Of a stretch of 64,000 nucleotides of DNA, positions 1 through 64,000 are shown in pieces. Numbering within the stretch: the stretch's first letter is position 1; every line of letters starts with the position of its first letter. The position numbers were made by a program, and so were the translations under genes. Origin of the DNA: Ascaphus truei (lineage: Eukaryota; Chordata; Amphibia; Anura; Ascaphidae). The notes beneath the pieces are model-generated. The model was not told the origin of the DNA, searched no databases, and saw only the letters and a list, made by a program, of their open reading frames with translations. The DNA is taken from positions 218,905,216-218,969,215 of the forward strand of contig CM071568.1 in the NCBI GenBank assembly GCA_036426205.1. Direction: 5' to 3'.

Positions 1-1320
1 CGGCGTGAATAATATCACCTTGAAGGTAGTCTCTGTGCCTTGCGGTGGTGATCTGGACCCAGACCACAGCCCGCAACTACTGCGCAGCGTCCATCTGTGT
101 CCCTGACACTCTGAATGCTAAACGGGGCAGTGTCCCTGTCTAAGGGCCTGTCCCTGTAGCAATTATTCAACTTCATGAACTTTATATTCATTTTTGTTTA
201 ATACAATTTCTTGGCTTGTTTTTAGAGCACTGCACATTTTTTTCTTGTTTCCTGTAGAAGCCACAAACTGAACAGGGGAGTCGAGGCCTAGCTGGGGCCT
301 AACAGGGGGTCTATGGCCTAGTGCAGGGGCCTACTGACACCCTGCACCCTTACTCTCTGATGTCCCAGCTCCAACTGGTGTGGCTCACAGCGCGCCAAAA
401 GTATTTATCCTGGCCGCTGGGGATTGCTGTTTCGCGCCATGTGATCTAGCAGCCACTGTGTTGTAGTTTCCGTGGAGCCCATGGGTGTAATGGACACCTC
501 TGTGTACCTCTCTGCACATGCGCAAGGTGCACCAAGATGGCCGCCGCAACATAGAATCTGCACTGCACATGCGCGATCGACTCAAAGATGGCGTCGCCCT
601 GCTATGGGAACTGCCAATGCCTTCCGCGACCGGGTCGCCTGCCATAAGCTGCCGCAACACTCGGGGGCCAGGGGAGGTACCCTGCTATAAGTGTTTGATA
701 CAGTAACCATGTTTTTTTTTTTAAATGTGGTGCCCTTACTACATTTTCAGATGTGTTCTATTCAATTATATATAAATTCTTTCAAATAGTCACACAACTA
801 ACCAATAAAAATGTTTATTCCATTGTTTATATAAAACCTCTTTTGGGGATACAAATAAAGTGTTGAAAACCAGAGCATTTCTCAAAAAACAGGTGCTAAT
901 TGCATAACTTGATTAATATTGTAATTCAGCCCCTTTAAAAAAAAAAGAAGCTGTTTCTTCCATAATCACAGCATCATCTCTGATTACACCAGATGTTGCT
1001 ATAATATCTTCTCCTGCTACCTCCCACAGCCTGTCAGTGTTTTTTCAATTACTTACTGTACATAGCAATCATCATTGAAGCAGCTACCATAATACACAAA
1101 ATAGGCAAATTGTTTGATTTTATCGATGTCTTCTACTCAATAGCATTCAGCAAAGATTATTCCCCCAGAACATGAAAGTAAATAGATATGGGATTTTCTA
1201 TGATAATAATGGTGGACTTTCTGATACTGGCCAAAATTGGAATACAAATTCGACAAATCTTCCCTTTTTTTCGTACTGTTGTTTGAAGTCATTCTTTGAA
1301 AAACTGGGTAGTACACTCAG
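1..1320. other. No gene recognised; anonymous sequence
   Basis: Nothing coding was recognised. The open frames at 385-706 on both strands are short, overlap each other and show no known motif. A T-run near 711-722 could be the tail of an old retroelement, but no element body was identified. Confidence 0.4.
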
Positions 1321-1527
1321 CTTAAGTGTCAGATAAGGCTCTGTAGCAGTGTGGGGGTCAATGAGTATGGTGCTGGGCTGCTAGCACAACACATTCATGT
1401 GAATTGCAGCAAGAGCTAATTAGCCTCTCTGGTCAATAAAAGGTCGACAAAAGCAACGCTAGTACTCAAGCCTGGATAGAGAGTGCATGGCGCAACTCTG
1501 CTTAACTGATTATAGAACTGGGGAGGA

Positions 1528-1798
1528 TTAGGCTGCGGCTCCACTGGCGCTGAGCGCGCGGTGCTTGCCGCTTTTAATTACATAAATCTTTATGTGTACG
1601 TACATATGCTCGCTCACTCAAGCTTGGCGCTTGAGTAAACCAAAAAAAATAAGTTTCAAGCGCGCTCAATATGCCCCTCATGCCCCCCTGTGCGCGCTTG
1701 CAAAATAGCAAGAACACCCGGCGCTCATGCTTGGAGAGCTGGTGACGTCACCGCTCTCAAGCATGAGCGAGGTCAGCGCCATCGGGGTAGCAGCCTAA
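1528..1798. mobile_element. MITE with TTAGGCTGCGGC terminal inverted repeats
   Basis: The left end reads ttaggctgcggctccactgg and the right end reads ccatcggggtagcagcctaa, which are inverted repeats with mismatches. The inner part is also self-complementary: tcatgcttggagagc faces gctctcaagcatgag around a tgacgtca centre. At 271 bases with no coding capacity, it is a non-autonomous DNA transposon or foldback element. Its termini resemble the 'taaggctgcgc' elements at 7569-8744. Confidence 0.6.
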
Positions 1799-2384
1799 AA
1801 AGTCACTAATGTGAGTAAGGTTCAAACAGGGCATTTAGGTGGAGATGTGCAAGGTAGAACAAGCTGTATTATTTTCATTGCCGTTTTTGAGTTTTGTATA
1901 TATGTTTGTACTGCAATAAAGGCTGCTCTGAGGAGTGGCTGATTTTGAGCTCTGCGGTGTCTACGTCAACAACGTAGTGCTGAATCCACCCTGCTACAGG
2001 CTCCTCTAAACACTATTCTGCATGGTAAAGTCGGGAATACAAAACAGCCATAAGAATAACCAAAGGGAACTATGTTACCCCAGCCCTGGATGTACTGTGT
2101 AATGTTTTATTTGAGCATAACAAACGACATGCTGGAATCTTAATATTTGAGTTCCTAAGGGGCCCTTCCTCAGGCATATCAGGACGTATACTGAGTCCAC
2201 AAGTATATAGAGACAAAAAGTGTGCCAAAAATAATGGGCAGAGGAGGAGGCGGGGCGACGGGACGGTGAATGGCAGCTTAGTGGCAGAGCTCCAGTCCCA
2301 CCGGCGCCTATAAATCAATTTAAAGCAACAACAGCGGGTGTTTATTACCCATTCTCCCACGAAAGTACGTCTAAACGTCTAGAG

Positions 2385-3416
2385 ATGGCAACGGTAAAAA
2401 CACTCAGGAAAAAAAACCAGCCGGTCAGCACATACTTTAAAAGCAAAGAATCGGCAAATACAAGCAAAGCAGGGACCCCAGCACCTCCACCATGCTCTGA
2501 CCCAGAGATGGAGTTAGCAGATGATGACCCTGAATCGGAGGACTTAGAAATCATGTGCCGCAAGTACATGAAAGAATTCTGCACCCACATGAAGAAATTC
2601 TTCAAATCTGAGCTGTGGGCATTGCGCAAAGATGTGGACGCATTAGGAGAGAGGACTGATGCCCTAGAGACCAAAGCAGATGAGACCACAGGAACCTTAA
2701 CAACTATCCAGTCCCAGATCTTTACATTAACACAGCAAGTTAAAACCCTGGAGGACAAGATTGAAGACGGGGAGAACAGAGACCGGAGATGCAATATTAG
2801 ATTGCAAGGGGTCCCTGAGAGTATCACAGATCCTGAGGAATTTACAGCAGGCTGGCTGGAACAGTTATTCCCGGACAAGACAGGGGGGAGCGCCTCCTGG
2901 ATAGATGTCATCGGGCACTGAGAGGAAAGCCCCAAAAAGGAGACCCCCCAGAGACATAGTGCTACGCTTCCACCACTACCGGGTCAAAGAAGAAACATGC
3001 AGAATCTCTAGGGAATCTAAGGTGATGGAATTCAACCAGGTTAAGTTCCAGGTATATCAGGACTTGTCCCCTGCTACCATAGCTAAAAGGCGTGCACTAG
3101 CCCCAGTCACAAGAATTCTAAGAGAAAGGGATGTGCGCTACCATTGGCTATTCCCTGCGCTTTAATGGTATTAAAGAATGGGGTAGCTCACACTCTGAAA
3201 AGCGTGGACGATAGTGCAGATTTCCTTAAAAGTGTGGGAGTTTCAGAGCCTTCTTTAAGCCCCCCCAGACTGACAGCAGCCAAAGATGGCGCCCCTGCTC
3301 CCATGTGGAACAGAGTGAGACCCAGCCATGCGGAGATCCGCTCTACGGGGGGGGGGAGGGGGAGGCTAGCTCTCCATAAAGTGATCCCACGCATTATTAA
3401 CCCACCAAAGACTTAG
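2385..3416 (+). pseudogene. L1-family LINE ORF1 (Transposase_22 type), frameshifted
   Basis: This is the RNA-binding chaperone ORF of an L1-clade retrotransposon. The first frame (2385-2921) opens with MATVKTLRKKNQPVSTYF. It has an acidic, Pro-rich N-terminus, then a coiled coil at about residues 70-130 with heptad-like Leu/Ala spacing, then the hallmark ENRDRRCNIRLQGVPE at the start of the RRM-like domain. Reading continues in other frames: a short stretch near 2905-2950, then PPRDIVLRFHHYRVKEE (2950-3165), then the C-terminal domain with VLKNGVAHTLKSVDDSADFL (about 3150-3270). At least three frameshifts (near 2900, 2950 and 3150) mean it is dead. No ORF2 follows: GC-rich and simple-repeat DNA comes next, so the copy is truncated or rearranged. 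The antisense open frame 2345-2935 is a shadow. Confidence 0.85.
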
Positions 3417-3619
3417 CCAATGTTACCTGTACTGAGAACCCCCCGTCCGGAACAACATGGATTACCTTCGGATACATATTTGGACACTGGCAATGGAATA
3501 CCTTACCCATGATCTGCATGTGTTTTTAAAGTGGCGCCCAACTTGCCTTGCTCCTTCCTCGTATCGGGCGGGAGGGACTCTGATTTTCTCGGGCTATCCA
3601 GATGACGTCATGGAGAACC

Positions 3620-3950
3620 GCCCACTTCTCGCGAGATCGGGACACAGACTGTGGAGGCTGCCGCGCCTTCCAGTGACGTCGCGGCGCCTTCCGGTGACGT
3701 CGCGGCAGCGAGGGAGGGACCAGAGGAGGCCCTGAACAGGAGAACTGCAGAGGCAGATGCAGGGGACCTACCCCAGCGGCTGTGGCGTCCCTCCCTCGAC
3801 GCTGACGGGGATGCTCTGATGCGCCGCAGCCCCTACGGTCACGGAGCGGGCCCTGGATGTGCAGGGAGGGTGGGGGGGATGAGAGATGTGCGGGGAGGAG
3901 GCGGATGAGAGATGTGCGGGGGGGAGGGGGATGAGAGATATGCGGGGGGG
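3620..3950. other. GC-rich segment before the gap
   Basis: This GC-rich segment has two near-identical copies of a cttccagtgacgtcgcggcg-type unit (about 3667-3705) and then G-rich repeats. No gene is supported. The long Ser/Leu/Pro open frames across it are read from low-complexity DNA and Ns. Confidence 0.5.
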
Positions 3951-4049
3951 NNNNNNNNNNNNNNNNNNNNNNNNNNNNNNNNNNNNNNNNNNNNNNNNNN
4001 NNNNNNNNNNNNNNNNNNNNNNNNNNNNNNNNNNNNNNNNNNNNNNNNN
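3951..4049. other. Assembly gap (99 Ns)
   Basis: A run of 99 N characters sits inside a purine-rich simple repeat, probably a region the assembler could not resolve. True length is unknown. Confidence 0.99.
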
Positions 4050-4505
4050 GGGGAGAGAGCAATGGGGGGGAGAGAGAGCAATGGGGGGGGAGAGAGCAAT
4101 GGGGGGGAGAGAGAGAAAGCAATGGGGGAGAGAGAGAGAGCAATGGGGGGAGAGAGAGAGAGAGAGAGAGACCAATGGGGGGAGAGAGGTGGGAAGGGGG
4201 GAGAGAGGAGGGAAGGGTGGGAGAGAGGAGGGAAGGAGGGTAGAGAGGAGGGAAGGGGGGAGAGAGGGGAAGGAAGGGGGAGAGAGGGGAAGGAAGGGGG
4301 AGAGAGGGGAGGGAAGGGGGTAGAGAGAAAATGGAGACACACACAAAGACACACACAAAGAGACACACAGAGAGAGAGAGAGACAGACACATACAGAGAC
4401 ACACACAGAGAGACACATACAAAGAGAGACACACAAAGACACAGAGAGAAAGAGAGACACACACACAGAGACGCACAGACACACATACAGATACAGAGAC
4501 AGCCC
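4050..4505. repeat. Purine-rich simple repeats, (GGGGAGAGAGAGCAAT)n then (ACACAGAG)n
   Basis: The first part repeats ggggagagagagcaatg-like units. The middle part repeats gggagagaggggaaggaa-like units. The last part (about 4330-4500) is a CA/GA mixture. These give long spurious open frames on both strands with no real coding content. Confidence 0.9.
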
Positions 4506-4519
4506 CTATACAGCCAATG

Positions 4520-4631
4520 ACATGCCCCTCCCGTAATAGCCACACACCCTCCCATAATAGCCACGCCCTTCCGCTCCTGCTCTAAAAAATTTGCATGAGC
4601 GAGCTCAGCGGCAGCGGGGCCACAGCCTAAA
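4520..4631. mobile_element. Partial copy, right end of the 'cagcctaa' MITE family
   Basis: The sequence gagctcagcggcagcggggc followed by cacagcctaa matches the right end of the element at 1528-1798. The left end was not found; simple repeats and the assembly gap lie upstream. Confidence 0.45.
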
Positions 4632-5242
4632 GGTTCACATACTTTGCACACATGGATATTGGTTGTTGAAACATTTGTGGATAAATACATGTTGAAAATG
4701 TATCATGTTTCTGTATAATTTGTTTGATCAGGTTATCTTTATCTATTATTAGGACTTAGATTAAGATCTAATAACATTTTAGGTGTAAAATATGTGAAAA
4801 TCCCAAGTGATTCACAAACGTTTTGTTGGCAACTGTATATAAATGTGTGTCATCTGCAGAACGTGATATTTAAAGCAGCAACCTGCTCTACTCGTCATAA
4901 AAGTAAGTGCCTTTTTGAGTGGATTACTACTTTAAACCCAATGAAGTTAATTAGGTCAACAACTTCCTTCCTTGGCACTTGAAATGTGTGTGCAATTAGT
5001 TCTTTTTGTGCAATTGTTTGTATAGCATTTTACTGATATTCTTAGTGAATCCCAGGTTAACTTGTAAATTATACTAAATGCTTCTAAATTTAAGAATGAA
5101 TTATATTGTTTCTCACACTCTATTGACCGTTAGTGAATAGAGGCTAGAACGTCTTCATGCATCAAAGCTAAGAAATGCAATGTGTGACTGACAATTCTAG
5201 CATCAATTCCACAGCACAATAAGTATTTAGAATACTGTAAAC

Positions 5243-5376
5243 ATAGGGCCATATTTGCAAAGCAATTAACTGCCACAAACACCTTCTATCACTGGAAAAC
5301 ACCTTACAGCCCATTTAAGTTAATGAGCTACAAGGTGTCTTCCAGTGCCAAAAGGTACCTTATGGAAGAAGACTGC
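5243..5376. repeat. Short dispersed palindromic repeat ('cacctta..gccatt' family)
   Basis: The centre folds: ggaaaacaccttacagccca faces a sequence ending in tacaaggtgtcttcc. Related copies with the same arms occur at about 6870-7005, 10140-10252 and 41955-42115, with a possible one at 16815-16900. Copies tend to begin with a gggccatatttac-like end. This is probably an old MITE family. Confidence 0.5.
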
Positions 5377-5397
5377 TTATAGGAACCGATAGGCATG

Positions 5398-5512
5398 GAG
5401 TCATGAAGCCACGATGCGGGATATCACACCTGATCTAGCGGTAGCTGCCTTGACTTGAATGGTAGATACCATCAGATCAGGCATCATGTCCTGCATCACA
5501 GCTTCATGACTC
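5398..5512. repeat. 115-bp hairpin element
   Basis: The left arm starts gagtcatgaagccacgatgc and the right arm ends in tgcatcacagcttcatgactc. Inner arms cctgatct and agatcagg also pair. It has no coding capacity and is a probable MITE. Confidence 0.6.
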
Positions 5513-6189
5513 ACGGTCATAGCTGTTTCACATATAAAAGATACAAATGATCTTATCTTAGAGATAAAAGTGATTAATTGTTAAACATGGACAAACAATA
5601 CAATTTAATACTGTAGTTCACATTTTCAGAACATCTTTCAGTTTAGGTCTTTGCTGCTTCAACCAATACCAACAGAGGCTTTCTAGAAAGTGCATGCTAT
5701 CCTTAGAAATCAAATTTGCTGTTCATTAATTACAATACGTAAATAAATTCAATGGTTTGGGAGACATTTACACTGTTAAAAGCCAATTAGTGTAAATAAA
5801 ACATTTGAATGCCTATGTATATACGTTTTAGCTTATCCTTTTGGCTTTTCTTCTCTCAACTGATTACATACTGTATCTCAGGAAGCATGATTCAGATTAA
5901 TGACATCAATCCCTTTATAGTGATTTGATAATGGTCCTAGGAAAATAGGGTAAAAAATCCCCAAAGCATGATTAGGGGTATAATTTTCATATGAAGTTTC
6001 TAAGAATCTGACCTGCTTTAATTTCTTTTCTATACACATATTCTTGCTCTTAAAAAACCATCGTCTCCTTACAGATTATTTTGTATTTTACAATGACGCT
6101 ATTTGTAATGTTTTTTTGTGTGAAACAGCAATGTATTCATCTATTGAAACAATGGTATTTTACTGATACCATGAGCTGTTGTAGATATA

Positions 6190-6515
6190 AGATATGACAT
6201 ATTAAGGCAGCGGTGCACAAACTGGGGGGTGTGAGAATATCTAGGGGGGTCGCGGCGGTTACAGAGCACCGCACTCTTCCCACAGCATTTAAATTAAATG
6301 CTGGGGTAGGCATGAGGCCTCTGTAGCTTCCTTCCTGCTCTCTGCTGGGTCTTTGGCGACGTGTTGCCATGGCAACGCGTGTCAAAGGACGTGGCGGGGT
6401 CACGTGATGTCACATGACCTGCGATGTCATTTGACGCCGAGTCATTGGCAAGGGGGACACGAACTTTGTGGCTGCAGGGCACGGGGGCACAGCTCAAGAA
6501 GTTTGCGCAACCCCA
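6190..6515. repeat. Probable dispersed repeat beginning gcagcggtgcacaaactgg
   Basis: This is a GC-rich island in AT-rich DNA with a short palindrome around tcacgtgatgtcacatgacc. The overlapping open frames on both strands have no recognisable domain. It resembles a repeat type I recall from frog genomes, but I cannot confirm a family. Confidence 0.3.
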
Positions 6516-7568
6516 TATTAAGGCATACCTTAAAGTATTTTCTTTTCAATGTATAATTTAATTTATGGAGGACTGAGGATAACATGAGCAAACAATGTAA
6601 TGAATTGCCTTTGTAGAGGCAACCCTGTGCTTTTATACATGACCAATACTTGAAGAGGCCAACATAAATGAAAAACAATCAGGTTACTGTACACCGTTTT
6701 AGAAAAAAATGTATTTATTAATATTATATCTTACATCACACTGATGATGGCCCCATAGTGGACAGAGACCTTGGTGTCCTATTCCATGTTTTGTAAGGTG
6801 CAGTATTTATTAATGAAAGTTTGTTTTTCTAAAGAAGTGTGCAGCAATCTTATTATTTTTGAGACTGAAACCCATATTTACTGAGCAGTCTCCTGCTATA
6901 AGATATCTTCCAGTGCTGAAAGCCATTTGACTTGAATGGGCTATAAGGTGTTTTCCATGACTGTGAGCTGATTTTTAGCCAAAGAACTCTTAGTACTGTA
7001 AATATAACCAGGTAATGATTTATATATTACTGCATCCTACAGTTGATGAAGCTACTGTACTGTATATTGAATTACTTTTGTAAGTTAGGCCTGAAGATAT
7101 CACTTATTTAAAATAGTTCAAACAGTACGCACTGTACAAATGAATGTAGAAAATATGGTCTTGAAAAAATGTTTCACATTCGCAACATAGTGTATACTTT
7201 TAAACTAACTTACATGGGTTCTTCACAGATGTCCTAATGCATATGTTTTCAATACCTCACAAGTATCTTCTTTAGAACAAGTTCTTGTAAACCAGAGGAA
7301 GGCAATTATGGGGTCTCCAAAGCTCATAGTCAGGAGTGCCCCTGGGGGGGTCCTGAAACCTAGTCTCTCTTGCTCCCAGCCTGATGTTCTCTCGGTATGC
7401 CACTGGCACTGCTGTTTATCCGCTGCCATTCCTGCAGAGAGCTCTCTGAGCTTGTCAATTGCCTTATATCCGGCACCTATACTTTAGCCAGGCCTTTATA
7501 AAACCTCTGCTTCCTCTTCTTGTTTATTGTGTTTCCGACTGTAAACAAGCTTGCAGCCTCTTCGTGCC

Positions 7569-7873
7569 TAAGGCTGCGCTTATAGTGCCTTGCGACAGCA
7601 ATGCGACGCTGCTCCGAATCAAATACACTGACCCCATTGCAAGCGTTTATAGTAAGTGCGACAGCAACGGAGCGACGGAGCAACGGAAAAATTTTAAGCC
7701 AGGTCTATTTGATTTTTTAGAGACAGTCGCCACATGACTGTCTCTAAACCAATTAGAAACCGCGGCCCGTCCCCTGGCGACAGTCGCTCAAAAACAAATT
7801 ATACGTTTCGCTAGTGGCGATGGCGACCGCTGACATTATCGGTCGCGTCGCCAGCACTATAAGCGCGGCCTTA
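7569..7873. mobile_element. MITE with taaggctgcgcttatagtg TIRs (copy 1)
   Basis: The left end is taaggctgcgcttatagtgc and the right end is gcactataagcgcggcctta, giving inverted repeats of about 20 bases with one or two mismatches. The interior is rich in cgac/gtcg words that are themselves partly palindromic. At 305 bases with no coding capacity, it is a non-autonomous DNA transposon. Its right end overlaps the left end of the next copy by a few bases. Confidence 0.75.
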
Positions 7874-8417
7874 GGCTGCGCTTATAGTGCTGGCTGCGGC
7901 TACGGATGACGTCACCCGTCTCTGTAGCCCTTGTGAAAGTTGTAATTTGAGTTTTGGAGATGTTTCTTGCTACAAGGGGAGTGACATCAGGCAAGGGGGA
8001 AGGCAGAATGGCGGAGACAAGAGCAAGGGGGAAGGCTGAAATGGAGAGGAGTTGTAATTTCTGTTTGTATGTTGAATTTACTTTACTTTTACTTTAAATT
8101 ACGGGAGAATTTACTATTTTAAAGTTGTTAATATAGTGTGTTTCACTTGACAGAACACACAATCACACAATCTTACACACACAATTACACACACACAATC
8201 ACACACATACCCCCTCTCCCTGCATCAGAAGCTATCTGATTGGTTTATAGCCTGTCACATGGTGAGACCATCGCTGTAAAAATCTAATTCTACTGACTAC
8301 AGAGATATAGGTCGCTCCGTCGACGTCATGCCTACTATAAGCGCATGCGACGGTTTCAATGTATTTGTTTTGACTCAACGTCGCATCGCCGTTGCTGGCA
8401 CTATAAGCGCAGCCATA
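7871..8417. mobile_element. MITE with ttaggctgcgcttatag TIRs (copy 2)
   Basis: It begins ttaggctgcgcttatagtgc directly at the end of copy 1 and ends tggcactataagcgcagcca. About 547 bases. It carries an internal CA-rich microsatellite (cacacaatc units, about 8155-8215). An internal ctactataagcgcatgcgac may be the right end of an older nested copy. Confidence 0.65.
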
Positions 8418-8425
8418 GGCAAAGC

Positions 8426-8744
8426 TAAGGCTGCGCTTACAGTATTGGCGACATCACAAGCCTGTCGCGGGTGCCCATAGTGGGCTCGATCGCGACGGTG
8501 CTGAGCTGCGACATGGCGACCAAAATAGCTGAAGCCAAGGTTTTTTGTCTTGGTCAGCGATGGCAGCGTGACGTCAGCGTCACGTGAACGGTTCAGCAAA
8601 TGAGGGCAAACCACTCATGGCCACGCCACTGCCACACCCCCGTCGCCCTCCCAAGGTCTCCAGCACCAAATACAACTTTCGTTTATAGTGACGTGCGGCG
8701 TCAGCAGTCGCGAGCACGTCACCGTTACTATAAGTGCGGCCTTA
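8426..8744. mobile_element. MITE with taaggctgcgcttacag TIRs (copy 3)
   Basis: The left end is taaggctgcgcttacagtat and the right end is gttactataagtgcggcctta. About 319 bases. Lying in tandem with copies 1 and 2, it makes a three-element cluster, which suggests a preferred insertion site or insertion into related ends. Confidence 0.7.
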
Positions 8745-9119
8745 ATGATAACAAGAAACCAGACTTCTTTGTGTCAGTGCTCAAGCTGCAAATGTAACAT
8801 AGATTGATGAATCACTTATGTAGAGACAGGACCGTATAAATCAAAGTGTATGCCAATGTGTTGGTGCATGACTGAGCTAATAGAGAAGGAGTATATAGAT
8901 ACCAAGGGCTATAGACAAGGAAGCCTGTATATAAACAATCTCTCCTATCAGTTACCCTGGAGAACTCCTTAGAGCTACACACAATGTATACACATGGCTT
9001 CCCATGTCAGTAAAGAGTATGGTTACTCAGGACCGGTACACTCTGCAGACTGCCCTGTAGATTCACGTGCATCACGCTGGGAAGACTTACCAGTAGAGGA
9101 CCCAAGTGGAAAAAATAGT

Positions 9120-9272
9120 GGAGAACTGTGAGAGTAAGTGAATAACAGAAGGGGGCCCACGAACCTTGGATGGGTTAAAAAATACCTTTTATTAATCTGG
9201 CGACATCAGGAGAAAAGATGTGATACTCGGATGCGTTTCGCGCTACAGCGCTTTGTCAAGTGCGGCCTTATA
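9120..9272 (-). mobile_element. PLE pLTR fragment with degenerate hammerhead, fused to a MITE end
   Basis: On the reverse strand, 9229-9260 reads ttgacaa, a GCGC stem II hairpin, then gaaacgcatcc, which is a degenerate hammerhead core. The upstream part (accttttattaatctgg) looks like the start of a PLE terminal repeat. The fragment ends at a gtgcggcctta, the right terminus of the MITE family at 7569-8744, so two repeats appear to be joined. Confidence 0.5.
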
Positions 9273-9622
9273 CCAACATCTGTGGCCACGCGCATTCATG
9301 CAATAGCCTCCCGCACTCCTGCAGCCTCAGCGATCTGTGCACATGTCTGCAGGAGATTGGGGAGCAATGGGGAGGCATGTCGGAGGCATGTCCGAGGCAT
9401 GGCGGATGCGTCACGAAGCTGGTTCGTCCTCATTGGCTGAACCAGCTCACGTGACGCTGACATCGCGTTGCAGCTGCCTGAATTATCAAAATCCCTTGAC
9501 TCCTCAAAACACTGCATCGCCAGCAGGCATGCAGGCACTTGGCTAACTACTTTAGCCAAGTACTGAATAGTGTCTGACGTCCGCACGCACATAGTGACGC
9601 CAGCAGTATAAGCTCAGCCTTA
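9273..9622. mobile_element. Partial MITE of the 'ggctgcgcttata' family
   Basis: It ends in cagcagtataagctcagcctta, matching the right terminus of the copies at 7569-8744. A matching left terminus was not found. The overlapping open frames are not supported as genes. Confidence 0.4.
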
Positions 9623-9904
9623 CTGTTACTGTGTACCAGACCCCTTCAGACCTTACTACATTGCTCCTCTGTTGTCTTGACCTCTGCCTGTTTCCTGACC
9701 ATTCGTACCTGCCTGGTGCCCGCATCTGATCACTGTCTGTTTCCTGACCATCGTTACCTGCCTGCCTCGGACCACTGCCTGTCCACTGACCATCACAACT
9801 GGCTTGACAGCCTATCCCAGCAACAGAACTCCAGTCCTGCATTCACTGCCCCCTGACACCAATGTTCTATTACTTTTCCACAAAATCCACTTATTTTGCC
9901 CATT

Positions 9905-10022
9905 AAGGTCCAGATCCACAAAAGGGTGCTAAGTTTTAACATGCCTCAGCTCTCATTCAAAGGAATAGGAGTAAAGGTGTGCTAAAACTTACAGTATCAC
10001 CTTTTTGTGGATCTAGGCTTAA
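9905..10022. mobile_element. 118-bp MITE with ggtccagatccacaaaagg TIRs
   Basis: The left end is taaggtccagatccacaaaa and the right end is tttttgtggatctaggctta. The centre gctaagttttaac faces gtgctaaaacttac. The whole unit folds as one hairpin. A right-end fragment of the same type (ctttgtggatctaggctta) lies at about 44022-44042. Confidence 0.7.
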
Positions 10023-11136
10023 AAGTCGTAATTGATAAGTTATATAGCAGTTTACTATTTATGAAAAATATTAATTAAGAATGAATAGGTCCATCTTATT
10101 AAAAATAGCTGCTATTATTATTTTTTTATTGAACTTTGTAATTGATACAGAACTCTATGGAAATGCCAGAGGACACCTTATAGGCCATTCAAGTGAATTG
10201 GCCGTAAGGAGTTTCCCGTCGGTGTTTCATTGGAAGAGCATTGCTTAGTAAATATACCCCCATATTTCCAGAAGGACATAAATGAATGATATATTATGCA
10301 AAGAAGAGCTAGTAAAATGATGCATGTTCTACATCAAAAACTTTAATAGAAATGACTAAAGAATCTTAATATGTACATGAATAAGAATACCAGGTGTTAA
10401 AGTAGTTTAAAAGCAAAATGCTCATTGTTTTTTTGTTTTTAGAGTAAGCAGGTATTGCTAAGGAATAGATATACAGTAGCAAGTGCAACGATAGGGAGTA
10501 AAAGTGCAAACTGTAGGACCAAAACAAAAAGTAAACAATAATAACTGCTTGACTAGAAAGAATATTCAGTTCACAATTCAAGTAAAGAAAAAGCAAAAAA
10601 AAAAGAATTTTATGAATGTTTTATACTAAATGTTATTGATACAGAGAATCAGGTTTACGGTACTGTAAACAAAGTAATGGAAAAGCCATTTTAAATGCAC
10701 ATATTTATGTAGTTTAAATTGGTTTCTGAATCACTTTTAATTAGTCTGCCCCACCAAAAATAACCTAAAAAAGTTTTCTCACATAAGCATCTATGAATTT
10801 AGCCTCAATCAAGCCTCTCCATCAATGAGAAGCAAGAAGAGTTCTGAAAAGTTCCTGAATGTACCACACAAAGTCGAAGATACCTAAAGAAAAATACAGT
10901 ATACACTTGCTGTCAGTTCAACATATGGTACTTAGCAGCAGTTTTTCCTGCATGATGCTTGAGAGTAGGTGGCAGGATTTAACATGTAGTAGCTTTATTT
11001 CTTTAATTTTTCTAGGCATTCGTTGGCCCTTCTCGTCTTAAATTTACACCCATTAGAAATCGGGTTTACAAATTGTTCCAAATGTTTAGACTAGTTCTAA
11101 TTAAACCGTGTTTCTATAAGTGTTAAATGTACTCAC

Positions 11137-11347
11137 GTGAGGTTTCGTGGCTAGATGACTATAAATCACTGCATTTTTGTTGGCCTCTACAAAATATTTT
11201 TGAGCTCGTTTTCTCTCACGCTCCAGTTTTTTCTCTATTGCAAGCTGACAAGAGGATAAACCATCCACATATTTCATCATGACATCTGATATTATTGAAC
11301 AGACTTCTACTATGTCGGGACGAAGCTCTGAGTCTGATGTCAAACAC
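11137..11347 (-). CDS. NEK10: NEK10-like exon, end of kinase domain and coiled coil
   Basis: This 211-base exon on the reverse strand runs from a cttaatag acceptor to a gtgagt donor. It completes RCLTSDSELRPDIVEV, where the Arg before PDI is the conserved kinase subdomain XI residue, and continues with SIISDVMMKYVDGLS. It then enters a charged, probably coiled-coil stretch with EKKLERERKRAQKYF. NEK10 has a coiled coil directly after its catalytic domain, which fits. The exon ends in phase 0 after KPH. Only 282 bases of intron separate it from exon 11630-11700. I could not find the next downstream exon with confidence between 1 and 11136. Confidence 0.9.
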
Positions 11348-11629
11348 CTATTAAGGTAAGCATGAGTTGATTTGTTACAGTATACAGTTTTAATAGTATC
11401 AAAAATAGGTCTACATACAGTAAGATAGGTAAAGAAAAATTACTTACCAAAAGTAACACTAGTTACCAAAGTTTTCCAGCAAAGACCAAAACCTCCCAAA
11501 TGTGGTAAGGTACATTTGAACAATAGTTTTTTCTTCTAAACATTCCATGAATTGGTAAATTAAAGTAATTGTGAAGAAATAGATGGGGGGAGATGAGGGA
11601 ATATGCCAGCAAATTATTTAATACATTAC

Positions 11630-11700
11630 CTTCTAATGGTGTTTGTAACTTTGTCAGAATAGATTCCTTCTGGTACTGGTGCATACATAGCCTCCACTAT
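11630..11700 (-). CDS. NEK10: NEK10-like kinase exon, C-lobe
   Basis: This 71-base exon on the reverse strand lies between a tttttag acceptor and a gtaatg donor. It encodes IVEAMYAPVPEGIYSDKVTN and then TIR plus two bases of an Arg codon. The segment corresponds to the C-lobe between subdomains X and XI of NEK kinases. It starts in phase 0, matching the end of exon 15205-15334, and ends in phase 2, matching the single G at the start of exon 11137-11347 (AG|G, Arg). An unrelated open frame of 73 codons overlaps it and is a shadow. Confidence 0.9.
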
Positions 11701-11820
11701 CTAAAAAACATAAGTTGCAGAATAAGTGAAAAAAAGCATGTCTGATTAACTATATAATACAACATTGGAAGGGACATTCAAACTAATAGTGAACTTAGAA
11801 TGACACATGTCTTTATCTGG

Positions 11821-13635
11821 GATAAAGCTTTCATTAAATAGTCATGTATCCTAGATTTACCCAGTGCACAGTTCTGTTGACATAAAAAAGACAAAACAAA
11901 GCCCCACTGCTTTATATTATGTCTTGTAGAGCTGCTCTACGTGAGAGTCACATTTAATGAAAAACAATGTGGTTAAAGGTGTGACCTCAGTGGTACACTT
12001 TAATTGAAAAAAATGTGAGTTAAAGTAAAATGTAAAAGTGAAATAAAGTTCTAATCCAAGTGCAATACAAGTGATATTACTTAAATTATTAGTCGTGTTA
12101 AATAAGAATCTAAAAAAATTAATGTTGGTAATCAGAAGAAATGCTTAAAGTTCACTCAGGATTGCTGCCTAAATAACCTTAATGGACTTTCATAGGTCCT
12201 TCTGAAAATTCTTCTTCAAGGTGTGCAGTAGTGCGCAGCTCAATAGAGAAAAAAAAAGAGTAAAACATGCAATTAGATTAAAAAAACAAATACCAGAGAT
12301 GGTAATCAATACACTCACAAATTGTCTAAGACTTTCAAGAAGTAGTGATTGGCAACCTTCCGGGCGTGACATCACACGCGAAAAAGCAGCAAGCGTGGTG
12401 CCAGCTGAGCATCAGCGTCCTTCCAGATCCCCCTCGTACTTGGATTCATTTTATGCAATTTTATTTTGGATGCATTTGTGAGTGCATGTAATTATGTGGT
12501 CACTTATCATACATTGTGATATAGATGACACTATATTTGTTTATTTCTTTTTCACTCCTATGAATTTAGTATGCTGATAATAAGACTCTGGATTCCTATC
12601 TCTGTGAATCATCCAACAATTATCAAACAAGAATATCCTCATAAGTGTCTAGAAGTCTTTGAAAATCTATGAGGGTATCGATTACCATCCCTAGTATATT
12701 TTATCTAAATTAGGATTATTGCCCTATTTAGCTCTTTTTTCTCTCTTGGCTTGTGCGCCCTAACACCGGGAAGAAGAGTCAAATTTAATATGTGCTCCCA
12801 CCACCAAAAGTTAACTTATCTTTACAAATAATCAATTTGAAAGTCATAAGGACAAAAATAGCTTCATTCCATACAAAGCACAAGCGTAGCTCACGCAAAA
12901 GCCATTTAGATCAACAGTAACTGCACATGCAAAAGTGCATGCCACGTTTAGTGAAACTAGTCAATAGATTTTTGCTATGTCAATATATCATTTTTTGTGG
13001 TGCTATACAAATAATGGTTTGTTACCTACTGTAGTGAGAAGTATAAATATTTTTATATCTTGCAGAATATTTGCTTTCCTACTATACAATATTCAAACAA
13101 TAATAAATAAATGTACAATTCAAATCTTAATGTAATAAATAATAGGGGTCGAAGGATTTTTTAATATGTTGTTCATATGCTTGCAAGAGTTAAGAAGGGT
13201 TTTCTCAACATGCATAACAGGATGTATCAATTTATAAATCGTCATAAAGTGCCCTGAGAAATTACCTGCTTCATATGTAATTCACTTGACAATTTTCTTA
13301 TATTTGATGCAGAGACAAGCAATTTGTTTTTCTATTTTAAATGTATTGAGGCACTAAGTACAGAAGGCAAAGAAAGAAATAAGTGCTGTAGAAATGGGTG
13401 TATTATTGCCTACAATCTGTATTCTGACATTAGTAAGTCAGAATCTCTCTATCGCTACACACATTTCTTCACTGATAACTTTGAAAATAATTACCTATGA
13501 CACTGAACACCATAATCAGTGATTATTTTGTTTAAAATACAATAATGCATCTGAGGTAAACTTTATAAATTGGATGAACAACAAAGCTAAATAACAAAGT
13601 GTATTCATTTGTGCCATATTGTATAGTAAAATACA
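11821..13635. other. No gene recognised downstream of the 15.2 kb exon
   Basis: This is part of the intron between NEK10 exons 11630-11700 and 15205-15334. It is AT-rich, with no clear element. The open frames at 12190-12481 lack recognisable domains. Confidence 0.4.
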
Positions 13636-13638
13636 GCC

Positions 13639-14015
13639 TGCTAAGTATATATATATCTCAAAAAAAAAGAAAAGCGCCCACTCCATAGTGTAAAACCGCA
13701 AATACAATTTATTAAAGGCTAAAGATAAAATAGATACTCACAAGGATAGAGTGTATAATCCGATTTGTGAGAATAATCTCATAGTCACCAGCCGGATAAA
13801 TAAATCGGGTACAAGTGGGGCTAGGTATGCTCTCAAGGATCACCAGCAGAGGTAAACTCCAAAGAATCATTCCAGGTGTTTTGTGAATACCTCCGGTGCT
13901 GTAATCACGTGCCTCCTAATACTCCTTTGCTTCTTTGGTGGCATGATGACGTGTGCTACGCCCCTACGCTTTTCAGCACATAAACCACTACTTCGTCAGG
14001 AATTCCCTGATTGAT
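13639..14015 (-). mobile_element. Solo PLE-like pLTR with hammerhead-like motif
   Basis: It starts near an A-rich stretch followed by gcgcccactcc and an aatacaatttattaaagg, a layout shared with other PLE pLTRs in this window. On the reverse strand, 13960-13999 reads ctgacga, a weak stem II, then gaaaagcgtagg, which is a hammerhead core with one change in the stem III region. No endonuclease frame is attached. Confidence 0.5.
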
Positions 14016-14269
14016 CTCTGACCGTTACATTTTCTTGGCTATACTGTACCTACCCAGTTACTTTTTCATTTTTTGCACCACATGTACACCTATTAACAGT
14101 AATTTTTGCACCCATTTACGTTTTCACTTTTAGTATGTTTATATAACATCAGATATCCACTTTTTTATATCAGTTTCACAAGTGTCTATATTGACATACA
14201 TTACTCACTTGTAATGGGTCTGATTGTGCCACCTGTGCTGAAGCTGGGATATCCTGAAAACTTGACTTT

Positions 14270-14300
14270 TGGGGGCAGTGGGGGGGGGGGGGGGGGGGAG
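14270..14300. repeat. G-run of about 20 bases
   Basis: A nearly pure run of G at about 14279-14299, a homopolymer whose length may be unreliable in the assembly. Confidence 0.9.
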
Positions 14301-14349
14301 AGATTGATGACTGGAGTTGAGCTCACCTGATATATAACTTATTACATTA

Positions 14350-14470
14350 TATGCAGGGCCGCCGACAGGGGGGACAGAAGGGACAGGTGTCCCGGGCCTG
14401 GTGACTGAGGGGGCCCGGCCGGCGCTGCAAGTCCACTCGTGGCCGGGCCCCTTGCTCTTCCTCAACATTG
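14350..14470. repeat. Probable dispersed GC-rich repeat (gggccgccgacagg)
   Basis: This is a short GC-rich island with gggccgccgacaggggggac. I recall a similar sequence as common in amphibian DNA, but I cannot confirm the family. No coding evidence. Confidence 0.3.
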
Positions 14471-14544
14471 AGTGCACGTGTTTGCATTAGTCAATATATA
14501 TCTGTGAAGTGTTCTACCTAAGTGCGGTTAGGCGCGGTTCATAT

Positions 14545-14557
14545 AATATTTATATAT

Positions 14558-14588
<31 letters not shown>

Positions 14589-14616
14589 ACTATACATATA
14601 TATATATATATATATT
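14545..14616. repeat. (TA)n microsatellite
   Basis: Interrupted alternating TA tract. Confidence 0.95.
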
Positions 14617-15204
14617 CCTTTGTTGCAGGTGATGGTTAACAAAAGGAAATAAAAAAAAAGACATACATGATTTCCTCTTTTTTCATCTCACATTATGCAT
14701 TGGTCAAAATAACTTATGACCTTGGTAGTTTTAAAACGATTCCAGTGGCAATCACTCCCCGATGTAACCCACGCATTGCTCTCAAAATGTCTCAAACAGC
14801 AAACAAAAGTTGCAGAAGACTGCACTAAGAGATTAACTATAAATTGGGTTCACAATGGACATTACAGCTACAACTATTTTGTGGATGATGCCCAAAGATT
14901 GGGCTTAGCATTTAGAGAAACAGAAAATATAAAGATAAGAAAGTCCCAATAGTCTTTGGTATCAGCGAGTGTCTTTGTTTCTATTAGTTATATGTTTCTA
15001 AATTCTGAATTTTGAAACCTTGGTATCCTTTCTGATAAGAAATACTATTCTCTAACACTAATATGCAGCTGTATGTTTGGTTCACCTTTTGCTTACTAGA
15101 AAGGCTAGAAGATAGCTGGGGAGCGTGTGACAGCAATTCTTGATTTTCATTCATAAACTGCATTGAATATTTATCACATATAATAACAGTGACAACCTGC
15201 GTAC

Positions 15205-15334
15205 TTTGGTAGCTAAGGACAGCATGTTGGAACAATGGAATGGTGGATTTAGAGTTGCCATTTGATAGAGAATACATCCTGCAGCCCAAACATCAGCCTT
15301 TTCCCCATATGGTTCACTTTTAACAACTTCGGGG
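15205..15334 (-). CDS. NEK10: NEK10-like kinase exon, APE-equivalent and helix F
   Basis: This 130-base exon on the reverse strand has a ctttatag acceptor and a gtacgc donor. It supplies the third base of a Cys codon, then 43 codons beginning PEVVKSEPYGEKADVWAAGC and continuing ILYQMATLNPPF. PEVV takes the place of the kinase APE motif. DVWAAGC is the subdomain IX helix with its invariant Asp, and the sequence fits the substrate-binding lobe of a NEK kinase. It ends in phase 0 after ATK, and the next exon starts IVEAMY, giving a continuous reading frame. The intron upstream, to 42167, is about 26.8 kb; the downstream intron is about 3.5 kb. No stop codon or frameshift lies inside the exon, so the gene looks functional here. 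Confidence 0.92.
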
Positions 15335-16084
15335 CTATAAAGAAAAGAAAATATTTTTTTTTATTTCTCAGTTTAATAAATCATCCATCACCATCACATT
15401 AACAAAAAATTTTTTGTTATTGCTTGAATTTTAAGTTTTGATTAACATATTTTACACCAGTGCAAAAATGTTCCTGGCAATAAAGAAACAAAAACTTTAA
15501 ATAAATATCTTCATTCATGATATTTAGGAAGGACAGTTGTGTTACAATATCACCATGAAATACATTGTGCAATACCTCACAAGATGTCTATTTAACACTA
15601 ACCAGACATCTGCAACAGAAACTATGCTGTAATTAAATGTACTGTATTTCCATAAAATAGCTTTTATACTGTAAAATGGGATCTTAATTTAAGTTGTGTA
15701 ATCACAGTTATAAACTAAAATTATTCTTATAGATGTGCAATAGTTAATTGCTCAACCGTGCACCATTTTTGAATGTTTGCCATAATTTCCTTAGTTTTAC
15801 AAAATGTCACCCTAATTTCCCAAATTGTCAGGAAAATGTCAGTATATAAAGGGCCAACTGGCCTTCCTCGTTGACTTTTAATGCTTGACAAAATTAAAAA
15901 ATGAACCAAGCTGATTTATGTAATCAAAACGAAAAGCCAAATTTTGCTTTGTTAGCGAACTTTGGCAAAAATGTCACACACCTCTAGCAGTCATATGTTC
16001 TCCTTACAAACACTGATTTACATTTTAAATTTACGCATCCAACTTTTCTTAGACAAAGATTCAAAATATAAAAATAAAAAAATA

Positions 16085-16790
16085 AAATTTTGGAGAGAGT
16101 GTGGCAAGGAACACGTATATTTGGTGATGGTGCCCTAAGGTAACCCATATTTGAGAGGGGGGTTTAGATTTTTTAACCATATGTTCTGAAGGGTGGTCTC
16201 TAGAGACCCCTAGGTGGAATTTCTTGGTAAACCTATCCCTTGTTTTAAAAACTGTAAGATCAGATTAATCACACACATTCTCCTGGCAACTAGATGTGTC
16301 ATAGCCAGGAACTGGAAAAATTGTTCCCCCCGCCGCACCCTCTCTTTTAATAGTTACGAATAAGATTTGGAAAGTAATGCTTATTGAAAGATGCTTGCCT
16401 ACCTGAGTGATAGCATCAGAAAATTCCCCAAAATGTGGTCCCCTAGGTTGCTACAGTATACTCCAGGTGAGTGTGCGGCCTCGCTCCATTAACACCACTA
16501 TTACGGTATGATGGCCTAGGATCAATACGGAGATAAGTAGTACAGTCCCCTCTCTCGCTACTCCCTTTTCAACCATAGGTTCCCTTCTCCTCCCCCTCCC
16601 ATTCTTTTGTCTACTCCTGTGTCTTTTGGGGTCCCTCTTTTGATTTTCATTTAATTGTCTATGCTAAAAAGTGTTATATTTGTCTCTTCTTTCATACTTA
16701 AAAATACTAAGCTCAACATATCTGGATGCTACTTTTTATTCCTGTATAGCTGCCAATAAAATATGTGATATTAAAAATAAATCTATTTTA
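16085..16790 (+). pseudogene. L1-clade LINE ORF2 C-terminus and 3' UTR relic
   Basis: The plus strand encodes, with frameshifts and stops, the extreme C-terminal part of an L1-type ORF2. Recognisable pieces are LGKPIP, then LITHILLATRCVIARNWKNC, then LAYLSDSIRKFPKMWSP. The ATRCxIAxxW block is also found in the other L1 copy here (reverse strand, 46188-46607). A pyrimidine-rich 3' UTR follows, ending near 16780 in ataaaatatgtgatattaaa. This is a 5'-truncated dead LINE copy, antisense to NEK10 in its intron. Confidence 0.7.
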
Positions 16791-16799
16791 TAAGTGCTA

Positions 16800-18078
16800 C
16801 TAATTTGTATATATGTAGGTCCTGATTTACCAAACTGTGCTAAGCAGTGACACCACATGGCCCATTTAGAGTGCATGGTTCATAGAGCAAATATAATAAA
16901 CATGGCCTTATTCTGAACAGTAGAACATTTTGCATTTTACAAATTCTCATTTAGAAGAAACATCTGAAGGCTTTTTTGAAGTACAGTAAAACTAAATTTT
17001 ACATCAACTTGTCATTGAAATTTCATCTGATACTCTCACTTCATATCTTTCTTGGCCCACCACTTGACTTACAAATTGCTAATGAATATGATGAACATTA
17101 AGGGAGAGGCCAAGTTAGGGAGTACTTGTATTAAAGTCTGTTCTACCAGTTTGTAAATTACACTGTTAAATCTTCTTCATGAGGAATGCAAGAGGTTCCA
17201 ATAAATGTACAAATAAATCTGTAAGTTTAAAGAAGCCTCTGGCAACCCTGTGTAAGTTCGAAATGATTTATTAAATATGTCACGTAGCAATGCCATCACT
17301 TAAAATACATTTAAGAAATAATTGTAATCTTATAAAGTGTTGTCAATTGCTTTTTCCAACACGCCAAGTTATAATTCAGAGACTCTTTTAAAAATGTGTG
17401 TTAGGAGTCCACCATATATTTCAGGGGAAACCTATAAGTGACAAAGGTTAAGGAACACAAACTTATGGATCTCGCATACCCTATTCCTTTTTGCTTTATT
17501 ATTAAGTCCCACATTGTGAAAAATAACTTATATAAATCTTCCATAGGAGATATCAGTATAATTTAGAATACTAAGCCTAAACATGGTATAGAACATTTAT
17601 TTATGTGGAATACAACAAATTATAATATGACTTTTGATTTAATGATAAATCATGAGGTAAGTGTGTTATGAATAGGAGACCCACAACTGTACATTTCCAA
17701 ACTTTTGTTATTTGGCATTCATCGAAAATATTACCCTAATCTAGTTTAATAATTTTTATATTTTTTATTTTTAGAAATAGACGCATATTATCCTCACGTG
17801 CATAATTTCACAATATAACAAAAATTATTCAAATGTTCAAATCCTTTTGAACATAGTTACAAAGGTGTAATCCAAATAATGAATATTTATGTAAGTGCAA
17901 ATTATGTGTTGTTGTGTGATCTGTTGGTCTGTGAATTATCATGTGTGGCCAAGAAAGTCTCTGCATGTGTGTGAGTGATCAACAGAAAACTTGGGGTTGT
18001 GCTGAACTTACCGGTGCTGTGTTAAAAATCAATATATTCTAATCAGTATTAATTCAACAGATGTTGTAAAAACAAAAT
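16800..18078. other. No gene recognised; AT-rich intronic DNA
   Basis: Apart from a possible fragment of the palindromic repeat family at about 16815-16900, nothing is recognised on either strand. Confidence 0.4.
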
Positions 18079-18080
18079 CT

Positions 18081-20504
18081 AAGGGGCCTATTCTAGTAGC
18101 TTCAATAACCAACTCATTGAGGCTTTTGAGCAGCTATCGCAAAATGTTGCTACAGTAGGTAGCTATTCAGAAAGCTTTGATGAGTTGGTTAAATCGTGCA
18201 GGGAAGGCATTGTATTGCGATTTCTGGCTCCTGGTCAAACAAATTGTGTGGGAGCTGTTGAGAAGCATTTTTAATAAAATCACGCTATTCTAGTAGCCTT
18301 GATAATCTCATCAGGGCTCTGGAATTGCAATTTTATCAAACATTTTTCGGATGTGCGACCAGGACTTAGAAGAAAACGGGTGGGTTGCGGGAGAAGTTAA
18401 CCCCTTCATTACCTTACCGGTTAATGCCGGTAATGCCATTCATTGCCAGTGTGGTTACCTATGCCCTCAATGGGAGCAAAGATAACCCCACTGGGAATGA
18501 ATGGGCCCCCCTCTACACCCAACAACCATAGAATTACAGTACAAAAATGGGCAAAATTATTATTATCCAGATCTGGATTATAGTACATTTGCCCATTCAA
18601 AATAAAACACTATCCAGCCAGCATAAAGTAAATAAAACATCTACTTACCACTGCCAAGATGAAGGTCATCCTTATCATCGATCTCCACATCCATTGGCAG
18701 GAAAACAACAATAATCCCATGCATACTTCCTGTTATCATCGCGAGCACGCCGGGCTGCTGCTTTTGCTATTCCGGATACTATACAGTCCCCGCCGGTCAT
18801 GTGACCACCCACCGTGTCGGAGCTTTCACGGGAGGGTTGGCGGTTGGACGGATCACACGAGGATCGCTTGGAAACGGCATCACAAACTCCTCTCAAATGT
18901 GAGTCTTTTTATCTCAACTTTGCTAGTGCTCATAGGTGAGCCAGTTGCTGGAAAAGACTGTTGATACTTACATATTTGGAGTTAGCTGTGACTTTTCCTG
19001 AAGAACTGTATTAAGCTATATGCAGCAGTCATTGCTATACTTTTGAGCGCCTGGTGGGTTAACCCCTTGTTCACCAGTTTGCATACACCTAACCACTAGA
19101 ACAATAAAAGAAATCTAACCCCTAACCAGCAGAACAATTAAATAAATTAGACGCCTAAACAATCCTAAAATGTAATAAAAACAAGCCCTACAAATACATA
19201 ACAATTAACTCTAAACAATAAACAGAAACAGAAAACATAACAATTAATTCAAAACAACCATTTGTTAAAAAATGCATTGCCTGTCACTGTATTTATTTAT
19301 ACCCTGGGCATTCATAAATACTTTAGCAGTCAATGGGAAAGAAAAAAAACATAAAAATTAAAAAATACAATAAAAAAACCTGAAATGTTTTTCTTACCTT
19401 TAGAAGTTTTCACCCTCCGAATCCTGGCATATCTGGAAGCTCTGAATTGGCGACGCCATCCTCAGTGATGCTCCGCATCAGGTAAAAAAAATCTTCTCTC
19501 TTTAATCTTCATCTGTTCTTCAAGCTTGAATCTTCTTTCCTTGTAATCCATTGAAATCTTTCAACCGATGTTGTTTCGTAGACTTCTTAAGCTAAAATGA
19601 GATGGAACAGGCCTTATATAAGGCCTGTGACGTTACATTTTAGGGTCAGATGGTACAGCTCCATTCCAATTAGATGCTGTACCATGTGAGGTTTTTTTTT
19701 AAGGATCTGACGCCATCTCCATTAAAACCACATGGCTGCCATCAAATGGTACTAAAGCCAATCGGATTGGGTACAATCGAATTGGTTCCAGTACCATGTG
19801 ACATGTTCCATTTAAAAATAAAAAAAAAGGCTGCCAGCACATGGTACAGGAATCAATGGGATTGTGAGAGTACCACGTGGTATATCTCAGAATCCCATTG
19901 GCTCCTGTACTATGTGACGGCAAAATTGTTTTAAAGGATGTGACATCATCCCTTAAAGTGATGTCACATCCTTAAAAAATGGATTGTCCCCAATCTGATT
20001 GTATTTTTTAATTTTTATGTTTTTGCTTGCCCATTGACTGCTAATGTATTTATCTATGCCCCTTTAGGGAGGAGGTGAGTATAAGGGTTGTTGTGTTTTC
20101 TAATGTTTCTTGGGGGTAGAGGGATTGGGTGAAGGGGGAAGTTGCCCCAAGGGTGTGTGGTTAGGCCTACTGGGTGGGTAGCGGGAGTGGTTAACCCCAT
20201 CATTACCATAGCAGTTCCCACCGCTATTGTAGTAAAGGGGTTAACCACTCCCGCAACCTTCCCGGCAGGCCTTCCCACCCACCCTGGAGCAACTGCCCCA
20301 ATAAATAGGCTATTCAAGTTTAACCCCTTCATTGCCTTAGTGACCATCCGTACGGTTTTGACATTTTCCTGCCGCATGGTTTGAGAGGGGTTTACATTCT
20401 TTCTGAATACCGTTATAACTCAAATGACAAACCGTTCAGTGGGAACATGCTAAACCTTGCGATGTAGCAGCAAATTCATCAAATCTACTAGAATTGACCC
20501 CTAA
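18081..20504. mobile_element. 2.4-kb TIR element, GGGGCCTATTCTAGTAG family
   Basis: The left end aaggggcctattctagtagc faces the right end tctactagaattgacccctta-like sequence (20480-20504) as an inverted repeat. It contains the family signature ttaaccccttcattacctta with a nearby inverse (20210-20340). It also holds many catgtg/cacatg tandem words at 19680-19930. No transposase was recognised, so it is non-autonomous. It shares design and internal motifs with the elements at 29742-32855 and 35804-36834. Confidence 0.65.
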
Positions 20505-20509
20505 GAGTA

Positions 20510-21550
20510 ATTATATTATTTATAAAAGGATACCACAAGGAGTTATATAAAAGTCCAGTCCACACAGGTACAGAATGTCATTGAGGTCATCAATATTGCC
20601 GCCAATTTTTAATTTACCACTTCTCCTTAGACAAAAACCTCAAAGAAAACAAAAAAGCACAAATATGGCATACAACCGTCCCTCTTTTAATCTTAAGTGA
20701 GGTTTACAACAAGAACGTAACTTGGGTGAAGGTGCTACAATGTTGCTTAACTTCTCATCAAGGTGAATGCCATAAGGGAAAGCCATGCAATAAGTTATAA
20801 TAGTAATTCATCATTTTAACAAAATATATACATTCATAAAATATATTTATTTGCATGCCAAATACAGAAATGTATATTTTGATTGTACTATTGGATGTGT
20901 TGGTCATTCTTTACAGTGCATCTACAATATACTGCTGAAGTACTTCCAGACTGTACATGCAATATTCTTAGATGTTTTTGTTTTTGTAGATTTAAGTGTG
21001 GTGAACATATTGGTACAACTGAACCCAGTAATAACACGGTGCTTGGGGTCCACATAATGCGACCGCATTATAACAGGAATCATGAAAAAAGGCCACCGCG
21101 ATCACGGGTTCCGTGTCTGCCTGAGGGGGGAGTGTGACTGTGTCTGTGACTGTTTTTGTGTGACTGTGTGTATCCATTTCTCTCACGGCGAGAAAGCAGG
21201 GGTCAAGCCGGTAGCAGCAGCTGCACCGGCACGATCAAGAGATATAGGAGATCTTTAGCTTCTACTCCTTGTAGTCGTGCCACTATTTGCCAGGATTTTT
21301 TTTTTTTTTTTAAGATATTTTACCCGTCACCAGTATGGACATGGACACTGACATACAAAGGGTAATGGCTTTTAGTGATTAATACTGTACTACGATATGG
21401 TACCAGTCACAGTCACACACACAGATACATCCAGGAGGAGATATCGAAGAGACAGAAACAAGATTCTGGAGGGACAGGGAGAGATCTGGAATGGACAGAT
21501 AGATTTGTATCATTATCATAAATATTGTAATTGAAATCAAATGAATAGAT
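20510..21550. other. No gene recognised
   Basis: A T-run at about 21297-21312 may mark an old retroelement tail. The open frames at 20851-21365 show no recognisable domain. Confidence 0.35.
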
Positions 21551-21609
21551 TTTTTATAGTAGTCATACAGGTGGAAGAGCAGAGTTAAGTGGGGTTAACA
21601 CCCTTTAGA

Positions 21610-21835
21610 GTACATTAATCCATAACAAAGCTTGATAAATCTGGAGGTACTAAAGAGTTGTATTATGTAGATTGGAAAGTGTGGAGCAAGAGTGGATGAT
21701 TGACTGTGTCAAATGCCATGGAGAGATCTAGTAGAATGAGTGCCTCTGGGAATTTGCTGTTAAAAAGTCATTGGCTACTTTCTCTAGGGCAGTCTCAGAG
21801 GACCCGATTATCTGATTGTAAATGATCAATATGAC
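21610..21835 (-). pseudogene. L2-clade LINE reverse transcriptase fragment
   Basis: On the reverse strand, one frame gives TALEKVANDFLTANSQ, and after a frameshift the next gives LILLDLSMAFDTVNHPLLLH. The LDLSxAFDTVNH block is the first catalytic-Asp motif of L2/CR1-type reverse transcriptases. This is a short, broken relic. Similar L2 pieces lie at 34445-35655, 52905-53200 and 60240-60480, all on the reverse strand. Confidence 0.75.
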
Positions 21836-22790
21836 AGTTGCCTGAAAGGGATAATGCACCAAGCTGTATAAGTGGCAGAATACCTGTACCCCAGTAAATT
21901 AAAGTTATTTATGCCATTATGAGAAACTTCCCGGGGGGACTGCCATTGATCTCCGGAGCTGGTACTCCGCCTTTCCCCGCTGACCAAATGCTATTCACTC
22001 CTCTCGGCATCCTCTGGCTGCTTTGAACTCCGATGTCAAGCAGACTTACCGGCGCCTATGGGTTGGCTCGGGCAGCCTGTTTGGACATCGGTTCCAAATG
22101 TTAAAAGCACATTACATTATTAAAGTATATTTTACTACACTTCTGAGTATTGGGGAACAGGCGAAAGAAAAGGAAAAATGTTGTAGTTTTATTTCTATCT
22201 GCCTTATTCCCCAAACAGTTTTCTTTGGACTCAGTCTGGACTCTCGGAGTCCCCCCTCAACCTTATATATGGTTGGGGCACCCACAACCCCTATACTAGT
22301 TGTGGGTCACCTTGGCACTAGCTGGGGTGCCCTCCTTAACCTAGGGATTCCCTCAGCCACAGGAATACGCTTATTCCTATGCCTCATTCTCCTTTCTGGG
22401 CTCTGCTGAAGCAGGGTACCCTTGCGTGAGTCTCACTTGCATTTTCAAGGGGCGGTATTGCTGGGACAATGTGCCTACATGTATCCGAGAATCAGGCATG
22501 ATTCCCAGGTACATTTATAGGGGAACAAACAACTCCAGACCCCAACCTCCTAGGCACATTCTGTCAACCGTTCCTTCGCATAACCCCCCTTGAAACTCAT
22601 ACCCTAGCAATTCCTGCTTGATTGCCTGCCCGGAAAGGAAAAAACACAAAAAAATATTCTTAAATATATACAATACATTGAAATTGTACAAAGTTACTGG
22701 GCCCAAGAGATAACTCTCTTGGACCTTTATACACAAATCAGGGGTAACCAAAACAGGCTTGACCTTTATTAGAGAGCCTGGTTACCCCCT
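21835..22790 (-). mobile_element. Probable 3' end / LTR region of the Gypsy relic
   Basis: This interval follows the integrase C-terminus of the Gypsy relic in its transcriptional direction. At 22752-22775 the reverse strand has a taataaaggtcaagcc motif, which also occurs beside the second Gypsy relic (62368-62385). It may mark the polypurine tract/LTR boundary. Exact LTR ends were not identified; the plus-strand 128-codon open frame at 22023-22409 has no known domain. Confidence 0.35.
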
Positions 22791-22794
22791 CCCA

Positions 22795-23620
22795 TCACAC
22801 ATATCTTTCCTGATTGTTTTGGGCTGATATAATATTCTCCTTAGCAAAATGGCCGACCAAATCTAGGCGTTTCCTAAGGTCCAACACATATTGAAGGGTA
22901 ATCTTAGAAGGGGACCTCTGTTCCTCCCAGGACTCTTTTAGGAGGTTTAGGATACCCCGCGGTTGACGGCCATACAGGAGTTCAAATGGAGAGAATCCTG
23001 TGGAGCCCTGGGGAACTTCCTGCACAGCAAACAGCAGAAAGGGGAGAAGTTAATCTCAAGCTCCTTTTCAGAGTCTACAAACTTTTTTAACATACTTTTT
23101 AGAGTCCGATTAAACCTTTCCACCAATCCATCAGTCTGTGGATGGTAGACCGAACTGATTTGACCCCTAGTAACTTTAAAACATGCTGCATCAGGTTAGC
23201 CATAATATGTGTCTTTTGGTCTGTCAACCAAACCTGAGGAAGTACGACCCATGAGAACAGCTCCAACAGTTTGTTGAGTACCTGCTCAGCAGTTCCTGTC
23301 CTCAGCGGGAATGCCTCAGGATACCTTGTTGCATAGTTGCATCACCAGAATAAACATGTGTCCATTGGCAAAGGGCTCTAGAGGTGCTACCAAGTCTACT
23401 GCAATTCTTTCAAAGGGAACTAAGACCTAGAGAAGATGAACCCAGGGGGCTGGTTTTTGACCCTTCTGGATGGTTAGCTGGCATTCAGAACATGCCGCAC
23501 CTAATTTAGCAATATCATTATGCATCCCTGGACAATAGAATTTGGACAAAATATGGTTCAGGGTTTTGTCTTTACCACGGTGACCACCCCAAAGGACAGT
23601 ATGGGCTAGGGTGAAGACAG
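22795..23620 (-). pseudogene. Ty3/Gypsy integrase relic
   Basis: Read on the reverse strand with several frameshifts, this is an LTR-retrotransposon integrase. The N-terminal zinc-binding motif is visible near 23600-23470: a His, then GGHRGKDKTLNHILSKF, then AACSECQLT (H2C2). The catalytic core follows, with VDLVAPLEPFANGHMF around 23400-23340. The C-terminal part is the clean frame 22795-23025, beginning MQEVPQGSTGFSPFELLYGR. Stops and frameshifts show it is inactive. It belongs with the gag/protease relic at 24962-26100 on the same strand. Confidence 0.8.
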
Positions 23621-23630
23621 TTTTAACAAA

Positions 23631-24389
23631 CAGGAGTTTTGTTATTTTATGTAGTTTTCATTAAAGACCTTTTTAACCTTCAATTCTGGTGAGTTCCCCA
23701 ACTTCTTTTCATAGCAAGCGGTAGTCCACTCGATCATTTTTTGTTTCTGTTGATGCCTGGATAGGAGAACACCACCGATTTTACCATTGTTGTGGCAGGA
23801 ATGGATTAGTGGTGACTCCTTGTGAGTGTGCGGCTCTACACCACTTCATTTGGAAGGAGACGGGGGTAAGGTGAAGCTTCTCAGGGGGTCACACAGCCTG
23901 GTGGGAATCCAACCTCTCTGTAAGTACCCCGCTTCTTATACCTTGCTTAACCCCTTGGTTTTTCTCCCCTGTCCCTGCATCTATACTTATATGTACTGGA
24001 CATTGCTATTATCAATTTAAATGACTGTTATTTGATTTCACTTACCTTTTTGCTTCTGGAGTTGATATTCGTTTTTTTGCTCTATGACTATTTACTACCA
24101 TCTCTGGTCAACATCTGGGGTGTTATTACATTAAGAAAGGATTACATTCTGCCTAAGTTGGAACTCACTAGCAGTGTCTTTAAAGATCTTGCTACAGTCT
24201 TAAAGACACAGTTTTACTTTCTCATTTTTGCTTGATAGTCATATCTTTTTGACAACACTCCTCCCAAAAAGGAGGAGTTTTGTAATTTTATGTAGTTTTC
24301 ATCAAAGACTTTTTTAACCTTAAATTCTGGTGAGTTCTCCAACTTCTTTTCATAGCAAGCGGTAGTCCACTCGATCATTTTTTGTTTCA
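23631..24389. repeat. Direct duplication of about 120 bp inside the Gypsy relic
   Basis: The sequence aggagttttgttattttatg (from 23631) to ttttttgtttc (about 23751) recurs at 24271-24389 with a few changes. The two copies flank a 519-bp non-Gypsy segment (23752-24270). Reverse-strand translation of the repeat contains EWTTACYEKKLENSPEFKV. The layout suggests insertion with duplication, or unequal exchange, within the pol region. Confidence 0.7.
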
Positions 24390-24544
24390 GTTTTAACAAA
24401 CACCTTGGGAACCAAGATTTGTCTGGTGACCTCCCCTGTTTGTGTATGCTTATTCACCCTATACAGAATATCATTTAGCAATTCAAAATGTGGGAAAACC
24501 ATCACCCCTTGTGCATTCAATACATTGTCATCAATTTTTACCAC
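24390..24544 (-). pseudogene. Gypsy pol fragment upstream of integrase
   Basis: The reverse strand encodes FELLNDILYRVNKHTQTGEV followed by TRQILVPKVF. This is the short region between RNase H and the integrase zinc finger in Gypsy polyproteins. It is separated from the integrase by the duplication and insertion described above. Confidence 0.7.
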
Positions 24545-24961
24545 CTTCTCATTTTGTCATGTAAAGACTGGGTCTTCCCTCTGCCTCTGGCAAAAATCAG
24601 GGAGACACAGTTCTGGTTAATCTACAGAACCTATTTCTCTCTCCTTCTAGCTATCCCCAGTCATTACTTGTGACTTCTGCCTACTAATATGGACACCTTG
24701 AGTCCCAGATCTCTGTAACCAGTCTTGCTTGTCACAACGTCTTTGCTTCTGCGATTTCGGAACACGGTGTCTACTTGGGACTAGATCAGCAAAGATATAT
24801 TCAAAGAACAGGGAACAGTTTACTGGGCTTCTCCGTTACCAGAGGAGGCTCCTCCTGGGAGGGACTCGGTAAACTAGAGAAAAAGGGCCAGTCCCGGATG
24901 AGCAAAACTGAGACAGGGAGCAAAGGAACGACTCATACTTCTAGTATGGCCTCCTGACCCT

Positions 24962-25267
24962 TTACCTGTAACAGGCCATTGGCCACCATTTTATATCGTC
25001 GTGTATACATACTATGCTCCACGGGGAGTCAAAGGAAAACATTTCAGGTGGTAAAAGTTCCTTGAAAACAAGGGTTTTTCCAGAGCCTGAATCCACAAGG
25101 GCCTGGATGGATTTACCCCCAATCAGGACTAGAAGTAGCCAGGGCTTGCAGCTTTCTCTGGGGAAGGCTGGGGCAATAGTCCTGCTGAAGGAACAATCCA
25201 TCTGTGGGCATTCCATTTGATGGTGGCCCAGTTCTCCGCAGGTAGAACATGGAGAGCTATTTCTCAC
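24962..25267 (-). pseudogene. Gypsy gag zinc knuckle and aspartic protease relic
   Basis: The reverse-strand frame carries a CCHC knuckle at about residues 7-20 (CSTCGELGHHQMEC, CX2CX4HX4C). A retropepsin-like active site follows at about residue 59, in QALVDSGSGKTLVF. This is the gag-protease junction of a Ty3/Gypsy element. Reverse transcriptase and RNase H do not follow at the expected place; the next pol piece is at 24544, so the RT region is deleted. Confidence 0.8.
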
Positions 25268-25269
25268 CA

Positions 25270-26100
25270 GGGGTTGACGTGGATATCCTTCAGCTGGACC
25301 GAATACTGGAGACCAGGAGTCGGGTGGCTCCTGCGTGCGACATCCTCTGAAGTTTTTTTTGGCGATACACAGACATCAGGAAATAGACGAGTCTCCGCGG
25401 GGACCAGCATCCGGACCTTTACATTGCTGGAACGACTGTTCCCTTCATGTGACATGCTGATCACGATTGGATGTGTGGTAGCTTACTCCCTGGCCCGTTC
25501 TCCCTTTTTGGGCATCAGCCGGAGCATGTGGAGTCTGGGCCATCGGGCTCAGGACACTCTCCTGGTCCTTGGCTCCAATTAAGTTTTCCATGAGCTGGAC
25601 AGCCAACGTTAGAGTTTTAGCAGCATGGCGTTTTACCGAGGAGTGTGCGGGTGGGGTTATCACCTGCCGAAATTGCTCCAAAACGACTTGTTGAGAATCA
25701 CCTCCTCATTGCACTATTCAGGCTGTATACACCGAGTCCAGTAAGTCCAGTAAGTGCTGAGCTAGGAACCGGGGTCTCACCTTAGAGGTGTATTTAAAGT
25801 TGCAGAACTGCAGCCCGTAGGCTTCTGGGGTCAGGCCTAAGCAATCCAGGATGGCGGATTTTACTTGCTTTTAGTCCATAGTCTGACCCACAGGTAGGCC
25901 CTGATATGAGGCATGGGCTTCTCCTATGAGGAGTGGGGCCAAAGCTGCCCAGCGATCTACAGACCAGCCCTGGGCCTCGGCAACTCATTCAAAGGTTAAC
26001 ATAAAAGCCTCTGGGTCCTACACCGGACTCCTTTCCTCTGGAGAACCAGGGAGTTGTTCGGAAGTCCTGGACTGGCAGACAAAGGATTCCAAAACAATGT
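25270..26100 (-). pseudogene. Gypsy gag relic
   Basis: Directly upstream of the zinc knuckle in the same orientation, two reverse-strand frames (25445-25681 and 25794-25988) contain VAQLMENLIGAK-like and QVITPP segments. They look like a degraded capsid/gag. Assignment rests mainly on position next to the gag-protease frame. Confidence 0.5.
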
Positions 26101-26146
26101 GTGTGCAGCGCACAGCAAGAGAGAGAAGCAGGTCTGGCAAAAATAA

Positions 26147-26382
26147 CTACTTTATTGAGGAGGCATAAAAAGCGAGGAGTGCAGCCCTTCTACGCGTTTC
26201 ATGCAGGTTATGCACTTTATCAAGAAGTTCCACACAATAGCACAACATTCCATTTAAATACCGCTGATTGCTGATTTTAACGCCAAACATAGTGACGTCA
26301 CATTCCACTATGCCCTCCAATGAGCGATCGCATGACCCGCACATGCGCAACAATAACCAGGGGAAAGAGAGTCTCTGCCCAG
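26147..26382 (-). mobile_element. PLE pLTR fragment with degenerate hammerhead
   Basis: It has the typical start (actactttattgagg) and, on the reverse strand at 26187-26224, ttgataa, a GTGCA/TGCA stem II, then gaaacgcgtag. The first core base is T instead of C and the seventh-position block is TAA, so it is probably inactive. The PLE insertion at 26395-28905 lies immediately beside it. Confidence 0.5.
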
Positions 26383-27327
26383 ATAATCAAGAGACCCAAT
26401 TGCATATAACATAGAGGGTGGTAATCACTGCTCAACCTTAATACTCTAAACCATACAGGTAAACAAATACAGGTGCATGGGAAATATAAACATATTTATT
26501 ACACAAAGGTGATCATAGAGTGACCACCCAAAAGAATTCCCAATATGTTGCACTCTGCTAAATCGTGTCAATTACTGAAAGGGAATAATTCCTAAACCAT
26601 ATAGGGAACCAGAGGGTTAAAAACGCAAAAACAAAAAATTATTCATTAACACTTCTAAATAAAGAATTAAAAACAATTAAAAAACGAATAGCGATGGAGT
26701 ATGCTATCTCAATGATAGAAAAAACGCATATAGGTATGGGTGAAGAAAGTGGATTTTAAATGTCCTATGTGTCACCGCAATAACTTTGCAGACGTTAGTG
26801 TTGAATCATTCTATATGGTAACCATATACCGTGTCTGCAAAATATTCTCTCTTATTCCAAACAGCCAAACCTCACTATGCCTGATTTCAACTTGCCAAGG
26901 TTGTAGCGACGGTATGTTTTAAATGCCCTTAGCAACATATACATATGAACATGTTGCATCCAGTTGGGGCTATTAAATCAATGCCTGTGACACAGACATT
27001 ACTTGCAGTGGTAAGTATGTACTGTAATTAATGTAACGCATGCATAACAGGGTATGGGCCCAAAAAAACTCATAAATCCAATATTATAATATCAGTGCAT
27101 TTACAAGATAGTATATGTGTATCAGCATGATAAACGAAAAAGGCAACTCAAATAGAAAGGTTGCCCGTGATACACGTTTGACTCTCAATAGTCTGTCTGC
27201 ATAGTAGCAGGATTAGGCCCGGAGTTCATACAACCGTTCAGCTACACTGTGTCCAAATTGGCCTCAGAATCCATCCGCTCCAAAAGCGAAACCGGCTGAC
27301 GTCATCTGATAGCGCGTCGCCTACTGC

Positions 27328-27364
27328 CCAACGATCGTTTCGCGCCTCTTTGGCGCTTCTTCAA
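27328..27364 (-). ncRNA. Hammerhead-like motif, left PLE arm (degenerate)
   Basis: The reverse strand reads ttgaaga, stem II gcgccaaagaggcgc, then gaaacgatcg. Stem II is a perfect GCGCC/GGCGC hairpin. The first core position is T rather than C, so activity is doubtful. Confidence 0.4.
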
Positions 27365-28093
27365 TGGGGGAGGAGCGTCCTTTCACTCCTGTTGTATAAG
27401 GTATTTATACCCTCTTGGAGGCGGGATTGGGGCATGCCAAATAACGTCTATGGCTCTCCTGATTAGTTAATCTCCCACGATCCAAAATAATGGACCGTTA
27501 AGGTAGTAAAATAACGGTCAGATCTAGATATTAAATACATTTATCTATCTAGTCTATGCTACTGTTAGCAGAGTGATGCACTATATGTATTAACAATGGA
27601 TTAACAGCAAGATGTTCAATATGTAGGAATGTTTACTAAATTGATAGACCCCCCCTAAGGACAATACGGTCAGGCTAAACATTAAATATATTTAACCTAA
27701 ACTAGTCACATATTGGGAGAACTTAAATAAACGGGGAATAAATAAATCCCTCATTTAATCCATGTATTTAATATCTAGATCTGACCGTATTGTCCTTTTA
27801 GGCGGTCTACTAAGTTAGATAAACATTTCTACACTATTACCTATTGATACGTGAGCATCTATCAACACTCAGTGCTGTTACCAATTCCGATATTTGGAGA
27901 TCAAAGTCTGTATCATCTGGACGTGCACTACTCAATATTTACATTATTTTACCTACCTTAACGGTCCATTATTTTGGATCGCGGGAGATTAACTAATCAG
28001 GAGAGCCATAGACGTTATTTGGCACGCCCCAATCCCGCCTCCAAGAGGTTATAAATACCTTATACAAAAAGAGTGAAAGGACGCTCCTCCCCC

Positions 28094-28131
28094 CTTGAAG
28101 AAGCGCCAAAGAGGCGCAAAACGATCGTCGG
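28094..28131 (+). ncRNA. Hammerhead-like motif, right PLE arm (degenerate)
   Basis: This is the inverted partner of 27328-27364: ttgaaga, stem II gcgccaaagaggcgc, then aaaacgatcg, in which the required G of GAAA is mutated. Probably inactive. Confidence 0.35.
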
Positions 28132-29072
28132 CAGTAAGCAACGCGCTATCAGATGACGTCAGCCGGTTTCGCTTTTGGAGCGGATGGATTCTGAGGCCAA
28201 TTTGGACACAGTGTAGCTGAACGGTTGTATGAACTCCGGGCCTAATCCTGCTACTATGCAGACAGACTATTGAGAGTCAAACGTGTATCACGGGCAACCT
28301 TTCTATTTGAGTTGCCTTTTTCGTTTATCACGCTGATACACATATACTATCTTGTTAATGCACTGATATTATGATATTGGATTTATGAGGTTTTTGGGCC
28401 CATACCCTGTTATGCATGCGTTACATTAATTACATACTTACCACTGCAAGTAACGTCTGTGTCACAGGCATTGATTTAATAGCCCCAACTGGATGCAACA
28501 TGTTCATATGTATATGTTGCTAAGGGCATTTAAAACATACCGTCGCTACAACCTTGGCAAGTTGAAATTCAGGCATAGTGAGGTTTGGCTGTTTGGAATA
28601 AGAGAGAATATTTTGCAGACACGGTATATGGTTACTATATGGAATGATTCAACACTAACGTCTGCAAAGTCATTGCGGTGACACATAGGATATTTAAAAT
28701 CCACTTTCTTTACCCATACCTATATGCGTTTTTTCTATCATTGAGATAGCATACTCCATCGCTATTCGTTTTTTAATTGTTTTTAATTCTTTATTTAGAA
28801 GTGTTAATAAATAATTTTTTGTTTTTGCGTTTTTAACCCTCTGGTTCCCTATATGGTTTGGGAATTATTCCCTTTCAGTAATTGCCACGATTAATCAATA
28901 ATGTAATAATCAAGAGATCCCGCAGCATCTGGTGATTTCCAATACTCAAACAAAAGGGTTATGTCTAGCACACCTGTAAGAGTATAATAAAGCAGCAATA
29001 TACTTGCAGTTAGAGGTACCGGTGCTCCGTGGTTCAGGGAAAAAACCTGTCTAGTGTAATTTCAAGATATAT

Positions 29073-29203
29073 GAACAAATGGGAGGATCCAGGGCACTAC
29101 GGATTTTCAAGAAAAGAAATTTATTCTAAGCACACACAGTGTGTGCCTAGATAAAATTTATTTTCTTGAAAATCCGTAGTGCCCTGGATCCTCCCATTTG
29201 TTC
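29073..29203. repeat. 131-bp near-perfect palindrome
   Basis: The left arm starts gaacaaatgggaggatccag and the right arm ends ctggatcctcccatttgttc. The centre, gcacacacagtgtgtgc, is itself palindromic, so there is almost no loop. Only a couple of mismatches were noticed over arms of about 65 bases. Confidence 0.85.
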
Positions 29204-29741
29204 AGATATCCAATACTCACCTAATGCTTGCAGGCGTCATGACCTATCTGTTCAGTAGACTCCCCTGTGCCGTAGCGCGCATGCGCTAAGGAGACGAGAC
29301 GCAACTAGGAACATCCCCTACTGGTCAGTGCGCGCGCATACTCAGTCACAGCCAAATACCAAAAGCGCAGTGGTTTGAAAAGAGAGGGATAGCGCACGCA
29401 CCATCCAAGCAGTGAGAGTCCATAATAAGTTGGTACAAAAAAAACAAGCAGTCAGCCGGATAACACATGATAAAACTTCTAAATCATTCATATTCATCAA
29501 AAAACTAACAAAAGAATTTAAAAAAAAAGACAAACATAATCTTAAAAAAGGAATATATATCCTGTATACTTCATTTGAATGTGAAAAAAACACTCCTCTT
29601 TGATGACACAAGAAACAATAATCCTAATAATACTCATAAGAAAATATAATATTAGTATTAAACCAGTAAAAGACAGACATTGATACTAATAATAATATTA
29701 TTCTAAAGAAGAAAAAGACCATATAATCAAATTATTAACTC

Positions 29742-32700
29742 TTAGGGCCTCATTCAGAAAGTCTTGATAAGGCCCTTATCGAGCACTTATCGAGCAAAAT
29801 GGCTACTCGTATTCAGTAAGCCTCGATAAGTGCTCGATAACGGCCTGTATCGCAGCAAAATTTTATGATCAAAAGAAACTCGCCAATTGAGCGGCGATCA
29901 GCCACTTATCGACCATTTTCAGAAGGATCATAAACTCGCGCAATTCTAGTACCCGCGAGTCGGCTGTCGCGGCCTATCACAGCCCTAAAAGGCGATCTTC
30001 TCCCCAAATCCAATTCACCTAAAAATTTAGGTAAATTGGTGGGGAGATGCCTCGATGAGCTACGATGTGTCGGGACTTACTGTAGAAAAAATCAGGCCCT
30101 TTTCCTGCCTCGGATTGATGCCGGGGGTCTCCGGAGCTGATAGCCATTAATAGCAGCTCCGGACCCCCCCGGCATGCATCCGACACAGGAAAAATGCATT
30201 TACGGCAACTTCATTACCTTAGCGGCTAACGCTAAGGCAATGAAGGGGTTAAACACCCATGCCAGGCTTACTGTGGCTAGCGAGGGTGGGTGAAGGGGGA
30301 ATTTGGCCCTTAGTGGCTGTTTAGGCCTTGGGGGGGGCTTGCGGGGGGACTTAACCCCTTCATTACCTTAGCGGTTAATATCGCTAAGGTAATAAAGGGG
30401 TTAACCCAACCGCTACCCACCCGCAAGGTCTAGACACCCATCCTTAGGGCTAATACCCTCTTCACCCATCCGTGAGGCCTAAGCACCCACCCCGGACTGA
30501 CTATACCCACCCTGTACCCATTGAGTAGTATAGTGGTACATCATACCCATATAATAATAATATGGACATGATAAGCCTCTATAGCACTCAATGGGCACCC
30601 TAATTACAATACATTAATACACAAGACACACAATAATAAAACATAACTAAACTCCAAAAAAACACACTTCACTAAATAAAAATAGTAGCCAGCTAATCCA
30701 ATGAATACAAGAAATAACAACATCAACAATGAATGAATTAAACCATCAACCAATCAAAACAATTAATTCATAAAACAACTCCGAATTATTTTATAAAGTA
30801 ACCAATCCAACCACATAATTACTAAACCAACTCAAAATTAACAGTAACACTAACCAATCAAACCAATTAATTACTACAACATTCATGAATTAATGTAAAC
30901 ATTAAAATACAAAGAAATAAATTCAAACAATATCTGAAATAACCATAAAATGCATTAGTTAACATAATACAACATTAACTAAAAACGAACACCAATCGCA
31001 AACATTGTATTACCATTAAGCAGGAAAAACAAACAAACAATGACATCCACATAAGAAACTGAAATTAAAAAAACCAACAGCAATACCAAGCCAGAAATGC
31101 CCCCCAAATATTGTCATAATAATGTATTAATCTGTACCCTAAAGTGATACAGATTAATATATTATCAGTCAATGTGCCTCCCCCAAAAAATCAAAAAACA
31201 CATCCAATGAAAAAACCTGTAAAAAGAGAATTTACAAACATTCAATATATTACTTATCATTTGAAGCGGTGGCCCTCCGACTCCCGGGGATACAGGAAAC
31301 TCACGTACCTTGGATGCCTGCAACAGCATCCGATGCCATCCGCCATGAAGATCCGGATCAGGTACCCAAATCTTCTTTTTTCTTTCTTTAATCACCTTCT
31401 TCTATCTTCATCTGTCACCATTTCTTGATCTTCTTTATCTTCTATCTTCATCTGTCAATCCAAAAAGCCACATGGTAAATCCCAACCGATGTTGTCTCGT
31501 CGTCTTCTTGGGCTCAAATGAGGCGTCACAGCCTTAAATAGGGATTGTGACGTCACATTTAGCCTCGAAATGGTTAACAGCCACCTGATTGGCTGTTAAA
31601 ACCATTTTCCGACTTTAATTTTTTTTTTTTTTAAATGACGTCACTTAAAGGGAATGATGCCAGCCAATCAGAATGGCTGTGCTTCATTTGCCTTTAAGAT
31701 GACATCACTAAATCCAAGATGGCCACCGTCACATGGTATTTCAGCCAATCAGAGTGTGGAATTGGTTCCCACGTTCTGATTGGCTGAAATACCATGTGAC
31801 GTCGGCTTCTTCACGTCATGAAGATGAGGATGGCCTTCATCGTGGCAACCGGACAAGGGTGAGTGCAATATATATTTAATGTATTTATTGTTCTTTATGT
31901 ATTTTAAATGGGCAAATGCACTATTATCCATTTGTGGATAATAGTAATTGTGCCCATTACTATACTGTATGGGTTGGGGGGGGGGGGGTATTTATTTATA
32001 AGTATGTATGTACGCCGGCCTATAGTATCATTGCTGTGCATATATGTACTGTATGTTAGGGAGGTATACATTTAGTTATATATTTATTTATTTAGTGTGG
32101 GGCTGTTGTGTGTGTATTTTTTTTAATTGTGGGTAGCGGGGGTGGCCGAAGTGGGTATTAGCCCCAACGGTGCTTGTTTAGGGCTTGCGGGTGGGTAGCG
32201 GGAGGGCTTAACCCCTTCATGACCGTAGCGGTATTAACCGCATGAAGGGGTTAAGTCCACTCGCAACCCACCCACAAGCCCTAAACAACCACCAAAGGCT
32301 AAATACCCCTTCAACCACCCCCGCTACCCACAATAAACCTGGCACGGCCGGTTAACCCCTTCATTGCCTTAGCGGTTAGCCACTAAGGTCATAAAGTGGC
32401 CTTTAAATGCATTTTTCCTGCCTCGGATGCATGCCGGGGGGCTCCGGTGCTGGTATTAATGGGTATCAGCTCCAGAGACTCCCGGCATCAATCCCAGGCA
32501 GGAAAAAGGCCTGAATTTTTCTAAGTGCCGTTCCGCCACTCATCCGCAGCCTCTCCCCAGCAACTTGCCAACTTTTTGGGGCGAGACGTATTGCTGTGAA
32601 AATCTCAATTCTAGAGTGGCAAGTAGCGGCGCAAAGCTACTCGCCACTACTAGAATTGAGCGGGTTTCAAAACATGGCTAGTTGCGGCGCAAAGTGCCTT

Positions 32701-32855
32701 TTCGCCGCGCCGATGGCAGAAAAAAAAACCGTCAACAAACTTGGCATCTTTTTTGCTTTTCGCCAAGATTTCGGGGCTTACTGAATCGTGGTATACATTT
32801 ATGGCGAAAAACGGGCGAAAAGTGACTTAGCGCCGCTTACTGCATGAGACCCTAA
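29742..32855. mobile_element. 3.1-kb TIR element, AGGGCCTCATTCAG family
   Basis: The left end cttagggcctcattcagaaa faces the right end actgcatgagaccctaag as an inverted repeat. Inside are several copies, in both directions, of aaccccttcattaccttagc and a palindrome at 31730-31800 (gtcacatggtatttcagcc versus its inverse). A G-run lies at about 31975-31988. No transposase frame was recognised. It is the largest of three related elements (see 18081-20504 and 35804-36834). Confidence 0.65.
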
Positions 32856-32929
32856 GTATCCCGATATAGCTACAATATACCAAAAACAAATATTATTATC
32901 TTTCTGTTAACTAATATATTAATTGAAGC

Positions 32930-33275
32930 TATTTCTGAGCAGGAAAGAGATCTATTTTAGGAAATGGTTAATGTTCCATTCTATATTGATCCCATCAGGG
33001 AACCGAGTTTTTAAGGTGAAAATCAACTATGATTCCCTGCAGTCAAGAGTTTTCACAATGTCACCTCCTCTCTCTTTTCTAATTATTGTTTCTATACCCA
33101 TAAATGGGAAATTCTCAGGACCCCCCTCTCTACACTCAGAAAAATGCTTAGATACAGGATGCTGTAGATCTCTTTTTTTAATGAGTCTATGATGTTCCTG
33201 CATCCTGATCTTTAAAACCCTCGGTGTTCTACCTACCTATCTTTTCCCACAGCCACAACTTACGACGTAAATGAC
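32930..33275 (-). pseudogene. PLE GIY-YIG endonuclease relic
   Basis: The reverse strand, with frameshifts, encodes a Penelope-like element endonuclease. Visible pieces are YVVSCGCGK, then VGRTPRVLKIRMQEHH, then a block with KRGGDIVKTLDCRES, then FTLKTRFPDGINIEWN. These match in order the intact PLE frame at 57847-58311 (CPCKLQYVGRT, RGGDRLQRVSQQE, YTLKTLSPKGLN). Numerous indels make it dead. It begins about 75 bases from the end of the TIR element at 29742-32855. Confidence 0.75.
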
Positions 33276-33279
33276 ATAT

Positions 33280-34440
33280 GTCGTATTACAGTTGATAAAG
33301 CTGTTGATTTTATAACGTTTGTGTGGACTGTGGGAAAAGATACAATTGGATGGTTTCATGAATTTGCACATGTTACAATGATTACATCTGAACTATCCCT
33401 TAGTGGCGAAAGTATCTACATTTTCAACTGGAGTGGAAATAACACCAGGAGAAATGAAGGTTGCTAACGTCTTTGCTGTGTGATGTGAAATGTGGTGCAT
33501 TCATTTCTCCAAATGATAGCTTGGGCTATGCTGTTACATACTATAATTAACAAAATCATAGCACAGGGTTGTTACCTTGTTGAGCTGTGGTTGAGACTGG
33601 AAACATATAGGGTCCTATTGTGGTGGTTGCGGATGTTAAAAACCCAGCGTATGTATTGTGCATTTTTTTACATACAGTAAGTAGCAATACTGGATTTGTT
33701 TCATCCACAGTTACACCTTCAGACCCTATAGGGGTTGACCCTATTATTTTGATTTGAGCTGTACATAGGAACATACTTACCCCTGCCATCACCATCACCA
33801 AGTGGTATCCTGATTTTATTATGGATATCTGAGTGTGATTATTTGGTCAACAGGGTTTTCTCAAGTACCCAGTGAGAATATACTCACGAGTGTTTGTTAA
33901 CATGCGCTTCATTCGGTTTTAATTAGTGTTTTTTTCTACTTTCTTATTAGTTATTAAAACTTCATTATTTTTTTGGTTTTAGTGAGTGCATCATAAGGGA
34001 TTTCTGTTCTCCCTTTTTCTGCTTATTCTTCTATCCCAGATAGCACCACCCTAGTCTCTCCCTCATTAGTCACCAGCTGAGCAGGGCACATCCAGCTTCT
34101 TTCCCTCACTCCCCCTATTTCAATACAAAAAAGGTTTCCATTTTCCTTATTACACTAAAGCCTATTTAAATTCTCATGCTCTACCTTCCGTTCAAATGTT
34201 GCCATTTAGGAATCCCCTATTTAATGTCTCCTACCCTGCCCTCTTACCAAGTCTAGACATTTAGGAATCCTCTTTTATTTTATGCTGATTTCATTGCATC
34301 TTACATGTTTCAAGGCTCTACTGTAACTCATTTAAAGCCACATCAAGGCTACTTTTCTTTACCACCACATACCACTTTTCAATACCACTAGCTTACCTAC
34401 ATTTGCCATGCTAGTTCAAAAATGTCATTTTTTCTGAACT
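33280..34440. other. No gene recognised
   Basis: This may include more of the degraded PLE upstream of its endonuclease, but I could not recognise RT motifs. The open frames at 33492-33801 show no known domain. Confidence 0.35.
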
Positions 34441-34444
34441 TTAG

Positions 34445-35655
34445 ATTGTATTGTATGTCTTTATTTATATAGCGCCATTAATGTACATAGCGCTTCACAG
34501 TAGTAATACATGTGGTAATCAAAATAAATAACAGATAATATAAATAACAGATCATGGTAAGTGCTTTAGACATAAAAGTAACATTAACGAAGAGGAGTCC
34601 CTGCCCCGAGGAGCTTACAGTCTAATTGGTAGGTAGGGAGAACGTACAGAGACAGTAGGAGGGAGTTCTGGTAAGTGCGTCTGCAGGGGGCCAAGCTTAT
34701 GTATCATGTGTTCAGAATATCCACAGTGCTATTAATATGCTTCTTTAAGCAAGTGTGTCTTAAGGTGGGTCTTAAAGGTGGATAGAGAGGGTGCAAGTCG
34801 GGTACTGAGGGAAAGGGCATTCCAGAGGTGTGGGGCAGTCAGTGAAAAAGGTTTAAGGCGGGAGAGGGCTTTAGGTAGAAAGGGGGTAGAAAGAAGACAT
34901 CCTTGAGAAGAACGCAAGAGTCTGGATGGTGCATAACGAGAAAATAGGGCCGAGATGTAAGGAGGGGCAGAAGAGTGTAAAGCTTTAAAAGTGAGGAGAA
35001 GAATGGAGTGTGAGATGCGGGATTTGATCGGAAGCCATGAGAGGGATTTCATGAGCGGAGATGGTGAGACAGATCTAGGAAAGAGTAGAGTGATTCTGGC
35101 AGCTGCGTTTAGGATAGATTGTAGGGGAGACAGGTGAGAGGCAGGAAGGCCGGACAGCAAGAGGTTACAGTAATCAAGACAGGAGAGAATGAAGGCCTGA
35201 GTCAGAGTTTTAGCAGTCGAGCAACAGAGGAAAGGGCGTATCTTAGTTATATTGCGGAGGAAAAAGCAACAGGTTTTAGAAATGTTTTGAATGTGAGGGG
35301 CGAATGTGAGAGAGGAGTCGGGTGTGACCCCTAGGCAGCGTGCTTGGGCTACTGGGTGAATGATCGTAGTTCCAACAGTAATGTGGAAGGAGGTAGTAGG
35401 GCCAGGTTTGGGAGGAAGTATGAGGAGCTCTGTTTTAGCCATGTTGAGTTTAAGGCGACGGAGGGCCATCCAGGATGATATAGCAGAGAGACATTCAGAA
35501 ACTTTGGTTTGTACAGCAGGTGTAAGGTCGGGTGTTGAAAAGTATATTTGTGTGTCGTCAGCATAGAGGTGATAATTAAACCCAAAATATGTTATTAGGT
35601 CACCTAGAGAGGGTGTGTACAGAGAAAAGAGAAGAGGTCCCAGGACAGAGCACAA
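34445..35655 (-). mobile_element. L2-clade LINE, 5'-truncated, with a 307-codon open RT/C-terminal frame
   Basis: The reverse-strand frame 34732-35655 encodes 307 residues with no internal stop. It begins [10 protein letters not shown], part of a standard RT motif, and carries the catalytic YADDTQIY at residues 31-38. It then runs through [47 protein letters not shown] and [20 protein letters not shown] to [11 protein letters not shown] and [10 protein letters not shown]. This block order is that of L2-clade LINEs. The first RT motifs and the endonuclease are missing, so the first Met is not a true start. The 3' tail (about 34445-34500) carries the ggcgctatataaataaagac sequence. The uninterrupted frame suggests a fairly recent insertion. 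Confidence 0.85.
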
Positions 35656-35803
35656 TCAAGTAACACACTTTAAGTGGTTATGCTGAATGATAAGCCCATT
35701 CAGCAATCATTGGCTCCCTAAATTCTTGTGTTATTCCCAAGTTATTAGTATGGTGCTCAAATCATGCTCTGTTTGTTCATGGATCCTTACTCTTCTAAGA
35801 CTT

Positions 35804-36834
35804 GGGGGCCTATGCACTAAGCATTCATAAGTCACTTATCGAGCGCTTATCGCCCAAAATGCATACTCCGATTCAGTAAGCGTCGATAAGTGGGCGATAA
35901 AAGACTTAATCGCACAAAAAAAATTCCTTCAAAATAATCGCAGAGTGAGCGGCGATAAGCCACTTATCGGCAGGTTCTGAAACTCGTGCAATTCTAGTAG
36001 CCACGATTAGGTTATCAAGCCCTATCGCGGCTCTAGAATGGCGATTTTCTCACAAAATCCTCAAGCCAGAAAAAGCTGGCGTGAAGGTGGTGAGAACCTG
36101 CCAATAAGCGGCGAGACAGGACTTAGAAAAACCATGCATTTTTCCTGCATCGGATTGCTGCCGGGCGTCTCCGGAGCTGATATCCATTAATATCAGTACC
36201 GGAGCCCCCTCGGCAGCAATCCCATGCAATAAAAATGCATTTACAGGCAAATTCATTATAAGGCAATGAAGGGGTTAATGAACAACACCAGATTTATTGG
36301 GGGGAGAGGGGGTGAATGAAGGGCCAAGTACTTGCTTTAATCACCCCATCCACCAGCAATAAAGCAACTGTTGTTCTTTAATCCCTTCATTGCCTTAGCG
36401 GCTATCCGCTAAGCTAATGAAGCTGCTTTAATGTCATTTTTATTATTAGTGTGCGGGAGCAGGGGGGCATAGGAGATAATGGCACCCCATAATGAGGCCT
36501 GTATCTCGGGAAGCAGGGGGTCCCCTGGACCTGAAATCAATGTGGTTCTGCTCTGGAGATCCCCTGCTCATCTACACTAGTAGTAAAATGTATATTAAAA
36601 AACATTCATTTCCGGCGAGATTTGCGCAGTGAGATGCGTCTCTCTCTCTGCAGCAGAAAGAAATAGCTAGTTTAGGCCTTTTCAGTGTGGCTACTCACTA
36701 GTTTTGTGAATTTTTCTATCACAGGTAATCAAGGCTTTCTGAATACCATGATAGCAACGCTCACAAAAACGGCGATTTAAATGGCCCAGCGATTTTTTTT
36801 ATGTACCCCTAGTGCATAGGCCCCTGGGTGTTTA
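35804..36834. mobile_element. 1.0-kb TIR element, GGGGGCCTATGCACTAAG family
   Basis: The left end gggggcctatgcactaagc faces the right end cctagtgcataggcccc. It shares the cgataagtg-rich left subterminal region with the element at 29742-32855 (cacttatcgagcgcttatcg versus a similar block), and the internal gaaggggttaatg motif. No transposase, so non-autonomous. Confidence 0.75.
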
Positions 36835-38064
36835 AAAACCCATCATATGTCACGCAAACCATTATGAATCTTTATTCAATTCTTAAAAATGGGAATAGGT
36901 AAGGCCAAACTACTGTAGTAAAACAAAGTAATTTAATAAATTATTATATTTGACTCATGTCACTCATAGCAGTCATAAATAAAAATAAAAATTATCTTCC
37001 CACTGAGGGACCGAAACATCGGTTTTTGTGTCTTTTTCAATACAAACAACTTATGATCAACTTACCTGAGTGCTGTCCCTTGATGTCGTGCTTCAACCGG
37101 TATCATATGGTCATATATAAATATACAGTATTTACAAATAACAAAGGGATCGGTACACAATAAAAATGCAAATAAAATTATGTTATTGGCCATTGTGTGT
37201 CTGTCTATATATATATATATATATATATTCAAATGGCGGGGGAAAAATGGGGGGAGGGGTGGGGAAGAAAAACCTCGCATCTACTTATGCAAAATTCACG
37301 CCACCATAAGCCAAAGAAAATTAATTTTTTCCTTTACATTAGAAAGATTTGGCGGTGCTCACGGGTTGTGGATAATGTGAGTGAAAAGAGAAAAAAGTAA
37401 CCCGTATGGGAGCACTCAGGTATACATATATATGTGTGTGTGTCTGTATATATATATCATAATTTATTTTGCATATTTACTGTATGGTGTGCCTATCCCT
37501 TTGTTATTTGTCTATATACTAGCTATACCTGGCATAACATACGCTGTTCTAACAGATCTTAAAGGCTATTATTAGATCTTAAAGGGGTTATATGAAATGT
37601 AGGCACCCCTTTTATCTGGCCAATGAAATATTGAAAATGAGTAACATTTTCCACCTTTATCATGAAAACATTAAAAGTTTAAACAACGATTAAAAAGTTT
37701 TCTTGATGTTTTTTATTTTTTTTATTTTAAATGTCTTATGTTTACACCATTCATTTAATTTGTCCTATATGGCCCTGCAGATGTATTAAATGATAGATAA
37801 TACAACTTGTTGCTTGTTCTGAATCGTGACAAATGAAAAATGTACTTATATTTTTGCCTACTACATCTGCGTTGCTCCAAAGGCGCACAGCCTTTGGCGC
37901 AGGCGAAGGGCAGCCAAAGGGCGTGAGCCATTTGCTGCCGTTAACGTGATGTTAACGTAATGTTAACATGATGTTAACGTTGCTCTATTTCTACCTATAA
38001 CACATAAGCCCTTTATTCCCCTGTACCCAATTTTCCAACTTTATCTGTCCATGAAATGTCTGTC
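36835..38064. other. No gene recognised; AT-rich intronic DNA
   Basis: A shortened hammerhead-like string, ctgagggaccgaaacatcgg, lies at about 37003-37022 and may be a deleted copy. A (TA)n tract lies at about 37207-37228. Nothing else is recognised. Confidence 0.4.
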
Positions 38065-38791
38065 AATTCCCTGTATAATGATAGAAGAAAAAAGTGAATT
38101 GCGCTCTAAAAAATGTGTTAATGTGCTCTTAGTGATATTAATAATACAAATAAGATAACCTGTTTACAATATGAGAGGTTTATGCTGCTGCGCTCGTGGT
38201 ACCGCTCCACAACCAAACTAATGCAAAAACAAAGAAAGAGACAGCGCAAAAAACCTCATTGTGCAATATTTACACATGTATTAGGACACTGGTGAGTATC
38301 ACACACTACACATATAGTTAGATTTAACAGAACATGTTATGGACATGTTACCAATCTGTGCTCAGGTACAGGACTTCTAGGTTACGGGCTTCCAAAGGTC
38401 TCGTGGAACGCATGCAGGTACAGCAGTCGTCACCGGCGGAACTGCCATCCAGATAAGAGAACCTCCGATACCCGATGTTACGGTGGAAAGTCCTATCAAC
38501 TGTATCCAGCCCTCTGCACACCAGCTTCAACGCCACACGGGGCGAGGGATGGTGGCTATGTATGCCGCTGCAGGGAACCTCACCGTTCAACCGCTTACTC
38601 GGAAACGCTAGACGCACTCTGTGACGTCATCGGGCGGCGTCAGCGTCGTGCGCGTAGTGAGTCCCTTGCTGAGGAAGCTGGAAGTCCCAAGAATGTCCCG
38701 TATAGTGCCCGCTTGGAGTCGCGAGCAATTAGCAAGTAATTAGAAATGTATTAAAACATCCAGTATGTAGGAATAAATGAATGCGCCTCAG

Positions 38792-38826
38792 TCCAACGCG
38801 TTTCGTGTTTACAACACTTCGTCAGG
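38792..38826 (-). ncRNA. Hammerhead ribozyme motif, left PLE arm
   Basis: The reverse strand reads ctgacga, stem II gtgttgtaaacac, then gaaacgcgttgg. The core is intact. The same stem I pairs as in the right-arm copy are available (TCC with GGA, CCTC with GAGG). It is in the sense orientation of NEK10 transcription, inside its large intron. Confidence 0.7.
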
Positions 38827-39539
38827 GAATGGAGGATTAATTCATGGGGCCGCTTCATATACACACACTCTCTTATGATTGGCTGCTTATCAAAAAGTCC
38901 AGCCTCTCATGTGGGAGGTCAAACAAAAACACAAGTGTTTCCAACAAACATATTTCATAAAATACACACAATATTTATTAATCAAACAAAAAACTTTTTG
39001 GCGATGTTGCTAGAAATATAAAAAAAAATATATTAGTACATAAATCAAAAAACGGTCCTGGATAGATAAATCCATCAAAAGCCAGTTATGCGTATAAGAC
39101 GTACCTGCAGTGTATTGTCTGATTTTGAGAGCCAATCGGTGCTCTTATTTGATAAATTCATTGAACTGGATACGATAGGGCCCTCCTTACTAAATCACTA
39201 ACAAAGTGTTTGAGACATGGACGAGATCGCTCTTCTGATACAAAATAATACAATTGTGACGAGGATAGAAATATTGACAATGTATTAAATCCCTTTTGTC
39301 ATGAGTATAACTCAGTCAGTAAAATATCCGAAAATTATAGGTAATAGCTGGAATATTCTATGTAATGACCCTCATCCTTGCCCGTTCTCTAACAGTCCAC
39401 ACCAAGCTTCACACTAACCAGAGCAAAAAATTTAAAACACTACCTGCACCCCGTGATATTGGTCCCCCTTGATTTACAATCGGGACACACCTGGTTACTG
39501 TAAAACCTAATGGCAATTTAGTTTGCGGTGATGCAAAGC

Positions 39540-39940
39540 TTGCAAAATGCTCCATACTGACCGAAAATTCATTCAAATCAACAAAGGATGTTTTACGGTG
39601 AAAGGACTGCATTTCTTGCAATCCACACATTAGTCTATTGTCTTCAATGCCCATGCGGGTACACATATATTTGGACGTACAAAAGATATTTGAGGATTTG
39701 GATACTAGAGCACCTAGAAACAACAATTAGGTTTAGAACATCATGTATTTCTAGACATTTAAAATAAACATAACTGTGACTCTAGTCTTTTGAAATAATT
39801 GGATCCAAATTGTTAACATTGGAAGACGTGGGGGAGATAGAGACAAGATGCTTTCAAAACGGAAAAGTCTGTGGTATTATAAAATGCAACTCTGTCTCCT
39901 TTAGGACTTAATGAAGACTCGATGTTTGTCCCTTTACTAA
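39540..39940 (+). pseudogene. PLE GIY-YIG endonuclease relic
   Basis: With frameshifts, the plus strand gives FLAIHTLVYCLQCPCGYTY, then WTYKRYLRIWILEHLETTI. These align with VYLLECPCKLQYVGRTGRPL and the RxxEHxxxI block of the intact PLE frame at 57847-58311. Further on, LKRKSLWYYKMQLCLL and DLMKT match the QQETFWIYTL...GLN end of that domain. Stops and substitutions make it dead. It is in the same orientation as the right arm. Confidence 0.65.
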
Positions 39941-40371
39941 GTATTTAAAATTATTAAAATTATTTTAATTTTATGTTTAAAATTGTTACTAAAAAATTTA
40001 ATATATTTTAAAATCTGCCATTTTAGAGTATAGGGTATTCTCTATATAGGTCACCCAACTGATGTTATATCTCTCATATATATTTTTTCTTTTTTTCTTT
40101 TCATATATACCTTATAGATCTTTTAAATAACATATATTAAGTGTTTGATTTTATGTCAATCATATGTTTTTTTATATTTCTAGCAACATCGCCAAAAAGT
40201 TTTTTGTTTGATTAATAAATATATTGTGTGTATTTTATGTAAAATTATGTTTGCTTGGAAACACTTGTGTTTTATTGTACCTCCCACATGAGAGGCTGGA
40301 CTTTTTGATAAGCAGCCAATCATAAGAGATCTGTGGGTATATGAAGCGCCCCCATGAATTAATCCTCCATT

Positions 40372-40407
40372 CCCTGACGAAGTGTTGTAAACACGAAACG
40401 CGTTGGA
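40372..40407 (+). ncRNA. Hammerhead ribozyme motif, right PLE arm
   Basis: The plus strand reads ctgacga, stem II gtgttgtaaacac (GTGTT/AACAC), then gaaacgcgtt. Flanking bases can form a type I stem I in two parts: TCC before the core pairs with GGA after the cleavage region, and CCTC further 5' pairs with GAGG further 3', with a small internal loop between. One extra A follows CTGACGA before stem II, as in the copy at 58633. Confidence 0.72.
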
Positions 40408-41159
40408 CTGAGGGCGCATTCATTTATTCCTACATACTGGATGTTTTAATACATTGTCTAATTACATTGTCTAATTGCTCGCGACTCCAAGCGGGCACTA
40501 TACGGGACATTCTTGGGACTTCCAGCTTCCTCAAGCAGTGACTCACTCGCGCACGACGCTGACGCCGCCCGATGACGTCACAGATGTGCGTCTAGCGTTC
40601 TCCGAGTAAGCGGTTGACGGTTAGGTTCCCTGCAGCGGCATACATAGCCGAATCATCCTCCGCCCCGTGTGGCGTTTTGAAGCTGGTGTGCAGAGGGCTG
40701 GATACAGTTGATAGGACTTTCCACCGTAACACTCGGTATCGGAGTGTTCTCTTCATCTGGAGTGGCAGTTCCCCTGCGGTGACGACTGCTGTACCCTGCA
40801 TGCTGTTCCACGAGACCTGTGAGAAGCCAGCTAACCTAGAAGTCCTGTACCCTGAGCACAGATTGGTAACATGTCCATAACATGTTCTGCTTAAATCTAA
40901 CTATATTGATGTACGTGTGATACTCACCAGTTTACTAATACAATTTTGTTTAAATATTGCACAATGAGGTTTTTTGCGCTGTCTCTTTCTTTGTTTTTAA
41001 TTCCCTGTATAACCCTGTTCTTTTATCGTAACCATGTATTTTTTATAACTCTGTGCCCAGGACATACTTGAAAACGAGAGGTATCTCTCAATGTATTACT
41101 TCCTCGTAAAACATTTTTATAAATAAATTAAATTAAATTAATGAAACATTACTAGTTCT

Positions 41160-41515
41160 TTTTTCTTGTCCCCTCTTCCCCATCTTACTCTCTGCTCCAC
41201 CCTGCCCTGTTCCTCTTTGCACTTTCTAATCCCCTCTCTTTGCACTCCCTGCCTTACTGGGTCTGCTCGTCTGTGAACACAACACTCCCTCCTCTCCTAC
41301 TCATCTTATCTGTCTCCTCATCTCCTACCAATCTTATCTGTCTCCTCCTCTCCTTGCTGTCTCTCTCTCTAAGCACCTCTTCCCTCCTTGCTATCTCTAC
41401 TCCTCCCCTCCTTGCTGTCTCTCCTTCTGCTGTCTCTCTCTGTCTCCTCCTCTCCTTCCTGTCTCCTCCTCCCTCCTTGCTGTCTCTCTCTCCTCCCCTC
41501 CTTGATTCTCTCCTT
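41160..41515. repeat. CT-rich imperfect minisatellite
   Basis: Units such as ctcctcccctccttgctgtc recur with variation. The 118-codon Leu/Ser open frame (41240-41596) is a by-product. Confidence 0.8.
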
Positions 41516-41954
41516 GAGGAGGCATTCTGGTTGTTGCAGACATCCTTAGCCTTTTATATTTCAGAATGTTTGTCTGTGTGCCTGTGTGTCATGTAAGCCA
41601 CTAGGGGTTGTACCTGGTAGGTTATATAGCTGGCATGCTGCATCATACTGATGACATCATAATGAGTTGCAGACATAAAACTTTATTGTTGCTTATCAAC
41701 CCTGTAACAGCTGAATCTTTGTACGGAAGGAGGAAAATCGCACTTTCTGGTCATTTCACTTTTAAAGCAACTACAAACTCGTGTGATACAGTATGTCATT
41801 TTTGTATCAAGCGATATATCTTACCGAATACCGTCTTTACACAAATTTCATACCGTGCCATATGAACATGCCAACATGTTCGATGTTGCAGTGATAACAT
41901 CGAAGCTACCTCAATAGGCCCCTATGATCTATAATCATTTGACTATACAGATAA

Positions 41955-42115
41955 AGGGCCACATTTTCCTACGGGCTATGTCTTAACACATCTTCCCGTG
42001 CAGGATGACACCTTACAGACCATTCACTTGAGTCACTTCTAGCTCATATTACATATGGTTCAAAGTATCAGTGGCACTTGACAAGCAGAGGTTTCAGAGG
42101 TAATTTACTATAGAA
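41955..42115. repeat. Palindromic repeat family copy next to the DFG exon
   Basis: It shares the gacaccttacagaccattca core and a gggccacatttt-like start with the repeat at 5243-5376. It ends about 50 bases before the NEK10 donor site. Confidence 0.4.
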
Positions 42116-42166
42116 TACAATATCCAGCAATTAATAGTAAGCATGCTACAATTACAGTGATCTTAC

Positions 42167-42242
42167 CAGGAATATAGAATCGTTCCCACTATTGATGTAA
42201 GCTTGCTGTTTTCTTGCTTCTGCTTAGCCAGGCCAAAGTCAG
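42167..42242 (-). CDS. NEK10: NEK10-like kinase exon with the DFG motif
   Basis: This exon encodes the start of the activation segment of a Ser/Thr kinase of the NEK family. The reverse strand reads a polypyrimidine/AG acceptor (tttctag), then 76 bases, then a gtaaga donor. The codons give DFGLAKQKQENSKLT followed by SIVGTILYS. DFG is the metal-binding motif of protein kinases. The exon starts with two bases of a split codon (N|CT) and ends with TG; that TG joins the C at the start of exon 15205-15334 to make Cys in SCPEVV. The QKQENSKLTS segment is what I recall as characteristic of NEK10, a divergent NIMA-related kinase linked to DNA-damage and ciliary functions. The upstream exon with the catalytic-loop HRD motif was not found in the window. 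Gene identity is from memory of the family, not from a search. Confidence 0.9.
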
Positions 42243-42249
42243 CTAGAAA

Positions 42250-43265
42250 AAAATGTTTTGAATGTTAATATTGTGAGCCCAAAGATACTGCTCCATTAAT
42301 TTATTTCTATGGTGTGAAAATTAGTTTTGATTCCAACAGCTGTACAGTTCTTTTTATTTCATTTGCACTTTTTTTGTGAAGTGCCATATGCTTATATTCT
42401 AATCTACACCTACTACACTACAAATTGTCATACATTTTAATAAGCACTTTCACATTAAAAGAGAGCAAGAAATAACAATTATGACTGCTGTTTGTTTTTT
42501 AAACATCTAGTTCAGTAATATAAATTGTGATGTGCTATAATTAAACTGTTTACAATTAACATAGTTCTAATTTGTTTTGCTAGCAGCGAACTCACAAAAA
42601 TCAAATACTTTTTATATACTAACAGCACTGTTATATTTTTATCTTTTTGAAGAAAACATACATAGTTGCATAGCAATTGACAGTAAAAAAAAACATTGAA
42701 ATCTCGTTCAACAATTAATTTCGAGTGCAAACTTACTGATAGCATTTACGAGAAAAATATCAGATTATGAAACATTTTAAAAAAATGTACTATATCCCAT
42801 AACTGGGCCGCATTGAGCATTTCTGTAAGTCATATTGTAAGATGCAGTTTTTTTTTAAATAATTGTTTTTGCACTACTGTATGTGCTATTTTGCAGTCAA
42901 TTGAGAGCTATAGTAGATCTACAAACTCTGTAAAATGAGGACTCATAACAAGAGATGCGTGAAATCTTTTTATTGATTTCCTTTGGTCTGTAGATCAGTC
43001 TCAAAGAGGCAAATCCACAGTTTCAGATTCTTTTCCTTCAGCGACAAATCCATTGAGAAGGAGAGAGAATATTTAAACGAGTCCCATACCACACTTCCTA
43101 AAAGGATTTATATACCAACTATATAGAGTTGATAAGTCTGAGGTACCAACCTAATAACTAGAATAGTGTCAGACCCAACAATACTAGAATCCACAACCAG
43201 TGCTTTTCTTAGCCACAGCTCTAGTAGTGTGAGCAAAACCAGCTGACAGGTAGTATCACTGTCAC
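42250..43265. other. No gene recognised upstream of the DFG exon
   Basis: AT-rich DNA upstream (in NEK10 direction) of the DFG exon. I looked for the preceding catalytic-loop (HRD) exon on the reverse strand and did not find it. Confidence 0.4.
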
Positions 43266-43269
43266 ATCC

Positions 43270-43760
43270 TACTTTTTAGGAAACACACATGTAGCTAATC
43301 TAGTTATTAGTGTATCTCACAGGTATCTCAAGTGTGCTGCACAAGGAACATTAAACGGTCAACCAGGAAGTTGAAGATGGTCTGCTTTTAAGAGAAGCTA
43401 GGGGAAAGGAGCAGCTACAGGTATATGCACTATGTGCTTCCTGCAGTTAGTAGTTTTATTCATTTTAAAATAAAGTATTTCAATTAAGTATGTGTCTGGC
43501 ACTCTGGCAGATGGCACAGTGAATATTTTTGTCCCTGTTCGGTTATACCGTAGCCACCTTTGTGCATATCCATCACGTAGCACCAAAATGAGTGCATATA
43601 CCTGTAGTACAGTAGGTCCCTCCCCCTGATTTCCTTTAAAAGTAGACCACTTCCACTTCTTGGTTGACAGTTTAATGTTCCTTGTAGAGCACATCTGAGA
43701 TACCAGTGGAAATAACACTATCTTAGTTAAATCATACCTAACTAGTGTGTTATGTTCCTC
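43270..43760. repeat. Foldback element, about 0.5 kb
   Basis: The left arm around 43330-43435 (gaacattaaacggtcaacca) is inverted at about 43585-43690 (tggttgacagtttaatgttc). Both arms run outward to tatctca..tgtgct sequences and inward to caggtatatgcact. Divergence is about 10%. The reverse-strand 121-codon open frame across it has no known domain. Confidence 0.6.
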
Positions 43761-44339
43761 CATACCCTGTAAAAGCCCTATCTCAGGATCTGGATGGGAG
43801 TAACTACAATTTGCAACACAACGTTAAGTCCCTACTTTACCCTAAGAGCATTAATATGTGCTGTTAGGATGAATACCTCTTTTGCATCTCATCACTAATT
43901 GTCATTATAGTTAATGAAATGCTCTTTATAGGAACAACACAACATATTGTTACGTTGTTATCCTTTGTAGATATGCGGTAATAATTAACATGATGCTAAG
44001 TTAGGTTAGGTCACTTACCAGAGCTTTGTGGATCTAGGCTTAGGAAGCGTCCATGCTGCCGAAGACCGCGTGGAGGTGTCCGCGCGCAGCGTGATCACGC
44101 CGCCTTAAGGCATTGATCGTGCCCATAGGCGGTGCAGGCGCGCGTGTATGATGGCAGGAGGGGGCACGCTTTGCGCGAGGAATCAGTTGAAACAAATTTA
44201 TTGGCGCGACGGGCAGGTCACGTGAGCGGTGCGCCACTGAGGACGAACCATCTCCGTGATGTCACAGACACGCCCCTAGACACACCCCTCAACGGCGCAT
44301 CTAGCAGGTCCTGAAAACGCACCCACTTCACGTCACGCA

Positions 44340-44400
44340 TGCTCACGCCTCTGTGCTGACGAAGGCTGTATGGATGCAGCCTGAGTCAGAAAAATAGGTT
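44340..44400 (+). other. Degenerate hammerhead-like string
   Basis: The plus strand reads ctgacga, a good stem II aggctgtatggatgcagcct, then gagtcagaaaaatag instead of GAAAC. This is probably a decayed or interrupted copy. Confidence 0.3.
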
Positions 44401-44409
44401 AACACCAAT

Positions 44410-45767
44410 ATTTTCATGAGTAACATGAAAAACATTTAAATCATAGTGTTATTGAATTTACAAGGGTATAAAAGTACTAACTTTCATCATTTTCCAGTGA
44501 TGAAAATAGGCACCAAAACATATTTTATAGTAGGAAACAGCACTTTAAGGAAATATTACAATCTTGTTGAAAAACTTTTGTGAACAATAAAGATAGTTTT
44601 GCAGGATGTGATAATGCCTTTAATGGTATCAACATTCAAGGTATTTATGGATGTTGTTGAACATAAGCTTTTCATTTTTTTCTGTCACTAAGTATAGGCA
44701 TTTAAAGTCCTAGTTTATGTACAATATCACCTGGAAAAAATTATGCAGCACTTAGGTAGCTCATAAAAAATGTTCTTGCACTAGTGAAAACATTTTTTTT
44801 TCTCATTGTTATTTTTATTTATTTTCCAACATTGCTGGTAAACATGACAGATTTCAACACACCTTTACAATTTTCCATCTTTAAATTATACTTTTTATAA
44901 AAAAAAAAGTAAAAAGGTATACTGAAATCAGATACTCAAGCATAACTCAAAAATACAAAAATACACAATTTTGAAATTAAATAATTAACTCACAGAATGT
45001 ATAAAACATAACGTTAGTTTTACACATATTACAGACATTAATTAGGAGAACAGTATATCCAAACCTATCTTGATAACCCTTTAACCTGTTTCCTTCCTTA
45101 TCTGCCTCTGTTTGCCTCATCTATGACCTTGTTCAATTTGCCACAAGAGACTCCAAGATGTGTGCGCAAAGGCCTGATATATTTGGTCTTTTTCACTCTG
45201 TGGTACGGAGTCAAGAAAGGGTTCCCATTTTGTAAAAAAAATATCAGTTTTTTGTTTCTTATTGGTCTTTGTTTTCATTTTATCCAAGGTATGAAAACAT
45301 TTTTAAACGTTCTTAAAATCCAAATGTATGAAAATTCTGTTTACTATTTGCACAAGAAAAAATTGCACAATTTCACTGCACATATAACAAACACATTTAT
45401 TTTATTGCCTGCAATTGCAATAGGTGACCATGTAATAATTTTACAAAAATAATGTCCTTATGCTAATTATTGTCACTCTATATATTTGAACATAGTAATT
45501 ATATCCACATACGGTGTCTGTTATCATAGTAAACAATCCTAAATTTGATAGAATTTCACCACAAGTAAGACCTAGTAGATTGCAGAGTGTGTAATTTTGG
45601 TACTTATAAACGAGTAAGCAATTAAAACTTTGATTCAACACCAGAAACATGTATCTTGAATTTGAGGACTTTATTCTGAATAATGTACTGTAGCAATACA
45701 AAGTAATTATATCCTAAAATCAAAATATGATGCTTATCACTGTGACTAGTGACTGAGCAGGAATCTT
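44410..45767. other. No gene recognised
   Basis: The 109-codon plus-strand open frame at 45123-45452 has no recognised domain. The region could be part of an old retroelement, but I cannot assign it. Confidence 0.35.
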
Positions 45768-46187
45768 GACTTGAGAAGGTTTTTTTTTTTTTTTATAACT
45801 TAAATTTTTAATTTTTTAAATACAATGATACAATGACATAATAATCATACAATGAAAATCATTAGACAATATCCCGTACAATGCATCAACAATATGTATG
45901 GAACGTAGAGTTCCACTCAAATATATAGACAAACTTGAGAGTGTGGGGGTGGAATGGGGAAGGGAGAAGCGGTAAGGGATGAACCCCCCAAACTCCACCT
46001 CGGGTCCGATTTTCACACTTAATTTTGGGATGCCTGATCCCAATGGACACTCATATACTGCTTTCAGCCTCTCTTTTTCTGTTTGCTTTACTGGTCTGGT
46101 GTGTAGTCAATAGATCACAGGGGTAATGTAGCCCCAGAGATCCTCCGACGAGCCGTCATCACTCACCGAACGAGAACGCACCTAGAA

Positions 46188-47221
46188 CTATAAATGCATT
46201 ATTATGGCCAGACTCACCCCTTGTATGTGTGATTGGGCCAGCAACGGCTGCCATACCTTTTGGTATTTAGTGCCTGTGTCATTTACAAGGCTAGTAAGCA
46301 TCTCCATTCGGCAAATGAACCACATTTTATTCCTAATATTTGCAATTACTAGAGAGTCTTTCTGTTTCCACAGTGCTGTGATCTCACACCTCGTCGCAGT
46401 TGCTATATGCAAAATAAGTTTATTCTCTTCTCTGGAAAACTGCTGGGCTGGCCTGTTTAGAAGGAACAGCCATGGATCAAAGGGTATCTCGAGGTCCAAA
46501 ATCCTCTGTATCCAAATGTGAATTTCCTTCCAGAGGGGCTGAATCCGAGGGCAAGACCACAGCATGTGCAACAGATCCGCTTGTTCTCCACAATGTTTGG
46601 GGCACAATGGGGAGTCCCTTCAATGAATTTGGAGAGTTTTAATGGGGTGAGGTACCAACTCATCAATACTTTATATGCATTCTCCTTCAGTGATGTGCAG
46701 ATTGAGCTTTTTGCCGTGGCCATAAAAATGTCCTCCCAGTCTGAGGCTTCCAAGGTCTCCCCTAGATCTTCCTCCCATTGAGCAGTGTATTGTAGAGACC
46801 GACAATACTCCTGTCCCAAACAGACACTTCTCAAATGTACAAAGAAGTAAAGTCCACTAGTGTCTGTTTCCAATAAACAGAGTTGTTCAAAATTTGTTAA
46901 TGGGGAGAAGGGTGCTGCTTTTGTATAAAATGCTCTTATTTGGATGTACCTAAAGAACTCAGACTTGGGAATTTCTTTTTCTGCCTTAATTTGATCAAAT
47001 GATTTTATATTTTTCTGTGCCTCCAAATCATTAAACCTAAGAATTGGCTTTTTTTTTCCAAATTGCAAAGTCTCTATTGTCCAGTCCTGGAGCAAAGTTC
47101 GTATTTGGGTCATCAGCGTATTCCTAGAGGTTAACCCACATCTGAATTTAGTAGCTTCCCATACCACCAATGAGTTGGACAATGGAGTCTTTTTGGTAAA
47201 TAAATCGTGACACGGTGTCAT
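46188..47221 (-). pseudogene. L1 ORF2 C-terminal part
   Basis: Two overlapping reverse-strand frames join with a frameshift near 46600. The first (47221-46607) contains LSNSLVVWEATKFRCGL, then FFRYIQIRAFYTKAAPFSPL, then LKENAYKVLMSWYLTPLKLS. The second has CGEQADLLHMLWSCPRIQPL, the LLHMLWxCP zinc-like motif typical of L1 ORF2 C-termini, and TATRCEITALWKQKD. No RT domain is present. It belongs to the L1 insertion bounded by 45768-49867. Confidence 0.85.
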
Positions 47222-47399
47222 GTGTTTTTGCTCATCTGAGGTTGCATTTACCTAATTTTAAGACCTGCTAAGGAACAGATGATTGTTATTATGTCCTGAT
47301 ATGTAAAACATTAGAATTCAAAGAGGGTGTGCTTTCTTTTTCACACAACTGTATAACACCACCAAAACCAAGTGTATTGGTGTATAGTGATAAAAAGAG

Positions 47400-47950
47400 A
47401 TGGGGAATATATATATATATATATGTATGGTGTAAATATCTATAAGAAAAAAGGAGACTTTTGGTATACATCCTTTGATCAAATAATGCCAAGCCTGCTA
47501 ACCACGTCAAGGTAAGTCTCTTTAGCAGGTCCCTACGCTAAATGCATACTAGTGTTATGTGAAATAAGCCCAGAAGGGGTTAAAATATCAAAGCAAATCA
47601 CCTGCAACTGCTTATTGAGCAGTTTGTGGCAGGCCAGCCCCTCCTCTTCTAGGTATATAATCTCCTAGCAAGGTCCCCTTATTCCACTTCACTTACATGT
47701 GAGTATCTGTACTGGTATATACCAGTTTTTAATTGCACTAGGTTATACAAGCATATGCTTTGATATTTTAACCCCTTCTGGGCTTATTTCACATAACACT
47801 AGTATGCATTTAGCGTAGGGACCTGCTAAAGAGACTTACCTTGACGTGGTTAGCAGGCTTGGCATTATTTGATCAAAGGATGTATACCAAAAGTCTCCTT
47901 TTTTCTTATAGATATTTACACCATACATATATATATATATATATTCCCCA
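47400..47950. mobile_element. 551-bp foldback element with about 190-bp inverted arms
   Basis: The left arm starts atggggaatatatatatata, then gtatggtgtaaatatctata. The right arm ends with tatagatatttacaccatac and attccccat. The inner parts match almost perfectly (gttatgtgaaataagcccag versus ctgggcttatttcacataac). The ends read atggggaat and attccccat. No coding capacity. It sits in the non-L1 DNA inside the L1 insertion, so it arrived later or with that DNA. Confidence 0.8.
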
Positions 47951-49211
47951 TTGATTGCTATCCCTATGGGAGAAGCGCAGGGATTCACTTTCTGTTTTGC
48001 ACATTTGTATGGCCATTTCCTTCACTAGCTGCATGCTCTTTACATGGAGAAGCGCAGTGATTATATTTGTTTTACATAGTGATAAAAAGAGACAAAGAAA
48101 TCTCCACTCAACCCTTGAAAGGACTGTTTCAAAATCCTACCAAACGAATACTCTCAAACCTCAGGGGAAAGGTGATAGAAGCCATACAATGAAAAAGAAA
48201 AATCACATAGTGCAATATTGCAAAAACAGTGATCAAAAATGTGAATAAAGGGGGCTATAAATTTCCTACTCACAATGGAGCAGGAGTTATAAGCAGAAAT
48301 CCAAACAGTGGCACGATGGTCCCTGGATGGAATGATGCATGCAGTCCTAGGGTCTCAAAAACAGAAAGGCAGAGCCATGGTGCAGATCAACTTTAAAATA
48401 TATTAATAGAACAATAACTTACAAATGGAGGCTTACACTGTCTCAGTAATCAAAACAGCAGGCTATATTGGTAAGCAGTCAATCGCGATCTCACCGCAGC
48501 CAAGTCCCGCCAGGTCTCCAATCGTATCTGCAACTTTTTTCACCACCTGACATCACTTTCCGGTCCCATTCGTTGGAGGTGGAGGGACTGAGTGGGGTGG
48601 TGGGGGGTGGGAAGGGAAGGGGGAAACAACACTTTCTAAGAACACAAACAGAAAGGACTCAAATGGAGTCCAATAATTTAGTGGGCCATTAGAGGTCAAC
48701 ATAACCTGGGGCCCATCTGCCCTTAGGCGAAAATAACCAACTGGACCAGAAACAAAGGTGGTCCAGTGTCCTGGATAAAAGATGTGTCCTGAAGATCTTG
48801 GGACTTTGCGGGTGACAGAGAAACCAGCCCAATCATCTCTCTGAGGATGCATGCAGGCAGCAGGGGTAGGGATTCCCCTGCCCAGCCCGCCGATGCACTA
48901 TAAAATAAAACATCTTGTAAGCTAAATAACAACCCTTAACAGAATGGATCTACTGTAAACATAGTTAATATAAAAATAAGCAATTATAAAACATTTACAT
49001 TCATAAATCCGCCCTGGAACCTTTCTATACAATATTTTTTTCCCCTCATACATTTCCTTTACACCAAGATGCCTTCAACAAAAAATTTAACCAAACCACT
49101 GCAATAACATAATGCTTAATGTTTAACTTTTGAGACTTGACACTGGGTGAATAAAAGATAATCTGTACTCTGGCCTATACCGATAAGACAAACCATTTAA
49201 TTGTACTGATT

Positions 49212-49707
49212 TCACCACAACAGATGGTACTGCTCTGACTCCAGTTCCACTTCCAGGACTGTCTCAGGGACTCCACGGATCCGAATATTGTTCCTACGAT
49301 CCCTGTTTTCAGAATCCTCCTGCTGTTCTGACAACTCTGATAGCTGGCCTTTCACGTAAGTAGTGATTTTTATATTTTTATTCAGCATTTTTATTGTTGA
49401 GTCCAGCTTTTGTTCTAGCTCCTCAGTTCTTCCTCCAATCATTGTAATATCCGTCCTTATTTCTTTTATCTCTTCTTGAAACATGTTTTTATCCACCGAA
49501 AAGTTTTTCAATGTCTGTTTTGGTGGCCATATGTTTTAAGATAGCAAGGTTACCCTCCAATGCAGGAACCCCCTCTGCCTCTGGGTCCCCGCTCTCCCTC
49601 CCGGCCAGCATCTCTGCAGCCTGCACCGAGTCTGCCTTGCTAAAGTAATTGGCGAAATCAGGTGAGATTTTACTGCTTTTAGCCTTGTTTTTTGCCTTAG
49701 TAGACAT
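49212..49707 (-). pseudogene. L1 ORF1 N-terminal half
   Basis: The reverse strand starts MSTKAKNKAKSSKISPDFAN, then (after a frameshift near 49500) gives FSVDKNMFQEEIKEIRTDIT. A coiled coil of Glu/Leu/Ile heptads follows, and then the ORF1 signature EDSENRDRRNNIRIRGVPE. It breaks off just after this, at about 49235, within the RRM domain. It is related to, but of a different subfamily from, the ORF1 at 2385-3416. Confidence 0.85.
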
Positions 49708-49869
49708 CCTTGAATATTTACCCAGTAGCTTGTGCTTGATTTAATGCGGATTGTGCTAATTTAATGGGCGGTTTTCACTGTTAATCGGCTGGGCAGGATG
49801 GAGCTCTCTGTTTAGGCACCCATGCCCGTTGCTGCTGCGCATGCGCCTCTCGACTTGAGAAGGTTTTAA

Positions 49870-52500
49870 AGTACTAGAAATCTGTATTCTTTTAGGCAGA
49901 ACAATTGGAGAACCACAATTTCTAACTTTGTCACATGAGTCAAGTTCAGTGATTTATGAAGATATAAGGTAAACACTGGTCTCTGTACATTTAATTGAAT
50001 AATAGTTCTGAAGAAGGGTAAAAGCATGCACCTGAAACATATCATTTCTTGTGATGGACTTCCACATAAACTGATTAACTTTGATCCTCATATCTGAAAA
50101 TTATGCATCTTTTCCCAGTTCAGTGTGACATCCCTGTGAACTCTTGAAATTGACTAATATTTTATGTAGTTTGTGTAACCTGTGTAGTTATTTTGTACAA
50201 AAATCAATAAGGATTTTTAGCGCTTTTATTCAGGTGTGCCTAAATGTTGCTGTATTCTTTAGTTATTGATTAGAGGTTTAATAGACCCTCCTGTTTCATC
50301 GCACCTTGCTGAATTTTGTTGTTTTTCCTTTTTTGATTTTGTTTTGGTTAAGACAACTTTTTTTTAGATAGCTGTTGGTGAGTAACACTCTGTATATGTC
50401 TATCTACATATTTATGGATGTATGTGTGCCTACAGATGTAGCAAGATTTACTGTCTTCGAAGCCGCAGCCAAAAAAGCAAACATCTGCGGATCCGGAGAC
50501 AGTGTCGGCTGAAGTGAGGCTGTGGGGAGTAAAAGCTTCTGGGTTTGATACCCCATAGCATAATCCTCCAGCACCGGAGCTGCTGTGGTTGGCCTTCATA
50601 TACAGGTACACAGCTCTGAACTTGCTCTGGTGGATAAGGAAAAGGCCAATGCTGTGTAAATCAATAAATAGTTCACTAAATCCTGCTCTTTTTCTGACTA
50701 TATACACATGTGACAGACATAACTTTATTTATTTAGTGATTCTGTTTATGCAATATACATGAAACAAATCTATGGTTGTAAATGTTAATAATCTAAGGCG
50801 GTAACTTAAAATACTCAAAAGGAGGTGATCATGGGATCTCTGCATTCAAATCAAAGGGGTTTTTTTTGGACGTTTTTTCTTGGGCAGCCAAAGGTCGTCC
50901 AATCACATGGGATAATCTCTTGAAAAACTGGCACTTCGACAAAGCTGGCATAGTACACGACAATGCTGCTTTAAGTCTATTAAGTCTAGTAATATTATTC
51001 TAGCAAAATAAAAGAGCCTTGGCAGAATATTAAAAGAACACTGGGAAAAAGTCTAAGGCAGCCACCTGCTATGAAGAAAATGAATGTGTCGGCAACAATT
51101 TCAGAGATGCAAAGATTGGAAAAGTAAAAATTCACATGCCATTACCTATAGTTAATCTTGGCAAATTATAAACAAACCTTGGGGCCTTGTTCAATAAGGA
51201 CTGATGTGTCCAATTCAAGTCAATAGCCGTTTTTATCCAATGTGACCATTGTGGACCTTCCTGAATTAGGTGCTTAGTACACAAGATTATGGCCTGAAGG
51301 GAGGTGTGCTGGTGTACTGTAGGTTTGGTATGCATTAACATTATCTTTTTTTAATATTTGAATAAGCATGCATGTGATGTGCAGTTTGGAGTAAAATAGA
51401 GTACAAAAAAGCACTGCAAATTGAATTTCAAGATACATTAAAGAACATGGAAACCAATGAGGGTGCAGGGTCTCAAAGACAAAACTGTCAGAAAAAACTG
51501 TATGTGGAAATCAACTGATACCACTGAGAAAAGAGATTGCAAAGCTTGTACAGTAATTTGATTTCTGGACTGCTTGATGCTGAAAACAACATGGCTGTAG
51601 AGAGATAAGCACCCATTCCATATACAAATTTGGTTTCTCCCCTCTCCAGTAAAAGCCCTATTTCAATTACCTAAGTGAGATGACATTTCTGACTTTGACT
51701 TCCTGCAGCAAATTGACAAAAAGTGCATGCACATGAGATGTTAAACCGAGTGATTTTTATGCATTTGTATGAAATCATTACAAGAGAAGCGGAAACATTT
51801 GTAAGAATATTACGGAGATACAGGTGTATAAAGCATCCATTAGCATAATGGATACAAAAGTCCATATTCTAATTTTGTCTTATTTTTTCCCCATATATTC
51901 TATGGTGTTCCTTTTTACTAATGCTCACATTTTTTGGAACTGAATTGACAGCTCATTTATTTTCATTTGGGGAAAAAGGTGGTGTAACACATTACAGGCT
52001 ACATGCACCTTGTATTTTTCTTGTTGCATCCAACTAGTTTAGATTCCTGATTCAAAGAAGTAGTTAAAAACATGTTTTATAATTATCACAGACAGTATTT
52101 ATCACACCCTATTACAATTAGTCATTTTAATAATGTAATTTGTTTATTGACACTTTTTAAATAGCAAACTGGCAAACACACGTACAGAAAAGCCTGATTA
52201 ATTGATGCTGACACGTGTTTAAAATGCCACTGTTACTATTACAGCAAAAAGATAATCCCTTCATACATAGAAGGCCGCAATTCTCAAAAAATAATACCTT
52301 GATCCTTTGTCCCTCAAACAGTTATTATTCAGGGCTCTTCTGCCCTTCGTTTGCAAACTAAATGCTTTATTTATTTTGAGTGCTTATTTTTCTCAACCTC
52401 CAGTCTTTGCTTCTCCACACGTTTATGTGTGAATTTTTCTATCATACCAAACTGTATCAAACTCTACTAAAGCATCATAAAATTAAACTAAAAAATGTAT
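49870..52500. other. No gene recognised
   Basis: It contains one hammerhead-like motif (50006-50046). The rest, including the 119-codon reverse frame at 50348-50707, shows no known domain or splice-flanked kinase exon. Confidence 0.4.
50006..50046 (+). ncRNA. Hammerhead-like motif (degenerate stem III)
   Basis: The plus strand reads ctgaaga, a stem II closed by AGGGT/GCACCT around an A-rich loop, then gaaacatatc. The core is intact, but the ACGCGT stem III segment is changed to acatatc. No PLE ends were recognised around it. Confidence 0.4.
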
Positions 52501-52629
52501 TGGTGAGCCTCTGTTCTTGGATCATCATTTTGGTGGGGTGGGGTTAGCTTCTGCGGAGCCCCAGCAGTGAGAGCTTCCGTATCTGCTGCCATGGCTCAAG
52601 ATGGCTTCCCCCCGACCTCCACAGTGGCA

Positions 52630-52905
52630 GGTAGGGTCCAGGAAGACACACACACGATGGAGAGAGAGAGACACACTCAGCATGGGGGGAGAGAGAGTGA
52701 CAGCATGGGGAGAGAGAGGGAGAGACAGCATGGGGAGAGAGAGAGAGAGACAGCATGGGGAGAGAGAGACAGCATGGGGAGAGAGAGAGTGACAGCATGG
52801 GGATAGGGAGAGTGACAGCATGGGGGAGAGAGAGTGACAGCATGGGGGAGAGAGTATGGCGCTATACAAATAAAGACATACATACATACATACATACATG
52901 GAGAA
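52630..52905. repeat. GA-rich simple repeat ending in an L2-type tail and (CATA)n
   Basis: Units of gagagagagacagcatggg recur from about 52655 to 52855. Then come tatggcgctatacaaataaa and (catacata)n. The ggcgctatacaaataaagac string equals the 3' tail of the L2 at 34445-35655, here on the plus strand. Confidence 0.8.
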
Positions 52906-53200
52906 ATGACCCTTAGATTTAGCTGTTTGTAGATTATTGGTCACTTTTGCTAGTGCTGTTTCGGTGGTGTGTAGAGGACGAAAACCAGATTGTAAAGAGT
53001 AAAGCAGGGAGTTGGAGGAGAAAAAGGTAGTGAGGTCATTGTTTACAAGTTTCTAAAGTAGCTTGTAGGCAAAAGGGAGAAGCGAGATAGGGCGGTAGTT
53101 AGAGGGGGCGGATTTAAGGCGTATTATCATGGGGTCAAAAGAGATATATCCTGTGGAAAGGAATATCGTGCAGAAAAGAGAGAAGTGACGAGATGACTTG
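52905..53200 (-). pseudogene. L2-clade LINE reverse transcriptase fragment
   Basis: With frameshifts, the reverse strand gives SNYRPISLLPFAYKLL, then LTTFFSSNSLLYSLQSGFRP, then TTETALAKVTNNLQTAKSKG. NYRPISLL and SGFRP are standard early RT motifs of L2-type LINEs. This segment lies upstream, in protein order, of the RT part seen at 34732-35655. Confidence 0.8.
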
Positions 53201-53374
53201 GATATACAAGTTTAAACTTGATTATATATTATTAAGACAAAAGTTCAACAAAGAGAGATAAAGGTAAATACCGGTGCACCTTCCCCCCCTCTCATCCCCC
53301 CCATTCCTTGTTATTACTATGTCTGTGTTGAGTTATGCAAAGATATATATATATATCCCCCCGCTGTAATTACC

Positions 53375-53700
53375 TGCCCGGGGCTCTCCTCTCTCCCCTT
53401 GTCCTCCTCCGCACCTGCGTCGCCATAATGTGATGCAACCCCCCCCGAGTGACGCGCTATCAACACAACTAGCGCACATCCCTCTCGGGAGCTCCCCCTT
53501 GATTGGCTGGCGGCCTGCAGTGTCCTGAGGGGGTGAGCAGCGCTGCTAGTGGTGTTGATAGCGCGGCACTCGGGGGGGGGGGTTGCATCACATTATGGCG
53601 ACGCAGGTGGAAGGTGATAGTGCTGCTGCCTTTGCTGCGGAGGAGGACAAGGGGGGAGAGGAGAGCCTCGGCAGGTAATTACAGCGGGGGCCCGGGGGAG
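53375..53700. repeat. GC-rich foldback with about 110-bp arms
   Basis: The left arm contains cttgtcctcctccgcacctg and gcgtcgccataatgtgatgc. The right arm contains gcatcacattatggcgacgc and ctgcggaggaggacaagggg. The outer parts cccgctgtaattacctgcc and ggcaggtaattacagcggg also pair. It generates a spurious 273-codon open frame. Confidence 0.8.
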
Positions 53701-53749
53701 ATAAAATCCTCATTACCTATCTCATGTGCAACATCCCTTGTCCCCTGTG

Positions 53750-54290
53750 AGTGTTTGAGTGTGTGTGTGAGTATGTGTGAGTGGATGTATGCGTGTTTGA
53801 GTGTGTGTATGAGTGAATACAGTGAATACAGACACCCAGTCAGTCACCCACCCAGTCAGGCAGTCACCCACATATCCACCCAGTCAGTCAGTCACCCATC
53901 CTCCCAGTCAGTCAGTCACCCACCCAAGTGTCAGTCAGTCACCGTCACCCACCCAGGTGTCAATCACAGTCACACACCCAATTGTCAGTCTCTCACCCAC
54001 CCAATTGTCAGTCTGTCACCCACCCCCTCTTTCACCCACCCACTCTTTCACCCACCCCCTCTGTCACCCACACACTCTCTCTGTCACACCCACACATTCT
54101 CTCTCTCTCTGTCACACCCACACTCTCTCTCTGTCACACCCACACTCTCTCTAACACCCACACACTCTCTCTCACACCCACACTCTCTCTCTCACACCCA
54201 CACTCTCTCTCTCTCTCACACCCACACTCTTTCTCTGTCACTCTCTCCCTCTCTCTCTCTCTCTGTCACCCACACACTCTCTCTCTCTCT
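53750..54290. repeat. Simple repeats, GTGTGAGTAT then CAGTCAGTCACCCACC and CACACCCACACTCTCTCT
   Basis: Three successive microsatellite-like tracts. The final CTCTCT/CACACC tract is complementary to the GA/GTGTGA tract at about 55690-55770, extending the palindrome described below. Confidence 0.9.
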
Positions 54291-54845
54291 GGATCTGGAA
54301 ATCTTATGTACCCTATATATCTGAACCGCCCTATACCTACACCGAAATAACCTATACTGCTTTCTTCCAGATCTGACTTTTGAGCTTCACACGGGAGACA
54401 TCGGAATCCCCCCTAACCCGGAAGACAGGTAGGGAACCCCTCCAACATATAACATTGCGGGAATGAGGGTACCTGGACATTGAGGGACTGCGGATCAGGT
54501 AAAATCCCAGGCGGGATTGCTGCTTTAGATATTGTGAAGCGGGGGCGTCCAGACACTGGTTAAGAGGTTCAGGAAACTAGTCATTCACATGTGGCTTTTT
54601 TTCTATATCCGACATTTATACGCACACACACAGACACACACACGTAATTATGTAACAAGGACTAATTGTAGTAAAGTATAAATGTAATACAATAAATAAA
54701 CTGTTATGTCAAAAACAAATGTTATTAGTTCTTACTAGGAATTTATTCAATTTCTTTTTTAAAAATCGGGGCTAGGGGCGGGGCTAGGTTGCGAGTAGAT
54801 TTTTTGGTTCGGCGAGTAGATTATTGGGTGATTTGTCGACCACTG

Positions 54846-54894
<49 letters not shown>

Positions 54895-55692
54895 AGGGCA
54901 GTTGGCACACTGTAAACTATTGATCCACTGATGCTTATCCCATATGCACACATGAAATAAATATTTACCAGATGTTGGTCTGGGAAACAGAGACAGCACA
55001 CAGCCAGGTAAGTACAAAAAAACTGTATTCATATAAGAAGTACATGGCACTACATCCAACGTTTCGGTCAGCAGAATGTGACCTTCCTCAGCGACAAGCC
55101 TGAGGAAGGTCACATTCTGCTGACCGAATATGAATACAGTTTTTTTTGTACTTACCTGGCTGTGTGCTGTCTCCCGGACCAACATCTGGTAAATATTTAG
55201 CCCCGCCCCCAGCCCCACTTAAAAAAAAAAAGAAATTGAACTAATAAGTAAGAACTAATAGCAAAATTCGTTTTTGACTTAAGTTTATTTATTGTATTAC
55301 ATTTATAATTTACTACAATTAGTCCTTGTTATGTGTGTGTGTGAGTGTGTGAGTGGGTAAACGTTGGATCTAGAAAAAAAAGCCACATGTGAATGACTAG
55401 TTTCCTGCACCTCTTAACCAGTGTCTGGATGCTCCCACTTCACAATATCTAAAGCAGCAATCCCACCTGGGATCTTACCTGATCCGCAGTCCCTCAATGT
55501 CCCCTCATTCCCACTATGTTATATATTGGAGGGGAGGTGTTCCCTACCCGACTTCTGGGTTAGGGGGGATTCTGATGTCTCCCATGTTAAGCTTGAGAGT
55601 CAGATCTGGAGGAAAGCAGTATAGGTTATTTCGGTGTAGGTATAGGGCAGTTAAGATACATAGGGTAAATAAGATATCCAGATCCAGAGTGT
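54291..55692. repeat. Nested palindrome, about 1.4 kb, with PLE-like core
   Basis: The outer arms (about 54291-54790 and 55200-55692) are inverted copies, for example cctacaccgaaataacctat versus ataggttatttcggtgtagg. Inside lies a second inverted pair: atttaccagatgttggtctg (54962) versus its inverse at 55175-55195. At the centre is a third hairpin (55061-55129). The inner part has pLTR-like features and a hammerhead core. A (TA)n tract lies at about 54847-54888. No protein-coding frame. Confidence 0.75.
55053..55090 (-). ncRNA. Hammerhead-like motif at the palindrome centre
   Basis: The reverse strand reads ctgagga, stem II ggtcacattctgctgacc (GGTCA/TGACC), then gaaacgttgg. The core is complete. 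A partial inverted copy follows on the plus strand (55100-55129) and stops just after GAA, so the two could pair with each other instead of folding as ribozymes. Confidence 0.5.
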
Positions 55693-55769
55693 GAGACAGA
55701 GTGTGAGAGTGTGTGACAGAGAGAGAGAGAGAGGGTGACAGAGAGATGGTGACAGAGAGAGTGACTGTA

Positions 55770-56460
55770 AGGAATCGGGGAACACGTCCTTTGTGACGTG
55801 TTCCCTCCTTACCTGTCTCTGCACAGACCACCGTGCTGGTACCAATGCATGTGCGCACCCCCACTCTGCTTACAGAGTGCTCGTGCAGCTCTTCTAGCGA
55901 TGCCACGGAGCTTAGCTCCCGCCCTGCCCTTGCCCCCACAAATCTGCTCTGCGCGTTATCTGGCCCGATCACGCGCTGCATGATGACATAATGTCTCTGC
56001 GTATTGACGTTTCCTGACGCGTTTCATCTCACACGGGCGACTTTCTCAAAGGCCAATCACGCGCGGAGCAGACTTGTGGCTATACACAATAGGAGGTTCT
56101 ACTGAGGCTCCACACGGATCTCTTGCGGACATTCAATTGTGTTTTTCGGCTCTCCAGTGTACCGTTGCTCTTCTATACTGTGAAGTGAGGCTCTGGCTGT
56201 GGATCACAGATGCGAGAAACCTGGTTGGCGGTGATAAATATTCACATATGCATATATATATTTTACTTACCCTATGTGAGTGATATTCTTCCCCCTCCCT
56301 TCCATTTTCCCATCAATAAATGTACTTTTTTACGCTATGTAGCGTACGCTCTCTTCTCTTTTTCCTCTAGGTCTTTAATTCGATTTGGTTAACCCTCCTG
56401 AGAGCTGCCGGAGACCCCCTTACCGAAATTAATTATCCAACACCTGGTGGACTTTACTAA
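55770..56460 (-). mobile_element. PLE pLTR-like fragment
   Basis: On the reverse strand, 56013-56054 reads ttgagaa, a weak stem II, then gaaacgcgtcagg, a degenerate hammerhead. The flanking sequence has no gene. The boundary is approximate. Confidence 0.4.
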
Positions 56461-56699
56461 AGGACTGGTTCTTATATCTTCCCTATATATTATTCACTTA
56501 ATACTGTTTGTGTATTATAATCATTAGCTGTGTATAGTATATGCATTAATCACTTTTTTTCACAGAACTATTGTACACTTTTATGTTTGTATTTTCTTCC
56601 CTTAATTAATAATTTTCACCACTTTTTATTTTATTAATTCACATTATTAGTGTGGCGCTCCTATATATGTTTACATATATATACATATATATATATGTA

Positions 56700-56773
56700 T
56701 ATATATAGCCAATAAAGAATATCACTTGTGAGCACATTCACATCTTAGACAGGTCTGCAACCCTGCCTTTCAA
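56700..56773. mobile_element. Left part of the foldback repeat hosting the PLE
   Basis: The sequence tagccaataaagaatatcac and cttgtgagcacattcacat recurs at 59782-59820 in the neighbouring copy. This is the left flank of the repeat that the PLE at 56791-59449 interrupted; its right flank continues from 59450. Confidence 0.7.
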
Positions 56774-57458
56774 CCATTATCACCTAGCATTATAAAAATA
56801 CAAATATAGAAATGTAACCCGGCGCGTGTATACATAAATTAAGTGAATACCAATATAATTTATACTGTAGTCCATAAAAGGATATGAGTGACTGATGTGA
56901 GTAAAATCCTTTTCTTCCAAACTTGAGTGGTTAACAGATGGGAGATAGACTCAAATCTCAAAGCACATAGAGAAAGCGTTCCTCTTCACAGTAAAATGCT
57001 GTCTAGAAGTAGGTAGGCAGCATACAGTGGAGAGAAACTATATATGGAGGATTCCAAGTCCAGAGAACTTCAGGTGTAACACGAACCCCACGTGGTATCC
57101 CCAAATCCGGTGGACATAAGAAGAACCTCCTTCTCAGGAAAAGATGTCTCCTGAACTTGTCCCAGGACTCCTGTATCTTGATCTCCAACAAGGGATGAAG
57201 AGAGACAGAAGATTGCGCAATATATAAAAACTTTAATGACACCTCCAGAACTAAAACAGAATAATACAAAGGAACGTGAGTTTAAAATCAAATTAGAAGT
57301 GCCCGACCCGGCACACCCATCAGCAATGCTCAGTCACTGTTAGTCCTTGCCGGTATCGCGTGTACCTCGCGTTGTTCCGGCGCGACCGTGATAACGTCAC
57401 CGTCTCCGTTCCTGACTGGCAGTCAGATGAGTGTCCAGGGCAGCATCTCCTTAGGCTC

Positions 57459-57500
57459 CTCCCTACGCATTTCGTGACGGGGAACGTCACTTCGTCAGGG
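57459..57500 (-). ncRNA. Hammerhead motif, left PLE arm
   Basis: The reverse strand reads ctgacga, stem II gtgacgttccccgtcac, then gaaatgcgtaggg. It differs from the right-arm copy by a C-to-T change in the stem III segment. It lies in the sense direction of NEK10 if the gene extends this far upstream. Confidence 0.6.
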
Positions 57501-57846
57501 GTTGTGGAGCCTCAGCAATCCCGTGTGTTTTTTATAAGCCCATGTTAACCCATTAAATGATGGGGTCAAATGACGAATAACAATTGCAAGGTGAATCTAC
57601 TGATCCTTATTATGGCACCAGTGGGGTTAAGTAGACACCTCTGAGGTGAGCAAAAGGTTCAATTAGGAACACAATGTATATAACATAAATAAAAAATTAT
57701 TAAAAAATTATTAAAACGGAAACCTGAATTGAACATAAATTGAACATCAGAGGAAAAAGAAACAGCAATTATATTGAACAGCCCAAAACTTGAAATAACA
57801 ATTATCACCTAGCTGCCCCAAGAAACATCTGGGATCTGGTCCAACT

Positions 57847-58311
57847 ATGTGGCTAAAAGACCTTAAAGGTTATTTTCCTTGTAAGAAATGTATTGGTTGT
57901 AGCTTTGGATCTAGATGTAAAGAGTTCAAAACTAATGTCACCGGTAAAAGTTATGACATTCGAACATTTATTAATTGTAAATCAAATTTTTGTGTTTACC
58001 TTTTAGAATGCCCCTGTAAGTTACAGTATGTGGGTAGAACGGGGAGACCTCTGAAGAGAAGATTTGCAGAACATGTGTACAACATCAAAAATGGTCTGGA
58101 GACACATAGTGTATCCAACCATTTTAAGATCCATCATAATATGTCACCTGAGGGACTTACCTGTATTGGCATCGATTGCCCCAAGGTTGGTGTTAGAGGG
58201 GGAGATAGATTACAGAGGGTCTCTCAACAAGAGACCTTCTGGATCTACACTTTAAAGACCCTCTCCCCTAAGGGGCTTAACATAGATTTCGATCTAGCAT
58301 CTTTTCTTTAG
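57847..58311 (+). CDS. Penelope-like element GIY-YIG endonuclease domain
   Basis: This 154-codon open frame encodes the C-terminal endonuclease of a PLE, the enzyme that nicks target DNA for retrotransposition. A Cys cluster (C12, C15, C18, C24 in CKKCIGCSFGSRC) forms the linker finger. The nuclease domain starts at about residue 49: CVYLLECPCKLQYVGRTGRP holds the two strands equivalent to GIY and YIG, followed by the catalytic-type Arg region LKRRFAEH. The later block RGGDRLQRVSQQETFWIYTL contains the expected Glu (E129). The end, GLNIDFDL, is typical. The reverse transcriptase domain that should precede it is missing, so the ATG is only the first Met of a truncated frame. Intact length and motifs suggest recent insertion. 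The TAG stop is followed by the right pLTR. Confidence 0.88.
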   Translation: MWLKDLKGYFPCKKCIGCSFGSRCKEFKTNVTGKSYDIRTFINCKSNFCVYLLECPCKLQYVGRTGRPLKRRFAEHVYNIKNGLETHSVSNHFKIHHNMSPEGLTCIGIDCPKVGVRGGDRLQRVSQQETFWIYTLKTLSPKGLNIDFDLASFL

Positions 58312-58632
58312 AGACTCCCTGTTCTGCTCACATAAATATGCTTTTATCTGCTGTTCAATATAAATGCTGTTTCTTTTTCCTCTGATGTTCAATTTATGTT
58401 CAATTCAAGTTTCCGTTTTAATAATTTTTTAATAATTTTTTATTTATGTTATATACATTGTGTTCCTAATTGAACCTTTTGCTCACCTCAGAGGTGTCTA
58501 CTTAACCCCACTGGTGCCATAATAAGGATCAGTAGATTCACCTTGCAATTGTTATTCCTCATGTGACCCCATCATTTAATGGGTTAACATGGGCTTATAA
58601 AAAACACACGGGATTGCTGAGGCTCCACAATC

Positions 58633-58674
58633 CCCTGACGAAGTGACATTCCCTGTCACGAAACGCGTAGGGAG
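58633..58674 (+). ncRNA. Hammerhead ribozyme motif, right PLE arm
   Basis: The plus strand reads ctgacga, stem II gtgacattccctgtcac (GTGAC/GTCAC), then gaaacgcgta. Stem I is well supported: CCC before the core pairs with GGG after the cleavage region, and GGCTCC further 5' pairs with GGAGCC further 3', with an internal loop (acaat / a). The ACGCGT stem III is very short, as in known PLE hammerheads. This is the best ribozyme candidate in the window. Confidence 0.8.
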
Positions 58675-59449
58675 GAGCCTAAGGAGAAGCTGCCCTGGAC
58701 ACTCATCTGACTGCCAGTCAGGAACGGAGACGGTGACGTTATCACGGTCGCGCCGGAACAACACGAGGTACACGCGATACCGGCAAGGACTAACAGTGAC
58801 TGAGCATTGCTGATGGGTGTGCCGGGTCGGGCACTTCTAATTTGATTTTAAACTCACGTTCCTTTGTATTATTCTGTTTTAGTTCTGGAGGCGTCATTAA
58901 AGTTTTTATATATTGCGCAATCTTCTGTCTCTCTTCATCCCTTGTTGGAGATCAAGATACAGGAGTCCTGGGACAAGTTCAGGAGACATCTTTTCCTGAG
59001 AAGGAGGTTCTTCTTATGTCCACTGGATTTGGGGATACCATGTGGGGTTCGTGTTACACCTGAAGTTCTCTGGACTTGGAAGACTCCATATACAGTTTCT
59101 CTCCACTGTATGCTGCCTACCTACTTCTAGACAGCATTTTACTGTGAAGAGGAACGCTTTCTCTATTTGCTTTGAGATTTGAGTCTATCTCCCATCTGTT
59201 AACCACTCAAGTTTGGAAGAAAAGGATTTTACTCACATCAGTCACTCATATCCTTTCATGGACTATAAATTATATTGGTTATTCACTTAATTTATGTATA
59301 CACGCGCCGGGTTACATTTCTATATTTGTATTTTTATATTGTTTTTTGGGTATTTTGAGATTAATTCCTAGTAGATTACCAGGCTGCTTAATTTGTGCAC
59401 TGCACTGTTAACTTTATGGTCTAGCGCTTGTTTAAGTATTTTTGTATTG

Positions 59450-59728
59450 CCATTATCACCTAGCATACTGCACTGCAGCAAGGGATTCTGGGAAATAGCA
59501 TCCAAATGAGCACACAATGTGTCACCTTTTGCCTGGAATATCCATTCACATGGAGCCCATTTAAGCAAATGCATCGCCGTTCACACAGCTTTTAAGCACA
59601 GCATGGGCCTAGCAATGCAAGTCAAACCACTCACAGACATGTTTCAACCTTGATGGGTATCATCAATGTGAGGTTGGTTAATACTTGTTTTACAATATTT
59701 CTAGGCTGGGTAGGTTTCCCATATACAT
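59450..59728. mobile_element. Right part of the interrupted foldback repeat
   Basis: It continues actgcactgcagcaagggat and gagcacacaatgtgtcacc, which correspond to the intact copy at about 59868-59935. A degenerate hammerhead-like string is on the reverse strand at 59635-59670 (ttgatga, stem II acccatcaaggtt, gaaacatgtc). Confidence 0.6.
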
Positions 59729-59729
59729 T

Positions 59730-60062
59730 TTAAGTTATGGTGGATGAAAAAGGCGACAAAAAACCTCCACCGTTAGCATATAGCCAATAAAGAATATCAC
59801 TTGTGAGCAAATTCACATGTCATAGACAGGTCTGCAACCCTGCCTTTCAACCATTATCATCTAGCATACAGTGCTCCTACTGCATCAAGTGATTCTGGGA
59901 AATTACATGCAAATGAGCACACAATATGTCACTTTTTGCTTGGAATATCCATTCATTCACATGGAGCTACGACATGTGAATGTGTTCACAAGTGATATGC
60001 TTTATTGGCTATATGATAACGGTGGAGGTTTTTTGCTGCCTTTTTCACCCACCATAACTTAA
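59730..60062. mobile_element. 333-bp foldback element
   Basis: The left arm begins ttaagttatggtggatgaaa and runs through aacctccaccgttagcatat. The right arm contains atatgataacggtggaggtt and ends tcacccaccataacttaa. The arms are about 100 bases with mismatches. A related copy was interrupted by the PLE at 56791-59449. Confidence 0.7.
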
Positions 60063-60239
60063 AACACAATATATATATATCCATATTGGTGGGAATAGTA
60101 TATTAGAAAACACAGCAATTATTTTACAAAGTTGACTGTAATAGTAATGTTTTAGTAGAAATGAGAGGTGGTTAATAAAGGAACATGTACAAATATTGAA
60201 TGTGAACTGTCGAAAATATGTTGTAACCAAAGAAAATGG

Positions 60240-60480
60240 AAAAATTGAAAAAAAATGTTAGAACAAGAGGGGGCAGATGAGTCAAGTAAGGGTTTCTTGA
60301 AAATGCGGGTGAGAACTGCATGTTTGAAAGACAATGGGAATATGCCAGAGGCGAGAGAGAGGTTTAAAATGTGAGTTAGTGTGCCAGAGAGGGTGGGGAG
60401 AAGAATTAAAGGAATAGGAACAAGAGGGCAGGATGTAGGGCAAGATGATGAGAAGAACGTGGAGACCTCATCCTAAGTCA
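60240..60480 (-). pseudogene. L2-clade LINE pre-RT fragment
   Basis: The reverse strand reads LSLASGIFPLSFKHAVLTRI followed by FKKPLLDSSAPS, the block just before the NYRPISLL motif in L2-type LINEs (compare 52905-53200). An upstream part gives SCPLVPIPLILLPTLS. A small relic with no full domain. Confidence 0.65.
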
Positions 60481-60693
60481 CAGGTAGAGATGGGTGAATT
60501 TGTCTTGCAAATTTGAATCCGCCTCGGTTCCTTTGATCTGCAAATCAGTCTCCAAAAGAGCGATCCACAACTTCTGATTTTTTTTCTTTCAAGGGCAAAG
60601 AACAATCTGTGAGAGTGAGTGAGTGAGTTGGGCTTTCGCTGAGTTGGTTCCTTTCTAATTTAATTAGCAGTCGCCAGTTGTATATACTGTATA

Positions 60694-62319
60694 CAGTTAG
60701 GTCCGGAAATAATTGGACACGGATACAATTTTCATAATTTTGGCTGTGTACGCCACCACAATGGATTTGAAATGAACCAACAGAGATGCAATAGAAGTGC
60801 AGACTTTCAGCTTTAATTCAAGGGGTTGAACAAAAATATCGTATGAAATGTTTAGGAATTGCAACCATTTTCATACACAGTCCCCTTATTTCAGGGGCTC
60901 AAGTGTAATTGGACAAATTAAAACAATCATAAATAAAATGTTCATTTTTAATACTTTGTCGAGAATCCTTTGCAGGCAATGACTGCTTGAAGTCTGGAAC
61001 GCATGGACATCACCAAACGCTGGGTTTCCTCCTTTGTGATGCTTTGCCAGGGCTTTACTACAGCTGTCTTCAGTTGTTGTTTGTTCGTGGGTCTTTCTGC
61101 CTTAAGTTTCGTCTTCAGCAAGTGAAATGCATGCTTGATCAGGTTGAGATCAGGTGATTGACTCGGCCATTGCAGAATATTCCACTTCTTTGCCTTAAAA
61201 AACTCCTGGGTTGCTCTCGCAGTATGTTTTGGGTCATTGTCCAATCAACTTTCCTGAATTTGGCCGAATCAGAGCAGACAATATATCCCTATACACTTCA
61301 GAATTCATCCGGCTGTTCTGTCTTCTGTCACATCATCAATAAACACTAGTGACCCTGTGCCACTGGAAGCCATGCATGCCCATGCCATCACACTGCCTCC
61401 ACCGTGTTTTACAGATGATGTGGTATGCTTCGGATCATGAGCCGTTCCAAGCCTTCTCCATATTTTTTTCCCCCATCATTCTGGTACAGGTTGATCTTAG
61501 TTTCATCTGTCCAAAGAATGCTGTTCCAGAACTGGGCTGGCTTTTTTAGATATTGTTTGGCAAAGTCTAATCTGGCCTTTCTATTCTTGAGGCTTATGAA
61601 TGGTTTGCACCTTGTGGTGAACCCTCTGTATTTGCTCTCGCGAAATCTTCTCTTTATGGTAGACTTGGATAATGATATGCCTACCTCCTGGAGAGTGTTC
61701 TTCACTTGGCAGGATGTTGTGAAGGGGTTATTCTTTACCATGGAAAGTATCCTATTATCATCTACCATTGTTGTCTTCCGTGGACATCCAGGCCTTTTTG
61801 TGTTGCATAGCTCACCAGTGCGTTCTTTTTTTCTCAGAATGTACCAAACTGTTGATTTGGCCACTCCTAATGTTCCTTCTATCTCTCTGATGGATTTTCC
61901 TTTTTTTTGCAGCCTAAGGATGCCCTGTTTCACTTGCATTGAGAGCTCCTTTGACCGCATGTTGTGGGTTCACAGCAACAGCTTCCAAATGCGAATGCTG
62001 CATCTGGAATCAACTCCAGACCTTTTACCTGCTTATTTGATGATGAAATAACGAAGGAATAGTCCACACCTGTCCATGAAACAGCTTTTGAGTCAATTGT
62101 CCAATTACTTTTGGTCCCTTGAAAAAGAGGGGGCTACATATTAAAGAGATGTAATTCCAAAACCCTTCCTCTAATTAGGATATGAATAACCTCAAATTAA
62201 AGCTGATAGACTGCACCTTAAGCCCATATTCATTATTTAACTGTAACTTGAATTTATTTTGGCAAACAGCCGAAATAACAAAACTTGTATCAGTGTCCAA
62301 TTATTTCCGGACCTAACTG
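60694..62319 (-). mobile_element. Tc1/mariner element, complete ends, dead transposase
   Basis: The terminal inverted repeats start cagttaggtccggaaataat on the left and end attatttccggacctaactg on the right. Each end is flanked by the TA dinucleotide (60692-60693 and 62320-62321) expected for Tc1/mariner insertion. The unit is 1,626 bases, the usual size for vertebrate Tc1 elements. The transposase is on the reverse strand in two blocks, 61960-61409 and 61244-60948. Confidence 0.95.
60948..61960 (-). pseudogene. Tc1-family transposase, frameshifted
   Basis: The protein starts at 61960 with MRSKELSMQVKQGILRLQKK. Two helix-turn-helix units occupy about residues 1-110, with a GRPR-like linker (RPGCPRKT, about 56-63). 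The first catalytic Asp is in LWTDETKINL (D152). After a broken stretch (61245-61408, with [11 protein letters not shown] and FIDDVTEDR still readable), the second frame opens MDNDPKHTARAT, carrying the second Asp. The third catalytic position, normally Glu in DLNPIE-type motifs, reads SPDLNLIKHAFHLLK, with Lys. Frameshifts, an in-frame stop and the E-to-K change show it cannot be active. Confidence 0.92.
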
Positions 62320-62344
62320 TATACACATATAACATAATACAAAT

Positions 62345-63360
62345 GTATTACTGACAGGTATGGGTAATGAAGGGCTTGACCTTTATTAAAAGCAGAAACA
62401 TATACCCCTACCATCAAACCTCCCCCCCCCCTTAAGCAGAGAGCTTTAGGTTAGCGACCCAAATGGGTTGATCCCCAAGCATGATGCCTGAAGGTCGGAG
62501 CCTAGCCGGCCCTGGTTCGACCTGCCGGGAAAGTCCATCGGCATTGTTGTGCTCACTCCTTCTTGTGATGTACGGTGAAGTCATACTCCTGTAAGGCCAG
62601 AGTCCACCGCAACAGCTTGGCATTATTCCCAGAGATTCACTGCATCCAGGTCAGGGGATTATGGTCGTAATGAACATAAAATGGCGGCCATACACATATG
62701 GTTGGAGTTTCTGGAGAGCCCGTACTATGTTAGTCACGTCGATCAGGAGTTTGGCGAGGGCACTGTAGTGTGGTTCAAACTTGCGGTAATACCCGGCAGT
62801 CCCCAGAAATGCTATCACCTGTTTCTTGGTCTTTAGGAAACGGCCACCCCACAATGGCTTCCACCTTGGTGGGCTCAGGCTTGAGATGCCCTGTGCCTGA
62901 GGTATACAACCTTTCTTCTCCATGCTCCGCTTCACCTCCACAGACACTCGATATGCTGACTTACAGGGGGGGCTTTGATCACCAGTGTTGACCAGATGAT
63001 CAGTGAGGTGAATCCATCCTGGCTTGTCCATGAACAGACTCCCATACCTTCCTAACAAATCTCGCACCTGCTTCCGTTGGGAAGCCGCGAGCTGGACCCG
63101 ATCATGTCTACCGCCACCCACTGGAAGGGTTCCCCAATCACTAGTAGTGGCCTCAGGAGGGCCTTCGCCCTATCGCCTGGTCGCCCCAATCGCTGGCAGG
63201 TATTACAGGTGCGGCAGAATGCCGATGCCTCCTGCGATACCCTTGCCCAGTAGAAACTCTGACTCTCATACGGGTAACCCCCCAATGACTCACTAGCGGG
63301 AAAGCATGCATAGGGTGAGCTACACATACTGCATGAGGATTTACCAAGCTGTTGGTGGAC
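62345..63360 (-). pseudogene. Second Gypsy relic with rearranged pol
   Basis: Reverse-strand pieces of a Ty3/Gypsy pol occur in an abnormal order. First, 63327-63110 gives the integrase zinc finger and core start (ASAFCRTCNTCQR, then GEPFQWVAVDMIG). Second, 63105-62651 gives the region before RT (QLAASQRKQVRDLLGRYGSL), an internal jump, then the RT end (KKQVIAFLGTAGYYRKFEPH). Third, 62623-62432 gives the RNase H end (SEHNNADGLSRQ). The normal order is RT, RNase H, integrase. The RT catalytic core is missing. It ends near the same taataaaggtcaagcc motif as the first Gypsy relic. Confidence 0.8.
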
Positions 63361-63369
63361 AAATTGGAG

Positions 63370-64000
63370 AATCTCTGGCCAAGATTAGGTTCTTCCTTCT
63401 CTGGACATTACTATCTTCCCCTGTGGACGGCCGTCGACGGTAGACTACCAGTGAAAGAGGGAGTGCTGTCCTTTCTCCATTGCCTAGCCCAGGGTGGTTC
63501 CACTGCTTGTTACCTCAGCCTGTTTGTGAGTGTATTACTTTTTTTTATTGATTAATGTTATAAAGCAACCTGCACTATTTTTGTGTCCTCTATTTTTCAT
63601 ATATGGGAATCTCCTCTCCCTTTTCCTCCATACTTATACATCTGGTTCTGACGGATATCGCCACGAGAGTATTTACACGAGGTGCTTACTCTACACAACC
63701 GCACAGACATTATCTCTCACGGAATATGTGAGTGAGCAATTTATCCTTTAATCAATTTAATTCATTTTGAAAACATTTTTGCACTATATGTGTGTTTTTT
63801 TCTTAATTTTTATATACACCTGGTTATGTGTGCACTCCTGATTTTCGTTTCCTGCCATAGTTACAGGGACTTGGATTGAGTCCACTTCCGGAGCTGTACC
63901 AATTCAGAGGACTGTATAAATGTATTACTTCTCTTTCGATAGTGTGTTCTCTTGGTTTGATCTAAAACGGTATTAGCACTTGATTTTTTTTGTTTTCAGC
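63370..64000. other. No gene recognised at the window end
   Basis: AT-rich sequence with attgagtccacttccggagc-like strings that resemble pLTR flanks elsewhere, but no hammerhead or coding motif was found. Short open frames on both strands have no domain. Confidence 0.35.

Follow-up and report, generated by a model that had tools for sequence, protein, structure and literature searches.

The window, a 64,000-nucleotide stretch of the Ascaphus truei genome (contig CM071568.1), carries an insertion of a Penelope-like retrotransposon (PLE) of the type with a GIY-YIG endonuclease and hammerhead motifs (Table 1). The predicted inverted arms of about 1 kb are present at 56788-57782 and 58350-59341, are 97.5% identical by BLAST and meet in a 3-nt overlap (AGC), with zero target sequence between them. 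Related sequence occurs at 39 other genomic places (82-95% identity), and these copies show the sense part extending upstream past 57780 into reverse transcriptase (RT) coding sequence. The unit is two overlapping, 5′-truncated PLE copies lying head to head, not one element with terminal repeats; because a truncated copy would not retain the 5′ inverted repeat of its source, we infer that the inverted arm arose during insertion.

Table 1. Features of the PLE insertion and its host repeat, in window coordinates.
Feature	Position	Strand	Basis or remark
Host repeat copy 1 (occupied), left part, ending in the target duplication	56703..56790	+	aligns to 59778-59867
Left copy of target duplication	56774..56790	+	identical to 59450-59466; probably 56776-56790 (15 bp), CC at 56774-56775 ambiguous
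Antisense (no-tail) arm	56791..57782	-	reverse complement of about 58350-59338; 97.5% identical to sense arm
Splice scar, antisense arm: exact absence of 97-nt GT-AG intron	57003..57004	-	comparison with relatives
Hammerhead motif, antisense arm, GAAATGC replacing GAAACGC	57461..57506	-	pattern match
Arm joint, AGC common to both arms	57780..57782	+	comparison with L002/L003
Sense (tail) arm, 5′-truncated; final CC ambiguous with target	57780..59451	+	upstream RT coding sequence in other copies
PLE frame remnant: GIY-YIG-like endonuclease end and stop codon, RT absent	57799..58311	+	weak domain match
TATAAAA box	58596..58602	+	same box in 14 of 22 arms
Inner-end cluster of relatives' arms (8/59), perhaps the RNA 5′ end	58626..58634	+	end typing and simulation
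Hammerhead motif, sense arm; predicted cut 58669/58670 from the hammerhead consensus	58632..58676	+	pattern, conservation
Splice scar, sense arm: exact absence of 97-nt intron	59129..59130	+	comparison with relatives
Proximal end site GTATTTTTATATTG	59328..59341	+	antisense arm stops at equivalent of 59338
Tail, sense arm only, ending GTATTTTTGTATTG(CC)	59342..59451	+	arm alignment, relatives
Right copy of target duplication	59450..59466	+	probably 59452-59466
Host repeat copy 1 (occupied), right part	59467..59556	+	homology to copy 2
Host repeat copy 2 (unoccupied), 98-nt inverted ends	59728..60064	+	337-nt unit

Insertion site and target duplication

The only exact occurrences of CCATTATCACCTAGCAT in the window adjoin the two ends of the unit, in agreement with the original prediction of an exact 17-nt direct repeat at these places. 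Because GTATTGCC precedes the duplication in several relatives of this PLE, the target duplication is probably the 15-bp ATTATCACCTAGCAT plus an ambiguous CC, which may derive from the element rather than from the target. A 13-nt match to the target within the element (ATTATCACCTAGC at 57801-57813) was considered as a third target copy near the joint and rejected: relatives hold the same stretch as coding sequence with small differences (a 1-base change in L003), and the match is therefore taken as a coincidence.

The PLE landed in a MITE-like host repeat, 337 nt long and bounded by inverted ends of 98 nt, that is present many times in the genome; one copy lies unoccupied beside the insertion. 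This neighbor reads straight through the site, as had been claimed for 59730-60062, but its extent had to be corrected (Table 1) and its homology to the occupied copy spans 56703 to about 59556 only, the latter copy being without its outer left end and having diverged on its right side. When the joined flanks with one copy of the direct repeat are aligned to copy 2 (from 59778 on), the junction is clean, with zero gap across it; the 17 bp contain one C/T mismatch, and the nearest gaps, of 2 and 4 nt, fall a little outside them. The description of a young insertion, flanked by a target duplication and accompanied by an empty paralog, is borne out, in the sense of fairly young. In a genome-wide survey (2.8 Gb) in which 40 host-repeat places were scored from 1673 candidates, all 40 were continuous over the site and 4 additional short matches were not; because these 40 comprise 39 places other than copy 2 of the window, it is usual for this repeat to be unoccupied. 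Further downstream, on the minus strand, the window holds a remnant of a Tc1/mariner-type transposase (60948-61969).

Coding part and family identity

The original prediction of an open GIY-YIG frame stands as to the frame, which is stop-free, whereas its domain match is weak (E 0.00097, 19.8 bits) and falls under the Pfam cut-off of 22.6. The single database match to this frame is an Ascaphus truei protein with 86% identity. One relative (L024) has a 726-aa frame with RT and endonuclease, in which RVT_1 reaches 21.9 bits, under the cut-off of 29.6; its two best matches are Ascaphus truei proteins, and 6 among the 120 homologs listed in the search with this frame combine PF01541 with PF00078. 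NCBIfam gave a single weak group II RT match, far under its cut-off, and a sequence search of the PDB gave zero matches. The order typical of PLEs that have an endonuclease, with RT first and the GIY-YIG domain after it, is found in L024, the window copy retaining the endonuclease end only. In a degraded array (L014), tail sequence lies 5′ and pLTR sequence 3′ of the coding part; no intact tandem was seen. PLE-like frames also occur in database proteins named for Ascaphus host genes (P0002, P0007 and P0068; protein-arginine deiminase, calcium uptake protein 2 and Hook 3), in which annotation fusions are possible.

Two recurrent outer ends and a tail on one arm

The sense arm has its outer end at 59449 (or 59451), and the antisense arm stops about 110 nt earlier, at the equivalent of 59338. 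The sequences at the two end sites, GTATTTTTATATTG (59328-59341) and GTATTTTTGTATTG (59436-59449), differ by 1 base, and the same two end types recur in other copies. Both occur in simple copies with a target duplication, the short end in L010, L011 and L019 and the tail end in L018 and L043.

Head-to-head pairs were compiled from a list that took only pairs with one arm reaching position 850, so that tail-less pairs were not counted; after two rows of the L014 array and a second L037 row were dropped, its 31 rows yielded 28 pairs (the window and 27 loci), four of which are cut (L049, L055, L057 and L058), leaving 24 that include a tail arm and in which neither outer end is out of view. An extra pair, L026, has arms too distant for the list. 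In all 24 the tail is confined to a single arm, a tail on at least one arm being the entry condition of the list, and tail/tail pairs numbered zero among these 24. In 16 the tail arm is joined to one ending at the proximal site (reference positions 756-786), and in the remaining 8 to one with another internal end (L015, L017, L030, L033, L037, L038, L041 and L044). Loci L029-L058 were chosen for holding the tail and L009-L028 by their coding part; among the latter, 7 of 20 are clear pairs with one tail each (L014 and L026 not counted). A tail-less pair does exist, at 47-1046 of L038, with ends at 768 and 690. Target duplications of 11-17 nt flank 19 of the 24 pairs (with L009 called by eye, L029 weak and L036 containing one mismatch) and were not found for the other five (L033, L038, L041, L044 and L051).

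Two units of the L014 array continue after the tail with shared sequence, in one of which an ATG follows 64 nt on; the frame from this ATG, with stops and shifts, heads toward the RT and endonuclease. This order places both end sites upstream of the ORF. They look like a pair of start sites for reverse transcription, not like the ends of the element's unit. The precise element boundaries expected at this locus are only half confirmed: they delimit this one insertion, and both are overrun in other copies. The original prediction had named copies extending beyond 56791 or 59449 as evidence against it, and such copies exist in part: tail arms elsewhere pass the equivalent of 59338, which corresponds to 56791, and the two L014 copies continue beyond the equivalent of 59449.

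Hammerhead motifs, TATA box and inner arm ends

The hammerhead pattern occurs four times in the window, against 0.04 expected, and is kept in relatives; Rfam returned no hammerhead match in the window at the gathering level, nor in 54900-60200 at E<=1. PLEs are described as carrying a minimal hammerhead in the pLTR that has no proper helix III (PMC6155905), and a minimal motif of this kind, likewise without a proper helix III, is present in the pLTR here. Two other inverted-repeat units lie in the window. That at 38225-40998 has one outward-directed hammerhead motif per arm (38799-38825, minus strand; 40374-40400, plus strand) and is probably a second head-to-head PLE; that at 54212-55764 has two back-to-back hammerhead-like motifs at its center (55060-55135), and both its arms begin at the hammerhead core, like the inner-end cluster of the focal family.

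Among 22 arms with an intact upstream part, the box reads TATAAAA in 14, TATTTAA in 4, TATATAT in 2 and TATAAAT in 1, and is absent from one (L016). The inner ends of the arms are widely spread, yet 8 of the 59 that were typed (L020, L033, L035, L037, L038, L049, L057 and L058) fall within 9 nt, in a cluster 30-38 nt downstream of the window's TATAAAA. Such a count was reached in none of 20000 simulations, whose null of uniform placement ignores possible RT stops at structure. In this typing, L030 and L034 were corrected by eye and the two values of L041 were kept despite being splice joints, and L009, L014, L050, arms that continue beyond the reference start or to values lower than -900, and arms whose inner side is cut at a locus edge were excluded. 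The cluster, which adjoins the conserved hammerhead core away from its cut site, is perhaps the 5′ end of the RNA.

Inner ends at 58670 were considered as run-off to the hammerhead cut. Three of them fall away, L041 being a GT-AG join to an ORF exon, L050 being preceded by N and L043 starting 6-7 nt upstream; because L034 is the sole remaining case, there is no support for templates cut by the hammerhead.

Spliced source RNA and age of the insertion

Relatives carry a 97-nt intron with the donor GTAAGT, a pyrimidine tract and the acceptor TATAG. Of 59 arms spanning it, 54 show no gap there and 2 have gaps of another kind, and splicing is evident in 3, the window's two and one from L049; intron retention, a property of PLEs, is thus found in this family. 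This intron is missing from both window arms with exact boundaries, and their source therefore passed through a spliced sense RNA. In addition, two AG acceptors of the pLTR are used with a single ORF donor (CTG/GTAAAA where unspliced, in L014 and L024) by L029 and L041, these GT-AG joins of ORF exon and pLTR being at 2932 of L029 and at 3443 and 3818 of L041. Judged from these scars and joins, sense RNA served as the template at least in these lineages.

The window arms differ at 20 positions, one of which (59339) falls at the target boundary: 11 changes occur in the antisense arm alone, another 5 in the sense arm alone, and the remaining 4 positions are variable among relatives. These differences fit a single source followed by about 0.9% change per arm. 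With a published substitution range of 10% for 30-100 million years (PMC12822217), the insertion would be roughly 3-9 million years old, at a borrowed rate that may not be that of this frog.

Origin of the head-to-head arrangement

The host repeat holds two overlapping head-to-head PLE copies with a 15-17 bp duplication outside them, and many relatives share this plan. We favor, with a probability of about 75%, a single insertion event in which a staggered cut was followed by two starts of reverse transcription on sense RNA and by head-to-head joining of the cDNAs. The PLE protein would cut both target strands with a stagger, after which one target 3′ end would prime at the distal start site (59449/59451), producing the tail, and the other at the proximal site (59338), about 110 nt upstream. 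Sense RNA, one molecule or several sister molecules, would serve as template, either spliced here or from an already spliced source; the cDNAs would stop at different points (57780 and 58350) and be joined at the AGC, and gap filling would leave the target duplication.

Head-to-head arms might instead arise by self-priming, in which the fold-back of a cDNA, or of an antisense RNA, primes its own copying, a process inferred for bdelloid PLEs in an account that leaves alternatives open (Arkhipova et al., 2013, PMC3846280). The nesting of the no-tail arm within the tail arm in the window, and the center of L009, where the halves of a 57-nt palindrome stand 5 nt apart, are of the kind that fold-back predicts; taken by themselves, these two pairs would fit it. 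However, an arm copied from the other arm would be nested within it, and in 11 of the 28 pairs (L017, L020, L030, L034, L036, L037, L040, L042, L044, L049 and L054) the no-tail arm extends further 5′ than the tail arm, yet without the tail; in L044 it measures only about 49 nt. The lack of nesting in these pairs disfavors self-priming and favors two separate initiations, although some of them could owe it to deletions that occurred at the joint afterward. The splice scars of the window and the splice-joined L029 and L041 also require sense RNA, and we consider self-priming unlikely. Counted against two starts on sense RNA are the 8 of 24 no-tail arms that end away from the proximal site, and an intronless source copy would also explain the window's splice scars, given that only 3 of 59 arms are spliced.

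In LINE-1 twin priming, priming by the second target strand on the RNA yields an inverted segment, and the inverted and sense parts are adjacent and non-overlapping. A process of this type, with the second target end priming within the same RNA so that the inverted part is the 5′ neighbor of the sense part, would account for the outside duplication, the inverted 5′ part and the short overlap at the joint; yet here the arms overlap almost completely, 58350-59338 being covered by both, so that one RNA would have to have been copied twice, and we consider this origin very improbable. Smaller still are the chances of two successive insertions, the second beside the first in opposite orientation: PLE arrays are frequent and L014 is a complex one, but the window arms have no target copy between them, 19 of 24 pairs have a single outer duplication, and the tail/short pairing is recurrent. 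A DNA transposon with long inverted ends would also display inverted ends and a target duplication, but the ends here are unequal, the inner joints variable, the relatives carry a frame for RT and endonuclease, and splice scars are present; refuted by the splice-joined copies, this origin has next to no probability.

The preferred reading of two starts on sense RNA can be sharpened into a rule, to which we give even odds: within a single event, one strand uses the distal and the other the proximal start on the sense RNA of one source, never both the distal, and complete cDNAs stop at an RNA 5′ end a short way upstream of the hammerhead core. Against the preferred reading, the start sites of the Anolis PLE are reported as equal on both strands in vitro (PMC11167929), so that this work lends no support to a strict assignment of starts to strands. 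Within the literature searched, which most subscription journals lay outside, no published report of the tail/short pairing rule was found.

Relation to known Penelope-like elements

The closest described system is PAc, a Poseidon PLE of Anolis carolinensis, for which a pair of neighboring RT start sites close to the beginning of the ORF, with a tail between them, has been reported; both strands are cut and extended, and in vitro the start site is equal for top and bottom strands (Frangieh et al., 2024, PMC11167929). The family in the window resembles PAc, as characterized there, in its two end sites with a tail between, its hammerhead motif and its RT and GIY-YIG endonuclease. It differs in the length of the tail (30-40 nt in PAc, about 110 nt here), in the position of the start sites, which lie 111-118 nt inside the ORF of PAc but upstream of the first ATG here, and in arrangement, PAc being described as tandem whereas head-to-head pairs are frequent here (PMC11167929). 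With Pen2a of Adineta vaga and other Penelope elements, as they have been described, the family shares inverted pLTRs, an optional tail on one arm, target duplication, intron retention and head-to-head arrangement, although in Adineta vaga the tail is 31 bp, the pLTR about 200 bp and the duplications 8-10 bp, compared with a tail of about 110 nt and a duplication of 15-17 bp in the window, and the arm ends counted across copies here disagree with the self-priming reading offered for that species (PMC3846280).

The window unit is thus a well-preserved example of an already known arrangement, and what makes it interesting is that the tail/short pairing recurs and that arms can be non-nested, both of which bear on the mechanism. 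One proposed route of PLE insertion is self-priming, perhaps on antisense RNA; another, to which experiments in vitro point, has reverse transcription begin inside sense RNA from both strands of the cut target. Because this genome has many copies with duplications, two end types, splice scars and variable joints, the models are separable by sequence, and the window copy offers a clean example with the empty target beside it. If true, the rule of one distal and one proximal start would account jointly for inverted pLTRs and for the "optional tail on one arm", without self-priming.
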